Assembly: GCF_026240095.1 (NCBI RefSeq)
Contig: NZ_JAPIVG010000008.1
Span: 1 to 64,000 of the forward strand
Reading direction: 5' to 3'
Length of the DNA: 64,000 bases
From: Pedobacter sandarakinus
GTDB taxonomy: Bacteria > Bacteroidota > Bacteroidia > Sphingobacteriales > Sphingobacteriaceae
Shown here in pieces: positions 1 to 64,000 of the stretch (position 1 is the first letter of the stretch; each line of letters starts with the position of its first letter). The notes below the pieces were generated by a model. That model searched no databases and had not been told where the DNA came from. It saw only the letters and a program-made list of their open reading frames with translations. The position numbers and the translations under genes were made by a program.

Positions 1-21
1 AAATGCAAGCTCTGCATCTAG

Positions 22-63
22 AAATTCCCCTCCCGCGGAGGGGTGCCTGAAAGGCGGGGTGGT
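22..63 (+). repeat. GC-rich dispersed intergenic repeat, copy A
   Basis: A short GC-rich element with an internal dyad (CCCCTCC / GGAGGGG) followed by GGCGGGGTGGTT, just upstream of the helicase gene. A degenerate copy in the opposite orientation lies at 19147-19191, sharing the AACCACCCCG edge and the GGGGAAT edge. It has no coding potential. A mobile or REP-like origin is inference. Confidence 0.5.
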
Positions 64-83
64 TTCATTATCAAATTTAAAAT

Positions 84-3000
84 ATGCAAAAACCCGTTAA
101 AATACTTCAAGCATCCGCAGGTTCTGGTAAAACCTTCAGCTTGGCAGCTCATTATCTCACATTATTATTTAGCGGAGATAACAAATACAGGGAAATTTTA
201 GCGGTTACTTTTACCAATAAGGCTACCGAAGAAATGAAAACCCGTATTTTAGAGGTTTTACTCGGTTTTGCCAAAGGTGATGTTTCTAAAAAAACAGACG
301 ACTACAGGCAACTTGTTTTAGCAGCTCATCCGCAACTAAACACGCAAACATTAAAGCTAAAGGCTGATAAAATTTACCGAAAAATCCTGCATGATTACAG
401 TCGTTTCTCTGTAAGCACCATCGACGGTTTTGTGCAAAAAGTAATTCGTGGTTTTGCTTTTGAGCTAGGTTTAGATAGTGGGTACAGCCTGGAAATGAAC
501 ACTGAAAAGGTAAAGAACGAACTAACTGCCAAGCTAGAAAAATTACTAGATGAAAAGGATAATCTATTGCAATGGGTAGTTGAGCTGGCTTTAGATCGAA
601 TTAGCAACAATAAATCTTGGAATTACAATACAGAACTTCTCAAGTTGGTTGGTGAAGTTTTTAAAGATCAGTTTAAAGATTTTGAGACTGCAGTAGAGCA
701 TTTTGGCACAGAAAACACCGATGAGGTTTTCAAAAAGTATATTGATTTTTCGAAAAATTATATAAAAAAATTTGAGGCAGATTTAACTGAACTTGCCGAG
801 ACCGCTTTTGGCATTATTGAGGTTAGTGGTTTCGGCATTGAAGATTTCAAAGGCAAAAGTCGTTCGCCTCTGCTCAAGTTCAATAGCATCATCTATGGAA
901 ATTTTAACGACGTAGAAAAAGTATTAAAGCTAATGGATGATGAAGAGAATTGGTTCCCGAAAGGGAAAAGTAATGAACTTTACCAGGACATCAATCCCAT
1001 TTTACATCAGTTAAGCGCAATTTACAACACCGGCATCGCCGATTATATTTTAGCTAAAGCATTTATTAAAAATGGGTATTTTTTGAGATTGATGCAGGAA
1101 ATTGCCGTGCTACTGGCAGCCTATCGCGATGAAAATGAAACGCTCCTTATCAGCGATGCGCAAAAATTGCTCAACGGAATTGCCGAAGATGCCGGAGAAA
1201 ACCCAAGTTTTATCTGGGAGAAGATGGGCAACAAATATCGAAATTTTCTTTTTGATGAATTTCAAGATACCTCTGCCAATCAATGGAATAGTTTCAAAGC
1301 CTTGGTAAGCAATGCTATCTCGGTACATGACGGCAAATTGCACGATCATTTAATTGTGGGCGATGCCAAACAGTCTATTTACCGTTGGCGAGATGGCGAT
1401 TATAAACTGCTGCACCAAAAAGCCATGGCAGATTTAGGGGAGCATAACGCCTTCGCCGATCAGCTGGAAGAAAATTACCGGAGTACAGAGGAAGTTATCA
1501 AGTTTAATAACAACCTGTACCCGAGATTGGCTAAGCTATTGCAAAATAAAATCAACGGGGAAATACCTGCTGATGATGAATTGCTGAACAGTTTTTGGAA
1601 CGATAAACGCAATCAATACACAGATATTATTACCAAGATTTACGATGGAGTAGCTCAAAATAAACATTCAAAAACGACCAATGGTGGCATCATTAAAATA
1701 AAAAAAATAAACTTTGATAAGCCGAAAGCATCCGCTGATGGTTTAGTTGAAAATATAGCTTCAGATATTGAGCCCGACAATAAAAAAGAAGCTGCCCTAA
1801 ACGAAATGCTAAAAGAAGTAAATCTTTTGCTCAACGAAAAAGGATATCAGCAACGGGAGATTGGTGTTTTGGTTCGTTCTAATGCAGAAGCGACCGAAGT
1901 AGTAAACGCGTTAATGGCCGGAGGTTTAGATGTGATATCAGGCGAAGCCTTAAAAATTGCCAGCAGCACAGCCATCAAACTCATTGTTAATGTGCTAAAA
2001 CTATTAGTGGTTAGTCCGGCAAATTCTGCTTTGTATAAGGCAAATTGTATTGCCCTATATGCACAGTTGCACGAAAAAGCAATCAACGGAGATGATTATT
2101 TTGCATTAAAAGAAACACCAATTGAAAACCTTAAACACGTTCTACCAAGTAATTTTTGCGAAAATTATCGTACATGGTTAGGTTTACCTTTATCGGCTTT
2201 AATCGAAAATATCATCACTGCGTTCGGCTTAGATCAATATCAAAAACACAACATTAACCCATTTCTACCATATCTTTTAGCTTTTAGAGATTTAACCAAC
2301 AAAGCATCCCGACAGGGCGAAAAAGGAATTTCTGCTTTTTTAAATTGGTGGGAGGAGGAAGGGCACAATAAAAACCTACCCTCGCCAGAAACAGCTAATG
2401 CCATACAGGTAATGACCATTCATAAATCTAAAGGTTTAGCATTTAGGGCTGTTTTTATTCCTTTTTGCGACTGGCCTTTGGGCGGCAGACCCAATAGTAC
2501 ATTTTGGGTTCCAATGGACAATACACCTTATGCAGATTTACAAAGCATTCCATTACAATTTACCAGTCAGCTTAAAGGCTCTAGCGTAACAAAATATTAT
2601 TTAGAAGAGTTGTTAATGAACTATATGGATGCTTTAAATAGTTTGTATGTTGCTACTACGAGAGCGAAAGATTACATTTATATCTCATTCCCTGGAAAGA
2701 AAAAACCATCTTTGAGCCATGTTGGCGATGCCGTTTTTGATGCTTTTGCAGAAGACTTTGAAAATTCAGACGAAATTCAAATCGGCACTTTTTCTGATAA
2801 AGGTGATGGCGTAGAAAATTTCGATACGCTCAATTTAGCTGTTTATCCAACCACTTCTCGCTTAGAGGAAGTTTACCAAGAAACTGAAAACCGACCGCAA
2901 AAATACATCGATAACATTACCAAATCGGGAATAAAAGGTAGCAACCTGCACGCTATCTTAGCAGAGGTAAACAATGTTGATGAAGTAGATAGCGCACTAG

Positions 3001-3347
3001 ATCGGTTGGTTTTAGAAGGTTTAATTTTGGAAGATGAAAGAGCTGATTATTTACAGCAAGTTGCAGCGGTTTTGTCGCACCCGGAATTGAGTGCTTTATT
3101 GAGCCAAAATGCCAACCAGATCAACGAAAAATCTATTATAGGCACTGATGGTAAAACCTACCGGCCAGATAAATTGGTGCTCAACGGCAAGCAAGTCTCC
3201 ATCATCGATTACAAGTTTACTGCCGAAGAAAGCCAAAATCATGTAGCACAAATAGTGAATTATAAAAGTTTGATAGAAGCAATGGGTTATGAAAATGTAA
3301 AACCGTATTTATTTTATGCTTCGTTAAAGAAATTAAAAGCAGTGTAG
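84..3347 (+). CDS. AddA/RecB-like UvrD-family helicase with C-terminal nuclease domain
   Basis: Predicted ATP-dependent superfamily 1A helicase-nuclease for processing double-strand DNA ends, 1087 aa. The Walker A motif ASAGSGKT lies near residue 10. The Walker B/motif II FDEFQDTS is at about 390-397. HKSKGLAF (about 780) and VATTRAKDY are late UvrD motifs. A PD-(D/E)XK nuclease signature ends in IIDYK at about 1040-1044. The start ATG is only a few residues before Walker A, as is normal for this family. The next gene on the same strand, 152 nt downstream, encodes a second large PD-(D/E)XK nuclease. Together they resemble the two-nuclease AddAB complex rather than RecBCD. That pairing is inferred from order and domains; the recognition sequence and partner were not tested. 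Confidence 0.9.
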   Translation: MQKPVKILQASAGSGKTFSLAAHYLTLLFSGDNKYREILAVTFTNKATEEMKTRILEVLLGFAKGDVSKKTDDYRQLVLAAHPQLNTQTLKLKADKIYRKILHDYSRFSVSTIDGFVQKVIRGFAFELGLDSGYSLEMNTEKVKNELTAKLEKLLDEKDNLLQWVVELALDRISNNKSWNYNTELLKLVGEVFKDQFKDFETAVEHFGTENTDEVFKKYIDFSKNYIKKFEADLTELAETAFGIIEVSGFGIEDFKGKSRSPLLKFNSIIYGNFNDVEKVLKLMDDEENWFPKGKSNELYQDINPILHQLSAIYNTGIADYILAKAFIKNGYFLRLMQEIAVLLAAYRDENETLLISDAQKLLNGIAEDAGENPSFIWEKMGNKYRNFLFDEFQDTSANQWNSFKALVSNAISVHDGKLHDHLIVGDAKQSIYRWRDGDYKLLHQKAMADLGEHNAFADQLEENYRSTEEVIKFNNNLYPRLAKLLQNKINGEIPADDELLNSFWNDKRNQYTDIITKIYDGVAQNKHSKTTNGGIIKIKKINFDKPKASADGLVENIASDIEPDNKKEAALNEMLKEVNLLLNEKGYQQREIGVLVRSNAEATEVVNALMAGGLDVISGEALKIASSTAIKLIVNVLKLLVVSPANSALYKANCIALYAQLHEKAINGDDYFALKETPIENLKHVLPSNFCENYRTWLGLPLSALIENIITAFGLDQYQKHNINPFLPYLLAFRDLTNKASRQGEKGISAFLNWWEEEGHNKNLPSPETANAIQVMTIHKSKGLAFRAVFIPFCDWPLGGRPNSTFWVPMDNTPYADLQSIPLQFTSQLKGSSVTKYYLEELLMNYMDALNSLYVATTRAKDYIYISFPGKKKPSLSHVGDAVFDAFAEDFENSDEIQIGTFSDKGDGVENFDTLNLAVYPTTSRLEEVYQETENRPQKYIDNITKSGIKGSNLHAILAEVNNVDEVDSALDRLVLEGLILEDERADYLQQVAAVLSHPELSALLSQNANQINEKSIIGTDGKTYRPDKLVLNGKQVSIIDYKFTAEESQNHVAQIVNYKSLIEAMGYENVKPYLFYASLKKLKAV

Positions 3348-3384
3348 CGTATGGAAGGCATGATTAATTTTTAACCGCTTTAGG

Positions 3385-3442
3385 ATTGCTTCGTTCCTTG
3401 CAATGATAGTTAGGCGGGCGTCATTGCGAGGAACGAAGGAAT
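3385..3442. repeat. Long inverted repeat between the two helicase-nuclease genes
   Basis: Two 22-nt arms, 3385-3406 and 3421-3442, are inverted complements at about 20 of 22 positions and are separated by 14 nt. RNA from either strand could fold into a strong hairpin. One arm of the same sequence recurs at about 27760-27784, inside another repeat, so this is a dispersed element rather than a local operator. It has no T-tract and is not a typical intrinsic terminator. Confidence 0.7.
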
Positions 3443-3499
3443 TTCCTTTAGGTTACGTTGTACACCTCAGTCTCATATCTCAATACTCACATCTAAAAT

Positions 3500-6376
3500 A
3501 TGACCCCATTTTTAAAAGAAGTTGCCGAAGATTTAGTAGCCAAGTTTGGCCAAAACTTGCAAGATTGTGCCATTGTTTTTAACAACAAGCGCCCTGTAGC
3601 ATACCTGCAAAAGCATTTGGCAGATATTTATAAAAAACCATTTTGGAGCCCTTCATTGTTTACTGTACAAGAGTTTTTTGCAGAAGCAACCAGTTTAAAA
3701 ATCGCCGATCATTACACGCAGTTTTTTACGCTCTACGACTGCTACATCGACCTTTTAAAAAAAGAAGGCTTAGAAAAACTACCATCAATTGCTAAGTTTC
3801 ATAACATTGCCCGCATCATTCTAGGAGATTTCACACAAATTGATAACGACTTGGTAGACTCTGATAGATTGTTTACCGAATTGGAAGATATCGCGGTCAT
3901 CAATCAACAATTTGATTTCTTAACTGCAGAGCAAAAGGAATTTCTATCGCAATTTTGGCAATCATATTCAGAAGGCAAGTACAAAAAGCAGCAGGAACTT
4001 TTTATAAAAATGTGGCACCGAATGCCTGTCTTGTATCGCAATTTTCATCAAAGGCTATCAGACAATGGCTTTACCACAATGGCAAGGCTATATAAAAACA
4101 TCGCCTATGGCAACAACGACATCGATTTTACCACAAAATATGTGGGAGGTAAACTTGTTTTTATAGGCTTTAACGCACTTAGCAAATCTGAAGCTAGAGC
4201 ATTTAAACGCTGGCAAGAAGAAGAAAAGGCCATCTTTTATTTTGATACAGACAGTTATTATTTGGAAGATGAAATGCAAGAGGCCGGACTTTTTCTCCGT
4301 AGAAATCTGAACCAGATTGGCTTGAAGAATCAGCTTGAAGGTGCCTCGAGCAATATCAAATCTACGCCACGCGATGTTAACGTTTACAAAGTGCAGGGGC
4401 AAACCGCACAAGCAAAAATTATAAACGAGCTTTTGGCTAATGAAAAAGAGCGAATATTAAGCCAACAGGAGGTGAATACTGCAATCATCCTTGCAGATGA
4501 AAGTTTGTTGATCCCGGTTTTGCAAACTATCCCAGCAAAAGTAGAAGGCAAAAAACTAGATGTGAACATCACAATGGGCTTTGGACTTATCAACTCCTCG
4601 CTATATGGTTTGGCAGACTTGTGGTTAAGCGTACAGGCAGAAGTCAATGGAAAAAAAACTATTCAGTACCAAACCGCAATTGCCTTTTTATCGCACCCTT
4701 TAATTGGAGTTAGCGATGTAATGCGACCAAAAATCATCGATGCTTTAATTAAAGAGCAGTTGATAGAAATTCCATACGGGCGTTTAACTAGGCAGGGTGG
4801 CCTTTTCGCTAGCTTTTTCGAACCTATAACATCATCCGCCGATGCGGTAAAAAAATTGATTGAGGTATTAGACTACGTTTTACAACGTGAACTAGCTGCC
4901 AGAAAACTGAAAAAAATAGATGCAGAACTGTTTGGCAAGACCATGCAAGAGCTGAACAGACTGCAAGATACACTTCAACACCACATTAACAAATATCAGC
5001 AAGATATCGAATTAACTTTTGTGCTATCGCTCATACAAAAATCGCTTGGCGCAATTGCGGTTCCACTAGAAGGTGATCCTTTAAACGGGATCCAAATAAT
5101 GGGGTTGTTAGAAAGTAGAAACTTGAATTTTGAACGGGTAATTATTTTAGGCTTAAATGAGGGTATTGTACCTCAGGCATCAACAGGCACAACATTTATT
5201 CCCGATAGTTTGCGGCGGGCCTATGGATTACCGGTTTTAGAAAATCAGGATGCGATCTCGGCATATATGTTTTATCGATTGATACAAAGATCAAAAAATA
5301 TACATTTTGTCTATAATGCTTTAACTGACGAGAGCAATAGTGGGGAGCCATCTCGATTTATTAAACAGTTGGAATACGAAAGTGGCTTTAATTTTCATCA
5401 TAGAGAATTGCAGCTTTCTGTAAAAACTGAGTTGAAAAGGGATGAAGTTGTGGTGAAATCTGCAAAGGTACAGCAGGTGCTAAACAAGTATTTATCTGGT
5501 CAGAAATACCTCTCTGCATCGGCCTTAACTACCTATATTGCAAACCCAATAGATTTCTTTTATAAGTACGTAGCCGGAATTGAAGAGCCAAAAGAAGTAG
5601 AAGAAACCGTTGAAGCATACAAAGTTGGTTTGATATTGCATGATGTAATGGAGCAGTTTTATGCTCAATTAAAAGCTGTTGATCCAGAAATTACTACCGA
5701 ACGCATTAGGGAAAAAAGGACTGATATTCCGACATTAATTATGCAGGGTTTTGCTCAAGTTTTATATGAGAATAGAAATGTTCAGGTGAACCTTAATGGC
5801 ATGCAAAAAGTTATTTATGCTATCGTGCTAGAATACGTAAATATTATTTTAAAGCAAGATGCAGAAGATGCACCTTTCACTTTAATTGGTTTGGAGCAAA
5901 AAGGAAATGCAAGCTTTAATTTCGAAGCTAATGGGAAACAGCAACAGGTAAAACTTTATGGCATTATAGATCGGGTTGACTTGAAAAATGGTGTATACAG
6001 AATTGTTGATTATAAAACAGGTAGCGACAAACTAAAATATTCATCTATTGAAGAATGTTTTGATACCGACTGCGGAAATATCAATAAAGCATTGGTGCAA
6101 ACATTATTTTATACGCATGTTTACGAGCAGATTTCCAAAAACGAAACTGTTGAGCCTAATCTCTATATTGTTAAAACGATGAGCAAAGAGGGCATTACCT
6201 TCACCGGCAAAAATGGTGTGTTAAAAGATGCTTTTTTAGCATCAGAGAAAATGTTGTTTTTGCAAGCGCTAAGAGAGAAGTTAAAAGAATTGTTCGATTA
6301 TTCTATCCCTTTTAGAGCCAGCCAGGTGCCAGGTAATTATGTGTATTCTATCTATACTACATTGTTTGGGAGGTAG
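3500..6376 (+). CDS. AddB-like PD-(D/E)XK nuclease family protein
   Basis: 958-aa protein with an inactive-helicase-like body and a C-terminal RecB-family nuclease domain. The nuclease signature VYRIVDYKTG has catalytic Asp837 and Lys839, and SASALTTYIANPIDFFYKYV in the preceding region is typical of AddB/Cas4-like nucleases. The N-terminus lacks a clear Walker A loop, unlike its upstream partner, which fits an AddB role as the scanning and structural subunit. It follows the AddA-like gene on the same strand and is probably co-expressed. The 3466-3499 leader contains degenerate TCTCAYAT-like repeats ending at the ATG. Family assignment is solid; the AddB role is inferred from context. Confidence 0.85.
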   Translation: MTPFLKEVAEDLVAKFGQNLQDCAIVFNNKRPVAYLQKHLADIYKKPFWSPSLFTVQEFFAEATSLKIADHYTQFFTLYDCYIDLLKKEGLEKLPSIAKFHNIARIILGDFTQIDNDLVDSDRLFTELEDIAVINQQFDFLTAEQKEFLSQFWQSYSEGKYKKQQELFIKMWHRMPVLYRNFHQRLSDNGFTTMARLYKNIAYGNNDIDFTTKYVGGKLVFIGFNALSKSEARAFKRWQEEEKAIFYFDTDSYYLEDEMQEAGLFLRRNLNQIGLKNQLEGASSNIKSTPRDVNVYKVQGQTAQAKIINELLANEKERILSQQEVNTAIILADESLLIPVLQTIPAKVEGKKLDVNITMGFGLINSSLYGLADLWLSVQAEVNGKKTIQYQTAIAFLSHPLIGVSDVMRPKIIDALIKEQLIEIPYGRLTRQGGLFASFFEPITSSADAVKKLIEVLDYVLQRELAARKLKKIDAELFGKTMQELNRLQDTLQHHINKYQQDIELTFVLSLIQKSLGAIAVPLEGDPLNGIQIMGLLESRNLNFERVIILGLNEGIVPQASTGTTFIPDSLRRAYGLPVLENQDAISAYMFYRLIQRSKNIHFVYNALTDESNSGEPSRFIKQLEYESGFNFHHRELQLSVKTELKRDEVVVKSAKVQQVLNKYLSGQKYLSASALTTYIANPIDFFYKYVAGIEEPKEVEETVEAYKVGLILHDVMEQFYAQLKAVDPEITTERIREKRTDIPTLIMQGFAQVLYENRNVQVNLNGMQKVIYAIVLEYVNIILKQDAEDAPFTLIGLEQKGNASFNFEANGKQQQVKLYGIIDRVDLKNGVYRIVDYKTGSDKLKYSSIEECFDTDCGNINKALVQTLFYTHVYEQISKNETVEPNLYIVKTMSKEGITFTGKNGVLKDAFLASEKMLFLQALREKLKELFDYSIPFRASQVPGNYVYSIYTTLFGR

Positions 6377-6386
6377 ATTAGTTTGT

Positions 6387-6396
6387 GGCTAAAGCC
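6387..6396. repeat. Inverted copy of the array core hairpin
   Basis: GGCTAAAGCC is the reverse complement of the GGCTTTAGCC core that recurs through the adjacent array. It lies just after the AddB-like stop codon and is followed by a short T-run. It can pair with the first array hairpin at 6420-6433 and might also serve as a weak terminator. Confidence 0.5.
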
Positions 6397-6419
6397 TTTT
6401 TGATTTTGTTTCTAGTTCG

Positions 6420-7752
6420 TTGGCTTTAGCCAATGGCAATGAATACCTACCAACCGCTGTAAATACAACTGCACCATCCATTTATTGGCCGCCTGGCTTT
6501 AGCCGACGGAAAAAAATATATCCTCTTATTGGGTTTAGCCAAACAAAACCTGTTTGTTTCAACCAACGGCAATGAATACCCACTAACCGCTTTGAAAACA
6601 TCTGCACCATCCATTTATTGGCCGTCTGGTTTTAGCCGACGGAATAAAAAAATATATCCTTATATTGGCTTTAGCCATATAAAACCTGTTTGTTTCAATC
6701 AACGGCAATGAACACCCACCAACCGCTGTAAATACACCTGCACCATCTATATATTGCCCGTCTGGCTTTAGCCGACGGAAAAAAAATATATCCTTATATT
6801 GGCTTTAGCCAAACAAAACCTGTTTGTTTGAACCAACGGCAATGAATACCAACCAACCGCTGTAAAAACACCTGCAACATCCATTTATTGGCAGCCTGGC
6901 TTTAGCCGACGGAAAAAATAAATCCTTATATTGGTTTTAGCCATAGCAAAAGTGTTTGTTTCAACCAACGGCAATGAACACCCATCAACCCCTGTAAATA
7001 CGCCTGCACCATCCATTTATTGGCCGTCTGGCTTTAGCCGACGGAATAAAAAAATATTTCCTTATATTGGCTTTAGCCAAACAAAACCCGTTGATTTCAA
7101 CCAGCGGCAATGAATACCTACCAACCGCTGTAAAAACACCTGCAACATCCATTTATTGGCAGCCTGGCTTTAGCCGACGGAATAAAAAAATATATCCATA
7201 TATTGGCCTTATCCATACAAAACCTGTTTGTTTCAACCAGCGGCAATGAATACCTACCAACCGCTGTAAAAACACCTGCAACATCCATTTATTGGCAGCC
7301 TGGCTTTAGCCGACGGAATAAAAAAATATATCCATATATTGGCCTTATCCATACAAAACCTGTTTGTTTCAACCAGCGGCAATGAATACCTACCAACCGC
7401 TGTAAAAACACCTGCACCATCCATTTATTGGCCGTCTGGCTTTAGCCGACGGAAAAAATAAATCCTTATATGGGCTTTAGCCATATAAAACCTGTTTGTT
7501 TCAACCAACGACAATGAATACCTACAAACCGCTGTAACTACGCCTGCACCATCCATTTATTGGCAGCCTGGCTTTAGCCGACGGAAAAAAAATATATCCT
7601 TATATTGGCTTTAGCCAAACAAAACCTGTTTGTTTCAACCAACGGCAATGAACACCCACCAACCGCTATAAATACGCCTGCACCATCCATTTATTGGCCG
7701 TCTGGCTTTAGCCGACGAAAAAAAATAAATCCTTATATTGGCCTTAGCCAAA
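6420..7752 (+). repeat. Tandem array of ten ~135-bp units with paired REP-like hairpins
   Basis: Ten direct units bounded by eleven copies of a TTGGCTTTAGCCAA-type palindrome, at 6420, 6529, 6665, 6799, 6931, 7067, 7203, 7339, 7471, 7605 and 7739. Spacing is 132-136 bp, except 109 for the first unit, which has a deletion. Each unit also has a second hairpin, CCGTC-T-GGC-TTTA-GCC-GACGG, with a bulged T and a TTTA loop; about half carry a CAGCC variant in the left arm. Units at about 7067-7339 are nearly identical, which points to recent duplication. The ~60-codon reading frames across units are not credible genes: they overlap one another and the unit length is not a multiple of three. The array ends about 10 nt before a Y1 transposase gene. 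Confidence 0.9.
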
Positions 7753-7761
7753 CTTTAAAAT

Positions 7762-8196
7762 ATGTCATATGTAAAAATTTGGGTTCACTTGGTGTTCTCA
7801 ACTAAAAACAGACATCCCTATTTAACAAAAACCATCCGCTATAAACTTCAAAATCATATCATAGAAAATTGTAAACAGAAATCAATTTTCCTTAAAACTG
7901 TTAATGGTTATACAGAACATTTGCACTGTTTAATATCTGTAGGAAAAGAACAAAGCATAGCTAAAATAGCACAGCTAATTAAAGGTGAATCAGCCTATTG
8001 GATAAACAAAAATAAACTAACCGATGAAACCTTTATGTGGCAAGATGATTATTTCGCAGTTTCAGTAAGCGAATCCAATTTAGAGATTGTTAACAACTAC
8101 ATCAAATACCAGGAAAACCATCATCACAAAAAATCATTTGAAGAAGAGGTAGAAGAGTTCACCGATAAATATAAATTCGAAATAAGAAAAGAATAA
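7762..8196 (+). CDS. IS200/REP-associated (RAYT-like) Y1 transposase
   Basis: 144-aa HUH single-strand transposase of the Y1_Tnp family. The HUH motif is EHLHCLI (His53 and His55). The likely catalytic tyrosine is Tyr113 in NNYIKYQENHH. The N-terminal SYVKIWVHLVFSTKNR is typical of Bacteroidetes family members. No second gene (tnpB) and no recognisable right end were seen: the next gene starts 1 nt after the stop. The upstream side is a long array of small palindromes. This layout matches REP-associated tyrosine transposases, which are usually single-copy and act on REP hairpins rather than moving as an intact IS. The frame is open and appears intact. Activity on the neighbouring hairpins is inference. 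Confidence 0.85.
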   Translation: MSYVKIWVHLVFSTKNRHPYLTKTIRYKLQNHIIENCKQKSIFLKTVNGYTEHLHCLISVGKEQSIAKIAQLIKGESAYWINKNKLTDETFMWQDDYFAVSVSESNLEIVNNYIKYQENHHHKKSFEEEVEEFTDKYKFEIRKE

Positions 8197-8197
8197 A

Positions 8198-8755
8198 ATG
8201 CTAACCCTCAATTTTACAAAATTTCCAAGCCTCGAAACCCAGCGCCTTATTTTACGAGAGCATAAGTTAACTGATGCTGAAACATTATTTGCCATGCGCA
8301 CAAATGAAACGGTAATGAAATATATCGACCGTGAACGGCCAAAGGATTTGATGGAAATAAAAACTTTCATCAGCATCCTTAACGATGGTTTCGAAAATGG
8401 CGACAACCTTGCCTGGGTAATTGCGCTGAAAGAAAACCCAAACGAAATGATTGGCTCCATTGGTTACTGGCGAACAGATTATGCAAACCATAGGGCAGAA
8501 ATTGGATACATGCTTCACCCAGATTATTGGCGAGAGGGAATAATATCCGAAGCCTTAAAAAGAACGATAAATTTTGGTTTTGAAGAAATGAATTTGCACA
8601 CAATTAAGGCAAACATTAATGTAGAAAATGATGCATCAAGGCAAGTGCTTATCAAACATGGTTTCGTTAAAGAAGCTCATTTTAAGCAAGATTATTATTT
8701 TCGAGGGCGATTTTTAGACAGCGAAATCTATGGCTTAATTAATCCCCAACACTAG
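8198..8755 (+). CDS. GNAT family N-acetyltransferase (RimJ/RimL type)
   Basis: 185-aa acetyltransferase of the Acetyltransf_3 kind. The N-terminal ETQRLILREHKLTDAETLF is the usual opening of RimJ/RimL-like enzymes. EIGYMLHPDYWREGI with GIISEAL corresponds to the acetyl-CoA pyrophosphate-binding motif A. NINVENDASRQVLIKHGFV is the conserved C-terminal Asn...S..(V/L)L...GF motif. The substrate cannot be deduced; relatives acetylate ribosomal-protein N-termini, amino acids or antibiotics. The start lies 1 nt after the transposase stop, so the transposase sits tightly against this gene. Confidence 0.85.
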   Translation: MLTLNFTKFPSLETQRLILREHKLTDAETLFAMRTNETVMKYIDRERPKDLMEIKTFISILNDGFENGDNLAWVIALKENPNEMIGSIGYWRTDYANHRAEIGYMLHPDYWREGIISEALKRTINFGFEEMNLHTIKANINVENDASRQVLIKHGFVKEAHFKQDYYFRGRFLDSEIYGLINPQH

Positions 8756-8863
8756 AACGGCAACCATTATTCCTGGAAAATTAATCCTCAAAATTCCGAC
8801 AAATTAGATGCCTTAAAAACAAAAGCAATCCAATACGGCCAGTTTCAAAATAATATTTTATGA
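8756..8863 (+). pseudogene. In-frame 35-codon remnant after the acetyltransferase
   Basis: Directly after the acetyltransferase TAG the same frame stays open for 35 codons. It reads as protein-like sequence (NGNHYSWKINPQNSDKLDAL and onward) before a TGA, with no start codon. It could be the 3' end of a gene lost by deletion or a chance extension. The origin was not recognised. Confidence 0.25.
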
Positions 8864-8921
8864 AATCAAGAATGGTGTATAGCACCAAATTATCTTAAGA
8901 AAATTACATAACAATTATTAC

Positions 8922-8949
8922 AAACCGCAGGCATTATTGCCTTTGGTTT
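8922..8949. promoter_or_regulatory. Dyad overlapping the pdhB promoter
   Basis: AAACC-GC-AGGCA-TTAT-TGCCT-TT-GGTTT: a ten-pair interrupted hairpin or dyad whose right arm contains the TTTG at 8942-8945, the -33 element of the downstream promoter. It could be a regulator site or a weak terminator of upstream transcription; it lacks a U-tract. Its function is unknown. Confidence 0.4.
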
Positions 8950-8973
8950 CAAAGCGATTAATAATTATATTTG
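8942..8973 (+). promoter_or_regulatory. Bacteroidetes-type promoter of pdhB
   Basis: TTTG at 8942-8945, 20 nt, then TATATTTG at 8966-8973, matching the TTTG / TAnnTTTG consensus of the Bacteroidetes housekeeping sigma factor. Transcription would start near 8980, leaving a leader of about 15 nt before the ATG at 8995. This excludes the upstream in-frame TTG at 8971 as the translation start. Confidence 0.75.
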
Positions 8974-8994
8974 CCACCGTTATTAAAATTTACA

Positions 8995-9981
8995 ATGAGA
9001 GAAATCCAATTTAGAGAAGCACTACGCGAAGCCATGAGCGAAGAAATGCGCAAAGATGACCGCGTTTTTTTATTAGGTGAAGAAGTAGCAGAATATAACG
9101 GAGCGTACAAAGTTAGTCAGGGCATGCTTGAAGAATTTGGTGCGAAACGCATTATTGATACCCCAATTGCCGAGTTAGGTTTCGCAGGCATCGCAACTGG
9201 AGCTGCAACAGCTGGCCTTATTCCAATTGTAGAGTTCATGACATTTAACTTCTCATTAGTAGCCATCGATCAAATAATCAATGGTGCTGCTAAAATTTTA
9301 TCAATGAGCGGTGGTCAGTTCTCATGCCCAATGGTTTTCCGTGGACCAACAGGTAATGCTGGTCAGCTTGGTGCACAACACTCTCAGAACTTCGAAAACT
9401 GGTATGCAAACACACCAGGATTAAAAGTCGTTGTTCCATCAACACCATACGATGCTAAAGGTCTATTAAAGCAAGCCATTATCGATCCAGACCCAGTAAT
9501 TTTTATGGAATCTGAAGTAATGTACGGCGATAAAGGCGATGTTCCTGCAGAAGAATATTACATCGAATTTGGTAAAGCAAACGTAACTAAACAAGGTACC
9601 GATGTAACAATCGTAACTTTCGGTAAAATGTTAACCCGCGTAGTTAATCCAGCCGTAGAAGAATTAACAAAAGAAGGCATCAATGCAGAAGTAATCGATT
9701 TACGTACTGTTCGCCCTATTGATTATGCAACCATTATCGAATCAGTTAAAAAAACCAACAGATTAGTAGTAGTTGAAGAAGCATGGCCGTTGGCTTCACT
9801 TTCTGGCGAAATTGCTTTTATGGTTCAAAAACAGGCATTTGATTACCTAGATGCACCAGTATTACGTATTACTTGTGCAGACGTACCACTTCCATACTCA
9901 CCAACGTTAATCGCTGCAAGCTTACCGAATGCAGAAAAAGTTGTTAAAGCAGTTAAAGAAGTAATGTACGCAACAAAATAA
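8995..9981 (+). CDS. pdhB: Pyruvate dehydrogenase E1 component, beta subunit
   Basis: 328-aa transketolase-like subunit of the E1 enzyme. With the alpha subunit and thiamine diphosphate it decarboxylates pyruvate and transfers the acetyl group to E2 lipoamide. Diagnostic stretches are the N-terminal REIQFREALREAMSEEM, DTPIAELGFAGIATGAA, QLGAQHSQNFENWYANTPG and the C-terminal DVPLPYSPTLIAASLPN. The ATG at 8995 is chosen because the in-frame TTG at 8971 lies inside the promoter and the family begins at MREIQFREAL. Gene for the alpha subunit and E2 are not adjacent here, so the complex is encoded at more than one locus. A strong intrinsic terminator follows, so it is monocistronic. Confidence 0.95.
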   Translation: MREIQFREALREAMSEEMRKDDRVFLLGEEVAEYNGAYKVSQGMLEEFGAKRIIDTPIAELGFAGIATGAATAGLIPIVEFMTFNFSLVAIDQIINGAAKILSMSGGQFSCPMVFRGPTGNAGQLGAQHSQNFENWYANTPGLKVVVPSTPYDAKGLLKQAIIDPDPVIFMESEVMYGDKGDVPAEEYYIEFGKANVTKQGTDVTIVTFGKMLTRVVNPAVEELTKEGINAEVIDLRTVRPIDYATIIESVKKTNRLVVVEEAWPLASLSGEIAFMVQKQAFDYLDAPVLRITCADVPLPYSPTLIAASLPNAEKVVKAVKEVMYATK

Positions 9982-10005
9982 CAGCAAAAATTTATTATGA
10001 TATTT

Positions 10006-10038
10006 AATCCTCCAAATCAAATTTGGGGGATTTTTTTT
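10006..10038 (+). terminator. Intrinsic terminator of pdhB
   Basis: Stem AATCCTCCAAAT (10006-10017) with ATTTGGGGGATT (10021-10032), one G-U pair and a CAA loop, followed by a run of T. It starts 24 nt after the pdhB stop. Confidence 0.85.
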
Positions 10039-10044
10039 GTTTTT

Positions 10045-10138
10045 TTTGGAAAGCAATGTTCGGCAATACTTCGGTTGTGAAAGCCCCGCTATCCATTAAT
10101 CCGATGAAAAATCGGAATCATTCCTATCGGGTTTATTA
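10045..10138 (-). repeat. Dispersed ~100-bp repeat, copy 1
   Basis: Begins TTTGGAAAGCAATG, contains AGCCCCGCT and ends CTATCGGGTTTATT. Similar edges and core occur at six further intergenic sites: 18911, 19745, 27726, 30793, 35777 and 60990. Minus orientation is assigned relative to the ACCCGAT...GCGGGGCTG...TTTCC reading. No protein is encoded. Confidence 0.6.
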
Positions 10139-10229
10139 CACTAAAAACAATGCATTAAACCTTGCAGACCTATACTTCAGCATATCAAAAATCAGTAAGT
10201 TTTCGTAATTTCAAGTAAAAATTCTAGAA

Positions 10230-10586
10230 ATGAACGCGGAAAATCCAGGTACTATCGACGAATACATTGCGCTTTTCCCTTCAGAAACGCAAAATGTTTT
10301 ACAAGAAATTCGCACCACTATTCGCCAGGCAATACCTCAGGCAACAGAAGTAATCAGTTACAAAATGCCGGCTTTTAAACAAAATAAAGTATTGGTTTAT
10401 TTTGCAGCATATCAAAAACATATTGGCTTCTACCCTACTAATTCAGGCATCGAAGCCTTCAAACATGAATTTGGCAACCTAAAGTGGAGCAAAGGAGCGG
10501 TACAATTCCCACTGAATAAACCTTTACCAAAAGATTTGATTGCTAGAATAACAAAATTCAGGGCCGAGAGCGAAAGTAAGGCATAG
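10230..10586 (+). CDS. DUF1801 domain-containing protein (YdhG-like)
   Basis: 118-aa small cytoplasmic protein of the DUF1801 family, whose members are annotated as putative iron chaperones with a frataxin-like fold. Family hallmarks are TIDEYIALFP near the N-terminus, VISYKMPAFK at about 42-51, YFAAYQKHIGFYP and the C-terminal GAVQFPLNKPLPKDLI. It has no signal peptide or membrane segment. It stands alone between two well-separated genes. The molecular role of the family is not firmly established, so the iron link should be treated as an annotation convention. Confidence 0.85.
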   Translation: MNAENPGTIDEYIALFPSETQNVLQEIRTTIRQAIPQATEVISYKMPAFKQNKVLVYFAAYQKHIGFYPTNSGIEAFKHEFGNLKWSKGAVQFPLNKPLPKDLIARITKFRAESESKA

Positions 10587-10734
10587 CACCGTCTAAAAAT
10601 GTCTGTAACTATAAACCCATGCAACGAAAACAAATCGCATTGAAAATGTTACACTTCTTTTGATGTGCGCCTAAAATATCGTAAGTTTAAAGTTTTTTAA
10701 GAGGCTGCTTTTAAAAGATTTTTCAAACCTTACA

Positions 10735-13626
10735 ATGTTACGCGTAGATAGCTCTAAACCTTGCAAAATTGTATACTCATTGTGCAAACACGAGTACTTA
10801 GGCTATTTAATTGAACCACATATTGTTCAGCTAAATCCGCAGGGCGATTTCTCTTTTACCTATCAGCGCATTTTTACCCATACCGCCGCAGAATTTAAAA
10901 ACTGCCTAACCGATATAGATTCCAAACTCATTAAAATTTTAGATGATATTGAACAAGATGCGGTAATTAAAAAATATTATAAAAAACTCATCAGGCCAAC
11001 GGAGTTCTTCACCAAAATTTTCGATGATAAGTTTTACAATACTGTTCGTCCGAAGATAGAAAAGAAACTAGCTGAAGCCTTAGAGTTGCTCAAAATACAA
11101 AACGAGCTTTACATTATGGATAAAGATGGTTGGCCAGTAGAGCGCAAAATTGAGCTTGCCGCCGAACCTGCATCTATACTGTTTCATTTCCGCAGAAACG
11201 AAACAGAAACACGCTACTTCCCTACTATCAAATATCAAAACTTGCGCATCGAGTTTATGTTCAAGGAAGCGCAAATCATCAGTAATAAACCAGCATGGCT
11301 GTTGTTGAACGATGTGCTATACTTTTTTGATCAAGATGTAGAAGGCAAGAAATTGCAGCCTTTTTTAGCAAAGCGATATATTGCAATTCCAAAATCTACC
11401 GAAACTACCTATTTCGAGAAATTTGTTGCCCCCTTAATAGAAAAGCACCATGTTTATGCAGAGGGTTTCGAAATTAGAACTGAACAATATGATGCCATCC
11501 CCATAATCAAAGTCTTATACGTAGATGGTGGCATATCTCAAATTCAGCTCTATTTTAAATATGGAGAATACCAATTTCCGATAGAAAATGCACACAAGGT
11601 TACTGTGAGATTGGAGAAAACGGACGACAATTACATTTTTCACCGCATTAAACGTTCTGCAGAGTGGGAGAAAAAACAGTTTAACCTTTTACTTTCTTTG
11701 GGTCTCAAAAAAGCTAGCGCACTCTTTAGCAATTTGGAGGTAATCAATACTGAAGAGAATCAGAGCTATGCCGCTATCAATTGGGTTAATGAGCATATCG
11801 AGATCCTAGAGGCAGCAGGTTTCGAAATAGAACAGGCCACCGGCCAAAAGCGCTTCGTTTTTGGCGCCAATAAAATTGATTTAGAGGTTAAAGAAGGTAA
11901 CGATTGGTTCGATATTAATGCGGTAGTCTGGTTTGGCAAATATCAAATTCCTTTTCTTTCCTTAAAGCAACACATATTACATAAAAAGCGGGAATTTTTA
12001 CTTCCTGATGGGGAGGTGGCCATCATCCCAGACAAATGGTTTACCCAATATGGAAGCCTGTTTAGCCTTGCAGATACGGGCACAAGCCTAAAGCTCAAGA
12101 AACACCATATTGGTTTGCTAAATGATTTGGCTGAAGATAGCCTGGCAAATGTTACGCTAGAACGCAAACTTCAGCGCTTATCAGATTTTGAAGACATTGC
12201 CGATACGCAAATGCCCTTAAATTTTAAAGGTAGCCTTCGCGATTACCAGAAAGCAGGCTACAATTGGTTCAGCTTTTTACGTGAATATAATTTTGGCGGT
12301 TGCCTGGCAGATGATATGGGTTTGGGTAAAACCATACAAACGCTGGCCATGCTACAAAAGGTTAAGGAAGACCATCAGTTGTTGGGTACGCCAAGTACTT
12401 CCCTCATCATCATGCCCACCTCATTAATTTATAATTGGTTAACAGAAGCTAAAAAGTTTACACCGAAACTAAAAATACATGCACATACCGGGAGCAATAG
12501 AAATAAAAATGTAGCTAATTTTGCTAACTACGACATTGTTATTACCACATATGGCGTTACACGTGTGGATGTAGAAGAGTTTAAATCTTTCTACTTTAAC
12601 TATGTTATTTTGGATGAAAGCCAGAATATCAAAAACCCTGCTTCAAAATCTTTTAAGGCAGTAAGAAGCCTCAAATCCAGGCACCGCCTTATACTAAGCG
12701 GAACACCAGTAGAAAATTCCGTTAGCGATCTTTGGTCGCAATTAACATTTTTAAACCCTGGTTTATTGGGTACGCAAGCTTTTTTTTATGATGAATATGT
12801 TCAAGCGATCGAGAAGAAAAAAGATGAGGAAAAAGCACGCAAGCTTCAATCGATTATAAAGCCCTTTGTACTTCGCAGAACCAAAGAACAGGTTGCTGCA
12901 GAATTACCTCCAAAAACAGAGCAGGTAATTTATTGCGACATGAGCGAAGACCAGGCCGCATATTACGAAAAGACCAAATCCGCTTATCGCAATGATTTAT
13001 TGCAAAGCATGGACGATGGCACATTTGCCCAAAAGCAAGTACAACTTTTACAAGGGTTAACAGCGCTGCGGCAGTTGGCTAACCATCCGGTGATGATTGA
13101 CGCAGAGTACGGTTCAGATTCCGGTAAATTCGAAAATGTAATTCACACCTTAGATAACGTGCTCAAAGGCGGGCATAAAGTGCTGGTTTTTTCACAGTTT
13201 GTAAAACATCTCGATATCTTCAAGAAACACTTTGAGGCAGAGCAGATTCCATTTGCCTATCTGGATGGTGCTACTCGAAACAGAGGAGAAATTGTAGCAG
13301 AATTTCAGCAGAATACCAATCTGAAAGTGTTCCTGATATCTATCAAGGCTGGTGGAGTAGGTTTAAACCTCACCCAGGCCGATTATGTATTTATACTAGA
13401 CCCATGGTGGAACCCTGCAGTAGAGCAGCAAGCCATTGATAGAACCCACCGAATTGGACAAGATAAAAAGGTTTTTATCTACAAGTTTATAGCAAAAGAT
13501 ACTGTAGAGGAGAAAATTCTAGCCCTCCAAAATCGCAAAAAATCGCTGGCAAATTCCTTAATTACTACAGAAGAGAGTTTTTTCAAATCTTTAAGTAAAG
13601 ATGATATTCGGGATATTTTGAAATAG
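10735..13626 (+). CDS. SNF2-family (SWI2/SNF2) ATPase/helicase
   Basis: 963-aa double-stranded-DNA translocase of superfamily 2. The N-terminal ~490 residues show no recognised motif. The ATPase core begins near LRDYQKAGYNWFSFL. Walker A is DDMGLGKT (about 526-533) and motif II is DESQN (627-631). The C-terminal lobe has LVFSQFVKHLDIF, AGGVGLNLTQADYVF and the motif VI signature DRTHRIGQ (902-909). Family members remodel protein-DNA complexes, for example displacing RNA polymerase. Many Bacteroidetes carry such a stand-alone housekeeping SNF2 protein. No methylase, nuclease or defence partner adjoins it, so a defence role is not supported. Its exact target is unknown. Confidence 0.9.
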   Translation: MLRVDSSKPCKIVYSLCKHEYLGYLIEPHIVQLNPQGDFSFTYQRIFTHTAAEFKNCLTDIDSKLIKILDDIEQDAVIKKYYKKLIRPTEFFTKIFDDKFYNTVRPKIEKKLAEALELLKIQNELYIMDKDGWPVERKIELAAEPASILFHFRRNETETRYFPTIKYQNLRIEFMFKEAQIISNKPAWLLLNDVLYFFDQDVEGKKLQPFLAKRYIAIPKSTETTYFEKFVAPLIEKHHVYAEGFEIRTEQYDAIPIIKVLYVDGGISQIQLYFKYGEYQFPIENAHKVTVRLEKTDDNYIFHRIKRSAEWEKKQFNLLLSLGLKKASALFSNLEVINTEENQSYAAINWVNEHIEILEAAGFEIEQATGQKRFVFGANKIDLEVKEGNDWFDINAVVWFGKYQIPFLSLKQHILHKKREFLLPDGEVAIIPDKWFTQYGSLFSLADTGTSLKLKKHHIGLLNDLAEDSLANVTLERKLQRLSDFEDIADTQMPLNFKGSLRDYQKAGYNWFSFLREYNFGGCLADDMGLGKTIQTLAMLQKVKEDHQLLGTPSTSLIIMPTSLIYNWLTEAKKFTPKLKIHAHTGSNRNKNVANFANYDIVITTYGVTRVDVEEFKSFYFNYVILDESQNIKNPASKSFKAVRSLKSRHRLILSGTPVENSVSDLWSQLTFLNPGLLGTQAFFYDEYVQAIEKKKDEEKARKLQSIIKPFVLRRTKEQVAAELPPKTEQVIYCDMSEDQAAYYEKTKSAYRNDLLQSMDDGTFAQKQVQLLQGLTALRQLANHPVMIDAEYGSDSGKFENVIHTLDNVLKGGHKVLVFSQFVKHLDIFKKHFEAEQIPFAYLDGATRNRGEIVAEFQQNTNLKVFLISIKAGGVGLNLTQADYVFILDPWWNPAVEQQAIDRTHRIGQDKKVFIYKFIAKDTVEEKILALQNRKKSLANSLITTEESFFKSLSKDDIRDILK

Positions 13627-13708
13627 CTGCTTAGTTCTCGTTTATTGCAAACATTTAAAAACTGTAATAGATAGAATTTGTTAAAAGGTAGTATTAAATA
13701 TAGCTATC

Positions 13709-14020
13709 ATGACAAACGACAATTTCAATATCGCAATTACCAACGTTAAAGAAGCCTGGAAATATCCAGAGTTATTCGAAAATGTTTCCAGATCAGAGCG
13801 TGTACTTTCTGGTGCCGTTGGCGGTTATCTGCTTTTTAAGGGCATTACCAGTTTATTTTCACATCCAGTTATGGGCCTAACAGGCGCTGCCATTGGTGCC
13901 GGTTTATTGTATCGCGGCCTTACTGGTTACTGCCCGGTTAAAGACATTGCGGCACAGGAAAAACTAGAAAGCGAGGAACTAATAATCACCGATTCCAATT
14001 TACTTGAAGATTTGGCGTAA
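13709..14020 (+). CDS. DUF2892 (YgaP-like) small membrane protein
   Basis: 103 aa. Residues about 27-77 match the DUF2892/YgaP transmembrane domain: NVSRSERVLSGAVGGYLLF, then a second hydrophobic segment AAIGAGLLYRGLTGYCPV. Two membrane-spanning helices around a short loop are expected. In other proteins this domain anchors rhodanese modules, but no rhodanese is fused or adjacent here. The acidic C-terminal tail is not conserved in the family as I know it. Function unknown. Confidence 0.75.
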   Translation: MTNDNFNIAITNVKEAWKYPELFENVSRSERVLSGAVGGYLLFKGITSLFSHPVMGLTGAAIGAGLLYRGLTGYCPVKDIAAQEKLESEELIITDSNLLEDLA

Positions 14021-14085
14021 TAAATTGAATACCAAATTTCCATTTCTTAATAAACTGGTTAACTTTAAAGTGTTAATCAATAATT

Positions 14086-14868
14086 ATGAACAAGTACGCA
14101 TTAATTTTTATTCAGGCATTATTTGGCTTTGCGGCGTTGGCGCAGGATAAAAAAACAGATCCAGCTACAGAAGCTGCAAAAACAGAAGTTTGGGAACCTG
14201 TTCCAAAAATGGTAAAACCAGGAAACTTGCCTCAAGAGGCTCCCTCTGATGCCATTATTCTTTTTAACGGCAGAAATTTAGATGCCTGGCACTCGGTAAA
14301 CAACCCGGGTAAACCTGCAGCATGGACAATTGACGATGGTTTTTTCACTGTAAAAAAAGGCACGGGAAATATCGAAACCAATAAAAAGTTCACCGACTAC
14401 CAGTTGCATATGGAGTGGAAAATTCCAACAAATATTACTGGCACCAACCAGGCCAGGGGTAACAGTGGTGTTTTTCTTGCATCAACCGGCGATGGGGATA
14501 ACGGCTATGAAATCCAGATTATGGATGCCTATAACAACCCAACCTATGTAAATGGCCAAACCGGAAGCGTGTACAAGCAAGCTATTCCTTTGGCTAATGC
14601 AAATAAAAAACCAGGCGAATGGCAGTATTACGACATTATTTGGAATGCGCCACGATTTAATGAAGATGGTACGGTAGCAAGCCCCGCAAACGTAACGGTG
14701 TTTTTAAATGGTGTCTTACTTCAAAACCACTTTGTATTAAAAGGCGAAACCAGGTGGATTGGTGCACCAGAATATAAGAAGCACGGCCCATCAGCTATCA
14801 AACTGCAAGACCACGGAGACCCTAGTCCGCCGATAAGTTTTAGAAACATTTGGGTAAGAGAACTTTAA
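14086..14868 (+). CDS. Secreted DUF1080 (3-keto-disaccharide hydrolase-like) protein
   Basis: 260 aa with an N-terminal signal peptide (hydrophobic segment to about ALAQ, residue 20), exported to the periplasm or surface. The rest is one DUF1080 domain: ILFNGRNLDAWH, the GNSGVFLAS segment, YEIQIMDAYNNPTYVNGQTG and the C-terminal PISFRNIWVREL. The fold is a concanavalin-like beta-sandwich, and some members cleave 3-keto-glycosides. No sugar oxidoreductase or transporter adjoins it, so the substrate cannot be named. An intrinsic terminator follows 10 nt after the stop, consistent with a single-gene unit. Confidence 0.85.
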   Translation: MNKYALIFIQALFGFAALAQDKKTDPATEAAKTEVWEPVPKMVKPGNLPQEAPSDAIILFNGRNLDAWHSVNNPGKPAAWTIDDGFFTVKKGTGNIETNKKFTDYQLHMEWKIPTNITGTNQARGNSGVFLASTGDGDNGYEIQIMDAYNNPTYVNGQTGSVYKQAIPLANANKKPGEWQYYDIIWNAPRFNEDGTVASPANVTVFLNGVLLQNHFVLKGETRWIGAPEYKKHGPSAIKLQDHGDPSPPISFRNIWVREL

Positions 14869-14878
14869 ACAATCAAAG

Positions 14879-14907
14879 CCTGCAAACATAAATTTGCAGG
14901 TTTTTTG
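14879..14907 (+). terminator. Intrinsic terminator after the DUF1080 gene
   Basis: CCTGCAAA (14879-14886) pairs with TTTGCAGG (14893-14900) around a 6-nt loop, followed by TTTTTTG. Confidence 0.85.
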
Positions 14908-14948
14908 TTTATTCGATTTTTTGGTTGATAATTGTGAAAAAAAATCAC

Positions 14949-15536
14949 ATGAATAAAGGTCGTTTAGAAGCTTTCAGTGATGGCGTAATTGCCATTATCA
15001 TTACCATCATGGTGCTCGAAATAAAGGTGCCAGAAGGTGAGCACCTCACCACACTTAAGCCGCTCCTGCCAAAATTTATCAGTTATTTGTTAAGCTTTGT
15101 TTATGTAGGCATCTATTGGAACAATCACCATCACCTATTACATGCGGTTAAAAAAGTAAGCGGTCGCATGCTGTGGGCAAATCTTAACTTCCTCTTTTGG
15201 CTTTCTCTATTTCCCGTTGCAGCCGGGTGGATGGGCGAAAACCATTTTGCGCTTTGGCCGGTTGTGGTATATGGTGTAGTGCTTTTCCTTGCCGCCGTTG
15301 CGTACACGATTTTAGTTATTGTTTTAAAAAAAACCGACGGAGAAGATTCTATTGTGATGCATGCCATTGGGAACGACAGTAAAGGAAAAATCTCACTCAC
15401 TTTTTATGTTTTGGGTGTGGGCTTAAGCTTTGTGGTGCCGTGGCTCGGCGTTTTAATGTACACGATTGTAGCCTGTATCTGGTTTATTCCCGATAGAAGA
15501 ATAGAAAAAGCAATGAGAGAAGAAGGTCTTTTATAA
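14949..15536 (+). CDS. TMEM175-family (DUF1211) potassium channel-like membrane protein
   Basis: 195-aa polytopic membrane protein with about six hydrophobic segments. The first helix carries the family signature RLEAFSDGVIAIIITIMVLE, in which FSD is the hallmark of TMEM175 proteins; known bacterial members are tetrameric potassium channels. WNNHHHLLHAV and FWLSLFPVAAGWMGE are also typical. ATG at 14949 is preferred over an upstream in-frame TTG at 14925 because the family begins with the R-L-E-A-F helix close to the N-terminus. Its 3' end lies 2 nt from the convergent aat stop. The ion selectivity is a family inference. Confidence 0.85.
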   Translation: MNKGRLEAFSDGVIAIIITIMVLEIKVPEGEHLTTLKPLLPKFISYLLSFVYVGIYWNNHHHLLHAVKKVSGRMLWANLNFLFWLSLFPVAAGWMGENHFALWPVVVYGVVLFLAAVAYTILVIVLKKTDGEDSIVMHAIGNDSKGKISLTFYVLGVGLSFVVPWLGVLMYTIVACIWFIPDRRIEKAMREEGLL

Positions 15537-15538
15537 AA

Positions 15539-16171
15539 TCATTCACTTCTTAATATCTCCAGGTAGGAGCTGCTGTCCATCATTTCGGCGCCTAGGCTCA
15601 TCAAATGGTCGTTAGGCATTTGGCAATCGATTAAATCAATATCAAGCCGGCTAAGGTAAATAAGGGCGACTTTGGATGCATTGCTTACCATGCTAAACAT
15701 ACTTTCACCGCAAAAAACGCGATTGATCATCACTCCGTAAAGTCCGCCAACTAATTTTTTGTTGAGCCAAACCTCTACACTATGGGCGAAGCCAATTTCA
15801 AATAAGTTTGTATAAGCTTCCTGCATTTGGGTGGTAATCCAAGTACCATCTTGCCCTTTCCTCTTGGTATTAGCGCATTTCCGAATAACATCCTGAAAAG
15901 CAGTATCGAACGTCACTGTAAATAAATTGTCGCGTAAAAGTTTGCGCATGCTTTTGCTAATGAGTAGTTTTTCGGGATAAATTACACAGCGCTCATGGGG
16001 CGCATACCATAAAATTGGGTCACCCTCACTAAACCATGGAAAAATTCCATTTTGATAAGCAAGCAACAACCTTTGCAGGCTTAAATCACCGCCAATGGCA
16101 AGTAATCCGTCTTCGTCTGCTAAAGATGGGTTAGGAAAAACGACTTCATTATCTGGTAACTGAAAAAACAT
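15539..16171 (-). CDS. aat: Leucyl/phenylalanyl-tRNA-protein transferase
   Basis: 210-aa enzyme that adds Leu or Phe from aminoacyl-tRNA to proteins with N-terminal Arg or Lys, marking them for ClpAP degradation through ClpS. Family motifs: FPNPSLADEDGLLAIGGDL near the N-terminus, GIFPWFSEGDPILWYAPHER (about 46-65), GTWITTQMQEAYTNL, GLYGVMINRVFCGESMFS, and LIDCQMPNDHLMSLGAE near the C-terminus. Length fits the family. It is transcribed alone on the minus strand, convergent with the channel gene. Confidence 0.95.
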   Translation of the reverse strand: MFFQLPDNEVVFPNPSLADEDGLLAIGGDLSLQRLLLAYQNGIFPWFSEGDPILWYAPHERCVIYPEKLLISKSMRKLLRDNLFTVTFDTAFQDVIRKCANTKRKGQDGTWITTQMQEAYTNLFEIGFAHSVEVWLNKKLVGGLYGVMINRVFCGESMFSMVSNASKVALIYLSRLDIDLIDCQMPNDHLMSLGAEMMDSSSYLEILRSE

Positions 16172-16246
16172 ATTGCTAAAGTAAGAAACAAAACAACCAT
16201 TAAACCCTAACGTTAAATTATTGTCATACTGTTAAACCGTCCACCT

Positions 16247-17686
16247 ATGAGCGCAAAAGATAATTTCTCAAAAGTAAAGCACCTTTACAACAGAGCAGGT
16301 TTCGGCATTGCCTATCCAGACCTTACTAAAATAAGCAATAAAAATCTTGATAAAGTAGTAGAAGAGTTGTTACGGGCCCCGAAGAAAGACGATTTAATTA
16401 CGTTGGTAGATCAAACAGAATCTAAAAGGCAAATGCTGGCGCAAGCGGGGTTATATTCCAAGAAAGACCTCAGCGAAGAGGAAAAAAAAATGCGTCGCGA
16501 TATTGTACGGATGCAAAATGAGGTAAGCAGGGATCTAAATATTGCCTGGATTAGCCAGATGATAAATACCGAATCGCCGTTACGCGAAAAAATGACGCTT
16601 TTTTGGCACGGACATTTTGCCTGCAGAAGCAATAACCCAATGTACGCCCAGCAGCTCAATAATATCCAAAGAACGCATGGTTTAGGTAGCTTCAAAACGT
16701 TACTTGTAGAAGTTTCAAAATCGCCAGCCATGCTTCAATACCTAAACAACCAGCAAAACAGAAAGGGCAAACCGAATGAAAATTTTGCCAGGGAGCTGAT
16801 GGAATTATTCACCTTAGGCCGTGGAAATTACGCCGAGAACGACATCAAAGAATCGGCCAGGGCATTTACCGGATGGATGTACGACAGAGACGGATCTTTT
16901 ATCTTTCGTAAGGCGCTACATGATGATGGTACCAAAACCTTTTTCGGTAAGGTTGGCAATTTCGAGGGCGAAAATATCATCGACATTATTCTCGAAAAAC
17001 CACAAACAGCCGAGTTCATTGCTCGGAAAGCTTACAGATTCTTTGTTAATGATACCCCTAACGAAGTACATGTAAAAGAGCTGGCCAGTCATTTCTATAA
17101 CAGCAAGTACGATATCGCTGCCCTAATGCACAAGCTCCTTACGGCAGACTGGTTTTATAGCAGCGAAAATGTTGGTAACAAAATAAAATCGCCGGTTGAG
17201 TTCTTAGTTGGCCTCAGTAGAGAATTTTATGTTACCTATAATAAGCCGCAGGTGCTTATCCAATTACAAAGTAGCTTGGGTCAATATCTTTTCAACCCGC
17301 CAAATGTGGCTGGTTGGCCTGGTGGGCAAAACTGGATCGATAGTTCTTCGCTCATGCTTCGAATGCGCATCCCTTCACTAGTACTCAATGATGGCGAAAT
17401 TGACTTTAGTGGCAAGGCAGACCCTGAAGATGAGGCGGTGATTGCCCTGAGCAGAACCAATACGGCAAATGCCAATAACAATCAACCAAAATCTTACGTA
17501 AATGCCAGCGCAGATTGGCCAAAATTTTTGGCTACCCTTCCCAAAGGCCTTACGCCCCTTGCCCTCACACAATTTTTACTTCAACCTAAGTTAAACGATA
17601 AAATAACAAACATGGTGGCAGATAATAAGGGCTTACGCAGTACAGCCGTAGAAATAACCAGCATGCCCGAATATCAACTTTGCTAA
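16247..17686 (+). CDS. DUF1800 domain-containing protein
   Basis: 479 aa covering the whole DUF1800 family length. Recognisable stretches are HLYNRAGFGIAYPDL near the N-terminus, MTLFWHGHFACRSN (about 117-130), GKPNENFARELMELFTLGRG (a highly conserved block), ARAFTGWMYDR, and FNPPNVAGWPGGQNWIDSSS. There is no clear signal peptide at this start. The gene is 19 nt upstream of a DUF1501 gene, a pairing seen repeatedly in Bacteroidetes, Planctomycetes and Proteobacteria, so the two products very likely act together. The biochemical function of the pair is not established. Confidence 0.85.
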   Translation: MSAKDNFSKVKHLYNRAGFGIAYPDLTKISNKNLDKVVEELLRAPKKDDLITLVDQTESKRQMLAQAGLYSKKDLSEEEKKMRRDIVRMQNEVSRDLNIAWISQMINTESPLREKMTLFWHGHFACRSNNPMYAQQLNNIQRTHGLGSFKTLLVEVSKSPAMLQYLNNQQNRKGKPNENFARELMELFTLGRGNYAENDIKESARAFTGWMYDRDGSFIFRKALHDDGTKTFFGKVGNFEGENIIDIILEKPQTAEFIARKAYRFFVNDTPNEVHVKELASHFYNSKYDIAALMHKLLTADWFYSSENVGNKIKSPVEFLVGLSREFYVTYNKPQVLIQLQSSLGQYLFNPPNVAGWPGGQNWIDSSSLMLRMRIPSLVLNDGEIDFSGKADPEDEAVIALSRTNTANANNNQPKSYVNASADWPKFLATLPKGLTPLALTQFLLQPKLNDKITNMVADNKGLRSTAVEITSMPEYQLC

Positions 17687-17705
17687 TTCATAAACACTTA
17701 GTAAC

Positions 17706-18905
17706 ATGAACAGAAGAAATTTTTTAAGAAATACAGGTTTCGTGGCAGCAGGTTCTTTATTTGTTCCTGCGTTTATGAAACCGCTAGAGGCCATGGCGCT
17801 AGGTGAGCTAAGCCTATATAAAAATTTAGTAGTGGTACAACTTTCTGGTGGTAACGATGGTCTAAATACCGTTGTTCCTTTTGGAAACGATATTTACTAC
17901 CAAAAAAGACGAGGCATTGCCATAAAGCCAGAGGAGGTAATTAAGCTGAATGATATGCAGGGACTAAACCCCAACATGAAGGCACTGCAAGAAATTTACG
18001 ACCAAGGCTGGATGACTATCATTAATGATGTAGGTTACCCAAATCCCGATCGTTCTCACTTCCGCTCGATGGATATTTGGCAAACCGGTAGCGATAGCAA
18101 CCAATTTCTATCTACTGGGTGGATTGGCCGTTATTTAGACAGCAACTGCCAAACCTGCAAATTCCCTTATACCGCCATCGAAGTAGACGATTCTTTATCG
18201 CTGGCCATGAAGGGGCAAACTAAAAAAGGTATCGCCCTAAAAGATCCTGCAGCATTGTACCGCAACACCAACGATCCATTTTTTAAAGCCATGCTGCAAA
18301 GCGATAAAGAGCATCTGGATGAAGATAACTTGGGTTATCTATACAAAACCATGATCGAAACGCAATCATCAGCAAGCTATATTCAAAATACCTCAAAAAT
18401 TTATCAATCAAAATCTACTTACCCACAGAGTGGTTTCGCCAATCAGCTAAAAACAGTGTCTAAGTTTATTTCGTCGGGCTTAAAAACAAGGGTATATTAT
18501 GTTTCCCTCAGCGGTTTCGATACTCACGTAAACCAAATTAACCAACAGGGCAACCTGCTTAAACAGTATAGCGAAGGTATGGCCGCATTCTTAAAAGACC
18601 TAAAAACCAACAACAAATTAGAAGATACCTTGGTGGTAACCTTCTCCGAATTTGGCCGCAGGGTAGAGCAAAATGCCAGCAATGGTACCGACCACGGCAC
18701 CGCCAATAACATGTTTGTTTTTGGAGGCCGTTTAAAAAAACAAGGTATCTTCAACTCAGCACCAAACTTAAGCGATTTAGATACCGGCGATCTAAAATAT
18801 CAACTCGACTTTAGACAGGTTTACGGTACCATTTTAGATAAATGGCTCGATGTAAACAATGCCGATATCTTGAATAAAAAGTTTAATACCCTAGATTTTA
18901 TTTAA
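17706..18905 (+). CDS. DUF1501 protein with twin-arginine signal
   Basis: 399 aa. The N-terminus MNRRNFLRNTGFVAAGSLFV is a Tat-type signal (Arg3-Arg4, then a hydrophobic stretch), indicating export of a folded, possibly metal-containing protein. The body has DUF1501 hallmarks: NLVVVQLSGGNDGLNTVVPF, NDVGYPNPDRSHFRSMDIWQ, YVSLSGFDTHVNQ, TFSEFGRRVEQNASNGTDHG and a closing NVFGGRL-like segment (NNMFVFGGRL). The Asp, His and Thr positions suggest an alkaline-phosphatase/sulfatase-like fold. It is coupled to the upstream DUF1800 gene (19-nt gap). Tat components are encoded elsewhere in this window (58953-59521). Substrate unknown. Confidence 0.88.
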   Translation: MNRRNFLRNTGFVAAGSLFVPAFMKPLEAMALGELSLYKNLVVVQLSGGNDGLNTVVPFGNDIYYQKRRGIAIKPEEVIKLNDMQGLNPNMKALQEIYDQGWMTIINDVGYPNPDRSHFRSMDIWQTGSDSNQFLSTGWIGRYLDSNCQTCKFPYTAIEVDDSLSLAMKGQTKKGIALKDPAALYRNTNDPFFKAMLQSDKEHLDEDNLGYLYKTMIETQSSASYIQNTSKIYQSKSTYPQSGFANQLKTVSKFISSGLKTRVYYVSLSGFDTHVNQINQQGNLLKQYSEGMAAFLKDLKTNNKLEDTLVVTFSEFGRRVEQNASNGTDHGTANNMFVFGGRLKKQGIFNSAPNLSDLDTGDLKYQLDFRQVYGTILDKWLDVNNADILNKKFNTLDFI

Positions 18906-18910
18906 TTTTC

Positions 18911-19022
18911 TGGAAAGCAAAACCTGCATATCATAGCTGAGCTTCGGTCCCGCTATTCGCAAAAAAAAGCCCACTATCATAAGCAAATTGGGGCTTTTTT
19001 TTGCTGCTATCGGGTTTATTTT
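18911..19022 (-). repeat. Dispersed ~100-bp repeat, copy 2
   Basis: Opens TGGAAAGCAAAACCTGCAT, has GGTCCCGCT in the middle and closes CTATCGGGTTTATTTTA. The interior has been replaced or extended by a terminator-like hairpin (18961-19002). Same orientation as the copy at 10045. Confidence 0.55.
18961..19002. terminator. Bidirectional intrinsic terminator after the DUF1501 gene
   Basis: AAAAAAAAGCCC (18961-18972) pairs with GGGCTTTTTTTT (18991-19002). The stem carries an A-run and a T-run, so it could work in both directions. Confidence 0.8.
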
Positions 19023-19340
19023 AGAACTGTCTGTTAAACATAAAAAAGCCACTTTCAGGGAAAACGCTAAATACATTTGACTTCGCAAAAGGTTAGCTAT
19101 TCTAGCATTTAGGAGCTAATATATTGCCAGCTGTTGAATATAACTTAACCACCCCGTCTGTTCCGCATCCACGCCTCCAACGGATGGGGAATAGCAAATC
19201 GCGTTCGTTAATAGTTTGATAACACCTCACCTACTTCGAAAGATGACAAAACCAAGTTGAGAGATGATAACCCAAACCCATAATTTATACTTCATTTTGT
19301 AACATTCTAATTTGGATGCAATCTTAACCTAAAAACAAAA
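19023..19340. other. Gene-free stretch with a second GC-rich repeat copy
   Basis: No credible reading frame. Contains the inverted, degenerate copy of the GC-rich element at 19147-19191 (AACCACCCCG ... ATGGGGAAT, compare 22-63). No other structure was recognised. Confidence 0.5.
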
Positions 19341-19709
19341 ATGAACTTTTTAGGTAACATCATCTGGATAATTTTTGGTGGTATTTTTATATTCTTCGAG
19401 TATATTATTGGGGGCTTAATACTTTGCCTTACTATTGTTGGCATTCCCTTTGGCATTCAATGCTTTAAATTTGCCATTGTTGGCTTGGCCCCTTTTGGCA
19501 TCAAAATTACCGATACCTCATCAAACACAGGATGCCTTTCTACCGTAATGAATTTAATTTGGCTGGTGTGCGGCGGCTTTTGGATTGCCCTAACACATTT
19601 ATTTTTTGGCTTGCTTTTTTGCGTTACAATAATAGGGATCCCGTTTGGCAGGCAGCATTTTAAGTTAATGAACCTGGCTTTTACGCCCTTCGGAAAATCG
19701 ATCTCTTAA
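19341..19709 (+). CDS. yccF: YccF-family inner membrane protein
   Basis: 122-aa membrane protein made of two similar halves, each a hydrophobic hairpin ending in the repeated signature TIVGIPFG (IVGIPFGIQCFKFA near 34-47 and IIGIPFGRQHFKLMNLAFTP near 100-119). That duplication, together with LAPFGIKI and FTPFGKSI, identifies the YccF domain family. No substrate or partner is known for it. It is a single gene flanked by repeat-rich intergenic DNA. Confidence 0.85.
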   Translation: MNFLGNIIWIIFGGIFIFFEYIIGGLILCLTIVGIPFGIQCFKFAIVGLAPFGIKITDTSSNTGCLSTVMNLIWLVCGGFWIALTHLFFGLLFCVTIIGIPFGRQHFKLMNLAFTPFGKSIS

Positions 19710-19744
19710 GCAATAGACCAACAGCTTGCTCAAAAAAATGCGAA

Positions 19745-19845
19745 TTACGCCCGTACTATAGCCCCAATTGAAATGGAAAGCCCACAGCCCAATTTTTCAT
19801 TGGGCGAGGACTTGCAATGGAAAGTGGGACTGCTGCAACAAATGT
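19745..19845 (+). repeat. Dispersed ~100-bp repeat, copy 3
   Basis: Contains CCCCAATTGAAATGGAAAGC at the left and GGAAAGTGGGACTGCTGCAAC at the right, matching the plus-orientation reading of the family also seen at 27726 and 35777. A CCCAATTTTTCATTGGG hairpin lies in the middle. Confidence 0.5.
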
Positions 19846-19862
19846 GTACTACACTTGCGCTT

Positions 19863-20843
19863 CTAATCTTGCGCAATTAAACCCAAAGCTTTCGAATGCG
19901 CAATGGCTTCGTTGCTATCAACAAAAAGACAAGTACTTACCCCCTTATCCTCAATTTTTTGCAACGTAATTTTCGTGTCCTCAGCATTTGCTGGCACAAT
20001 GTTCCGAATGTAAACCGCAGCGATATTTACCGGATATTTTTCTACAATAGAGGCATAAATGTGTGGATCCTGCTGAGAATTATCGCCAAAGAATACAAAC
20101 TTTTGGTTTGGAAATGCATCCAAAATCCGCATTACCCTAAGCAGCTTCCCTTCATGCCCTGTCTTTCCTGTCTTAATCAAATCTTTCCAACGTTTTAGGG
20201 TATTTAGCAGAAAAGCCCCATCGGGAAGCTTATTAAAGTGAAAAGTTTCAACCAGGTAATCGTACAAATTCCATTCGCTGCTACTCACATAAAAAAAAGG
20301 GTTCGGTTGGTCTTTCTCGGTATGTGCCAAAGCCAGTTGTTGGTAATGGCTTGCAGCTTCTGGAAAGGTTTTGCGGGTATGTGGATTTTTGATAAAAAGC
20401 TCTCTTAGCCGGCGGCCAATTGTTGCCGAATGAGATACCATTACGGTGTCGTCTACATCAGAGATGAACCCATATTGTGTAATGTGTGGTACATAAACTT
20501 TTCCTTCGCCACTATTTAATACGTTTCCCTGCTCATCTAACGCATCTACTTTAACAAAATGCCAACCCCCGGCAACGTCTTCTTCGGCCTCCCATTCAAA
20601 TTTAAAAAAGCCATCTTTTTCGGTTTTGTTGTAAACCGTTTGACCGAAAAACTGCAACCTTACCGACAAAGAAGGGTAAGGCTTTAAGATAAAAAGCTTT
20701 AGTAGGTGGATAATGTTGATGAAAATATTATTGCTAAAAATTTGCTGTGTTTTTGCTTTCTTTTTAAATACATGACCATATACTACTAGATTATGTTTGT
20801 GCCCATAACCACGATAAACTTTTACACTAACACTTTTATTCAT
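19863..20843 (-). CDS. App1-type (DUF2183) phosphatidate phosphatase domain protein
   Basis: 326 aa. The N-terminal ~115 residues form a beta-rich region, and the C-terminal part is the APP1 catalytic domain. The phosphatase signature is FISDVDDTV (DxDxT, Asp129, Asp131 and Thr133). It is followed by FYVSSSEWNLYDYL and FVFFGDNSQQDPHIY, consistent with haloacid-dehalogenase-like chemistry. Yeast App1 dephosphorylates phosphatidate to diacylglycerol; that substrate is transferred here by homology only. ATG at 20843 is chosen over an in-frame TTG at 20867. It is divergent from a diacylglycerol-kinase-like gene with 54 nt between starts, which would catalyse the opposing reaction. Confidence 0.8.
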   Translation of the reverse strand: MNKSVSVKVYRGYGHKHNLVVYGHVFKKKAKTQQIFSNNIFINIIHLLKLFILKPYPSLSVRLQFFGQTVYNKTEKDGFFKFEWEAEEDVAGGWHFVKVDALDEQGNVLNSGEGKVYVPHITQYGFISDVDDTVMVSHSATIGRRLRELFIKNPHTRKTFPEAASHYQQLALAHTEKDQPNPFFYVSSSEWNLYDYLVETFHFNKLPDGAFLLNTLKRWKDLIKTGKTGHEGKLLRVMRILDAFPNQKFVFFGDNSQQDPHIYASIVEKYPVNIAAVYIRNIVPANAEDTKITLQKIEDKGVSTCLFVDSNEAIAHSKALGLIAQD

Positions 20844-20897
20844 TGATAGTAAAACAGAGTTAGGCAAAACTTGTTTGTGTGTAAAGCCATAAGAAAG

Positions 20898-21752
20898 ATG
20901 AAATTGCTATTTATTGTAAATCCGGGTTCTGGAAGTCATGATATTGACTTGAAGGAAGTAATTTCTACGCACTTTGCTGATAAAGATAGCTCAGTTGAAA
21001 TTTTTGAACTCCCTGAAGATTGCGACATTGAAAAGATTAAGCAAAAAATAAATCAGGAAAAAGCAGATCGGGTTGTTGCTGTTGGTGGCGATGGAACCTT
21101 AAAACTGGTTGCCGAATGCCTGTTAAACACGGATACTCCCATTGGCATCATTCCCGCCGGATCTGCAAATGGGATGGCCAAAGAACTGGGTATCCCTACC
21201 GATATTGAGTTGGCACTGGATGTAGTGGAACAAGGTACACCACGTAAAATACATGCAGTTAAACTTAACGATGAAATTTGTATTCATCTATCTGATTTGG
21301 GCTTTAATGCCTATTTGGTTAAAAAATTTGATATGCTACCTGACCGTGGCATGTGGGGATATGCAAAAGCAACATGGCATGCGCTATGGAACCATAAGCG
21401 GATGCAAGTAGAACTAAATATTGAAGGTAAGCATATAAAATCTGCTGCTGCAATGGTAGCCATAGCCAATGCCACCATGTATGGTACCGGCCTGAAGATA
21501 AATCCTGACGGAAAATTAGACGATAATCTGTTTGAAATTGTAGTAGTTAAAGATTATTCTTATCTCGAAATCTTAAAAATCTGGCTAACTAAAATTCCGT
21601 TTAACCCAAAGAAAATCGAAGTTTTTCAAACGGAAGAGGTGAAAATATCATCTAAACATAAAGTCCATTTCCAGGTTGATGGCGAATATGTTGGCAAAGT
21701 AAATACAGTTGAAGCTAAAATTTTACCTGCTGCCATTACCGTAATTACCTAG
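20898..21752 (+). CDS. Diacylglycerol kinase-like lipid kinase (YegS/DgkB family)
   Basis: 284 aa of the DAGK catalytic-domain family. NPGSGSHDI near the N-terminus and VVAVGGDGTLKLVAECL (GGDGT nucleotide-binding motif near residue 63) are diagnostic, as are PIGIIPAGSANGMAKELGIP and LGFNAYLVKKF. Such enzymes phosphorylate diacylglycerol or related lipids. ATG at 20898 is used because the family begins KLLFIVNPGSG; the upstream in-frame TTG adds nine residues without support. It is divergent from the App1-type gene, and its 3' end overlaps the convergent membrane-protein gene by 8 nt. Confidence 0.88.
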   Translation: MKLLFIVNPGSGSHDIDLKEVISTHFADKDSSVEIFELPEDCDIEKIKQKINQEKADRVVAVGGDGTLKLVAECLLNTDTPIGIIPAGSANGMAKELGIPTDIELALDVVEQGTPRKIHAVKLNDEICIHLSDLGFNAYLVKKFDMLPDRGMWGYAKATWHALWNHKRMQVELNIEGKHIKSAAAMVAIANATMYGTGLKINPDGKLDDNLFEIVVVKDYSYLEILKIWLTKIPFNPKKIEVFQTEEVKISSKHKVHFQVDGEYVGKVNTVEAKILPAAITVIT

Positions 21753-22137
21753 GCAATTTCCGATGGAGTTTAACAGTGAAGTATAGTCGGAAAACCTCTG
21801 CAATAAAACAAAGCTTAAAAAGAATGGTAAACCAACCATCGCTTAGGCCAAACCATTCGGGAAGAAATGTAATAAAACCGAAAGAAAAAATCCATACCAC
21901 CAGGCGGAAAGGGAATTGGATATAATACATAATAAATCCAAATGACTTGAATAAGGCCAAGCCAACTGCAGAGATAAAGAGTGAAACGAACACAAATAGG
22001 GTGAAGTAAACTTTTACCTGCGATAAGGTTTGATCGGGAATGAGATTGAGATGGGTGACCATGCCCCAAAACTGCTTCATTAGCAGCAGTATACTAATAA
22101 CATCAAGCAAAGCAAAAAACCTGGCTGTATTTTTCAT
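21745..22137 (-). CDS. Small hypothetical membrane protein
   Basis: 130 aa with about four hydrophobic segments (near 8-26, 41-62, 75-95 and 102-122) and a basic C-terminus. I do not recognise the family. Its ATG directly abuts the TAA of the TonB-like gene upstream on the same strand, so the two are probably translationally coupled. Its 3' end overlaps the convergent lipid-kinase gene by 8 nt. Confidence 0.6.
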   Translation of the reverse strand: MKNTARFFALLDVISILLLMKQFWGMVTHLNLIPDQTLSQVKVYFTLFVFVSLFISAVGLALFKSFGFIMYYIQFPFRLVVWIFSFGFITFLPEWFGLSDGWFTILFKLCFIAEVFRLYFTVKLHRKLPR

Positions 22138-22791
22138 TTATTGGCAGTACTTGGATAGATACTCATCTGCTAAGCTACTACCCATATGCTTAACAAACAA
22201 AAAATCTTCACATGCGCCCTGCCTATCTCCTTGCTTTATTTTTTTTAGCCCGTTCTCAATCCTGGAATTAAGGTATTCATCATCTATCCCTAACTGCTTC
22301 TTAATTGCGATAAATTGCACTTCTTGACCGGGTTGCGCCTTATCAATGTTTTTATAGAAATTGATTACTGAATTGGTAAGTTCTTCTTCTGCCCGGTATG
22401 CTTGGATGGATGTTTGGATATCGCTACTTGATCTGCCTTCACAGTTATAGCCCTGGAGCTTAAAAGTTACTGGAACAATTACAGAGGTGGTGGTATCGTA
22501 GTTAGCTGGCACCTGCCACTTTCCGCTGCTCATCCTTACCAAACGCAAAGCTTCTTCATCTAAATCAGATAAAATGCCCTTACTTATTTTCGAATAAAAA
22601 ACCTTGCCATCTTGATCTAGTTTGAAACTTACATTAACCGTTCCCTGGATGCAATTTGCTTTCGAAAAACCCGGATAAATGGTGTTATTGCGCAAGAAGT
22701 CTGACCATCCGCTCTTGCCAGATTTAAATTGCAGTTGCGCATTGCAAACAAAAGCACTAATCAAAAAAATAAAAATCAACAACTTCCTCAT
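22138..22791 (-). CDS. Secreted protein with TonB C-terminal-like domain
   Basis: 217 aa. A signal peptide covers about residues 1-20 (MRKLLIFIFLISAFVCNAQ). Residues about 28-110 resemble the TonB C-terminal domain: CIQGTVNVSFKLDQDGKVF, SDLDEEALRLVRMSSGKWQV and VIVPVTFKLQ. A helical C-terminus with 'QGDRQGACEDF' (compare TPR-like Sel1 or small secreted repeat proteins) follows. Real TonB has an N-terminal membrane anchor and a proline-rich linker. Here a cleavable-looking signal and no linker argue that it is not a classical energy transducer. ATG at 22791 is preferred to an upstream TTG. Confidence 0.7.
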   Translation of the reverse strand: MRKLLIFIFLISAFVCNAQLQFKSGKSGWSDFLRNNTIYPGFSKANCIQGTVNVSFKLDQDGKVFYSKISKGILSDLDEEALRLVRMSSGKWQVPANYDTTTSVIVPVTFKLQGYNCEGRSSSDIQTSIQAYRAEEELTNSVINFYKNIDKAQPGQEVQFIAIKKQLGIDDEYLNSRIENGLKKIKQGDRQGACEDFLFVKHMGSSLADEYLSKYCQ

Positions 22792-22802
22792 TGTTACCAA
22801 TT

Positions 22803-22832
22803 TAATAAAAAAAGCCTGCTTTTAAGAGGCTT
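22803..22832 (-). terminator. Intrinsic terminator of the M23 gene
   Basis: AAGCCT (22812-22817) pairs with AGGCTT (22827-22832); on the minus strand the hairpin is followed by a T-run. It lies 20 nt past the M23 stop and ends the rbfA-trhA-M23 unit. Confidence 0.75.
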
Positions 22833-22851
22833 CGACAGAAAACTTACATTT

Positions 22852-23544
22852 TTATTTCAAACTGAAAGTGCGCTTCAAGATTAAATTTGGGTCTGGGCAA
22901 TTGGCCAGGTATTGCGATCGCTCGCTAAATTTGCAAACCCCAGGGTAATCGCCTTTAAGTCCATACATGTTTTTTATAATCTGAAAATGCAAATGGGGCG
23001 GCCAATAACCGTTTTCTTCTTTTAAACCTAGGGTAGCAAACTGCTCCCCAGCGCTAATATGCTTACCAACTACTAAATTGTTAAGAGATGCTAGGCTTAA
23101 ATGCCCGTATAGTACGTTAAATTCAAATCCGTCTATATTGTAGCTTAAAATTATCGTTGCGCCATAATCGCCAAAGTTGTTGTTGTTGGCAAAACTATGC
23201 ACCGTGGCATCGTAAAAATTGTAAATTGGTGTTAGTGCCGGCGCCCAGATGTCTACCCCCAAATGTAACCTTCTGGGTTCTTCCCCTGCATCAAAATGTG
23301 CACTTCGAGCATAAATGGTTCGGTGTTCATCGTAACCACCAATACCATGAGAAGCACCATTTTTAGCCAAATGCTGATTAATCCATGTCGCGAACGATTC
23401 GGTGTCGCCCAAAATTTCGGGGGTTAGCGCTGCATTGGTGGCCGTAAAATCCAGTTCAAGGACTTTATCTGTGCCAGGGTTAAAATCTACAACATGGTGC
23501 AGCTTTTCAAAATTAGCGGCGATAACTTGATCAAAAGGTTTCAT
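22852..23544 (-). CDS. Stand-alone M23-type metallopeptidase-like protein without signal peptide
   Basis: 230 aa. LytM/M23 zinc-ligand motifs are present: HLGVDIW (HxxxD) and PPHLHFQ (HxH), with the typical YGHLS and GDYGATIILSY segments, so the active site looks intact. There is no signal peptide or membrane anchor with the ATG at 23544; the longer reading adds eighteen residues by a TTG start inside the previous gene. The sequence style (FDAGEEPRRLHLGVD, NGYWPPHLHFQI) resembles the M23-like module found fused to class III aminotransferases and choline-kinase-like domains more than cell-wall hydrolases. It begins 1 nt after the trhA stop. A cytoplasmic non-peptidoglycan role is inference. 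Confidence 0.75.
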   Translation of the reverse strand: MKPFDQVIAANFEKLHHVVDFNPGTDKVLELDFTATNAALTPEILGDTESFATWINQHLAKNGASHGIGGYDEHRTIYARSAHFDAGEEPRRLHLGVDIWAPALTPIYNFYDATVHSFANNNNFGDYGATIILSYNIDGFEFNVLYGHLSLASLNNLVVGKHISAGEQFATLGLKEENGYWPPHLHFQIIKNMYGLKGDYPGVCKFSERSQYLANCPDPNLILKRTFSLK

Positions 23545-23545
23545 T

Positions 23546-24175
23546 TCACTTGAAGATGTAAATGTAGTTGTAAATGTAATGAGCAAGTGCGCCTCCAATA
23601 ACGAAGAGGTGCCAAAGCTCGTGGCTATGCATCCAGCGGTACATCTGTTTGTCTTTAGCGTAAAAATAGGTGCCGCTTATGTACAAAACACCGCCCAGCA
23701 GCAACCAGAAAATAGCACCGATGGATAAGGTAATGAGCATTTTTTGTAACAGCGGAACTATCAAACAGCCCATTAATATATAAATCGACACCGAGATTAA
23801 AGTGCTTTTGAGCCGATTAAAAACTTTCAATAAGCAGCCTACAAGAGCAATAAGCCAAACAATAGTAAAAAGCCCCCAACGCAAATAGCCATCGAACACC
23901 AATAGTGCAGTGGGCGTATAAGAACCGGCAATCATTAAGTAAATACAACAATGGTCTAACTTTTGCCAAAACCGAATGCCATAATCACTGGCCGGATAGC
24001 CATGATACATAGCACTTACCGAAAAGAGAACAAACATCCCGATGCTATAGATCCACGCTGCTGTAAATGCTATTGGCGTATGGCATTTAACTAACAAAAA
24101 ATAACCCGCAGGGATTGCTACCAATGCGGGTATAAAATGTGTAAAAAAATTAACGGGTTCTCTTAACTTTCTCAA
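23546..24175 (-). CDS. trhA: Hemolysin III / TrhA family (PAQR) membrane protein
   Basis: 209-aa seven-helix membrane protein of the PAQR superfamily. EPVNFFTHFIPALVAI opens the family, SAMYHG and QKLDHCCIYLMIAGSYTP supply conserved Ser, His and Asp, and HSHELWHLFVIGGALAHY has the two metal-ligand histidines of the last helix. Bacterial members affect membrane-energetic homeostasis; haemolytic activity is a historical name. No ATG lies near the 5' end: a TTG 4 nt after the rbfA stop fits the family N-terminus, so a TTG start with translational coupling is likely. Confidence 0.88.
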   Translation of the reverse strand: MRKLREPVNFFTHFIPALVAIPAGYFLLVKCHTPIAFTAAWIYSIGMFVLFSVSAMYHGYPASDYGIRFWQKLDHCCIYLMIAGSYTPTALLVFDGYLRWGLFTIVWLIALVGCLLKVFNRLKSTLISVSIYILMGCLIVPLLQKMLITLSIGAIFWLLLGGVLYISGTYFYAKDKQMYRWMHSHELWHLFVIGGALAHYIYNYIYIFK

Positions 24176-24179
24176 AGTA

Positions 24180-24560
24180 TTACTCTTCGTTGTCCTCTTC
24201 TTTTTGCCTTGGTTCTTTCGCTATTTTATCGAAAAGGTGATCCATCCGTTCTACATATTCGTTGGTGTCATCTACAAAAAAAGTAAGCTCTGGCACTACC
24301 CTTACCTGGTGGCGAATCCTGGCACCTAGCTTATACCTTATTTCACCTGCATGTGCATTAACTGTGTTAATAGATAATGTTGTGTTGGTGGTGTTAAAAA
24401 AGCTTAGATAAACTTTTGCTACTGCTAAATCTGGTGAAACCCTAACCCGGGTAATAGTTACCAGGGTATTAGGCAAAAAGGCAGCGCCTTCTCGTTGAAA
24501 AACCTGTGCTAACTCTTCCTGTAGTACTCCTGCAAATTTCTGCTGACGTTTACTTTCCAT
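24180..24560 (-). CDS. rbfA: Ribosome-binding factor A
   Basis: 126-aa KH-fold assembly factor for the 30S subunit, acting on the 16S 5' helix. Recognisable segments are RQQKFAGVLQEELAQVFQRE, VTITRVRVSPDLAVAKVYLS (the most conserved block) and RVVPELTFFVDDTNEYVERM. The acidic and basic tail KEPRQKEEDNEE is normal. It is first in a minus-strand unit with trhA (4-nt gap) and the M23-like gene. Confidence 0.95.
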   Translation of the reverse strand: MESKRQQKFAGVLQEELAQVFQREGAAFLPNTLVTITRVRVSPDLAVAKVYLSFFNTTNTTLSINTVNAHAGEIRYKLGARIRHQVRVVPELTFFVDDTNEYVERMDHLFDKIAKEPRQKEEDNEE

Positions 24561-24648
24561 AATTTTCCTTCTATCTCAATCTAGGCCCTTGGCAGACCAT
24601 CCTGAATCTATTGCCGACACGAAATCTTACGTTGCTCGACCTAATAAA

Positions 24649-25839
24649 CTAATATAACAAATTACTATCGTACGGGTACCTAGCCACATGAGCATCTTTT
24701 ACCTTATCGTATAGCAATGTTTTAAACTCTTCTATATTTTCCTTTTCGGTAGCCGAAATAAACAACACAGGTACTTTGCCATGACTCATCCAGCTTTTTT
24801 TAAAATCATCCAAACTTAGCTTTCCGTCGTCGTCTTCATTGTCTACCTCTGGCGAAACATAAGCATCTATCTTGTTAAACACCAAAATCATGTCTTTATC
24901 TACTGCACCAATATCTTTTAAAGTTTCATTTACGGTATTAATCTGGTCTTCGAAATTAGGATGCGATACATCTACTACGTGGATGAGTAAATCAGCCTCC
25001 CGAACTTCGTCTAGGGTAGATTTGAAGCACTCTACCAAATGGTGAGGTAATTTCCTAATAAATCCTACTGTATCTGATAATAAGAAAGGAAGATTTTCGA
25101 TAACCACCTTTCTAACCGTTGTATCCAGCGTAGCGAACAGCTTATTCTCTGCAAATACCTCCGATTTTGAAAGCATATTCATGATAGTAGATTTACCTAC
25201 GTTGGTATAACCGACCAGGGCAACACGAATTAATTGTCCCCGATTTTTTCGCTGCGTTTCATTTTGTTTATCGATATTTCTTAAACGCTCCTTAAGCAAG
25301 GAAATCTTATTTAAAATAATCCGCCTGTCACTTTCAATTTGCGTTTCACCAGGTCCACGCATACCAATACCACCTTTCTGACGTTCAAGGTGGGTCCACA
25401 TACCGGTTAACCGAGGTAAAACATATTGCAATTGCGCCAGTTCTACCTGAGTTTTCGCCTGTGCCGTTTGGGCCCTGCTTGCGAAAATATCTAAGATGAG
25501 ATTACTTCTATCTAAAACTTTCACCCCCAACTCTCTGTCGATGTTACGCAGTTGAGATGGCGAAAGTTCATCATCGAAAACAACGGTATCAATCTCCTCA
25601 GATTTAACGTAGGCTTTAATTTCTTCTAATTTCCCGGTACCCACGAAAGTGGCACGCTCTGGTTTAAGCATTTTCTGCGTAAAAACCTTTTCTACCTTCC
25701 CTCCTGCAGTATCTACCAAGAAGGCGAGCTCGTCTAAATATTCCTTTGTTTGCTCTTCCTTCTCTCCCGGGGTAACTACTCCGACCAAAATGGCTCGCTC
25801 CTGCTTGATCGCAGTATCATAAAATTTTTGTTTTCCCAT
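24649..25839 (-). CDS. hflX: Ribosome-associated GTPase HflX
   Basis: 396-aa GTPase that splits stalled or hibernating 70S ribosomes. An N-terminal domain (AILVGVVTPGE ... VDTAGGKV) and a coiled-coil linker carrying GMRGPGETQIESDRR lead to the G domain: G1 GYTNVGKST, G3 DTVGFIRKLPHHLV and G4 NKID. ATG at 25839 is chosen because the upstream extension begins at TTG and runs through the promoter -7 element at 25851-25858. It is probably a single-gene unit: rbfA lies 88 nt downstream. Confidence 0.95.
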   Translation of the reverse strand: MGKQKFYDTAIKQERAILVGVVTPGEKEEQTKEYLDELAFLVDTAGGKVEKVFTQKMLKPERATFVGTGKLEEIKAYVKSEEIDTVVFDDELSPSQLRNIDRELGVKVLDRSNLILDIFASRAQTAQAKTQVELAQLQYVLPRLTGMWTHLERQKGGIGMRGPGETQIESDRRIILNKISLLKERLRNIDKQNETQRKNRGQLIRVALVGYTNVGKSTIMNMLSKSEVFAENKLFATLDTTVRKVVIENLPFLLSDTVGFIRKLPHHLVECFKSTLDEVREADLLIHVVDVSHPNFEDQINTVNETLKDIGAVDKDMILVFNKIDAYVSPEVDNEDDDGKLSLDDFKKSWMSHGKVPVLFISATEKENIEEFKTLLYDKVKDAHVARYPYDSNLLY

Positions 25840-25850
25840 GTAATTATGTA

Positions 25851-25858
25851 CAAAGATA
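25851..25858 (-). promoter_or_regulatory. Promoter -7 element of hflX
   Basis: TATCTTTG on the minus strand, 11 nt upstream of the hflX ATG, matches TAnnTTTG. No good TTTG is present at the usual upstream spacing, so this is a partial match. Confidence 0.5.
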
Positions 25859-26029
25859 CAAAATTTGCAAATTGTATTAGACCTAGGCATGCCTGGCAAA
25901 TGTGGCAATCAAGCAAAGCTAATTTTCCTTCTCGAAATTGGTAAGTCAGTTATATTTGGTCTAATGTCTAACTTATCAACATACCTGTTTTTAATTTTGT
26001 TTTCGACCTGAAAATCAAAGCTGCATTTA

Positions 26030-26052
26030 TTTACATATTTTAGGCATGTAAA
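26030..26052. promoter_or_regulatory. Inverted repeat upstream of pnuC
   Basis: TTTACAT (26030-26036) and ATGTAAA (26046-26052) are perfect inverted arms separated by 9 nt, ending 11 nt before the pnuC ATG. Spacing of about 1.5 helical turns suits a dimeric regulator. Which one is unknown, and chance occurrence in AT-rich DNA is possible. Confidence 0.35.
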
Positions 26053-26063
26053 CCATTTTAAGT

Positions 26064-26726
26064 ATGAATTTTTTTGATACCCGTAGTATCTTTTTTACTG
26101 TACTGGGCTACCAAATGAGCTACCTCGAATTCTTCGCTGTACTTACCGGCGTTGTATCGGTTATTCTCTCGGCCAAAGCTAATATTTGGAGCTGGCCAGC
26201 AGGCATTGTAAATGTATTCTTGTCTGCCTTCTTCTATTATCAAATTCAGCTGTACCCCGATATGTTCTTAATGGGTTTTTTCTTCGTTACCAATATTTTA
26301 GGTTGGTGGAGATGGGCTAACCCTAATCCTGCAGAAGAGGATCGCAAAAAAGAGTTGAAGGTGAGTTACCTGCCCAAAAAGCAATTTCTGATTTGGCTCG
26401 TTGCTGGCACTGCCGGCACATTTGTAATTGGCAGCTTAGCGGCACAGTTGCACCATTGGTTCCCCTTGGTGTTTAACCTACCTAGCGCCTATCCATTTGT
26501 AGATTCGTTTATTTTGGTAATGAGTGTAATTACCACTTTTTTAATGATACAGAAACGAATAGAATGCTGGATTATTTGGTTGATGATAGACGTGGTGGCC
26601 ACCTACCTGTATTTTTTAAAGGGCGCCATGTTCTTTGGTGTGGAGTACGTCCTTTTTACTTTGATTGCCGCTTTCGCCTTATGGAACTGGATAAAGGAAT
26701 ATAAAAGTTATGGTAAACCTGTATGA
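26064..26726 (+). CDS. pnuC: Nicotinamide riboside transporter PnuC
   Basis: 220-aa SWEET-like membrane transporter with about seven helices that passes nicotinamide riboside (or a related vitamin such as thiamine) into the cell for NAD synthesis. Family landmarks are NIWSWPAGIVNVFLSAFFYY, FFVTNILGWWRWANP with the tryptophan-rich substrate motif, and ECWIIWLMIDVVATYLYFLK. No NAD or thiamine gene adjoins it, so the exact vitamin cannot be settled. An inverted repeat just upstream may control it. Confidence 0.9.
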   Translation: MNFFDTRSIFFTVLGYQMSYLEFFAVLTGVVSVILSAKANIWSWPAGIVNVFLSAFFYYQIQLYPDMFLMGFFFVTNILGWWRWANPNPAEEDRKKELKVSYLPKKQFLIWLVAGTAGTFVIGSLAAQLHHWFPLVFNLPSAYPFVDSFILVMSVITTFLMIQKRIECWIIWLMIDVVATYLYFLKGAMFFGVEYVLFTLIAAFALWNWIKEYKSYGKPV

Positions 26727-26766
26727 AGAAGTTTAAGAAGATGTTGTAGAAAATTGTAAAATATCT

Positions 26767-27225
26767 CTAAATTTTACCACTATGCAAATCCCAAATAGGG
26801 AAACACATTTCGTAGTCATTCCAAATAATATCACCAAACTCGATAGTAAAATTTTTAAACTTACCTCTATCCAAGTATTTTTTTGTCATTGGATTTTTTG
26901 ATAAACTTAAGAAATTTTCAAAATCTACAATCTGGTTTACGCGATCAGAAAATTCGAAAGCAATTTTATAATCTTCAAAATACTCAGCTTTTTTAATTTC
27001 AATAACCATAGCTATATTTTTTTTAGTTATTACTGCTGATTGTATTGGTTTGTTGTAAATGAAATAATCGACCCATTTGGTAACGATATCATTTCTATAT
27101 GCTTCGACAAAAACCTTAAAATTTTTTAGGTTTTTTGAATCTAAAGGCTTTTTACCTTTAACATCAGAAATTACAATCTCTTTAAAAACACCATTAATAA
27201 ATATTATTTCGGCTTTACTTTCCAT
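26767..27225 (-). CDS. DUF4160 (C-terminal part) fused to DUF2442-like domain
   Basis: 152 aa as an independent frame from ATG at 27225. Residues about 1-75 (ESKAEIIFINGVFKEI ... WVDYFIYNKP) are the second half of a DUF4160 domain. Residues about 80-152 (FSDRVNQIVDFENFLSLS, FTIEFGDIIWNDYEM) resemble DUF2442. The first half of DUF4160 lies directly upstream in the same frame beyond one TAA codon (27229-27231). The open frame may be a broken remnant or may now start at this internal ATG. DUF4160 and DUF2442 genes commonly occur as adjacent pairs and are often listed among toxin-antitoxin-like genes, but no activity is established. Confidence 0.7.
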   Translation of the reverse strand: MESKAEIIFINGVFKEIVISDVKGKKPLDSKNLKNFKVFVEAYRNDIVTKWVDYFIYNKPIQSAVITKKNIAMVIEIKKAEYFEDYKIAFEFSDRVNQIVDFENFLSLSKNPMTKKYLDRGKFKNFTIEFGDIIWNDYEMCFPIWDLHSGKI

Positions 27226-27228
27226 ACC

Positions 27229-27315
27229 TTAATATTTCCCATGAACATGAATCGGCTCATGCTCGTTGGAATAAAAAAGTATAATAAGACCTAAATATTC
27301 ATAGAGTTTTGGCAT
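27229..27315 (-). pseudogene. N-terminal DUF4160 fragment ended by one in-frame stop
   Basis: From ATG at 27313-27315 the minus strand reads 28 codons containing LFYSNEHEPIHVHGKY, the signature of DUF4160, then TAA at 27229-27231. The next codons, GGT then ATG GAA AGT, continue in the same frame into the 26767-27225 gene. DUF4160 proteins read through this junction, typically with Gln after HVHGKY or a similar motif, so a CAA-to-TAA change is the simplest explanation. Too short to function alone. Confidence 0.7.
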
Positions 27316-27319
27316 TACA

Positions 27320-27327
27320 CAAATATA
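27320..27327 (-). promoter_or_regulatory. Promoter -7 element abutting the DUF4160 start
   Basis: TATATTTG on the minus strand lies only 4 nt before the ATG at 27315. The transcript would begin at or inside that start codon, so the first ATG would be leaderless or unusable and the ATG at 27225 favoured. No -33 TTTG was found. Confidence 0.4.
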
Positions 27328-27408
27328 ATTAATTATAGATAGAATTTCTATGTAGAATTGGCTTTAAGCTTGATGATCAGTAGGACGAATATTAATACTT
27401 TTATGTAT

Positions 27409-27474
27409 ATGAAAAAATTATTTGTTATAGTCGCACTTATTTGTTTTGGAACTTTTGGCTGTTTGGAATGGTGA
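27409..27474 (+). pseudogene. Orphan lipoprotein-like signal peptide ORF
   Basis: MKKLFVIVALICFGTFGCLEW then a TGA, 21 codons; an in-frame ATG also lies at 27403. It has the basic, hydrophobic and FGTFGC layout of a lipoprotein signal and nothing after it. It is either the 5' end of a decayed lipoprotein gene or a small secreted peptide. The following ~40 nt has no sustained frame. Confidence 0.35.
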
Positions 27475-27539
27475 AGGAATAACGATTTCAGGATCTTTGC
27501 TCTAGATATGTTCTAAATTATAGAGTTTTATAGTAAGCT

Positions 27540-27626
27540 ATGGGAGCTAAAATATTTCTGCTTTGTACGGCTGTTTCTATAATCCTCATTTTGATGATTA
27601 AAGTTAAAGGTCCTTACAGAGAATGA
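27540..27626 (+). CDS. Possible 28-aa single-span membrane peptide
   Basis: MGAKIFLLCTAVSIILILMI followed by KVKGPYRE and TGA. It has one strongly hydrophobic segment and a basic tail, like bacterial membrane microproteins. There is no recognised family, promoter or ribosome-binding signal, and it lies in a gene-poor stretch, so it may be fortuitous. Confidence 0.25.
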   Translation: MGAKIFLLCTAVSIILILMIKVKGPYRE

Positions 27627-27987
27627 TCACAATTCATAATTATCGTTTAAAATCACAATATGTAATATTAAGATCTTAAATAATCAGGGTAGAAAACCAA
27701 TCTCACTCCTGGACCAAGGCTATTTTAAACCCGATTGAAGTGGAAATCCTTTTGCTTGAGATTGCTGCGTTCCTCGCAATGACGACCATGGCAAAAGATT
27801 GCAACAAAAAGCGGGGCTGAAACCCACCGAAGGATTACTGTAATTGATTTACAAAAAAATAAAACACGCCACCGTACTAACACCCCTTTAAAAGAGCGGG
27901 ACTAACCACAATACCGTTAGCCCTAAGTCTATCTAAGCGATCTTAAAACTAATACCTAATAACCTTCAACTTTTTTCTCATCAACTA
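27627..27987. other. Gene-free stretch before the ribosomal operon
   Basis: Holds the dispersed repeat at 27726-27819 and no credible frame. The remainder (27820-27987) shows nothing recognised apart from AT-rich promoter-proximal DNA. Confidence 0.5.
27726..27819 (+). repeat. Dispersed ~100-bp repeat, copy 4, with nested palindrome arm
   Basis: Starts AAACCCGATTGAAGTGGAAAT, ends AAGCGGGGCTG. Its interior contains ATTGCTGCGTTCCTCGCAATGA at 27763-27784, one arm of the inverted repeat seen at 3385-3442. Two repeat families are therefore nested here. Confidence 0.6.
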
Positions 27988-28018
27988 TTTGATAATAAAA
28001 GTATTCTCTCTATCTTTG
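27988..28018 (+). promoter_or_regulatory. Promoter of the rplM-rpsI-rpsB-tsf operon
   Basis: TTTG (27988-27991), 19 nt, TATCTTTG (28011-28018): an excellent match to the Bacteroidetes consensus. A start near 28025 gives a leader of about 48 nt before rplM. Confidence 0.85.
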
Positions 28019-28072
28019 CAGTCCCAATTTTAATGGGAATAATAAATTGTTTAATAAATTAAATACAAGCAA

Positions 28073-28516
28073 GTGAATACGTTAAGTTACAAAACTGTCT
28101 CGGCCAATGCGAAAACTGTTAACAAACAGTGGATTGTTGTTGATGCGCAAGGCGAGATTTTGGGGCGCTTGTCATCGAAGATCGCTATGATCATCCGTGG
28201 TAAAAACAAGCCAGAGTACACCCCACACGTAGATTGCGGCGATAATGTAATCGTTATCAATGCAGACAAGGTTAAATTGACAGGAAACAAATTCAGCGAA
28301 AAGCAATATGTTTCTTATACTGGTTATCCAGGTGGTCAACGTTTTATTTCTCCAAAGGAGTTAATGGCGAAACACCCTCAACGTGTAATCGAGAAAGCGG
28401 TACGTGGTATGTTACCGAAAACTAAATTGGGTAAAAAACTTTACACCAATCTTTTTGTGTATGCTGGTGAAACTCATCCTCATGCAGCTCAGTCTCCAAA
28501 AACCATTAAACTTTAA
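28073..28516 (+). CDS. rplM: 50S ribosomal protein L13
   Basis: 147-aa uL13, one of the early-assembling large-subunit proteins. WIVVDAQGEILGRLSSKIAM near the N-terminus, YTPHVDCGDNVIVINADKVK, and MAKHPQRVIEKAVRGMLPK with the following YAGETHPHAAQSP are canonical. The start is GTG at 28073, and no ATG lies close by in frame. It is first in the operon with rpsI (3-nt gap), as in most bacteria. Confidence 0.98.
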   Translation: MNTLSYKTVSANAKTVNKQWIVVDAQGEILGRLSSKIAMIIRGKNKPEYTPHVDCGDNVIVINADKVKLTGNKFSEKQYVSYTGYPGGQRFISPKELMAKHPQRVIEKAVRGMLPKTKLGKKLYTNLFVYAGETHPHAAQSPKTIKL

Positions 28517-28519
28517 GAA

Positions 28520-28906
28520 ATGTCAATTACTAACACTTCAGGCAGAAGAAAAACAGCTGTTGCACGTATCTACTTAAAAGATGGTGCTGGCGCAATTACC
28601 GTAAACGGTAAAGATCACAAAGAATATTTCCCAACTTTACCTTTGCAATATATCGTAAACCAGAGTTTAGAGGTTTCTGAGCTTACTGGCCGTTATGATA
28701 TTACTGTAAACGTACAAGGTGGTGGAGTAAAAGGACAAGCAGAAGCTGTTCGTTTAGCTATTGCTAAAGCGATTGTTGAACTAGATGCGGAGAAAAAACC
28801 TGCATTACGTGCTAAAGGCCTAATGACGCGTGATATGCGTATGGTTGAGCGTAAAAAACCAGGACGTGCTAAAGCTCGTAAGAAATTCCAATTCAGTAAA
28901 CGTTAA
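28520..28906 (+). CDS. rpsI: 30S ribosomal protein S9
   Basis: 128-aa uS9. TSGRRKTAVARIYLKDGAG opens the protein, and GGGVKGQAEAVRLAIAKA plus the basic tail KKPGRAKARKKFQFSKR (terminal Lys-Arg reaching the P-site tRNA) close it. Follows rplM by 3 nt and precedes rpsB by 18 nt. Confidence 0.98.
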   Translation: MSITNTSGRRKTAVARIYLKDGAGAITVNGKDHKEYFPTLPLQYIVNQSLEVSELTGRYDITVNVQGGGVKGQAEAVRLAIAKAIVELDAEKKPALRAKGLMTRDMRMVERKKPGRAKARKKFQFSKR

Positions 28907-28910
28907 TCAC

Positions 28911-28916
28911 AGGAGG
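28911..28916 (+). promoter_or_regulatory. Strong Shine-Dalgarno sequence before rpsB
   Basis: AGGAGG, 8 nt before the rpsB ATG. This is exceptional because Bacteroidetes genes rarely carry Shine-Dalgarno sequences and no other gene start inspected here has such a full match. Confidence 0.65.
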
Positions 28917-28924
28917 CAAAGACA

Positions 28925-29758
28925 ATGGCAAGAACAACTTATCAAGACTTATTGGATGCAGGTGTACACTTTGGTCACCTTACCCGTAAATGGAATCCAA
29001 AAATGGCTCCTTACATTTTCATGGAGCGTAATGGAATTCACATTATAGATTTAAACAAAACTTTAACTAAAACTGAAGAAGCTGCGGCTGCGATTAAACA
29101 AATCGTAAAATCAGGACGTAAAGTTTTATTTGTATCAACAAAAAAACAAGCTAAAGGAATTGTAGCTGAGCAAGCTAAAAAAGTAAACATGCCTTTCGTA
29201 ACCGAGCGTTGGTTGGGTGGTATGTTAACTAACTTTGCTACTGTTCGCAAGTCAATTAAAAAGATGTCTAACATCGATAAAATGACTAAAGACGGTACTT
29301 ATTCGATCTTATCTAAAAAAGAGCGTTTAATGATTCAGCGTGAGCGTATTAAATTAGAATCACTTTTAGGTGGTATTGCTGATTTAAACCGTTTACCTGC
29401 AGCTTTATTCTTAATTGATGTTAAGAAAGAGCACATCGCGGTAACTGAAGCGTTAAAATTAAACATCCCAACTTTTGCGATGGTTGATACAAACTCTGAT
29501 CCTTCTAACATCGATTTCCCTATTCCGGCGAATGATGATGCTACAAAATCTATCTCGTTAATTACTGATGTAATTATCAAAGCGATTGAAGAAGGTTTAG
29601 ACGAGCGTAAACGCGAAAAAGATGATGAGGCTGAAAAAGAAGCAGTAGCAGCTAAAGCAGCAGCTGATGCTCCTGAAGTAAAAGAGCCAAGACGTAAAAA
29701 AGCTGCTGAAGCAGAAGTTGAAGCGTCTTCATCAGAAGAAAGTAAAACAGAAGAATAG
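28925..29758 (+). CDS. rpsB: 30S ribosomal protein S2
   Basis: 277-aa uS2. TYQDLLDAGVHFGHLTRKWN and MAPYIFMERNGIHIIDLNKT at the N-terminus, FVTERWLGGMLTNFATVRKS in the middle, and IPTFAMVDTNSDPSNIDFPI near the end of the fold are canonical. The last ~45 residues are a low-complexity Glu/Lys/Ala-rich tail (after KAIEEGLDERKRE), longer than the E. coli protein. Preceded by a full AGGAGG, unlike its neighbours. Confidence 0.98.
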   Translation: MARTTYQDLLDAGVHFGHLTRKWNPKMAPYIFMERNGIHIIDLNKTLTKTEEAAAAIKQIVKSGRKVLFVSTKKQAKGIVAEQAKKVNMPFVTERWLGGMLTNFATVRKSIKKMSNIDKMTKDGTYSILSKKERLMIQRERIKLESLLGGIADLNRLPAALFLIDVKKEHIAVTEALKLNIPTFAMVDTNSDPSNIDFPIPANDDATKSISLITDVIIKAIEEGLDERKREKDDEAEKEAVAAKAAADAPEVKEPRRKKAAEAEVEASSSEESKTEE

Positions 29759-29770
29759 TAATATTTTTTA

Positions 29771-29848
29771 ATTGCAGGTTACTGGTTTCAGGTTTTAAGT
29801 TGGCTTAATATGAGTTTAACTTAGCGCTTGTAATTTGTAACCTGTAAT
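29771..29848 (+). promoter_or_regulatory. Long-range dyad in the rpsB-tsf spacer
   Basis: ATTGCAGGTTAC (29771-29782) and GTAACCTGTAAT (29837-29848) are inverted complements at 11 of 12 positions, enclosing 54 nt of degenerate GTTTAACTT-like sequence. They could fold in the rpsB-tsf transcript. No T-tract follows, so termination is unlikely; a role in uncoupling tsf expression is speculative. Confidence 0.4.
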
Positions 29849-29887
29849 TGTTATAACAAGATTGTAAACTTTAAAAAAGGAAATAAA

Positions 29888-30733
29888 ATGTCTACAGTAC
29901 AAATTACTGCCGCAGATGTAAATAAACTACGCCAACAAACTGGCGCTGGTATGATGGATTGCAAAAAAGCTCTAGTAGAAGCTAATGGCGATTTCGAAGC
30001 TGCTGTTGATTTATTGCGTAAAAAAGGTCAAAAGGTATCTGCCGCTCGTTCTGGTAATGCTACTTCAGAAGGTTTAGTATCTATCGAAGTTTCTGCTGAT
30101 GGCACTAATGGTAAATTAGTTGCTTTAGCTTGCGAAACTGAGCCAGTTTCTAAAGTTGAAGATTTCCGTAACCTTGCACAGGCTGTTTTAGCTGCGGCGG
30201 TTGCCAACAACCCTGCTTCTATCGAAGAATTATCTGCTATTACTTTAGAAGATGGCCGTTCAGTTGCTGAAACCATTACTGAGTTAACAGGTAAAATTGG
30301 CGAAAAAATCGTTATCCAGGACTATGCAAATATCTCTGGCGAAAAAATCGTTTCTTATATCCACTCTAACGGTAAAATGGGTGTTTTAGTAGTTTTCCAA
30401 GGTGCTAATGGCGCAGATATTACTGAAGCAGGTAAAGATGTTGCAATGCAAATTGCTGCAATGAACCCAGTTGCTGTAGATAAAGATGGTGTAGATCCGG
30501 CTACTATCGAGCGTGAAATCGAAATTGCGAAAGACGTTATCCGCCAGGAAGGTAAACCAGAAGAAATGGTTGAAAAAATTGCTGCAGGTAAATTGAACAA
30601 ATTCTACAAAGACAGCACTTTATTAAACCAAGAGTTTGTAAAAGATGGCTCTATGGATGTTCGTAAATTTTTAGATAACACTGCTAAAGGTTTAACCGTA
30701 ACTGCTTTCAAACGTGTACAATTAGGTGCATAA
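29888..30733 (+). CDS. tsf: Translation elongation factor Ts
   Basis: 281-aa guanine-nucleotide exchange factor for EF-Tu. ADVNKLRQQTGAGMMDCKKA is the N-terminal signature, with VDLLRKKGQ and LVALACETEPVSK in the core. AAMNPVAVDKDGV and SLLNQEFVKDG-like segments (TLLNQEFVKDGSMDVRKFL) mark the C-terminal part. Preceded by AAGGAAA, a modest Shine-Dalgarno. Intrinsic terminator 18 nt after the stop ends the ribosomal unit. Confidence 0.98.
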   Translation: MSTVQITAADVNKLRQQTGAGMMDCKKALVEANGDFEAAVDLLRKKGQKVSAARSGNATSEGLVSIEVSADGTNGKLVALACETEPVSKVEDFRNLAQAVLAAAVANNPASIEELSAITLEDGRSVAETITELTGKIGEKIVIQDYANISGEKIVSYIHSNGKMGVLVVFQGANGADITEAGKDVAMQIAAMNPVAVDKDGVDPATIEREIEIAKDVIRQEGKPEEMVEKIAAGKLNKFYKDSTLLNQEFVKDGSMDVRKFLDNTAKGLTVTAFKRVQLGA

Positions 30734-30751
30734 GCATAAATAAAATTATAG

Positions 30752-30787
30752 AAACCGCCCGATGTAAATCTGGGCGGTTTTTTTATA
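30752..30787 (+). terminator. Terminator of the ribosomal operon
   Basis: AAACCGCCC (30752-30760) pairs with GGGCGGTTT (30772-30780) and is followed by a T-run. Confidence 0.9.
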
Positions 30788-30792
30788 TCCTT

Positions 30793-30958
30793 TTTTTAGA
30801 AAATGAACGGCTCGCAATGCTTGGCAACTGCAGCCCCGCTCTTGTTTCAATCTTTTTGGCTTCGGCCTTCTTTCCTACAGCAGCAATAGTAGCATGAACA
30901 TGGTGATAACCTACCATACAATTGCAACAAAAAGTATTTTCACGCTATCGGGTTTATT
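30793..30958 (-). repeat. Dispersed repeat, copy 5 (expanded)
   Basis: Contains GCAGCCCCGCTCTTG and ends CGCTATCGGGTTTATTA. The interior is longer than in the other copies, about 165 bp overall. Minus orientation. Confidence 0.5.
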
Positions 30959-31029
30959 ATTGAAGTTTGTTCATAAAAACGCAAAATTAGCTATCATCTT
31001 AGTAAATTAGGCACTTTAAAAGCAAACCT

Positions 31030-32124
31030 ATGTTAAACCTATCCAATATAAAGTTTTACCAGAATAATACACTGTATGAAAGCAAAAGCATAAACATTCA
31101 AGACGGTAAAATCGTGTCTATCGGGAATGCAGACGGCAAAAACTCCGCTGACACATTCATTGTTCCAGGTTTTATCGATTTACAAATTTATGGTGCCGGT
31201 GGCAGATTATTTTCGGCCAACCCAACAGTAGAATCTTTAACCATTATGGAAGATGATTTGTTAAAAAAAGGCACAACGGGCTTTTTAGCCTGCATGGCTA
31301 CGAATACACCAGATGTTTTTAACGAGTGTATCAAAGCAGCTAAAGAACATCGCACCATTGCAAAGAACTGTTTAGGCTTGCATTTAGAAGGTCCCTTTTT
31401 AAACCCTAAAAGATTAGGCGCACACGTTCCGGAATTTGTTAGAAAAGCAAGTCTCGAAGAGATTAAGGAATTATTAGATTTTGCAGATGGCGTAATTAAG
31501 ATGATGACAATTGCGCCCGAATTGCAAGATGATCGGGTAATTGCATATTTGTTAGACAACGGTGTTGTAGTATCTTTGGGCCACAGCAATGCAACGCATC
31601 AAGAAGCAACAAACGCGTATAATAAAGGTATCCAAACCACAACGCATCTTTTTAATGCCATGAGCCCTGTTCATCATCGCGAACCTGGCATACCTACCGC
31701 AATTTTTAACCACCATAAAGCCATGGCCAGTATTATTGCTGATGGAAGGCATGTAGATTTTGAAGTGGTAAAATTCGCCAAAAAATTATTAGAAGATAGG
31801 CTGTTTCTAATTACAGATGCGGTAACGGAATGCAGCAATGGCCCATACCAACATGTTAAAAGCGGCGACAAGTTTGTAATGCCAGATGGAACACTCTCTG
31901 GCTCATCTTTAACAATGTTACAAGCAGTTAAAAACTGTGTTATACACTGTGGTATTGAACTGGCAGAAGCAATTAAAATGGCAACAAGCTATCCAGCGAA
32001 GTTAATGGGCATCGATAATCTAATGGGCCAGATTGCCCTCGGTAAACAGGCCAACCTGCTGGTTGTGGATGAGGAGTTGGCGTTACAAAAGGTATTTTTT
32101 AAAGGCCAAACGGTTTCAATCTAA
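31030..32124 (+). CDS. nagA: N-acetylglucosamine-6-phosphate deacetylase
   Basis: 364-aa amidohydrolase that removes the acetyl group from GlcNAc-6-phosphate, feeding amino-sugar recycling or catabolism. VPGFIDLQIYGAGG replaces the usual HxH-bearing strand: the second metal-site histidines are absent, as in NagA-type enzymes with one main site. LGLHLEGPFLNPKRLGAH carries the metal-ligand Glu; SLGHSNATHQEA and TTHLFNAMSPVHHREPG supply the metal histidines. LITDAVTECS has the catalytic Asp. No nagB neighbour. It sits between tsf and pyrH, genes often adjacent in bacteria. Confidence 0.93.
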   Translation: MLNLSNIKFYQNNTLYESKSINIQDGKIVSIGNADGKNSADTFIVPGFIDLQIYGAGGRLFSANPTVESLTIMEDDLLKKGTTGFLACMATNTPDVFNECIKAAKEHRTIAKNCLGLHLEGPFLNPKRLGAHVPEFVRKASLEEIKELLDFADGVIKMMTIAPELQDDRVIAYLLDNGVVVSLGHSNATHQEATNAYNKGIQTTTHLFNAMSPVHHREPGIPTAIFNHHKAMASIIADGRHVDFEVVKFAKKLLEDRLFLITDAVTECSNGPYQHVKSGDKFVMPDGTLSGSSLTMLQAVKNCVIHCGIELAEAIKMATSYPAKLMGIDNLMGQIALGKQANLLVVDEELALQKVFFKGQTVSI

Positions 32125-32175
32125 ATATTTACATCAATTGTTAAAAAGCATAGCCAGGTATTAAAAAAATGTTAA

Positions 32176-32183
32176 TATTTTTG
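32176..32183 (+). promoter_or_regulatory. Promoter -7 element abutting pyrH
   Basis: TATTTTTG, 5 nt before the pyrH ATG. If used, the mRNA would be nearly leaderless. No -33 TTTG at standard spacing. Confidence 0.35.
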
Positions 32184-32188
32184 AGGTC

Positions 32189-32893
32189 ATGAAATACAAA
32201 CGCATCCTATTAAAACTTAGCGGAGAATCGCTAATGGGCGACAAACAATATGGCATTGATAACGAGAGAGTTAAACAGTATGCCGAGGATATTAAAGCCG
32301 TACATGATAAAGGTTTGGAAATCGCAATCGTAATAGGCGGCGGAAATATTTTCAGAGGTTTAAGTGCCGAAAAAAGTGGGATGGATAGAGCACAGGCAGA
32401 TTACATGGGTATGTTGGCAACAGTGATCAATTCCATGGCCTTGCAAGATGCTTTAGAGAAAGTGGGTATAAAAACCCGACTGCTCACTGCCATTAAAATG
32501 GAACAAATTTGCGAGCCATTCATCAGAAGAAGAGCTGTGCGCCACTTAGAAAAAGGTAGGGTGGTAATTTTTGGGGCTGGTACAGGCAACCCATACTTTA
32601 CCACAGACTCTGCAGCTGCATTAAGGGCGATAGAAATTAAAGCAGATGCCGTTTTAAAAGGCACACGCGTTGATGGTATCTATACTGCTGATCCGGAAAA
32701 AGATCCTTTGGCAACCAAATACGAAGAAATTACGTTTAAAGAAGTATATGCTAAAGGATTAAATGTTATGGATATGACGGCATTTACCCTTTGCGAAGAA
32801 AACCAAGTGCCTATTATCGTGTTTGACATGAATAAACACGGAAATTTCATGAAAATAGCCAACGGCGAACCTATTGGCACATTGGTGAAATAG
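32189..32893 (+). CDS. pyrH: UMP kinase
   Basis: 234-aa amino-acid-kinase-fold enzyme converting UMP to UDP in pyrimidine synthesis. [14 protein letters not shown] is the N-terminal phosphate loop, [13 protein letters not shown] the glycine-rich substrate loop, [20 protein letters not shown] and [17 protein letters not shown] the conserved nucleotide region. A kinase encoded next to frr is the classic arrangement; 40 nt separate them. Confidence 0.97.
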
Positions 32894-32909
32894 CCTTTAA
32901 AAAAATTAT

Positions 32910-32917
32910 TACTTTTG
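32910..32917 (+). promoter_or_regulatory. Possible internal promoter -7 element before frr
   Basis: TACTTTTG, 16 nt upstream of the frr ATG in the pyrH-frr spacer. Only the -7 element matches, so frr may be read through from pyrH as well. Confidence 0.35.
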
Positions 32918-32933
32918 TAGAAATACATACATT

Positions 32934-33497
32934 ATGAACGAACTCATACAATTACAATTAATGGATGCGCAGTCTTCTATGGACAAAGCCATCGATCATT
33001 GTGAAGCTGAATTAACTAAAATAAGAGCTGGTAAAGCGTCTGCAGGAATGCTTGACGGTATTTTTGTAGATTACTATGGTGCCTCTACAGCATTAGCTCA
33101 GGTGGCCAGCATTAACACACCAGATGCCAGAACAATTGTAATTCAACCTTGGGAAAAATCGCTTTTAACCGCAATAGAAAAAGCTATTCAGGTAGCTAAC
33201 ATTGGTATTAACCCACAGAACGATGGTATTGTTATTCGTTTGGTTGTACCACCTTTAACAGAAGAACGGAGAAAGGATTTGGTGAAAAAAGTTAAAGAAG
33301 AAGCAGAACGTGGCCGAATTACAGTACGTAATATTCGTAAAGATGCCAATACTAAAATACAAAAGTTAAAAGGCGACGGCGTGTCTGATGATGAAATTAA
33401 AACTGGTGAAGGTGAGGTTCAGAAATTAACCGACGCATACATTGTGAAGGTAGATAAACATGCTGAAGCTAAAGAAAAAGATGTAATGACGGTATAA
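32934..33497 (+). CDS. frr: Ribosome recycling factor
   Basis: 187-aa tRNA-mimicking factor that, with EF-G, separates post-termination ribosomes. MDKAIDHCEAELTKIRAGKA, the hinge region YYGASTALAQVASINTPDAR, and LVVPPLTEERRKDLVKKVKE are canonical. ITVRNIRKDANTKIQKL completes the coiled three-helix body. Terminated by a strong hairpin shared with the convergent lacI-type gene. Confidence 0.97.
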   Translation: MNELIQLQLMDAQSSMDKAIDHCEAELTKIRAGKASAGMLDGIFVDYYGASTALAQVASINTPDARTIVIQPWEKSLLTAIEKAIQVANIGINPQNDGIVIRLVVPPLTEERRKDLVKKVKEEAERGRITVRNIRKDANTKIQKLKGDGVSDDEIKTGEGEVQKLTDAYIVKVDKHAEAKEKDVMTV

Positions 33498-33516
33498 TAA
33501 CCGACATTACAATATC

Positions 33517-33550
33517 AAAGGGAACAGCTGATTAATCTGTTCCCTTTTTT
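33517..33550. terminator. Terminator between frr and the LacI-type gene
   Basis: AAAGGGAACA (33517-33526) pairs with TGTTCCCTTT (33538-33547), followed by a T-run on the plus strand. The stem overlaps the 3' end of the convergent gene, and its A-side also suits the minus strand. Confidence 0.85.
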
Positions 33551-34572
33551 TTTGTTAAAGATCTCTTGCTCGACTCTCTTATATTAAATATTGTAGGAAC
33601 AACAATCTCCTTGTAACTGGTAACATGGGTAGCGTTCTCGAGTCTGTTCATCAATGTTTTCATGATGTTTTCTGCCAAGGCACGTAAAGGCTGGGCAATG
33701 GCTGTAACCGGGGGATCACAAAACTCAAGGATTTCAAAATCATCGAATGATACTACAGCTAAGTCTTTATGAATGCGTAATCCGAGTTTCTTGAAGGTAC
33801 GTAAGCCATCTAAAGTTATGTAATTGGCAGCAAAAATAACGGCTTCTAAATGTTTGTTATTTTTAAAAAATTGAGTCATTTCCTCGATGGCTTTGGCAGA
33901 GGATGTATAATTGATCTTCAGGATTGTGGCCGGCAGTTTATGATTGGCTATCTCTTGTTCATAACCATTAAGCCGATCAATCATCTGCTGTTGGTGAGTA
34001 TCTATGGTTACGAAACCTATTTTCTGATAACCGTTACTGATGAGGTGTTTCGTTGCTGTGGCCGTACTGTGTCTATTGTTAATCAGCACATAATCAGTAT
34101 CAATTTCTGGCACCGATCTATCGAACAATACAACTGGTGCATGGGCTGCAATGAGTTTTTTTATTTCTTCCTCTAAACCCTCAGGTAGCGCCATGATGTA
34201 ACCATCAACATGTCTGTCTTTAAAAATTTGAAGCAGCTCTGTTGCTTTCTTGGTATCGTTTCTGGTGCTGCTGAAAAGAATTTTATAACCCAGTTCAGAA
34301 GCAATTTCATCAATATGCTTTGCTAAGCCAGAAAAGAAAGGTTCAGAAATATCGTCTACCAGGAAACCTAAAATACGTGTTTTTCCGGTCCGCAGGCTTG
34401 TAGCCAATGAATTCGGCTGATAATTTAATTCGGCAACTAAATCCATTACGCGTTTAGCTAGTGCATCGCTAATGTTCATTTCTTTAGCACGCCCATTAAT
34501 AACGAAAGAAACAGAAGTAATGGAAACGTTAAGTTGTTTGGCAATATCTTTAATTGAAACTCTTTTCTTCAT
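33532..34572 (-). CDS. LacI-family transcriptional regulator
   Basis: 346 aa. The N-terminal helix-turn-helix is VSIKDIAKQLNVSITSVSFV, with the hinge region LNYQPNSLATSLRTGKTRIL. The rest is a periplasmic-binding-protein-like sugar sensor: ILGFLVDDISEPFFSGLAKH, DRHVDGYIMALPEG, IGFVTIDTHQQQMIDRLNGY. No sugar-utilisation genes adjoin it, so the effector and targets are unknown. It lies 140 nt downstream of two tRNA-like genes on the same strand, but a terminator separates them. Confidence 0.9.
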   Translation of the reverse strand: MKKRVSIKDIAKQLNVSITSVSFVINGRAKEMNISDALAKRVMDLVAELNYQPNSLATSLRTGKTRILGFLVDDISEPFFSGLAKHIDEIASELGYKILFSSTRNDTKKATELLQIFKDRHVDGYIMALPEGLEEEIKKLIAAHAPVVLFDRSVPEIDTDYVLINNRHSTATATKHLISNGYQKIGFVTIDTHQQQMIDRLNGYEQEIANHKLPATILKINYTSSAKAIEEMTQFFKNNKHLEAVIFAANYITLDGLRTFKKLGLRIHKDLAVVSFDDFEILEFCDPPVTAIAQPLRALAENIMKTLMNRLENATHVTSYKEIVVPTIFNIRESSKRSLTKKKGTD

Positions 34573-34653
34573 GAGTATGTCTCACACAATAATTAATAAG
34601 CTGTCAAGATAACAATAATGGGAGAATTGTTGCTAGCAAATCTTCTTTAAATG

Positions 34654-34681
34654 AAAAAGAGCAACCTATCCAGGATTGCTC
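34654..34681 (-). terminator. Intrinsic terminator of the tRNA-like unit
   Basis: On the minus strand GAGCAA (34676-34681) pairs with TTGCTC (34659-34664), with an inner CCT/AGG extension, followed by TTTTT (34654-34658). It starts about 31 nt past the 3' end of the second tRNA-like gene. Confidence 0.8.
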
Positions 34682-34712
34682 AATTAACTAACTTATTATT
34701 CATAAAAAATGC

Positions 34713-34855
34713 TGTTGGGGAAGGAGTCGAACCTTCAAGGGGTAGTTAGCTACAGTTCAAAAAATTAATTGTGGTCAACCCAATAAACTGCGTTTGTCCC
34801 ATTATTCCCCACCACCGAGACAAGGAGGCGTGTCTGCCAATTTCACCACCCAACA
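34713..34855 (-). tRNA. Type-II tRNA-like gene 1 (143 nt, apparent GUC anticodon)
   Basis: Acceptor TGTTGGG/CCCAACA pairs perfectly over 7 bp; T arm GAAGG-TTCGACT-CCTTC is fully canonical; D arm GTG-AAATTGGCAGA-CAC keeps the conserved GG and T8. The anticodon arm CCTCC-TTGTCTC-GGTGG has the invariant U33 and reads GUC, but has a T-T mismatch in the stem and an unusual U at position 37. The variable region is 75 nt, with a GGGG/CCCC base stem; ordinary type-II arms are about 10-20 nt. CCA is not encoded. Leu, Ser and Tyr anticodons cannot be placed in the loop. The D arm looks leucine-like, but the base after the acceptor is G. A fold of C(A/G)CC with GGTG and a 10-nt loop is an alternative. 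The charged amino acid, if any, is unknown. Confidence 0.6.
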
Positions 34856-34944
34856 TTATTACTATAATTACAAGTTTTACATTATAAGTAAGGTTTCCAT
34901 ATGCGAAACGTATAACTTAAAACTGTAACTTACAACTTTAGTGC

Positions 34945-35052
34945 TGTAGGGGAAGGAATCGAACCTTCAAGGAGTAGTTAGCCATTGCTGGTTTTCCCAT
35001 TTTCTCCGCCACCGAGACAAGGAGGTGTGTCTGCCTGTTTCACCACCCTACA
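34945..35052 (-). tRNA. Type-II tRNA-like gene 2 (108 nt, apparent GUC anticodon)
   Basis: Same design as gene 1: acceptor TGTAGGG/CCCTACA, D arm GTG-AAACAGGCAGA-CAC, T arm GAAGG-TTCGATT-CCTTC. The 17-nt anticodon arm is identical to that of gene 1, while the acceptor stems differ by a compensatory change (T-A versus A-T at the fourth pair). The variable region is 40 nt with a GGAG/CTCC base stem and ends in a GCTAACTAC shared with gene 1. It is the promoter-proximal member of the pair, about 45 nt from the inferred transcription start. Conserved pairing with changed sequence argues that the fold is maintained. Confidence 0.6.
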
Positions 35053-35103
35053 GTATGTTTTGCAATCGTTTAAAGAACGTACCCTTTTGTTAATTGCTTG
35101 ATA

Positions 35104-35135
35104 CAAATGTAAAGGAACATGTAATACCTTGCAAA
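35104..35135 (-). promoter_or_regulatory. Promoter of the tRNA-like unit
   Basis: On the minus strand TTTG (35132-35135), 20 nt, then TACATTTG (35104-35111): a full match to the Bacteroidetes promoter consensus. The start would be near 35097. Confidence 0.75.
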
Positions 35136-35208
35136 TATTTTAAACATTTAATTTTATTTTTATAATATTCATAAATATTGCTAAATTCGCTTATCATTAT
35201 TAAAAAAT

Positions 35209-35685
35209 ATGCTTAAAAAAGACAATTCCAATTTAGAAATTGACAACCTCGACATCGATATTTTGAAACAATTGATGCAGGATGCCACAAAGCCTTACAC
35301 CGAAATTGCAAAAGATTTGATTGTTTCTGGCGGAACAATACATGTGCGAATGAAGAAATTACATGAAATGGGCATTATTAAGGGGTCTCACCTCATTATT
35401 GATCCGCAGAAGGCAGGATATGATATCTGTGCATTTCTCGGTATCTATTTAGAGAAAGGTATACAGTATAAAGATGCGGTAGCTCAACTAAGCAGCATTA
35501 AAGAAGTAGTTGAACTGCATTATACCACGGGTGCCTACAGCATGTTTGCGAAGATTATTTGTAGAGATACTAACCACTTGCGCCATGTGTTAAATGAGGA
35601 AATTCAGGCAGTTAATGGCATACAACGTACAGAGACTCTTATTTCTTTAGAAGAAAGCATTAAGCGCCAGATAGAACTAGGGTAG
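35209..35685 (+). CDS. Lrp/AsnC-family transcriptional regulator
   Basis: 158 aa. The N-terminal helix-turn-helix (LDIDILKQLMQDATKPYTEI through IHVRMKKLHEMGIIKG) is followed by a RAM/AsnC ligand-binding domain (LGIYLEKGIQYKDAVAQLSS, VVELHYTTGAYSMFAKIICR). Such proteins form octamers that sense amino acids or related metabolites. In many Bacteroidetes a single Lrp of this length is a general regulator. The divergent neighbour is the tRNA-like unit, but no functional link is shown. Confidence 0.9.
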   Translation: MLKKDNSNLEIDNLDIDILKQLMQDATKPYTEIAKDLIVSGGTIHVRMKKLHEMGIIKGSHLIIDPQKAGYDICAFLGIYLEKGIQYKDAVAQLSSIKEVVELHYTTGAYSMFAKIICRDTNHLRHVLNEEIQAVNGIQRTETLISLEESIKRQIELG

Positions 35686-35776
35686 CAACAGGTGCTGAAG
35701 GCGGAAGGCTTCAAGGTGGAATGCTGGAGGATAGGATGTGCAATGGTTTTTAAATAGTTGCATTGAACTAACTGTT

Positions 35777-35880
35777 TAGACCCGATTGCAGTGAGCACGT
35801 AGCCCGTACTGAAAGGGAGGGTGAAGTAAAACGGAAAGCGGGACGTTCGTCAGCTCGTTGCAGTTTCCCTGCTCTTCTAA
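35777..35880 (+). repeat. Dispersed ~100-bp repeat, copy 6
   Basis: Begins TAGACCCGATTGCAGTGAGC, has GGAAAGCGGGAC in its right half and a GTTGCAGTTTCCCTGCTC right edge. It fills most of the space between the convergent Lrp and feoB genes. Confidence 0.55.
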
Positions 35881-35889
35881 TTTTTGTAT

Positions 35890-37998
35890 TTAACTTAGGA
35901 ATTGGTATGCAACTAATGCAGCAAGGTACGCCATTGCAGTCATGTAAACCAATTGAATAATGGGCCATTTCCAGCCCTTGGTTTCACGGTAAACAATGGC
36001 AACTGTACTCATACATTGCATGGCAAAGGCGTAAAAAAGCATCAGCGATATACCAGTGGCAAAAGTATAAACTGGCAAACCTGTACGGCTATTTATAGAC
36101 GCAGACATGCGTTCTCTGATGGTAGAGGTGTCTGCATCGCCACCATCTACACTATAAATGGTTGCCATGGTGCCCACAAATGCTTCGCGTGCGGCAAATG
36201 AGGTAATTAACCCAATACCTATTTTCCAGTCGTAGCCAAGTGGCCTTATGGCCGGTTCTATCCAATGCCCTAAAATGCCAACATAAGAGTTTTCCAATTT
36301 CTCTGTAGCCACAAGGGTTTGGATGTGGGCAGCTTCGGGGTTGTTACCCGATAACTGTGCCTGATATTTTTGATCTATCTGTTGAAAGCGATTGCCTGGT
36401 CCGAAGGATGCCATTACCCATAAGATAATGGATATGGCAATGATAACTTTTCCTGCTTCAAATACAAAGGTTTTTGATTTCTCGTACATGGTGTAGAATA
36501 CGTTTTTCCACCTTGGCATACGGTAAACAGGCAACTCCATAATGAAGTAAGCCCGCTCTTTGGTTTTGATGATGAGTTTCATTACCCATGCTACAATAAC
36601 CGCGGCAAATACACCAACCAAGTACATAATCATTAGTGCTAAGCCCTGGATATTGAAAATTCCAAAGATTTTGTGCGATGGAATAATGAGTGAGATGATG
36701 AGGATATAAACCGGAAGGCGGGCAGAACAGCTTATTAACGGCGTTACCATAATGGTTATGATTCTGTCTTTCCAGTTTTCGATATTCCTGGCCGCCATAA
36801 TAGATGGAACGGCGCAAGCCAAACCCCCAATCATAGGCACTACTGATTTACCATTTAATCCGACCTTACTCATGATTTTATCCATCATAAAGGTAACCCG
36901 GGCCATGTAACCCGTGTCTTCTAAAATAGAGATAAATGCAAAAAGGATGGCAATTTGCGGAATAAACACAAATATTCCGCCTAAACCAGCGATGATACCA
37001 TCGAGCAAAAGATCTGTTAACATTCCACCTGGTAAGTACTCGTGTCCCAATGCGGTAAGGTAGCCAAAGCCGGTTTCAATCCACTCCATGGGGTAGCTAG
37101 ACCAAGCAAATATGGCATTGAAAATAACCAGTAAGATTAATAGAAAAATTGCCAATCCCCATATTTTGTGGGTTAAAATGGCATCTAACTTATCACTGAT
37201 GACAAACTTCTTCGCCATACCCACATCTGAAACTACACCAATTAAAATGGTACTGAGGTATTTGTAGCGGGCAATTGTTTCTGCCGCCTGCACTTTCGAA
37301 GATTCGAATTGATGTAATTGCTCGATTGCTTCTATATCATGCTGCTCCTGTTCGGAAAAGAAGTTTAAATATTCGTGTTGATGGAGTACTTGTAAAGCAT
37401 AGTAATCGCTAGTGGTATTAAGCTTCTCTTTTACCGAATCGATAGCCTCTGGTGCGAGGAAATTTACATCTACCTCTTGCAATTGGGTGGCTATTTTATT
37501 GGTATTGGTAATGGCCTGTTTAAGTTTATCCAGGCCAATGTTATTTCTAGCAGAAATAGGAACTACTTGCACCCCCAAACGTTCTGCCAGTTTATCGACA
37601 TTTATTTTGATCCCCTGTTTTTCAGAAAGGTCGATCATGTTTAAAGCCAATATGGTTGGAATACCTAAATCTGCAACTTGCGAATAAAGCAGCATATTAC
37701 GCTTTAGGTTGGAGGCATCTACTACCAGCACCACCACATCTGGATGGCTAGCATTTTTCTCATCGGCCAGAACCTGGAAAACGATGCGTTCATCGCTGCT
37801 TTTAGGATACAAACTATATGTTCCGGGTAAGTCAATTACGCTCGCCGATCTACCGTCGACAAATTTCATGAAACCTGTTTTCTTATCAACAGTGATGCCC
37901 GGAAAATTACCTATCTTTTGGTTTAATCCTGTAAGGCGATTAAACAGAGTAGATTTACCTGTATTGGGGTTCCCAACTAACGCAACTTTAATATCCAA
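35890..37998 (-). CDS. feoB: Ferrous iron transport protein B
   Basis: 702-aa Fe(II) permease of the inner membrane with an N-terminal G domain: G1 GNPNTGKSTLFN, G3 DLPGTYSL, G4 NMID and G5 near VPISARN. The membrane part has the two Gate/nucleoside-recognition modules and the conserved PMIGGLACAVPSIMAAR (with Cys), and GLITSFAAREAFVGTM. The start is TTG at 37998: codon 1 is nine residues before the G1 loop, with a stop upstream and no ATG available. feoA ends 12 nt upstream, so translation is probably coupled. Confidence 0.95.
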   Translation of the reverse strand: MDIKVALVGNPNTGKSTLFNRLTGLNQKIGNFPGITVDKKTGFMKFVDGRSASVIDLPGTYSLYPKSSDERIVFQVLADEKNASHPDVVVLVVDASNLKRNMLLYSQVADLGIPTILALNMIDLSEKQGIKINVDKLAERLGVQVVPISARNNIGLDKLKQAITNTNKIATQLQEVDVNFLAPEAIDSVKEKLNTTSDYYALQVLHQHEYLNFFSEQEQHDIEAIEQLHQFESSKVQAAETIARYKYLSTILIGVVSDVGMAKKFVISDKLDAILTHKIWGLAIFLLILLVIFNAIFAWSSYPMEWIETGFGYLTALGHEYLPGGMLTDLLLDGIIAGLGGIFVFIPQIAILFAFISILEDTGYMARVTFMMDKIMSKVGLNGKSVVPMIGGLACAVPSIMAARNIENWKDRIITIMVTPLISCSARLPVYILIISLIIPSHKIFGIFNIQGLALMIMYLVGVFAAVIVAWVMKLIIKTKERAYFIMELPVYRMPRWKNVFYTMYEKSKTFVFEAGKVIIAISIILWVMASFGPGNRFQQIDQKYQAQLSGNNPEAAHIQTLVATEKLENSYVGILGHWIEPAIRPLGYDWKIGIGLITSFAAREAFVGTMATIYSVDGGDADTSTIRERMSASINSRTGLPVYTFATGISLMLFYAFAMQCMSTVAIVYRETKGWKWPIIQLVYMTAMAYLAALVAYQFLS

Positions 37999-38010
37999 AA
38001 CCCTTGTTAT

Positions 38011-38226
38011 TTATTGAATGATGATTACTTCAGCCTCGCTTTTACGCAGACAAAGCTGGTAACCAGCAACGCGAATAGCCATTGGATCGCCAAGTGGCGC
38101 AAACCGTTCCACTTCCACCATTTCGCCCGGCAAACATCCCATCTCCATGAGCTTTACAGACATGTCTAAATCTGTAAAAGCTACAATGACTCCTTTTTCG
38201 CCAATCTTTAGATGTGAAAGTTTCAT
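38011..38226 (-). CDS. feoA: Ferrous iron transport protein A
   Basis: 71-aa SH3-like FeoA domain. MKLSHLKIGEKGVIVAFTDL, MEMGCLPGEMVEVERFAPLG and DPMAIRVAGYQLCLRKSEA are the family blocks. It is a cytosolic accessory to FeoB and lies directly upstream of feoB in the same unit. A 12-bp palindrome lies in the promoter region (38297-38308). Confidence 0.93.
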   Translation of the reverse strand: MKLSHLKIGEKGVIVAFTDLDMSVKLMEMGCLPGEMVEVERFAPLGDPMAIRVAGYQLCLRKSEAEVIIIQ

Positions 38227-38296
38227 CTGCCTGCTTTAGTTATTAACTGCTCATGAGCCTCATTTAAAAACGAAAATGTTAAAAATGAAGGCTGAT

Positions 38297-38308
38297 GCTA
38301 AATTTAGC
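38297..38308. promoter_or_regulatory. Palindrome upstream of feoAB
   Basis: GCTAAATTTAGC, a perfect 12-bp palindrome about 70 nt upstream of feoA. Iron-responsive control of feoAB is usual, so an operator is possible. It does not match the classical Fur or DtxR box as I know them. Confidence 0.35.
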
Positions 38309-38390
38309 GCAAGTTAATCTTTCTTTAGATTTATTCCAAATAAGATATGGTGATGAATGAAGGAAATAAGTGCTTTTACGCCACAATGAT

Positions 38391-41156
38391 TTAATTTCGC
38401 TGGCGACCGCCGCCAGAGCCACCGCCACGATTTCTGCCACCGCCATCTTCATTTCTTCGAATTCGGTTTTTTCCCCCCATTCTATTGAGCGAGTATGTGA
38501 AGGAAAACATGAAATAGCGTTTCAAAACATTGTAACTTTCATCTCTGATGGTATTGTTATTTGCCGTTCTGCTTACGCCTTGGTTTTCGTTCAATAAATC
38601 ATTTACCGCAGCCTTTAGCGTACCTCTATTGTTAAAAAGTTGTTTACTGATATAGGAATTTAAAAGCGTGAAATGAGTATCGAATGCTTCACCTCTGCCT
38701 GTATTCTGGTTATAATCTGCGTCTATAGCAAAACGAATGTTGCCAGGAAATAAATAGCTTACACTAATATTGGGGCTGAAGGTATAAAAGCGTGTGTTGG
38801 AATTTGGCTGTTCTGAGTAGGTTGCACGGTTTATAGATCCATTAATACCTGCTGTAAGATCTAATTGTTCGAGGTTAGAAACCAAACGATACCCATTACT
38901 GATAGACCAGCCATTGGTGATGTTTCGCAAGGAATTGGTAAAGTTTACATCGCGATCGTAATTTGCACCCACATTAACATGAAAATTCAATTTGTTTTCG
39001 GCCATAAGTGGTAAACTCAAAGATGAATTTAATGACCCGGAGTAAACACCGTTTACATTGACTGGGAGGATAGCAAGTTTACCCTGGTCTGGACCTGTTG
39101 GGATTAAACTAACGCTATTGGCAATTCTATTACTTGTTTGGGTAAGATTTAAGTTTACAAATAACGACCTGTTTTTACCAACGGTATAGGTATTAAAAGA
39201 CAGTCGCAAGTTGTTATTGAACTCTGGCTTTAAATCTGGGTTACCAATTGGAACGTTCTGCGTATTGGTATTATTTCTGATAGGCTGTAATTGCTGTATA
39301 CTTGGTTGGTTGGTACTTCCCCTATAGTTAATTACAAAGCGTTTGCTATTGCTGAAATTATACCTGAACATGGCCGATGGCGTGTAATTAAAAACATTTT
39401 GCTTCAATACAAAACCTTGAGTAACGTTATTATTCGTTCTATCGGTATTTTGAACGGCAAAACCCACATTCCAATTGTATTTTTTAGCCATTTTGTTGAA
39501 ACTGAAACCTGCAGTATTTACTAAAATTGTATTCTCATAAGCATTGCTATAGGTTTGATCGAGTAGATCATATTGTAGCGTGGCTGGATTGAAGTTATAT
39601 GTAAATCGGTCTGATTTGTTATGGTTGTAGCCGTTTTGATAGTTAAACTCTAGACTTAAAGTTTTATCTAGTGGTTCGGTATAAACCAACCTGGTGCTTT
39701 GGTTTAAGGATTCACTTGCCTGATCATTAAATTGGTTGGTATTTTTGGGTGTAATTGCTGTTCCCTGGGTTCTGGTTTCGTTATTCTGATTATAATTAGC
39801 CGCATCATTGTTATTGATACTGGTATTTAAATTTAAAGATAACGTTCGGCCCCTGCGCTTAAATTTCCTGCGTAGTAGTATATTGTTATTGATAGACGGT
39901 GATGTGCTATGGTTCGTAAGCGCTTGTGAACCATTTATCATGTAAGTGCTATAATCTCTGGAATACTCACTTGAATTTAAACCCTCATTATTGGTGTAGC
40001 TTAAATTGGGTTGTACCCGAAGGGATGTAAGTGAATCAAGCTTGGTATCGATCATAAAATTTAACCGATGATTTAGGCGGCTCGAATTATTAATTTGATT
40101 ATTGTTGAAAATAGTGGTTACATCACCTAGAAGGTTTTGAGTAACGCTATTGCGTAAAATCAAGTTTTCCGATCTGTTAACAAAATAGTTTAAGCTAAGC
40201 TCGGTTTCGTCGGCATAGGTATCGTTGAAGTTAAAACCTCCGGCATTGGTTTCCGTAATACCTCCTCGTCCGCCGTTGCTGCCACCATTACCACCGCCCA
40301 AACCACCTCCAAAGTTCTGCCTGTTTACATTGTTGAACTGGGCAACCACGCTTAGTTTACGGTCTTGATTAAACTGGTTGATATTGGCGTTAATATCATA
40401 CCGATCATCGGAACCATAGCCCGCAGTAGAATTACCAAAGTAGCCGTGTTTTCTATCCTTCTTTGTGGTGATATTAATGATTTTTGTTCGCGATCCATCG
40501 TCTACTCCTGTAAATTGTGCCTGGTCTGAAAGTTCATCGATGATCTGAATTTTATCTATCATATCTGCTGGAAGGTTCTTGGTTGCCAGCAGTGGGTCGT
40601 TACCAAAAAATTCCTTCCCATCTACTTTTATCCGGGTGATGGTTTCGCCCTGGGCTTTAACCGCCCCAGCTTTATCTACCTCCACGCCAGGCAGTTTCTT
40701 TAATAAATCTTCGACCACGGCATTCTCTACAACCTTAAAAGAGCTGGCATTGAATTCTAAAGTATCTTTCTTTACCACAATTGGCGGAACTTCAGCCTTA
40801 ATTTCTACCGTTTGCAAATCTATAGCACCACCTTCCAACACGATATCGCCAATGGCTATATCTAGTTTTTCAGCAGAAATTATAAAATCTTTATTGGTAT
40901 TTTTAAGACCTAAAAATGCTGCATAAAGCCTGTAGTTTCCCGGTTTAAGACCTTTGAAAACAAAACTTCCGTTTTCTTCAGTACTTACCGCACCTACCGT
41001 GGTAGAATCTGCCATGTTTTTAATTGCCACTGAGGCATAATCGATAGGCTGCCGATCTTTAGACTGGATAACCCTACCACTAACCGAACCCGTTTTCTGG
41101 GCAATGGCGTTAAAAGAACAAATAATGATGAAGAAGAACGTAAAGATTTGTTTCAT
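38391..41156 (-). CDS. Outer membrane beta-barrel protein with carboxypeptidase-regulatory-like domain (paralogue 1)
   Basis: 921 aa. A signal peptide ends near ASIAQ (NAIAQ). A CarboxypepD_reg-like beta-sandwich (TGSVSGRVIQSKDRQPIDYA) follows, then a plug-like region with VVEDLLKKLPGVEV, ITRIKVDGKEFFGNDPLL and DGSRTKIINITTKK. A Gly-rich linker (GGGLGGGNGGSNGGRGG, about 286-302) precedes a long barrel of the OMP_b-brl_3 type. It ends in a short Gly/Arg tail. Related to TonB-dependent receptors, but the Ton box was not identified. Its upstream neighbour is a close paralogue of the same layout. Substrate unknown. Confidence 0.85.
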   Translation of the reverse strand: MKQIFTFFFIIICSFNAIAQKTGSVSGRVIQSKDRQPIDYASVAIKNMADSTTVGAVSTEENGSFVFKGLKPGNYRLYAAFLGLKNTNKDFIISAEKLDIAIGDIVLEGGAIDLQTVEIKAEVPPIVVKKDTLEFNASSFKVVENAVVEDLLKKLPGVEVDKAGAVKAQGETITRIKVDGKEFFGNDPLLATKNLPADMIDKIQIIDELSDQAQFTGVDDGSRTKIINITTKKDRKHGYFGNSTAGYGSDDRYDINANINQFNQDRKLSVVAQFNNVNRQNFGGGLGGGNGGSNGGRGGITETNAGGFNFNDTYADETELSLNYFVNRSENLILRNSVTQNLLGDVTTIFNNNQINNSSRLNHRLNFMIDTKLDSLTSLRVQPNLSYTNNEGLNSSEYSRDYSTYMINGSQALTNHSTSPSINNNILLRRKFKRRGRTLSLNLNTSINNNDAANYNQNNETRTQGTAITPKNTNQFNDQASESLNQSTRLVYTEPLDKTLSLEFNYQNGYNHNKSDRFTYNFNPATLQYDLLDQTYSNAYENTILVNTAGFSFNKMAKKYNWNVGFAVQNTDRTNNNVTQGFVLKQNVFNYTPSAMFRYNFSNSKRFVINYRGSTNQPSIQQLQPIRNNTNTQNVPIGNPDLKPEFNNNLRLSFNTYTVGKNRSLFVNLNLTQTSNRIANSVSLIPTGPDQGKLAILPVNVNGVYSGSLNSSLSLPLMAENKLNFHVNVGANYDRDVNFTNSLRNITNGWSISNGYRLVSNLEQLDLTAGINGSINRATYSEQPNSNTRFYTFSPNISVSYLFPGNIRFAIDADYNQNTGRGEAFDTHFTLLNSYISKQLFNNRGTLKAAVNDLLNENQGVSRTANNNTIRDESYNVLKRYFMFSFTYSLNRMGGKNRIRRNEDGGGRNRGGGSGGGRQRN

Positions 41157-41273
41157 TCGGCTAGTTAATGGTTACGCTTTAAAGACTTAGCGTTTTTAAA
41201 AAGGTTTACTTACGTTAGGTAACAAATGAAATACATAATTGTCGTTTAGACAATTAATTTTCTTCAAAATAAA

Positions 41274-41301
41274 AAGGCCCGCTTATTATTAAACGGGCCT
41301 T
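41274..41301 (-). terminator. Terminator between the two paralogues
   Basis: AAGGCCCG (41274-41281) pairs with CGGGCCTT (41294-41301). On the minus strand it is followed by a T-rich tract, ending transcription of the paralogue at 41314-44130. Confidence 0.8.
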
Positions 41302-41313
41302 AAAATCTCTGAC

Positions 41314-44130
41314 TTACATTCTCATGCGTCTGCCGCCCCCGCCATCCTGACCAGGCATTTGCATATCACCACTCATATTTCTTCCGCCGATGCGGGTTAA
41401 AGAATAAGTGAATGAGAACATATAATAACGTTTTAATACATTGTAGTTTAAATCGGTAATGGTATTGTTGTTTGCCGTTCTGCTAATTCCTTGGTTTTGA
41501 TTGAAGGCATCATTAACTGCAATTTTAAAAGTACCCCTATTTTTAAAGAATTGTCTACTGATGTAAGAATTTACCAAGGTAAATTGAGTGTTGTAACCCT
41601 CTCCACGCCCTGTGTTCTTAATGTAATCTAAATCGACTGCAAAACGTATATTTCCCGGAAAAACATAGCTGACATCGAAAGTTGGATTGATGGTATAATA
41701 GTTAGTAGTTGAATTTGGTTGAGCAGAATAAGTAGCCCGATTATAGGTGCCCGAAATTCCTCCTGTTAAATCAAACTTATCAAAGTTGGTTACGAAATTA
41801 TAACGGTTAGTGATTGTCCATGCGTTGGTGATGTTTCTAATTAAATCCGCTGGATTATCATTGCCAGAGGTAAAGTTTACGTTTCTATTGTAATTAGCAT
41901 TTAACGATGCGTTGAGCGTTAATTTGCGCTCTGGCAGCAGAGGCAAACCTAAATTAACACTGGCGTTGCCAGCATATACCCCATCTACGTTTACATAAGT
42001 GGTTCTAATTTTACCATAGTTAGAATCTAATGGATTAGTAACCAATTGGCTCTGGTTACCAATGGCATTAAAGGTTTGGCTTAAATTTACAAAAACAAAA
42101 AACATTCTACTCTTCGCAAAATCGAAGTTGTTGTAGTTGAAGTTTAAATTATTATTAAATGATGGTTTTAAATCTGGATTACCTACGAAAACGCTTTGTG
42201 TATTGGTGTTATCTGGAATAGGTTGAATTTGATTAATACTTGGCTGTTGTGTATTTCCCCTGTAACGGATGCTCAACCTTCTCGAATTACTGAAGTTGTA
42301 CCTGAAATTTGCGGATGGTGTTAGGTTTAAAAAATTTTGTGTTCTAACCATACCCGTTGTAAGGTTGGTATTTTCTCTATTGGTCTGCTGTGCAGCCAAA
42401 CCAATATTCCAGTTATACTTTTTCTCGTTGGTGGTATAACTCACTCCTGCAGCATTTGTAAGGGTTTGGTTTTCGTAAAGGTTAGTAAAATCCAGGTTTA
42501 CTAAATCGTACTGACCACTTGCCGAGTTAAAATCCAAAACCTGCCTACCTTGGTTGTCGTGGCTATAACCGTTTTGATAGTTAAATTCCAAACTAGTGGT
42601 TTTAGATAACGGCTCGGTGTAAACCAAACGAGATGTGTTGTTAATGGAGTTGGTATTTACCTTGTTTAATTGGTCTAACAAATTTGATGTTACAACTGAA
42701 TTGATGGTGTTGGTTTCATGAATCCTGTTGAAGTTATCTGCATCATTGTTGTTAATTGAAGTATTTACATTCAAAGATAAGGTCCTGCCTCTTCTTTTAA
42801 ACTTTTTACGAATCAATAAATTATTGTTGATGTTTGGCGTAGAGCTACTGCTTAGATAACGTTGCGAACCAATTGTTTGAGCTTGTAACAAATTTCTGTT
42901 ATAGTCGCTTAAATTCGTCGCATCGCTTTCGGTGTAAGATACATTAGGTTGGATTTTTATTGTGGTTGAAGAATCCAATTTGGTATCAATCATAAAATTA
43001 AAACGATGGTTAATGCGGTCGGTATTGTTATCTGAATTATTATTTACGGTTGTAACCCTATTACCCAACAGGTTTTGAGTAAAACTGGTTTGTTGGTTAT
43101 ACACATCAGACTTATTAAAGAAATAACTTCCCTGAATTTGGGTACCATCTTTATAAGTATCAGAAAAGTTTAAACCACCTGCATTGGTATTGGTGATACC
43201 ACCACTACCAGCACCGCTGCCACCACCTCCAAAGTTACCACGACCACCGCCACCGAAGCCATTACCTACGCCATTTCCTTGGCCAAAGTTTTGCTTATTT
43301 ACATTATTGAATTGTCCAATCACGCTGAATTGTTGGTCGTTATCAAATTTATTTACGTTGATGCTGGCATCATAACGGTCTTGTGTACCATAGCCCACGG
43401 TACTATTCCCGAAATACCCTTTTTTCATCCCGGCTTTTGTAGTAATGTTTAAAATCTTGCTTCGCGTACCATCATCAACACCAGAAAATTGCGACTGCTC
43501 AGACATTTCATCAATCACCTGAATTTTATCTACCATATCTGCAGGGAGGTTTTTAGTGGCCAATAGAGGATCGGTACCGAAGAACTCTTTACCATCTACC
43601 TTTACTTTGGTCACGGTTTCACCTTGCGCCTTAATACTGCCATCTTTTGCTACCTCCACTCCAGGAAGTTTCTTCAATACATCTTCTACAACTGCATTCT
43701 CGCGTACTTTTATAGATTTTGCATCAAATTCTAAGGTATCTGTTTTTACAACCACAGGAATGCTAGCCGTAACATCTACCGTATTTAAATCTACACCATC
43801 ATCACCCATAGCAATTTCACCAGCATTTACAGCAGCTTTTGCTACCTCAACATCTTTTGTTGTTGTTTTTAAACCTAAGAATGCGGCATAAATCCTGTAC
43901 TTACCGGGGGCAATAGCTTTAAAGCTAAAAGTACCATCCGGCTCGGTTTGCCCCGATGCTACTACTGATGAATCTTTTAAGTTTCTAACAGCTATAGTAG
44001 CGAAATCTACCGGTTTTTTATCTTTGGCATTGATAACCTTCCCGGTTATGGAGCCAGAATTTTGCGCCTGAGCGATATAGCCACAAAAAATAAGAACAAT
44101 GAAGATTGCCCTTTGAACGTTCCTTTTCAT
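41314..44130 (-). CDS. Outer membrane beta-barrel protein with carboxypeptidase-regulatory-like domain (paralogue 2)
   Basis: 938 aa with the same domain order as the downstream paralogue: signal peptide (to AQAQ), GSITGKVINAKDKKPVDFAT, VVEDVLKKLPGVEVAKDGS, VKVDGKEFFGTDPLLATKNL, a Gly-rich linker (about 280-315) and an OMP_b-brl_3 barrel with NNTITDLNYNVLKRYYMFSF near the end. Many segments are near-identical between the two, so they arose by tandem duplication. Each copy seems to be its own unit: a terminator lies between them, and a -7 element lies 19 nt upstream of this start. Confidence 0.85.
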   Translation of the reverse strand: MKRNVQRAIFIVLIFCGYIAQAQNSGSITGKVINAKDKKPVDFATIAVRNLKDSSVVASGQTEPDGTFSFKAIAPGKYRIYAAFLGLKTTTKDVEVAKAAVNAGEIAMGDDGVDLNTVDVTASIPVVVKTDTLEFDAKSIKVRENAVVEDVLKKLPGVEVAKDGSIKAQGETVTKVKVDGKEFFGTDPLLATKNLPADMVDKIQVIDEMSEQSQFSGVDDGTRSKILNITTKAGMKKGYFGNSTVGYGTQDRYDASINVNKFDNDQQFSVIGQFNNVNKQNFGQGNGVGNGFGGGGRGNFGGGGSGAGSGGITNTNAGGLNFSDTYKDGTQIQGSYFFNKSDVYNQQTSFTQNLLGNRVTTVNNNSDNNTDRINHRFNFMIDTKLDSSTTIKIQPNVSYTESDATNLSDYNRNLLQAQTIGSQRYLSSSSTPNINNNLLIRKKFKRRGRTLSLNVNTSINNNDADNFNRIHETNTINSVVTSNLLDQLNKVNTNSINNTSRLVYTEPLSKTTSLEFNYQNGYSHDNQGRQVLDFNSASGQYDLVNLDFTNLYENQTLTNAAGVSYTTNEKKYNWNIGLAAQQTNRENTNLTTGMVRTQNFLNLTPSANFRYNFSNSRRLSIRYRGNTQQPSINQIQPIPDNTNTQSVFVGNPDLKPSFNNNLNFNYNNFDFAKSRMFFVFVNLSQTFNAIGNQSQLVTNPLDSNYGKIRTTYVNVDGVYAGNASVNLGLPLLPERKLTLNASLNANYNRNVNFTSGNDNPADLIRNITNAWTITNRYNFVTNFDKFDLTGGISGTYNRATYSAQPNSTTNYYTINPTFDVSYVFPGNIRFAVDLDYIKNTGRGEGYNTQFTLVNSYISRQFFKNRGTFKIAVNDAFNQNQGISRTANNNTITDLNYNVLKRYYMFSFTYSLTRIGGRNMSGDMQMPGQDGGGGRRMRM

Positions 44131-44149
44131 TAAAATTAGATAATATGTA

Positions 44150-44157
44150 CAAAACTA
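44150..44157 (-). promoter_or_regulatory. Promoter -7 element of the upstream barrel gene
   Basis: TAGTTTTG on the minus strand matches TAnnTTTG. A TTTG lies further upstream but at only 15 nt spacing, short of the usual 19-20. Confidence 0.45.
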
Positions 44158-44376
44158 AGCTATCAGACTAGGCAAATGCTTAAAGGTTTGTTAAGATGTG
44201 TTAAAAGCTTGGTAACATTTTAAATACAGCAACTAAGATGTTGCCGTAGGTACTATGGCAGGCATTACCGCCTATTTTGGGAAGGATAAGTTTTGTAGTA
44301 AACTTTTGGGCAATTGCAGTCTTTTTTAAAAATGCTACATCCACCAAGCGATATGCAAATAGTAAAAAGGAGTAAA

Positions 44377-44793
44377 CTAATTATTTTTTTCATCGAAGTT
44401 TAATTTATGAAGCAACACATAACTGAATACAGCCATTGATGCGCCAAGCATATCGCAGGCAAAATCCCACCACTCGCCAGAGCGATAGGTAAAAACTTTC
44501 CATTGCAATAACTCTATACCGCCACCAATTATTGCGTTGATTAGTAAAATCTTAAAAATAGTTAGCGTTCTAAAGCCATAACTATGCTGGTATTTAATTT
44601 TGCCGTAAAATAGCAATACAGAGAGGATAAAGAAGAAACCGAGGTGAGTCATTTTATCGAAACCCTCGAAGAAGAAGCCACCGCCGCCAGTATCGGGCAT
44701 GTGGATATTACAAAGCACTAAAATAATCAGCGTCCAAAATATGGCCCACTTTTGATGTTTTAGTGCTTTGTACAAACTATTTAAATTAAGCAC
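44377..44793 (-). CDS. VanZ-like membrane protein
   Basis: 138 aa with about four hydrophobic segments. [20 protein letters not shown] (conserved D-K..H in the first part) and [20 protein letters not shown] followed by [20 protein letters not shown], with GxxxELxQ and D..xN-like positions, define the VanZ-like family. Its eponym is linked to low-level teicoplanin resistance, but most members have unknown function. It overlaps the end of gcvH by 8 nt, so the two are co-transcribed. Confidence 0.8.
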
Positions 44794-45166
44794 CTACCAA
44801 AGATTGGTAAGCATCTGCTGTCAATAAATCTTCAACCTCTGTTAGGTTTGATAAGGAAACTTTCACCATCCAACCTTCTCCGTATGGATCTGAATTTACC
44901 AGTTCTGGATTGTCGTTTAATTCTTGATTAATTTCTAATACAGTACCGGTTACTGGCATAAATAAATCAGATACTGTTTTTACTGCCTCAACTGTACCAA
45001 AAACTTCTTCTCTGGCAACTTCTTCGCCAACTGAATTGATATCAACATAAACGATATCGCCCAATTCACGTTGAGCAAAATCAGTAATACCGATATAAGC
45101 TTCGTTACCTTCTACCTTAACCCACTCGTGGTCTTTAGTGTATTTTAATTCTGATGGAAAATTCAT
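44786..45166 (-). CDS. gcvH: Glycine cleavage system H protein
   Basis: 126-aa lipoyl carrier of the glycine cleavage system. The lipoyl-attachment site is Lys63 in [38 protein letters not shown] and [19 protein letters not shown] are also typical. The other glycine-cleavage genes are not in this window. Promoter and a leader of about 100 nt are visible upstream. Confidence 0.96.
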
Positions 45167-45271
45167 TGTTATTTAATTGATGATTATGAATATGTTATGT
45201 TTTTAGCCTCGAAGTGGCATGCCTAATTGTATACACTAATGGTTTAATTACAATTGGCTACCTTAGTGCCT

Positions 45272-45303
45272 CAAAAGTACAATTTAGTTTTGCTTTTAGC
45301 AAT
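45272..45303 (-). promoter_or_regulatory. Promoter of gcvH
   Basis: TACTTTTG (45272-45279), 20 nt, then ATTG (45300-45303) on the minus strand. A start near 45266 leaves a leader of about 100 nt, in which a GGCATGCC palindrome occurs near 45212. Confidence 0.6.
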
Positions 45304-45662
45304 TTGATTTAGCTTCCATTTAAAATTTTGGGGTGCAGAGATGCAAAAGAAGGCTGGTTCTAATAAGATTCCCGAATCCTTTTGTGCATTTGAAAAATAA
45401 CTACTTCTACAAAGCTAAATCTCACTTTGTTTTTTATGTTTTATTCATCAAAAGGGATGGATGGCTCAGCATTTTAATGTAGGCTTTGATGGCTTGTAGT
45501 GCATGTTAAAATTAGGTTTAAAAACAAAATCGCCAACGCGAAGACTTCCATACTTCAGTCTGCTTTGTACCTGATAAAATTGATAGCTTACGGTTCTAGG
45601 TGAAAGTTATCAAAGATTCGAAAAGTTCAAAATCAATACTTTACACATCCGGGCTAGCATTC
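45304..45662. other. Gene-free stretch between gcvH and sprA
   Basis: No sustained reading frame, repeat copy or terminator-like hairpin was recognised. Confidence 0.5.
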
Positions 45663-48600
45663 CTAATTCAACGTGAACCTTAAACTAAAACCAAAATTGC
45701 TAAATGACGTGTTGAAGGTTTGAGATGTATACGGCTTGGTAATGTTCGAATCATAAAAAAGCCTTATATTAAACTTTTGGTTAAGTACATAATCCACGCT
45801 TGGCCTTAAGCTGATGTTCTTCGATCCCCCGGAAACTTCTGCCTCCAGCAAATCGGCACGATAGATAACCGTTTTATTATCGCGAATGGCAACATCCAAT
45901 TTAAAATCCATATTGTTATCCATTTTTAAACTCTTAAACAGGCCAAATGGGAAACGGAATTTATTGGTACGGTAGCCCAAGCCTAAAACCATATTGTTTT
46001 CTGATAACTGTGCAAGTTGGCTATTGGCTAAACTTAAGCCTAACAACCTCGAGCGGTTTAATTCTAAACTGGCTGTGAGGTTGTTTTTAAATCGGGTATC
46101 TACACCAATTAATGGAGAAAAATATTCTGAAACCGTTACTTGCGCAAATTGAAATTCTGGTAAGAAATTATTGTTGGCATCACGATTTACGGAAAAACCG
46201 TTCGATTCCTGATAGCGAAGTAGGGAGTTAAAGCCGTTGATGTTATACGCAGAGCGGTAGCCATGTCTGATATCTACCGATGAAAAACGATCGGCAATAA
46301 ACGGAATTTTAGTTAAGCCATTATAAGTTAAAGTCCAGTTTGGCAAAGGTATGCGTGGAAATGAGTTTAATTTTGAAGATCCTGCATCCTTGCCTGTGTA
46401 AGCGGCCATAAAAGCGGAAATTAGAACATCCTGGCTTTCCTTGCCATAACCATCCGCAAAGCCAGCATTTTGACCAGCAGAATTAGGGTTTTGGGCACCT
46501 AAGCGTTTCGAAATAATAATTCGATTTGCCATAAACTGGTTAAATAAAGTGGAAACTACGCTCGAGTTTTTCTCTTTAAATGCAGTTCCCAAGGCAATGT
46601 AAGAGATGCTGTAATCGCCAGTGGTAATGGCGCTCAAATTTTCAAAACTATTGGTACTCGCCAGATATCTGAAGTTGGAAGAGAAATTTCTGGTTTGCGC
46701 TTTGCTTGCCCTAATGGTAATACGTAAATCGCGGATCGGCTCGATCAAACCCGTAAACTGTAAATCTTCACGAAGGGTATTTACATAAAGTTGAGTTTGC
46801 AAGGTATCGGTAGTTAGCCATCCATTGTTTAGGGCCATATCGCGAATGTCTCGTTGGCTACCGAAGGCAAAGCCTAAGCCAGGGGCGCCGGTTACATTAT
46901 CAATTCCGAAATATTTTGTAGTTGGCAAATACCCAGGCAAGAAAATACCTTTGGTTTGCACATAATTTGCATTTAGATTTTTAACGCTGGTAAGCAGGTT
47001 GATGAAGAAATTCTTAAACTTTCCAGAAGTTTCATTGCTGGTTGTTGCATTGCGTAGAAATCCAAATTTATTATACAGCATTGTAAAATTCAATGTTGGG
47101 TTTACCTGGATATTCCTGCTGTTCTGAACCGTGTTACCTAAATTTATATTCGGATCTAAAAGGGTAGATAAAGGTTCGGTTTGCCAGTTGAAATTGGTGC
47201 CATACCTCGTTTTCACCGTAAGCCAATTAAAGCCAGGTATTTTCTCTATTGGCAATGTGTACGTTACATTTAGGTTGTGGTTGTAGTCGGTAGTCCTACC
47301 CAAGCGTTTTAAGTTTTGCCAAACGGTATCTCGCTTCATGCCGTCAATTCTGCCATCAGGCTCATCGATAATAGAATAGTTTGTCGCATTAAAATCTAGC
47401 TGTAAGGATCTGGTCAGGTTCCAGGCAATTCCATAGATCCTGCTCATTCTAAAATTCTTATTAAAAGTGGTACCAAAACCATTTTGAAATACCGGAATAG
47501 CATTGTTTGGATCATTGTTGCGCAGGGTATTTTCTGCGTATAATCGATCTACATCAATTCTAAAGTTAATGGCGCTTGGCAGAATGCTGAAATTAAAATC
47601 TTTAAGCAAGGCAAGGGTATTAGATTTTATAATTTTCTCAAAAGGTGCATATACTTTGGCCTCCTTGGCATAACTATATTGTAATGATGCCCGATAGGTA
47701 TTTTGGATACTGCTTTGGTTGATAAAATCCCTGTGATTATACTGTGTAAAAGCATAGCTTGCTGCGAAGTTTTCAATATCCCACAAACGAACAGGCTTGG
47801 CATTGTTTACCCGCTCTTTTCTAACATTAGTAAAGTTTATTCCACGCCGCACGGTATAGTCTTGCGCAAAGTTTAGAATGGAATCTTTCTGAGCCCTGGA
47901 AGATTGATCAAGCGCATTTTTAAGCTCGATATCTGGCGTACGTGGGTTATATTGTGGAGTAGAAACCTGCTTGGAATAATTGACAAACATTGGAATCTTT
48001 ACACCCGATTTTTGGGGTAAAAATTTACCAAGCTCCATTGCGGAAGATACATCTAACAGAACATTATCTGCCCTGTTACGTTCGCTAACTTTAGAGTCGA
48101 TAGAACCAAAACCAATGGTAGATTTGCTACCCGAAACGTTTACATCTGCAAAATCAGCCAGCTTCAAATTCAATCTCGCTGTTGCGGCCCAACCGCCCTG
48201 CTCATCAAATTCTGTTAATCTTAATTCATTGAACCAAACCACCACATTTTTATCTAGGCCATCATCACTTTCCAGGGTGTTGGCATTCCTCAACGGGTTT
48301 CTAACTCCCATCATGTAAACTCTCACCTTACTCATGTCTGGTTGTCCTTTAACCAAAATGGTTCTATCACCATCGGTATAAGGGAACGGCACATTTATTG
48401 GCCAAGGCTGGCCATTTGCTTGTCTGGCTACATTTCTGGCAAGCTTGGCATTTTGAAAGAACGTTAAATCAATATCCATCCTGTTAGCCTCAGGCCAAAT
48501 CGCGTCAGGATCACTCGTGCCCGGTGTGGTAATTTTCAAAGGCATTACATATTCGTAATAGTTATCCTGGTTATCTGTACCAATCCTTAAAAATGCAGAC

Positions 48601-51600
48601 ACATCCCTATCGCTTAGGTTATCATTATTGATCGCCTCTGCGTGAATAAACATTTCCAGATGCTTGTAAGAACGGAAATCGCTATATGCTGTTTTAAATG
48701 CCGCCCTTCCATAACCATCACGTAAGTTTTTAACCGTAACAGCTAAAGACTGCTCATTTAAACGGGTATCTCCACGGTAGTTGCTATAATCGCGTTCGCG
48801 TAAAATACCTGGAGGCGTAACGTAAGGAATTGGTGTTCTTCTACCATTTTCTTCAATATTGACTGTAGAAACCTCAACCGTAGAGTTGTCTGGCGTAAAT
48901 GCTGGTAAATTCGGATCAACAATTACTTGGTCGGCAACATTCTTCGCATTAAATTCTCTCCACTCTCCACGTATCAGTTGTAGCTTTGCAAAACGCATAA
49001 TTGCAGTATCCGCAAAATTTGTCAGAAACATTCTAAAGAACCTGATGGATTTAAAATCCTGAATGTTCCCAACTTTTTTCTCGTACTGGGTAATGGGTAT
49101 TCTAAATTGATACCAGGTTACAGCCTGGGTATTTCCATTTGCTAGTCTAACTTGCGAGGTTACCTTATCTGTAATAAAGTTCTGACCCACTACCAAATCA
49201 TTCGGACGCATAGATACTTTATACTGATAATACTCGTCACTTTGGGTCATGTTATTATCCCTGTTGATGTCTTCTCCATCTGGCAAAGCCGTAGAAGCAG
49301 AGTTTTCTAATCCCAATTCTTCCTGGGATTGCTGCGATGTTTTTGAGTTTCCTTCAGGGCCGTTATATTTTTCGTAGCGTTTTAAAATTCCTGCATTAAT
49401 TTGATCTAATGCCGGACCTCTAAAATAAGAGTAGTTATCAGAAGAGGGGTCAGCATCAATTTCTGCTGCAGCAGTTGCATTCAATTGCGATTTAATTTGA
49501 TTGATAGCTGTGGCAAATTTGGCTTTCTCGTTGGCATCTGATAAACCATCTAAACCAACATCCTGCGCCCTCCTTGCATCCGGATCATTATCAAAAGCCT
49601 GTATTACTGGCTGCAGTTTAGGTACCCTCCCCCAATTGGTTTCATCATACTTCGATGGATCATTGGTAGCGGGCAAACCATTTTCTAATGATTTTCTACC
49701 ATCTTTTAGAATATCTTCTGAAATATTTCCCAGGTTAAAATAGACATCGCCCCCCTGGTTGTTTCTATTATAGATAAATGGATCTAAAACCCACATTTCG
49801 ATGAAACCAACATTAAGCGCCTCAAAATCATTGGTTTCTATTTTCCGCTGAAAACCACCCCATCGTTGTTTGGGGTTGGTTAACTTTCCGTCGTTACCAA
49901 AACCTGTAGTGGTATAGTTATAAGGACCGCGAACTGTTGGGTAATAAGCCACATCTAAAGTGGTAATATTTAGCGCCTGGCCGGTTGCCGTTTCTTTGAA
50001 CGGAAAAACTTCCTGCTCTATAACTTGCCGAACATAGTGGTTAGAAAGTTCGTTACGGTTATTCCTGATATTGCTTGGCGTAGTAGTAGCGTTGGAATTG
50101 TAAAATGTAGGATCGATATTGTAAAAAGCAACCCGAGCACGGTTATAGCCATAAGCCAAATCGTTAACCAACTGCGATTCCGGAAAATCTTGAGGAGTGC
50201 CCGAAAGTTGCCATGATATGGCGCTCTTTAAATCGATGATAGATCTTGATGCCTCAAAATCGTCTAAATAACTAACTCCGTTTTTACTTCCAGCAAAGTT
50301 TAAAGCCCTTGGATGCCCTGGTACCAACTGCGCAAATTCGCCATAAAAAGTTACGTTAGACGGCGCTTTGGTAGATAGAAAAGGTAATTTATCAACCAGT
50401 TTGGTTAAAAACCTCGAAGGAGAGCTATAATTAATATCTGCACCCCAAATGGTATTTGAAATCGGCTCTTCACCAATATTTACTTTCTGCGTAAGGGGCT
50501 TTTCAGTTAAGTTCATTAAGGTACCACCTAGATTTAGCTTGTTGTTTACCCGATAATCTAGTCGGGTTCCAAAAAGCGAACGCTGTTGCAAGCCGAAAAG
50601 TTCGTTGTTTTCTGTTGTAATTCTAATCGGCTGTCCGGATGTAAGCAATGCCTGATTGATGATGCTTACTCTTCCGCCCTGGTAATCTACTGTATAGTCT
50701 ACCCCTTCTTGCAAGGGCATTGTTCCGGCAAAAACCTTAACCGATCCTTCGGGAACGTTGATGGCATTTAAACTAAATTCAGAAGAAACTTCAGATTGGT
50801 AACGTCCCTTAATAAAATACCTGTTCTGGTTTTGAAACAGCTGGCGGGCGATGGTCTGCGTAGAATCATAAAGTGCCCTGAAGGTGTATTTATCAATCAA
50901 AGCCTGTTCGCTAGGCAAGAACTTGTTGGCCAAATCGTTGCCAAATGGTTCTATAATAGGGAAAATAATTCGACCGTTTGCAGGATCGATAGTAATATAA
51001 CCAGTGTTGGTGTTATTAACTAAGGAAGCCAAACCAGATGGCGATAGACCAGACCCAAATTGATTGTTTGATGTGGCATTATTAGAAAAATATGAGCCAA
51101 AGGCATTATTTGCCGCCACAAAATCGAAAATACCATCAGGTTTTTTTTCATTTTGCTGGTTTAAGCGATCAAATTCGGTTAAAGAAATCCATTGTTTGTT
51201 GGCTGTATTCTGACCCTCGGTCATGATAGGTTTTTCTACCCCGGTTTCATTATCAATTCGAAATATATCAAGCTTAAAATTTAACGGGCTGATTTGATAT
51301 CCACCTATGGAATAAATGTTTTTCATCATCAAATCCCAGGTAGGTAGGTTTATCTTAGTGGTTTCGTTTTTCAGCAATTTGGCATACAGCACTTTGGGAT
51401 TGGCTGCATCAAAAGTAACATCTGTAGAAAATTCCCCAACCTGATACTCCACTCCATTGTATGTATAACGGTAAGCAACAGCCAAAACTTCATCAGCGTT
51501 TAGCGGATTATTCAACGAAATATAGCCCAACTGCGGCTGGAAAGTAAATTCGCGTTCTGTTAACTTTCTGGCATAGATCAGCTTTGCATATTGATCTGGA

Positions 51601-52844
51601 CCACCATTTCCCTGGAAAAACGGAATGATGGCATTTGAGTTGGTTAGCCTTGCATCTGCAGGGAGACTTGCCAATAAAGTATTCGATTGCTGGGGAAAAC
51701 CCGTAGCGGTTGTACCGGCTGGAAGTGCTGAACCTCCCCCAACTATTGAGCCTGGGTTAAATGGTTGGTTTTCGCCCAAATTTAAGAAGCCTAATACATC
51801 CCTAGAATCAGTGGTATTACCTGCCTTATTGGTAATCCAAACCTCTATTTTTGTAATCTGAATGGGCGATGTAATAATCGGCGCATTTGCCAGGTGCTTA
51901 TTGTAATTATTCCTGAAATATTGTGCTAGAAAATAATGCTTGTTTGCCTCATAGCTATCGGCACTGATGCTAAATTCATTTTGTTGGGCACCATTGGTAA
52001 TGCGCAATTCCCTCGATTGAGATTTCTGTTGGGTATAAACACTCGTAACGTTAAGTTTACCAAATTGAAGTTGCGTTTTCAAGCCGAAAAGTGCCTGCGT
52101 ACCTGTAATTAGGCTTGTATTCAAAGGTAAGCTTACATTACCAGCCTCAATCTTTTTAATAATATCATCCGGTCCGCCGGTATAATCGAGCTTAATCTGA
52201 TTTTCAAAATCGAATTGCGCTTCGGTGTTGTAGTTACTTTTGATCTTAAGTTTCGTTCCGATATTCCCAACCAGGTCCATTTGAATCCTTTGGTTGAAAT
52301 CGAAGTTGGTTTGCACACGTTGACGCTCGTTAAATAAAGGATTTTCATTCTTATTAATACGACCAAGGAAGGTAAGTTCAGCTTCGCCACGCGGCTGGAT
52401 ATCTATCGTGCTTCCACCAAAAAGTTTTTCGAAAGCCTTGCTATTGACCTGTATTTTCGGAATGATTCCTGTACTTCTGAAATCGCTTACCTCAGCATTG
52501 GAGATACTACGCCAGTTACCCCGTTTAACTTCGCTATTTACAAGCCTGGAGTACTCATCAAGAGTAAGGTATTGTGTTTGCGTAACATACTTATCGCCAA
52601 TAAGTTCCTTAACAATATATCGTTTATTTTTAGCATCATATTCTACCACCCGCCTGATGTTATTTGGCAGAGGATAGAATGGGTTTGTTGAAGGACTAAT
52701 GCCTAGAAGTTGTTTTTCTCGGAGGCTAAAATTATTTTTTGACGCAGCAGTATCCGCTTTGCCTGGAACAACTTGAGAGAAAGCGTTTTTGGTAGCAAAT
52801 AGAAAACAAGGGATGAGAAATAGGAGTGTAGAAATTCTCTTCAA
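45663..52844 (-). CDS. sprA: T9SS outer membrane translocon SprA/Sov
   Basis: 2393-aa giant outer membrane protein of the Type 9 secretion system (PorR/Sov/SprA family). Known structures show a 36-strand beta-barrel through which cargo with a C-terminal sorting domain passes, and in gliding species it also supports adhesin export. Signal peptide to about residue 23 (NAFSQ). N-terminal blocks such as IDIQPRGEAELTFLGR and the repeated GxxxNLGENQPF segments, and KNGVSYLDDFEASRSIIDL and FNELRLTEFDEQGGWAATAR further on, are family landmarks. The apparent start is TTG at 52844, four codons after the ruvA TAG and in the same frame. ruvA-sprA adjacency is frequent in Bacteroidetes. No other T9SS gene is in the window. 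Confidence 0.95.
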   Translation of the reverse strand: MKRISTLLFLIPCFLFATKNAFSQVVPGKADTAASKNNFSLREKQLLGISPSTNPFYPLPNNIRRVVEYDAKNKRYIVKELIGDKYVTQTQYLTLDEYSRLVNSEVKRGNWRSISNAEVSDFRSTGIIPKIQVNSKAFEKLFGGSTIDIQPRGEAELTFLGRINKNENPLFNERQRVQTNFDFNQRIQMDLVGNIGTKLKIKSNYNTEAQFDFENQIKLDYTGGPDDIIKKIEAGNVSLPLNTSLITGTQALFGLKTQLQFGKLNVTSVYTQQKSQSRELRITNGAQQNEFSISADSYEANKHYFLAQYFRNNYNKHLANAPIITSPIQITKIEVWITNKAGNTTDSRDVLGFLNLGENQPFNPGSIVGGGSALPAGTTATGFPQQSNTLLASLPADARLTNSNAIIPFFQGNGGPDQYAKLIYARKLTEREFTFQPQLGYISLNNPLNADEVLAVAYRYTYNGVEYQVGEFSTDVTFDAANPKVLYAKLLKNETTKINLPTWDLMMKNIYSIGGYQISPLNFKLDIFRIDNETGVEKPIMTEGQNTANKQWISLTEFDRLNQQNEKKPDGIFDFVAANNAFGSYFSNNATSNNQFGSGLSPSGLASLVNNTNTGYITIDPANGRIIFPIIEPFGNDLANKFLPSEQALIDKYTFRALYDSTQTIARQLFQNQNRYFIKGRYQSEVSSEFSLNAINVPEGSVKVFAGTMPLQEGVDYTVDYQGGRVSIINQALLTSGQPIRITTENNELFGLQQRSLFGTRLDYRVNNKLNLGGTLMNLTEKPLTQKVNIGEEPISNTIWGADINYSSPSRFLTKLVDKLPFLSTKAPSNVTFYGEFAQLVPGHPRALNFAGSKNGVSYLDDFEASRSIIDLKSAISWQLSGTPQDFPESQLVNDLAYGYNRARVAFYNIDPTFYNSNATTTPSNIRNNRNELSNHYVRQVIEQEVFPFKETATGQALNITTLDVAYYPTVRGPYNYTTTGFGNDGKLTNPKQRWGGFQRKIETNDFEALNVGFIEMWVLDPFIYNRNNQGGDVYFNLGNISEDILKDGRKSLENGLPATNDPSKYDETNWGRVPKLQPVIQAFDNDPDARRAQDVGLDGLSDANEKAKFATAINQIKSQLNATAAAEIDADPSSDNYSYFRGPALDQINAGILKRYEKYNGPEGNSKTSQQSQEELGLENSASTALPDGEDINRDNNMTQSDEYYQYKVSMRPNDLVVGQNFITDKVTSQVRLANGNTQAVTWYQFRIPITQYEKKVGNIQDFKSIRFFRMFLTNFADTAIMRFAKLQLIRGEWREFNAKNVADQVIVDPNLPAFTPDNSTVEVSTVNIEENGRRTPIPYVTPPGILRERDYSNYRGDTRLNEQSLAVTVKNLRDGYGRAAFKTAYSDFRSYKHLEMFIHAEAINNDNLSDRDVSAFLRIGTDNQDNYYEYVMPLKITTPGTSDPDAIWPEANRMDIDLTFFQNAKLARNVARQANGQPWPINVPFPYTDGDRTILVKGQPDMSKVRVYMMGVRNPLRNANTLESDDGLDKNVVVWFNELRLTEFDEQGGWAATARLNLKLADFADVNVSGSKSTIGFGSIDSKVSERNRADNVLLDVSSAMELGKFLPQKSGVKIPMFVNYSKQVSTPQYNPRTPDIELKNALDQSSRAQKDSILNFAQDYTVRRGINFTNVRKERVNNAKPVRLWDIENFAASYAFTQYNHRDFINQSSIQNTYRASLQYSYAKEAKVYAPFEKIIKSNTLALLKDFNFSILPSAINFRIDVDRLYAENTLRNNDPNNAIPVFQNGFGTTFNKNFRMSRIYGIAWNLTRSLQLDFNATNYSIIDEPDGRIDGMKRDTVWQNLKRLGRTTDYNHNLNVTYTLPIEKIPGFNWLTVKTRYGTNFNWQTEPLSTLLDPNINLGNTVQNSRNIQVNPTLNFTMLYNKFGFLRNATTSNETSGKFKNFFINLLTSVKNLNANYVQTKGIFLPGYLPTTKYFGIDNVTGAPGLGFAFGSQRDIRDMALNNGWLTTDTLQTQLYVNTLREDLQFTGLIEPIRDLRITIRASKAQTRNFSSNFRYLASTNSFENLSAITTGDYSISYIALGTAFKEKNSSVVSTLFNQFMANRIIISKRLGAQNPNSAGQNAGFADGYGKESQDVLISAFMAAYTGKDAGSSKLNSFPRIPLPNWTLTYNGLTKIPFIADRFSSVDIRHGYRSAYNINGFNSLLRYQESNGFSVNRDANNNFLPEFQFAQVTVSEYFSPLIGVDTRFKNNLTASLELNRSRLLGLSLANSQLAQLSENNMVLGLGYRTNKFRFPFGLFKSLKMDNNMDFKLDVAIRDNKTVIYRADLLEAEVSGGSKNISLRPSVDYVLNQKFNIRLFYDSNITKPYTSQTFNTSFSNFGFSLRFTLN

Positions 52845-52856
52845 AGGCGTTACGAT

Positions 52857-53441
52857 CTATAATTTTTTTAAAGCTTGTTTAATTAGTTGCTCAACCGAAA
52901 GTGTTCCCTCAGTAACTTTTAAAATCTGATCTATAGTTTTTTCGGCAGTTTGTTTGGCAAAACCGAGCATTACCAATGCAGATAACGCTTCATCCTTCAC
53001 GGTATTGTGCAGCGGCATAGAAATTAATGAGTCTGCCCCTTCTTTTTTAAGCTTATCCTGTAATTCTAAAACCAGGCGTTGTGCGGTTTTTGCACCTAAG
53101 CCTTTAATTCGCTGGATTAGAGGTAAATCGGCTTTAACGATAGCTGTCTGAATTTCTACCGGGGTGATGGAAGATAAAATCATTCTTCCGGTATTTGGCC
53201 CGATGCCAGATACAGATATGAGATGCAAGAATAAACGACGCTCGCCCTCATCCGCAAAACCATATAAAGTGTGTGCATCTTCTTTTACATATAGCCAGGT
53301 ATATAATTTACACCTTTCTGCATCAGCTAATGCACTATAAGTATTTAAAGAAATATTAATATGATAGCCTATACCTCCGGCCTCTACCACAACAAACGCT
53401 GGGTTTTTATGTGTTAATTTACCATCGATATAGGCGTACAT
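52857..53441 (-). CDS. ruvA: Holliday junction branch migration protein RuvA
   Basis: 194-aa subunit that binds four-way junctions as a tetramer and loads RuvB. MYAYIDGKLTHKNPAFVVVE opens the OB-fold domain I, SVSGIGPNTGRMIL and IKGLGAKTAQRLVLELQDKL are the two helix-hairpin-helix motifs of domain II, and SALVMLGFAKQTAEKTIDQI is domain III. Followed by sprA 12 nt away; maeB lies 50 nt upstream. Confidence 0.96.
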   Translation of the reverse strand: MYAYIDGKLTHKNPAFVVVEAGGIGYHINISLNTYSALADAERCKLYTWLYVKEDAHTLYGFADEGERRLFLHLISVSGIGPNTGRMILSSITPVEIQTAIVKADLPLIQRIKGLGAKTAQRLVLELQDKLKKEGADSLISMPLHNTVKDEALSALVMLGFAKQTAEKTIDQILKVTEGTLSVEQLIKQALKKL

Positions 53442-53460
53442 GAATGTTTGATTTTTATAT

Positions 53461-53484
53461 ATTACCAGCTTTTAAACTGGTAAT
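53461..53484. terminator. Hairpin between maeB and ruvA
   Basis: ATTACCAG (53461-53468) pairs with CTGGTAAT (53477-53484). The T-tract on the minus strand is poor (ATATAAAAAT), so it may be a weak or partial terminator of the malic enzyme gene. Confidence 0.45.
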
Positions 53485-53491
53485 AAATTGA

Positions 53492-55810
53492 TTACTTCTT
53501 AGTTGTTTTTGTAAATATACCTTTTCGTTTCGAAGTTCCTGCAATTTCTTCTTTTGCCTGCGCATCTACAACAGCAATAGTTACCATATTTACAATTTCT
53601 CTAACCGAGCTACCCAACTGCACGATGTGCACAGGTTTGTTTAAGCCTAATAAAATCGGACCAACCGCCTCTGCACCACCCAATTCCTGCAATAATTTAT
53701 AAGCTATATTGCCAGATTCCAGGTTAGGAAAAACCAAGGTATTTGCGGGGGCATCTGCTAACGAACTGAACGGAAAATTTTCTTTCAATAAATCGTTGTT
53801 GATAGCAAAGTTTCCTTGCATCTCGCCATCTACAATAACCTCTGGATGATTCTTATGCAAGAGTTTAGCCGTCTCTCTCACCTTATTTGGTGTAACACCA
53901 TCGTTAGAACCGAAGTTAGAGTATGATAACAATGCGATACGTGGTTTGATATTGAACTGTTTAACAGATTTATCTAACAATAAGGTAATGTCTACCAACT
54001 CTTCAGCCGTTGGATCTACGTTAACAGTAGTATCTCCAAAGAAAACCGGCCCCTTTTTAGTCATCATCATGTACATACCCGCCACACGCTTAACGCTTGG
54101 ATCAACCCCAATTACTCGTAAAGCAGGCTTGATGGTAGATCCGTAGTCTTTAGTTAAACCAGAAATCATGGCATCAGCTTCGCCGAATTCTACCATAGAT
54201 GCACCATAATAGTTCCGATCTCTCAATAACTTGGTCGCATCGTTCAAAGAAATTCCCTTACGCTGGCGTTTCTTATAAAGTGCTTCTGCATACTGCTTGG
54301 TTTTTTCGGCATTTTGCATCTGATCGATAATCTCCACACCATCTAGCTCAAGCGCATGCTCATCGATAATAGATTGTATTTTCTCCTTATTTCCTAAAAG
54401 GATTGGAATAGCTATGTTATCATCTTTAACAATCTGTGCTGCCTTTAAAATCTTATAATTATCAGCTTCAGCAAATACCACACGTTTAGGATCGGTCTTC
54501 GCTTTGGTGGTAATCGATCTCATGATGGCATCATCCAAGCCTAAGCGTTTACGCAACTCCTCATTGTATGCATCCCAATCAGTAATAATTTTTCTTGCGA
54601 CACCACTTTCGATAGCAGCTTTAGCAACGGCTGTAGATACTTCGGTTATCAACCTGAAATCAACTGGTTTTGGGATAATATATTCTTTACCGAACTTTAG
54701 GTTACGGGCATTGTAAGCTAAGTTTACGGCTTCAGGCACCGATTTCTTGGCCAATTCTGCAATGGCTCTTACCGCAGCAATTTTCATTGGTTCGTTAATG
54801 CTCGTTGCACGTACATCAAGCGCTCCGCGGAAAATATACGGGAAACCCAATACGTTGTTAACCTGATTAGGATAATCTGAACGGCCAGTGGCCATAATTA
54901 CGTCTTTACGCGTTTTAATGGCTAGCTCATAAGCTATTTCAGGATTAGGATTAGCCATAGCAAAAACGATAGGGTTTTTCGCCATTGAAAGCAACATTTG
55001 TGCACTCACACAATCGGCAGACGATAAACCGATAAAAACATCAGCATCTTTCATCGCTTCTTCTAACGTGCTAATGTTACGAGCGGTAGCAAACTCTGCT
55101 TTCGTCGCATCTAATACCTCACGGTCTTTGCGAATTACACCAGAACGATCGCACATAACGATGTTCTCTTTTTTTGCACCTAAAGAAACATACAGCTTGG
55201 TACAAGAAATTGCAGCGGCGCCAGCGCCATTCACTACAATTTTTATCTTGTCCATTTTTTTCTTGATAATTTCGCAAGCGTTTAGCAACGCAGCAGCAGA
55301 TATGATAGCAGTACCATGTTGGTCATCATGCATCACCGGAATATTCATCTCCTCTTTCAGGCGACGTTCGATTTCGAAACATTCTGGTGCTTTAATATCT
55401 TCGAGGTTTACGCCTCCAAACGTTGGCTCTAAAGCCTTTACAATCTTTACAAATTCATCAACATTTTTGGTGTCCAATTCCAAATCGAACACATCAATAT
55501 CAGCGAAGATTTTAAATAATAAACCTTTGCCTTCCATAACTGGTTTGCCTGCCTCCGGACCAATATCGCCAAGGCCCAAAACGGCAGTACCATTACTAAT
55601 TACCGCAACCAGGTTGCCTTTGGCGGTATATTTATAAACATCTTCTGTATTTTCAGCAATTTTTAAACATGGCTCTGCAACGCCTGGAGAATACGCTAAA
55701 GTTAAATCTCTTTGCGAATTAGTAGGTTTGGTTGGTACTACTTGTATCTTTCCCGGACGGCCCTGCGAGTGGTAATCAAGCGCATCTTGCTTTCTAGTGG
55801 TTTTACTCAT
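53492..55810 (-). CDS. maeB: NADP-dependent malic enzyme with phosphotransacetylase-like domain
   Basis: 772 aa. The N-terminal ~430 residues are a malic enzyme decarboxylating malate to pyruvate: LAYSPGVAEPCLKIAE, ISNGTAVLGLGDIGPEAGKP, DIKAPECFEIERRL and MPVMHDDQHGTAIISAAALL. The NAD(P) site is VVNGAGAAAISCTKLY. The C-terminal part (about 440-772; VFAEADNYKILKAAQI, GDTTVNVDPTAEELVDITLL, ESGNIAYKLLQELGGAEAVG) is a phosphate-acetyltransferase-like domain that in MaeB proteins mediates oligomerisation and acetyl-CoA inhibition rather than catalysis. A -7 element TACCTTTG (55834-55841) lies 23 nt upstream of the ATG. Confidence 0.95.
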   Translation of the reverse strand: MSKTTRKQDALDYHSQGRPGKIQVVPTKPTNSQRDLTLAYSPGVAEPCLKIAENTEDVYKYTAKGNLVAVISNGTAVLGLGDIGPEAGKPVMEGKGLLFKIFADIDVFDLELDTKNVDEFVKIVKALEPTFGGVNLEDIKAPECFEIERRLKEEMNIPVMHDDQHGTAIISAAALLNACEIIKKKMDKIKIVVNGAGAAAISCTKLYVSLGAKKENIVMCDRSGVIRKDREVLDATKAEFATARNISTLEEAMKDADVFIGLSSADCVSAQMLLSMAKNPIVFAMANPNPEIAYELAIKTRKDVIMATGRSDYPNQVNNVLGFPYIFRGALDVRATSINEPMKIAAVRAIAELAKKSVPEAVNLAYNARNLKFGKEYIIPKPVDFRLITEVSTAVAKAAIESGVARKIITDWDAYNEELRKRLGLDDAIMRSITTKAKTDPKRVVFAEADNYKILKAAQIVKDDNIAIPILLGNKEKIQSIIDEHALELDGVEIIDQMQNAEKTKQYAEALYKKRQRKGISLNDATKLLRDRNYYGASMVEFGEADAMISGLTKDYGSTIKPALRVIGVDPSVKRVAGMYMMMTKKGPVFFGDTTVNVDPTAEELVDITLLLDKSVKQFNIKPRIALLSYSNFGSNDGVTPNKVRETAKLLHKNHPEVIVDGEMQGNFAINNDLLKENFPFSSLADAPANTLVFPNLESGNIAYKLLQELGGAEAVGPILLGLNKPVHIVQLGSSVREIVNMVTIAVVDAQAKEEIAGTSKRKGIFTKTTKK

Positions 55811-55833
55811 TACGTAACTTATTAGTGACGCTG

Positions 55834-55841
55834 CAAAGGTA
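55834..55841 (-). promoter_or_regulatory. Promoter -7 element of maeB
   Basis: TACCTTTG on the minus strand, 23 nt before the maeB ATG. No matching -33 element at the usual spacing. Confidence 0.5.
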
Positions 55842-56065
55842 CAATTCTTTTATTGGGCAGAAAATAAATATAATAGTAATTAAGTTATTACCTAAATGTC
55901 CAAACAGCTGCGACCCAAGGTAAGATTAGAAAATAAAAGGAGGATAGAATAGAGAATCCTGTTCATAGAAACTGATTGGCCAGATCAAAAACTTGGTGGT
56001 TTTTGGAACTGCAAATAGATTATTTTCACGAAGCGCTTAAGAAACGTTAAGATGTGCCGTTGAGC

Positions 56066-57469
56066 TTACCCTTTACCAATCTTTAAAACCATGCCTGCCT
56101 GCAAACCAGCTTTGCTAAGTTTATTGTCGCGTTTTATACTCTGTACGGTTGCACCATCAAACTTCTCGGCAATTTCCGACAAGGTATCTCCAACTTTAAC
56201 TTTATAACTTAAATAGGATACCGGCGGCTTTAAGCGATTTACATTTCTTGCAAGAATTTTCAGCTTCTGGCCAGGAACAATGGTTTTGCTTTTAAGGCCA
56301 TTCCATACACGCAAATCCTGAACCTCTACACCATATTTATTAGCAACCGTTGTTAAATTTTGACCTTGCACCACCTTATGGTAAACCACCGAGCTGCTTG
56401 TAACAGTTTTTGCATGGAGTTTTCTTAAATCCCTGACATCGTCTGTGCTGGCCTGAATAATTTGAGTACTTCCTTCTACATCGCCTTCATTTAGCACCTC
56501 ATAAACACTTGCAAAATCAATATCTCTAAGTTTAGGCATCACAATACGCTTAGGATCTTCATCTGTTCCATTTACAATCTTTTTCTTATAAGACGGGTTG
56601 AGTGCAAACAGTGCGGTCTCATCAACATTTAAAGCTTTGGCTAAATTTGCAAGTGAGACAAAACGATTAGTTTGTACGGTATCCGTTTTTAAGAACATGT
56701 TGCAAGCCTGTGCGGTAATTTGATGCTTGGCAGAGTAGTGCATTACATACATGGCAGCAATGAATGCAGGTACATAATTTCTCGTTTCTTTGGGTAAAAA
56801 CTGGCGAATTTCCCAAAAATCCCGGGAGTTTGCCTTAATCATTGCCCGGGTAACATTACCCTTGCCACAATTATAAGCTGCAATAGCCAATAACCAATCG
56901 CCTAATTCTTCATATGCATCTCTGAAATACGCAGCCGCTGCATAGCTGGCCTGGATAGGGTCTTTACGTTCATCAACAAAGTTATCCATTTTTAAGCCAT
57001 AAGCTTTGCCTGTCCCAAACATGAATTGCCAGATTCCTGTAGCACCCACCCTAGATATGGCATGGGGATTCATTTGCGATTCTACAATGGTAAGGTATTT
57101 TATCTCCTGTGGGATATTGAAATCATTAAGTGCCTTATCGAAAATTGGAAAATAGTAATTCGCCAATCCCATCATCTTACCAAACATATCTTTCCGTTTG
57201 GCATAGATATCAATGTATTGCTGCACATATTCATTATAAGGCAACGGTACAGTTTTGGTAATCGAATCTAAACGAAGTTTATAAATATAATTTTGCCCCA
57301 TTAGCAATGGGTTTTCATAAATAGAAGGCACTGCAGTAGTATCTGTATTGATGAAAATATTATTCTGAGGCCTGGAAACGCTATCTTTTTTAAGAATCTG
57401 TTGGGCTGATGTGGAAGAGATTAATCCGATTAGGGCACAAACTGAAATAAAAAGTAATTTTCTAATCAT
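56066..57469 (-). CDS. Lytic transglycosylase with two LysM domains (MltD-like)
   Basis: 467 aa with a signal peptide (to about TSAQ). The SLT catalytic domain contains LTIVESQMNPHAISRVGATG, where the Glu of ESQ is catalytic, and WQFMFGTGKAYGL, DERKDPIQASYAAAAYFRD and LLAIAAYNCGKGNV. Two C-terminal LysM peptidoglycan-binding domains are YHKVVQGQNLTTVANKYGV (about 366-410) and YKVKVGDTLSEIAEKFDG (about 423-465). It cleaves murein with 1,6-anhydro-MurNAc formation. ATG at 57469 is chosen over an upstream in-frame TTG. Downstream of gatA by 45 nt and probably in the same unit. Confidence 0.93.
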   Translation of the reverse strand: MIRKLLFISVCALIGLISSTSAQQILKKDSVSRPQNNIFINTDTTAVPSIYENPLLMGQNYIYKLRLDSITKTVPLPYNEYVQQYIDIYAKRKDMFGKMMGLANYYFPIFDKALNDFNIPQEIKYLTIVESQMNPHAISRVGATGIWQFMFGTGKAYGLKMDNFVDERKDPIQASYAAAAYFRDAYEELGDWLLAIAAYNCGKGNVTRAMIKANSRDFWEIRQFLPKETRNYVPAFIAAMYVMHYSAKHQITAQACNMFLKTDTVQTNRFVSLANLAKALNVDETALFALNPSYKKKIVNGTDEDPKRIVMPKLRDIDFASVYEVLNEGDVEGSTQIIQASTDDVRDLRKLHAKTVTSSSVVYHKVVQGQNLTTVANKYGVEVQDLRVWNGLKSKTIVPGQKLKILARNVNRLKPPVSYLSYKVKVGDTLSEIAEKFDGATVQSIKRDNKLSKAGLQAGMVLKIGKG

Positions 57470-57513
57470 GAGCAAATGCGATTATAAATCAGTGATTAAC
57501 CCTATAGGCTTCA

Positions 57514-58941
57514 CTAACTTGATAAAAAATCATGAGAAAAAGCCAGGAGCTTGTCTTCCTCGAAATGTTTGGCAGTAAATTGAATACTTAACGGCAAACC
57601 TGCAGCATTATTGCCCAAGGGCAAAGCAATAGCAGGATTACCACTTAAGGAAGGCAACACAGTAAAGATATCGGCCATATACATAACTAGTGCATCTTGT
57701 ACATTGTCGCCAATTTTGAAGGCTGCCGTAGGTGCCACTGGCGATAATATGAGGTCGAAATCTACAAACAAGGCAGCCAACTTTTCCCTGATTAACCGCC
57801 TAACCTGCTGTGCTTTCTGATAATAGGCATCGTAATAACCGGCACTTAACACAAAAGTGCCTAATAAAATACGGCGCTTTACTTCCTCTCCAAACCCTTC
57901 TGCTCTAGATCTTTTATATAGCTCCGTTAAGGATTTTGCTTCCGTGTTGCGGTAACCATAATGCACACCATCATATCTAGATAGGTTAGAAGAAGCCTCT
58001 GCTGTGGTTAATATGTAATAAGCAGGTACCAGGTAATCTAAAAGATCAAAAGAAACATATTCAATAACATGCCCTTTAGCTTTCAGAGAAGATATTGATT
58101 GTAATATGGCTTCTTTAACTTCAGGATCAAGCGCATCGCTTTCAATGGTTTCCTTTAGTACTCCAATTTTCTGCTTCTGGCTGTTTTGTAGCTGTGCAGG
58201 ATAATCCGGAACTGGAACAGTAGCAACAGTAGAATCGTGTTCATCAGCACCCGCTAAAACTTGCAACAGTAGCGCAGCATCTTCAACAGATGATGTAATT
58301 GGCCCTACCTGATCAAAAGATGAGGCATAAGCAATTACCCCGTAGCGAGAGATCCTCCCATAAGTTGGCTTTAAACCAATTTGACCACAAAATGCTGCCG
58401 GCTGCCTCACCGAACCGCCAGTATCAGTGCCTAGCGCTGCCAAACACATATCGGCTTGTACCGCTACTGCAGAACCTCCAGATGACCCGCCAGGAACCAA
58501 ATTTGGATCTGCCGCATTCTTCACGACGCCAAAATATGAAGTCTCATTAGAGCCGCCCATTGCAAATTCATCACAATTTAAACGACCAATAATTACCGCA
58601 TCTTCTTGCAATAAACGCGTTACAACTGTTGATGAATAGGGCGATACAAAACCATCGAGCATTTTTGAAGATGCCGTAACAACGTGATCTTTATAACAGA
58701 TATTGTCTTTGATACCAATAACCATTCCCGCAAGTTTACCTGCTGTGCCATTGTCTATCTTTAATTGTACCGCCTTTGCCTGAACTTCTGCCGAATAAAA
58801 AAACACCTCATTAAATGCATTGAGGTGTTTATGATCTTCAATTTGCTTAAAGTAATAAGCCAATAAATCGGGTAAAGTCAATTGCTTTTGCGAAATGAGC
58901 GCTTGTATCTCCTTAAGAGAGCTGTATTTCTTCAAAACCAA
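57514..58941 (-). CDS. gatA: Glutamyl-tRNA(Gln) amidotransferase subunit A
   Basis: 475-aa amidase-signature enzyme that, with GatB and GatC, converts Glu-tRNA(Gln) to Gln-tRNA(Gln). The catalytic Ser-cisSer-Lys triad is visible: Lys78 in GIKDN, and Ser153 in PGGSSGGSAVAV with Ser177 in GTDTGGSVRQPA. No ATG lies near the 5' end; TTG at 58941 (or 58935) fits the family N-terminus and follows the tatA stop by 11 nt. gatB and gatC are not adjacent. It lies downstream of the tatA genes. Confidence 0.93.
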   Translation of the reverse strand: MVLKKYSSLKEIQALISQKQLTLPDLLAYYFKQIEDHKHLNAFNEVFFYSAEVQAKAVQLKIDNGTAGKLAGMVIGIKDNICYKDHVVTASSKMLDGFVSPYSSTVVTRLLQEDAVIIGRLNCDEFAMGGSNETSYFGVVKNAADPNLVPGGSSGGSAVAVQADMCLAALGTDTGGSVRQPAAFCGQIGLKPTYGRISRYGVIAYASSFDQVGPITSSVEDAALLLQVLAGADEHDSTVATVPVPDYPAQLQNSQKQKIGVLKETIESDALDPEVKEAILQSISSLKAKGHVIEYVSFDLLDYLVPAYYILTTAEASSNLSRYDGVHYGYRNTEAKSLTELYKRSRAEGFGEEVKRRILLGTFVLSAGYYDAYYQKAQQVRRLIREKLAALFVDFDLILSPVAPTAAFKIGDNVQDALVMYMADIFTVLPSLSGNPAIALPLGNNAAGLPLSIQFTAKHFEEDKLLAFSHDFLSS

Positions 58942-58952
58942 ACTTATTGCAA

Positions 58953-59153
58953 TTAAACAGTTTTATCACGGTTAGATGGATCTACTTGTTCGCCATCAAC
59001 CCCATCTTTACCATCTTTAAATTCTTTAACGCCTTTACCTAAACCTCTCATCAGTTCAGGAATTTTTTTGCCACCAAATAACAATAATACCACTACAGCA
59101 ATAATGATAATTTCTGGCGTTCCAAGCATTGCTGCTATTGTTGTATTTAACAT
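58953..59153 (-). CDS. tatA: Sec-independent protein translocase TatA (short copy)
   Basis: 66 aa. An N-terminal transmembrane helix [20 protein letters not shown] is followed by the hinge and amphipathic helix [16 protein letters not shown], the TatA/E signature, then a short acidic tail. TatA multimers form the pore for folded Tat substrates. Placed 11 nt after the longer paralogue and 11 nt before gatA. TatC is not in the window. Confidence 0.92.
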
Positions 59154-59164
59154 AACTTTTTTGT

Positions 59165-59521
59165 TTAAACTTTTTGACTGTCAGTTACAATTTTCTCGTC
59201 TATGGGTGTGCTTGAGGGATGAGCCATAGCTACTTTTTCATCTACAGCAGAACTTTCTTCAGTTGGTGCAGGTGTTTGGGTATCGTTATTTACAACATTT
59301 TCTGCCGTCTCTTCTTTATCCAAATCCATCGCATTAATATTTCTATGAATTTCTCGTTTCACACCATCAGATGCATCTTTAAATTCTCTAATCCCTTTTC
59401 CTAAACCCCTTGCCAATTCGGGTAACTTTTTACCTCCAAACAACAAAAGTACAACCACTAAAATGAGTACGATCTCAGATCCACCCATATTTAAAAACTC
59501 CAATAACGTGCCTTGATACAT
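59165..59521 (-). CDS. tatA: Sec-independent protein translocase TatA/B-family (longer copy)
   Basis: 118 aa. [20 protein letters not shown] then [20 protein letters not shown] is TatA-like, followed by a longer variable tail of ~60 residues rich in Asp, Glu, Pro and Ser. The extra tail suggests TatB, but the helix and hinge are TatA-like; the TatB glutamate near the N-terminus is not evident. ATG at 59521 is used (a GTG precedes it by one codon). The -7 element TATATTTG (59539-59546) is 17 nt upstream, so it is first in the tatA-tatA-gatA unit. Confidence 0.88.
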
Positions 59522-59538
59522 CACTAATCTATTTTATA

Positions 59539-59546
59539 CAAATATA
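59539..59546 (-). promoter_or_regulatory. Promoter -7 element of the tatA unit
   Basis: TATATTTG on the minus strand, 17 nt before the ATG at 59521. No clear -33 element. Confidence 0.5.
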
Positions 59547-59566
59547 AACATTTATTACGCTCTCTG

Positions 59567-60871
59567 CTATTTACTTATCCAGGCTTCTGGGTTTAATGTT
59601 CCCTGCCCTCTTCTAATCTGGAATTTTAAAATCGCATCATCACCAGTATTAGCTACCACACCAATGGTTTGCTTGGTATCTACGCTGCTACCAGTACTTA
59701 CACTAACATTTCTAAGGTTTTGGTAAACCGTAATGTACTCTCCATGGATGATAATAACCACAGCCCTTCCTTGTATGTACTGTACGGTAAGCACTTTGCC
59801 TGCAAACACCGCCCTCACCGCAGCACCATCTGCCGTAGTAATATCTACCCCATCATTGGTGTACGATGCCTGGTCTACCTTATGTAATCCGTAGCGCTCG
59901 GTAATAGTTCCCGTTGCCACTGGCCAAGGCAACCTACCCCTGTTATTTTCAAAACCAGCAGATAATCTTGCTGCTTCTGGGGTAGCTGTTAACAACTCTC
60001 CCGTACTTTTCTCTTTCACCGCCGGCGCTGCTGTTGTTACTGGCGCAGGTCTATTTTCTGCCTTAGCTTTTGCAGCGGCAGCTTTTTCTTCTGCTAATTT
60101 CTTTGCAGCGGCAATTCTCGCTTCCTCGGCAGCTTTTCTTCTTGCCTCTTCAATCGCCCGCTGTATGGCGGCTGCAATTGCCCGATTAATCTGCGCTTGC
60201 TCACGCTTCTTAGAAGCAATATCCTGCTTAAACTGTCTCTCCTGTTTGCTTAATTGGTTAAGCGCAACAGACTGTTTACTTTTATCTTTACCTAAACGTT
60301 CCCGCTCCTTCTCTTGCTCTTTTAGTAAATCACTCTTCTCTCTCAAAGTCTTATCCAAAACCTTAATCTTCCCATTTAAATCTTGCTGGGTATTTTCAAT
60401 ATAGCCAGCTTGTTTTTTCCGGTACTGGCTAAATTGTTGTAGATATTTTATTCGCTTATAGGCCTGATTAAAATCTTTAGATGCAAAAATAAACATCATC
60501 TTATCATAGGCGTTTCTATTGCGCTGGGCAAAACGAATCATCCCCGCATATTCTTTTTTCAAATCGCCTAACTGGCCCTGTAGCGTATGTACGGTATTGG
60601 TGTTCTGAGAGATTTGGTTATCGAGATTTTTAATTTCCGAATTGATGGTCCCAATCTTATCCTGGCGAAGCCTAATCTGCGCATTAATGGCGTTTATTTG
60701 CTGTAGCGTAAGTTTTTTACCACTTGCGGTTTTATTCAGATTCTTCTGTAGCTGTTCAATTTCACGCTGTATAGCTTCTTTTTTCCTTCTAAGCTGGCTT
60801 TCGGTTTGTGCACCGGCAGAAAAAGCAAATGCGCAAAGAAACAAGATAAATACGATTTTGTGTAGCTTCAT
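59567..60871 (-). CDS. EnvC-like murein hydrolase activator with degenerate LytM domain
   Basis: 434 aa. Signal peptide to about AGAQ; long Gln/Lys-rich coiled coil (about 25-265) that includes an Ala/Lys-rich stretch; C-terminal LytM/M23 domain (about 318-434; WPVATGTITERYGLH, TNDGVDITTADGAAVRAVF). The expected HxxxD is replaced by NDGVD and the HLHFE motif by ILKFQ, so zinc binding is lost. That is the hallmark of EnvC-type proteins, which activate amidases during daughter-cell separation rather than cutting murein. Its TACTTTTG -7 element ends 5 nt before the ATG. Partner amidase is not in the window. Confidence 0.9.
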   Translation of the reverse strand: MKLHKIVFILFLCAFAFSAGAQTESQLRRKKEAIQREIEQLQKNLNKTASGKKLTLQQINAINAQIRLRQDKIGTINSEIKNLDNQISQNTNTVHTLQGQLGDLKKEYAGMIRFAQRNRNAYDKMMFIFASKDFNQAYKRIKYLQQFSQYRKKQAGYIENTQQDLNGKIKVLDKTLREKSDLLKEQEKERERLGKDKSKQSVALNQLSKQERQFKQDIASKKREQAQINRAIAAAIQRAIEEARRKAAEEARIAAAKKLAEEKAAAAKAKAENRPAPVTTAAPAVKEKSTGELLTATPEAARLSAGFENNRGRLPWPVATGTITERYGLHKVDQASYTNDGVDITTADGAAVRAVFAGKVLTVQYIQGRAVVIIIHGEYITVYQNLRNVSVSTGSSVDTKQTIGVVANTGDDAILKFQIRRGQGTLNPEAWISK

Positions 60872-60876
60872 TAAGC

Positions 60877-60884
60877 CAAAAGTA
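60877..60884 (-). promoter_or_regulatory. Promoter -7 element abutting the EnvC-like gene
   Basis: TACTTTTG on the minus strand, 5 nt before the ATG at 60871. It implies a leaderless or near-leaderless transcript. Confidence 0.4.
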
Positions 60885-60989
60885 TAAAAATTTTGCAGTA
60901 AAAAATATTAAAATTGAGATACTAAGGCCATTGGAAACCATCTTCATTCGTTCTTCATCATGCATTCGCCATCGTCCCGCTAAAAAGTA

Positions 60990-61091
60990 TTTTTGATTTG
61001 GAAAGCAAAGACAGCAACCATTAGGTTAAAGCAGCCCCGCCCTCGTTTCTGCCCCGAAGAAAAATCGGGGGCATCCACTAAGTCGGGTTTA
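60990..61091 (-). repeat. Dispersed ~100-bp repeat, copy 7
   Basis: Begins TTGGAAAGCAAAGACAGCAA, contains GCAGCCCCGCCCTCG and ends AAGTCGGGTTTA. An inner CCCCGAAGAAAAATCGGGG hairpin is present. It occupies most of the space between the EnvC-like and DUF4292 genes. Confidence 0.6.
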
Positions 61092-61149
61092 GGTGGCCAC
61101 TTAGCCTAACAATCAACGTTTTAGCTAGCCGAGGCCTCAATAACCATAA

Positions 61150-61941
61150 TTATTTGGCTAAAGTAAATCTCTTTGGAACACTAAACGGAAAATCTACCGG
61201 AACATTGCCATCTATTTTCACAAACTGCATATCAATATTGATTTTCTTGGTTCCAGACAAGGTATTAATTTGAAGTGCACCCGGGAACAAAGATTCATTT
61301 AACTTTTGGTAATCGGTATAGTTAACCTTTAACGCCTGACCCGCCTTTGCATCGTTTAAATTGGTTTCAGAAACCTTTAAAAGCGTGTTAAAAAGCAATT
61401 TGTAATCTAAATTTTCTTTACTTCCAGAAACTACCCAGTTTCCATTTGCTTGCTTTACATCCGATTGCTGGGTTAAAAATTCGCCCATTGCATTGCCTGT
61501 TAAAATGGCTTGCAAAGTATTGAAATTAACCTGTTTATTGGTGAAATTATAGATATAACTAAAGGGCTTTTTGATGTATTCGCTCTTTAATCTATTCATA
61601 ATCTTAATGCTATCTGGTGTTATCAATGCCCTGGCCACTTCTGCCATCCCGCCTAAGGCAGTAATACTCACCCAAATTGTTTCCTTGTCCTTCATTTTAA
61701 AGTTCATGGTCACGTCATTGGCATCATTGCCAATAGCCAGGCTCGCCTTTGCCTTTAAAGAAAGCGTGTTAAATTTTAGTTGTTTGCTATTCAATAAGGC
61801 TAAAGCATCTGCTTTAGAATTATCGGTTTTTGTTTCTGTCTTGGCAGCTGGTGCTACAACAATCTCCTTTTTGGGTTTACAAGCCGCTAATAAAACGATT
61901 GTTCCAAAAACAAATAAGCTATTTAAAATATTTTTTTTCAT
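61150..61941 (-). CDS. DUF4292 lipoprotein
   Basis: 263 aa with a lipoprotein signal: MKKNILNSLFVFGTIVLLAA then Cys21 in LAACKPKK, so it is likely outer-membrane anchored in the periplasm. The body matches the DUF4292 family: KFNTLSLKAKASLAIGNDAN, MNFKMKDKETIWVSITALGG and DFPFSVPKRFTLAK. The LolA/LolB-like barrel seen in such proteins suggests lipid or lipoprotein handling, but function is not established. It overlaps the TPR gene by 23 nt and is co-transcribed with it; the EnvC-like gene follows. Confidence 0.85.
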   Translation of the reverse strand: MKKNILNSLFVFGTIVLLAACKPKKEIVVAPAAKTETKTDNSKADALALLNSKQLKFNTLSLKAKASLAIGNDANDVTMNFKMKDKETIWVSITALGGMAEVARALITPDSIKIMNRLKSEYIKKPFSYIYNFTNKQVNFNTLQAILTGNAMGEFLTQQSDVKQANGNWVVSGSKENLDYKLLFNTLLKVSETNLNDAKAGQALKVNYTDYQKLNESLFPGALQINTLSGTKKINIDMQFVKIDGNVPVDFPFSVPKRFTLAK

Positions 61942-63616
61942 TTATTTTTCTATTTAATATGTCAGCGCTATTACCTGCGGCTTTGGCCTTTATCCACTGT
62001 TCTAGTGCGGCACCTTTATCACCTGTAAAGTATAGTATATCTCCATAATGCTCCAAATAAACACCGTTCTTATCGCTATTGTTTTGCAACGCTTTTTCGA
62101 TCCATACTTTAGCCAAATCATATTTCTGCTGCTTAAACAAGATATACGAATAAGTATCACATGTAGATGGATTTTCGGGCATGGCATTGGCAGCAGTTTC
62201 TGCATATTTAGCAGCTTTTGCCAGGTCATCGTTCTTTAATGCCAAATAATAGGCATAATTATTCATAATCAAATAATTATCGGGCTCAATGGCAATGGCC
62301 TTTTCAAAAGCAACTTTTGCTTGGTTAAAGTTATTTTGGTTAATATAAATATCGCCTTGCAAGGCATATACCTGTGCTTGTAAACTCCTATTGTCTACAT
62401 CAAGCTGTAATGCATTCTTCAGGTTGTTCTGGGCCTGCTCCATTTTACCCGTTTTAAACAAAGCGTAAGCAGTATAGTAATATAAACTTGCCTGATTCGG
62501 ATAAATAGTCAACGCCTCATCGCCAACTTTAACTGCCTCATTATATTGTCCAATTAAGGTCTCAATGTTTATAATTTGTTCCCAAACCGCATAAATCTGG
62601 TCGTTTAACTTTAGCGCTGAACGATATTGTACCAAGGCTTCCTTGAACTTGTTTTGCTGATAAAGTACATCTCCATAAAGCGCCAGTGCTTTGGCTTCAG
62701 TAGGGTTTTTATCAGCCAGCAGTTTACTCAATGCCATTATCTCTCCGGCAACAGTGGGTTGGTTGAGCTTATTAAACAGGCTTGCCAAAATCTTTATCTT
62801 TTCATTTAATGGCATCTCGGGGCTTTCGAAAGCCAGCTGTAAAGCAGAAAAAGTTGCCTTATCATTTTTTTGCTTTTTGTATATATCTGCCATACCCAAA
62901 TTAACCTCATAATTATTAGGTTCCATTAGGTGAGCCTTAGCAAGTACGTTCAAAGCTTCAGCGTCGTTTCCTTTTTGCAACAATAAACCTGCAGCATATA
63001 AATAATTTTTTACATCGGCCTGGTTGCCTTCCAAAAGTTTAACGATATCGCTCTGCGTTGCGCTTCCACTACCAGCTAAACGTCTTTTAGCATTTTGCAG
63101 TTCGTTAGAATCGCCGAATCGGGTTAGAATCTCATCGTAAGTTTTTTTTGCCGCCTCAGGTTGGTTAGCTAAGTACTGTGCATTTGCTTTATCAAAGTAA
63201 TACCCATCCACATCTGGTTCAATTTTAATAAGTGCATCAAAAACGGCAATTAGTTCCGTCATTTTATTGCCTCTCTTATATATCTCCGCTAACATGCGAT
63301 TGTACCAAACATTATCAGGCTTAATTTTAAGCGCTTGTACCATGTTTAATGCGGCTTCAGGAAGTCGGTTTAGCCTGAAATTTGCACTGGCCAGCTCATA
63401 GTAAGCAGCATCCTGTTTAGGATCTAAATCAATAATCTTCGAAAAACTCTTCGCCGCAGCCTCATAATTCTCAGCCATTTTTTCCCGTAAACCAGCAAAA
63501 AACATTTGTTTTACCATGTTGCTATCCCGAGCGACATTGGCCGGTCCAGGCATCTGGCCAAATGCGTTCAGGTTAATCAAGGCAAGAAAGAAAAAGAAGT
63601 ATTTTTTCATAATCAT
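61919..63616 (-). CDS. Secreted tetratricopeptide-repeat protein
   Basis: 565 aa with an N-terminal signal peptide (to NAFGQ) and about a dozen TPR units over most of the rest, for example AAKSFSKIIDLDPKQDAAYY, AALNMVQALKIKPDNVWYNR, ALVQYRSALKLNDQIYAVWE and AKVAFEKAIAIEPDNYLIMN. TPR scaffolds mediate protein-protein contacts; in Bacteroidetes such an exported TPR followed by a DUF4292 lipoprotein and an EnvC-like factor is a recurrent order, suggesting an envelope assembly role (inference). Start ATG at 63616 or the second ATG at 63610; both fit. Confidence 0.85.
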   Translation of the reverse strand: MIMKKYFFFFLALINLNAFGQMPGPANVARDSNMVKQMFFAGLREKMAENYEAAAKSFSKIIDLDPKQDAAYYELASANFRLNRLPEAALNMVQALKIKPDNVWYNRMLAEIYKRGNKMTELIAVFDALIKIEPDVDGYYFDKANAQYLANQPEAAKKTYDEILTRFGDSNELQNAKRRLAGSGSATQSDIVKLLEGNQADVKNYLYAAGLLLQKGNDAEALNVLAKAHLMEPNNYEVNLGMADIYKKQKNDKATFSALQLAFESPEMPLNEKIKILASLFNKLNQPTVAGEIMALSKLLADKNPTEAKALALYGDVLYQQNKFKEALVQYRSALKLNDQIYAVWEQIINIETLIGQYNEAVKVGDEALTIYPNQASLYYYTAYALFKTGKMEQAQNNLKNALQLDVDNRSLQAQVYALQGDIYINQNNFNQAKVAFEKAIAIEPDNYLIMNNYAYYLALKNDDLAKAAKYAETAANAMPENPSTCDTYSYILFKQQKYDLAKVWIEKALQNNSDKNGVYLEHYGDILYFTGDKGAALEQWIKAKAAGNSADILNRKINEKKYFK

Positions 63617-63668
63617 AAGATTAGCCTAAAAGCATTGTGCATAAAACGCCACGCATAGATTCTAGAAT

Positions 63669-64000
63669 TTATTTTCCTGTATGCCCATAGCCACCCTCGC
63701 CTCTCTGGGTCTCATCTAGCGACGTTACCGAATTCCAACTTACTGTTTCATGCTTAGCGACAACCATTTGCGCAATTCTATCACCATTAACGATTTTAAA
63801 ATCTGTATCTGATAAATTCACTAATAAAACCTTTAATTCACCTCGGTAATCTGCATCTATAGTGCCTGGTGCATTAACAATGCTTATGCCATGCTTGTAT
63901 GCCAAACCACTTCTAGGCCTTATTTGTGCCTCATAACCAATAGGCAGCGCAATGAATAACCCAGTAGGTACGAGCATGCGTTGAAGAGGTTTCAGAATAA
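63669..64000 (-). CDS. dut: dUTP diphosphatase, 5'-truncated at the window edge
   Basis: The 3' part of a trimeric dUTPase that hydrolyses dUTP to dUMP and PPi, keeping uracil out of DNA. The frame continues past the ATG at 63977 to the window end (codons ILKPLQR), so this is not the true start. Motif II RPRSGLA, motif [20 protein letters not shown], motif [10 protein letters not shown] and the C-terminal motif [11 protein letters not shown] are all present. The TPR protein gene follows 52 nt downstream. Confidence 0.93.

Follow-up and report, generated by a model that had tools for sequence, protein, structure and literature searches.

A tandem array of foot-and-hairpin repeats beside a subclass 1.2 Y1 transposase gene of Pedobacter sandarakinus probably forms a REPtron-like cassette

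We analyzed a stretch of 64,000 nucleotides from Pedobacter sandarakinus (assembly GCF_026240095.1, contig NZ_JAPIVG010000008.1, positions 1 to 64,000; hereafter the window) and found a gene for a Y1/HUH single-strand DNA transposase-like protein of 144 aa (7762..8196, + strand; Pfam Y1_Tnp, E 7e-26) directly behind a tandem array of hairpin-bearing units (6430..7750, delimited by TRF and by the alpha hairpins described below). It is probable that the two form a REPtron-like cassette, in which a Y1 protein of TnpA_Y1 subclass 1.2 acts on hairpins with a 5' foot as single strands, and in which the repeats have been amplified locally and have partly decayed. Relatives across the phylum combine such a gene with hairpins dispersed over the genome, and this points to a new branch of the known 'transposase plus mobile hairpin' systems among enzymes that had been reported as hairpin-less.

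The cassette is preceded by two genes on the + strand, one for a UvrD-like helicase resembling AddA/RecB (84..3347; Pfam UvrD-helicase, E 1e-34) and one for an AddB-like PD-(D/E)XK nuclease (3500..6376; Pfam PDDEXK_1). It begins just past the stop codon of the latter, which is its left border, and its right border is a GNAT acetyltransferase gene (8198..8755, +; Pfam Acetyltransf_3, E 2e-33) that starts 1 nt past the stop codon of the Y1 gene. No tnpB-like ORF was found when the ORFs neighbouring the Y1 gene were checked, as an earlier note on this DNA, made from the sequence alone, had stated. Of the 36 sampled Pedobacter genomes, seven have the Y1 gene at this position beside AddB. Where same-genus genomes are devoid of the cassette, a short spacer comes after AddB, and next to it usually the GNAT gene or a pdhB-like gene; the stretch read there contains no such hairpins. 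Over its C-terminal 300 residues, the AddB-like protein shares 80-85% identity with the proteins of G005 and G025, both cassette-less at this locus, and only ~55% with those of the other cassette carriers, whereas the window Y1 protein shares 88% identity with its counterpart in the sister genome G007. Given this disagreement, the cassette may have had a history separate from that of the border gene.

TRF described the array (6430-7750) as 9.8 copies of a 136-bp period with 89% matches, and ten anchors of a hairpin that we call alpha are spaced by 132-136 bp, in agreement with the ten units of ~135 bp counted earlier. Each unit contains, in this order, alpha (gene sense), a second hairpin, D (gene sense), and beta (opposite strand). 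The two palindromes per unit of the earlier note correspond to alpha and D; the third site, beta, lies on the other strand and had not been listed. The array opens with an inverted D, which is the outermost hairpin (GGCTAAAGCC, 6385..6398, - strand) and has the same left edge in G007, and with an inverted beta, the first of the beta repeats (6418..6446, -), with the foot TTCATTGCC on the minus strand.

Alpha is a bulged hairpin, CCGTC-T-GGC-TTTA-GCC-GACGG, the form seen in copy 5 (7024..7044). The other copies, likewise on the + strand, are located at 6489..6509 (copy 1, with one lower-stem mismatch), 6622..6642 (2), 6758..6778 (3), 6892..6912 (4), 7160..7180 (6), 7296..7316 (7), 7432..7452 (8), 7564..7584 (9), and 7698..7718 (10), and in copies 4, 6, 7, and 9 the lower stem is broken. 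D has the sequence TTGGC-TTTA-GCCAA and is found on the + strand at 6530, 6666, 6800, 6932, 7068, 7204, 7340, 7472, and 7606; the last D (7738..7751, +) ends the array 10 nt ahead of the ATG at 7762, the distance that had been noted before. In most units, TATATTGG stands ahead of D (window 6525-7749). It is loosely similar to a Bacteroidota -7 promoter element (TAnnTTTG), and since this promoter-like sequence recurs ahead of D in most units, the array may hold repeated promoter-like sites. Beta consists of the foot TTCATTGCCG followed by a degenerate stem. Its nine internal copies have their feet at 6567, 6703, 6837, 6969, 7105, 7241, 7377, 7509, and 7643 on the minus strand, and in the copy at 7625..7652 (-), given here as an example, the foot is kept and the stem is degenerate.

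Alpha and beta have a common 5' foot, TTCATTGC, in place of which most alpha copies of this array carry ATTTATTGGC. Owing to the common foot, the array looks like a tandem series of inverted REP pairs (BIMEs), with alpha (+) and beta (-) in alternation. Two other identities of the hairpins were considered and rejected. The CGTC of alpha sits within the paired stem and leaves no unpaired tag, and alpha was therefore not filed as a CGTC-tagged REP (PMC3733652). As to intrinsic terminators, a T run follows the hairpin in Chryseobacterium and is absent in Pedobacter.

When the repeats were folded as single-stranded DNA, a good alpha copy such as copy 5 gave -7.3 kcal/mol (z -3.9), and the CAGCC variant of alpha, which accounts for four of the ten copies and has the broken lower stem, gave -2.7 kcal/mol. 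Beta of this genome folds at -1.5 kcal/mol, compared with -8.5 kcal/mol for the intact beta of relatives. Hence, the hairpins reported earlier are present but not all intact, as four alpha lower stems are broken and beta barely folds. Pairwise identity between units is 84-96%, the value of 96% being reached only by units 5 and 6 of the alignment, which are neighbours. As this applies to a single neighbouring pair, the recent amplification that had been proposed holds for part of the array only: judged from unit identities, most of the array is old and one step is recent. The system of this genome thus looks locally amplified and partly decayed.

The Y1 gene is intact, as previously noted, with 91 bits to Y1_Tnp and with both the HUH motif and the catalytic tyrosine (Tyr113) present. 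Its product contains the motifs EHLH, WQ, and YIKYQENHH, the last of which matches the signature Y-x3-Q-x2-HH of TnpA_Y1 subclass 1.2 and recurs in nearly all listed relatives of the protein. Subclass 1.2 has been described by Quentin et al. (2018; PMC6006769) as having the motif Y---Q--HH, a low copy number, and a range of Bacteroidetes and Cyanobacteria; according to the text of that study its members are generally devoid of typical IS200 terminal structures, and in Table 1 the entry for REPs is 'no'. The window protein agrees with this description in its signature, WQ motif, and length (144 aa, compared with about 148 aa) and also in copy number, as the genome has two divergent Y1 genes, the second 31% identical to the window gene, and the nearest named relatives at the locus belong to Pedobacter. 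The NCBIfam model transpos_IS200 recognized the window protein with 69.6 bits (cut-off 55). The NCBIfam RAYT model NF047646 (cut-off 80 bits) did not match it and scored three relatives at only 29-36 bits. The RAYT-type label given earlier does not fit in other respects either, as the Y-motif reads YIKYQENHH and not Y-x3-NP, and the foot is TTCATTGC and not GT[AG]G. One feature of RAYTs, the presence of REPs in both orientations around the gene, was nevertheless found: the 80 foot-hairpins at the 80 genes sampled below comprise 35 in gene sense and 45 in the opposite sense. By its sequence, the window protein is a subclass 1.2 TnpA_Y1 and not a RAYT. The predicted structure (pLDDT 85) was closest to the TnpA proteins of ISDra2 and IS608, and the E. 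coli RAYT 4er8 ranked 27th. Among close orthologues, dN/dS of the window gene was 0.06-0.11, indicating that the gene, compared with these orthologues, is under purifying selection.

The association between foot-hairpins and subclass 1.2 genes was examined at 80 loci carrying relatives of the window gene (54-89% identity). At 80 of 208 sites near the genes, the core TCATTG ran straight into a palindrome with 8 or more of 9 pairs matched; the same was true of none of 407 sites farther away (Fisher p 1e-43). Hairpin density was 1.14 per 250 bp just upstream of the genes compared with mostly 0.02-0.15 in the bins past 750 bp, and it was also raised 250-750 bp after the gene start; when only intergenic DNA was counted, the density was 5.3 per kb near the genes versus 1.3 per kb. 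Hairpin D lies close upstream of most of the genes, and hairpins adjoin subclass 1.2 genes in many Bacteroidota genera. The stems covary: 65 cells were altered on both sides, compared with 18.5 in shuffles, and 94% were paired, although the rows had been pre-chosen for pairing, which biases the paired share upward and the letter changes less so. In several species the gene-sense and opposite-sense stems differ, for example CCGTCCCATTCATGGGACGG versus CCGTCGGCTTCAGCCGACGG in Mucilaginibacter. The foot is TTCATTGC in the Pedobacter/Mucilaginibacter group and about ATCAATAG in Chryseobacterium. More distant relatives (G048, L041-L044) have GGGCTTTAGCCC-like hairpins around the gene, and in G048 the core GGCTTTAGCC occurs 34 times compared with 0 for its reversed control.

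To follow up the genome-wide search for the hairpins that the earlier note had proposed, we used the core GGCTTTAGCC, the whole unit, a sequence pattern, and a covariance model. Within this genome the unit occurs only at this locus, an outcome that the earlier note had named as counting against its reading, but sister genomes contain homologous hairpins at dispersed sites. The cassette contains 16 exact copies of GGCTTTAGCC, 15 in gene sense and one inverted at 6387-6396. Elsewhere in the genome there are 13, several of them apparently in coding sequence, and the reversed control also gave 13 genome-wide, so that only the array stands above chance and the core was rejected as a dispersed motif here. 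BLAST with the unit found the array and nothing elsewhere in this genome, and a few partial matches in relatives. The pattern and the covariance model likewise gave nothing outside the array in this genome, the model being one that fails to score even the decayed copies of the array.

In other genomes, the pattern ATTGCNGTYN{3,4}TTNANNNRACNG was found 40 (G007), 33 (G046), and 11 (G021) times, with 0 for the reversed control, and the covariance model gave 47, 41, and 22 hits, respectively. G007 and G046 helped to build the model, and in genomes that contributed rows the hits partly follow from that contribution; for G021, G008, G025, and G005, the pattern search and its control are free of this fault. 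Cognate hairpins are dispersed in G007, G021, G046, and G008 but absent outside the array in this genome. Within the genus, carriers of the gene have more hairpin copies than non-carriers (p 0.0005; p 0.002 when G007 is left out). The orthologue carriers G001, G027, and G031 have one or two model hits each, and G005, G025, and G030 have ~10 copies each and no intact close orthologue, which orphan copies would explain. In Chryseobacterium (G056) a ~65-nt module, ATCAATAG-hairpin-spacer-TTGGCTTTAGCCAAAAYTT, is dispersed with sharp outer edges, its foot and D being conserved and its spacer not, and in G046 many modules are inverted dimers. One REP site is common to G007, G025, and G008, with stems that differ and are still largely paired, and is absent in others. 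Base-exact insertion junctions were sought by cross-species comparison of the G007 array site and of one singlet site; no target site could be read, because the diverged intergenic flanks align too poorly.

These distributions bear on the alternative that the hairpins are a regulatory leader, controlling gene expression, for example through autoregulation by the Y1 protein, with the array as a set of candidate binding sites and with mobility minor or absent. Such a role would agree with the position of D close upstream of most genes and here 10 nt from the start codon, with the recurrence of TATATTGG ahead of D in most units, and with the purifying selection on the gene. Against it stand the dozens of dispersed copies in G007, G046, G056, and G048 and the hairpins that lie downstream of the gene. 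We consider it unlikely that regulation is the whole explanation, but the two are not exclusive, and a regulatory role would be compatible with a REPtron-like cassette.

Tandem arrays recur beside subclass 1.2 genes. With a period of at least 40, TRF gave 31 array rows beside the genes versus 2 elsewhere (a single array may be reported in several rows that differ in period); the arrays are found at 21 of the 80 loci and their units are unrelated. The second subclass 1.2 gene of this genome has an array of a 206-bp unit in ~5-7 copies just upstream (L360 3576-5680, corresponding to G000:C30:127575-129679), with the hairpins CGACCCC-N4-GGGGTCG and TTATCCCTCYGGGATAA. The former occurs six times at this array and nowhere else in the genome, and the array, unrelated to that of the window, is confined to its own locus. 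A second array in G007, made of repeats like those of the window array and with a period of 122 (G007:C9:273900-274650, L261), is far from the Y1 gene; the stretch read there contains no Y1 gene, and the array is absent at the matching site of this genome. An ordinary minisatellite, i.e. a hairpin-rich intergenic stretch that grew by slippage next to an unrelated Y1 gene, would fit the single location of the unit in this genome and the partial degeneration of its hairpins. That reading is already disfavoured, and we regard it as quite improbable, as hairpins adjoin subclass 1.2 genes across many genera, arrays with unrelated units recur at the loci counted above, and the second gene of this genome has an array as well.

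It is very improbable that the cassette is a degenerate IS200/IS605-type element with lost ends, alpha and D being the former left and right ends, despite a protein nearest to IS200-type TnpA in sequence and predicted model, the same orientation of alpha and D, as in two ends, and the sharp-edged ~65-nt module of Chryseobacterium, since the gene is single copy at the same locus in 7/36 Pedobacter genomes with a dN/dS of 0.06-0.11, several near-identical copies with LE and RE hairpins were not found, there being no closely similar second copy, and the two putative ends are found together on one flank of the gene.

The proposed REPtron-like cassette shares much with the known REPtrons of class 2 RAYT/TnpAREP proteins (E. 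coli, Pseudomonas, Stenotrophomonas, and Marinomonas): a Y1/HUH gene that is single, syntenic, and subject to purifying selection, a conserved foot 5' of the hairpins, two oppositely oriented stem types, one of them bulged, that form BIME-like pairs, and tandem BIMEs. As in the Marinomonas REPtron (PMC8266576), repeats are concentrated beside the gene. The likeness to the RAYT/REP arrangement put forward in the earlier note thus stands, with foot and hairpin, inverted pairs, a single-copy syntenic gene, and dispersed copies in relatives, but its contrast between tandem and scattered elements was a false one: relatives show both, and tandem BIMEs as well as the concentration of REPs near RAYT genes were already known (PMC2817692, PMC8266576). 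Unlike REPtrons, the system has a protein that carries Y-x3-Q-x2-HH in place of Y-x3-NP and either misses the NCBIfam RAYT model or scores under its cut-off, the foot TTCATTGC in place of GT[AG]G, an extra hairpin D lacking this foot in each module, and, in this genome, no dispersed copies. The tandem units of oppositely oriented REPs recall E. coli BIME-2 arrays, although the sequence is unrelated, the foot is different, and the array adjoins the enzyme gene. With IS200/IS605 elements (IS608, ISDra2) the system shares the catalytic core and the predicted fold, and the foot 5' of the hairpin recalls a guide sequence, but IS ends flanking the gene, a tnpB, and a closely similar second copy are all lacking. 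The REP of Haemophilus influenzae has the same GGGCTTTAGCCC core behind a GTAG foot (PMC2817692).

The window protein resembles subclass 1.2 (PMC6006769) in signature motif, length, low copy number, and phylum (Bacteroidetes), and differs from its published description, where REPs are 'no', in that clear REP-like repeats flank many members. The published absence of REPs being an observation, the repeats extend the description of the subclass and membership is kept. In the open literature, subscription papers lying outside the search, we found no report of REPs for subclass 1.2; as far as this literature shows, REP-like repeats tied to subclass 1.2, with a foot other than GTAG, are new.

In the proposed mechanism, the Y1 protein would recognise short hairpins with a 5' foot as single-stranded DNA. 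By analogy with REPtrons (PMC8266576), it most likely binds the foot-hairpin and can cut nearby, and such activity would account for the foot, for the covariation of the stems, and for the dispersal. In other genomes the protein may have spread or maintained the hairpins as singlets and inverted pairs, and we infer that it is a domesticated transposase working on non-autonomous hairpins and not on an IS. Here, the unit of alpha, D, and inverted beta would have multiplied into a tandem series of ten, probably through slippage or inter-unit recombination eased by the hairpins, and nicking by the Y1 protein perhaps contributed. The array of this genome would then have partly decayed in place and not dispersed, with the gene still constrained relative to its orthologues. 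A broader reading, to which we give a limited chance, is that subclass 1.2 consists of phylum-wide domesticated HUH nucleases with their own non-GTAG hairpin systems, which act in cis to build and keep tandem arrays next to the gene that encodes them; both subclass 1.2 genes of this genome have private, mutually unrelated arrays. If this is true, local arrays would arise routinely from the action of the enzyme and not from slippage.

As subclass 1.2 had been described without IS ends and without REPs, no substrate had been known for its members, and the foot-plus-hairpin provides a concrete candidate substrate for each subclass 1.2 gene. The REPtron idea would extend to a second Y1 branch, in Bacteroidota and with a different foot. 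Sister genomes in which the repeats are dispersed, tandem, or absent would make the spread and decay of the repeats traceable. In the Rfam search, in which the array was without a match, two Flavo-1 sRNA matches above the gathering score were found elsewhere in the window, at 19756-19835 and 27723-27822.
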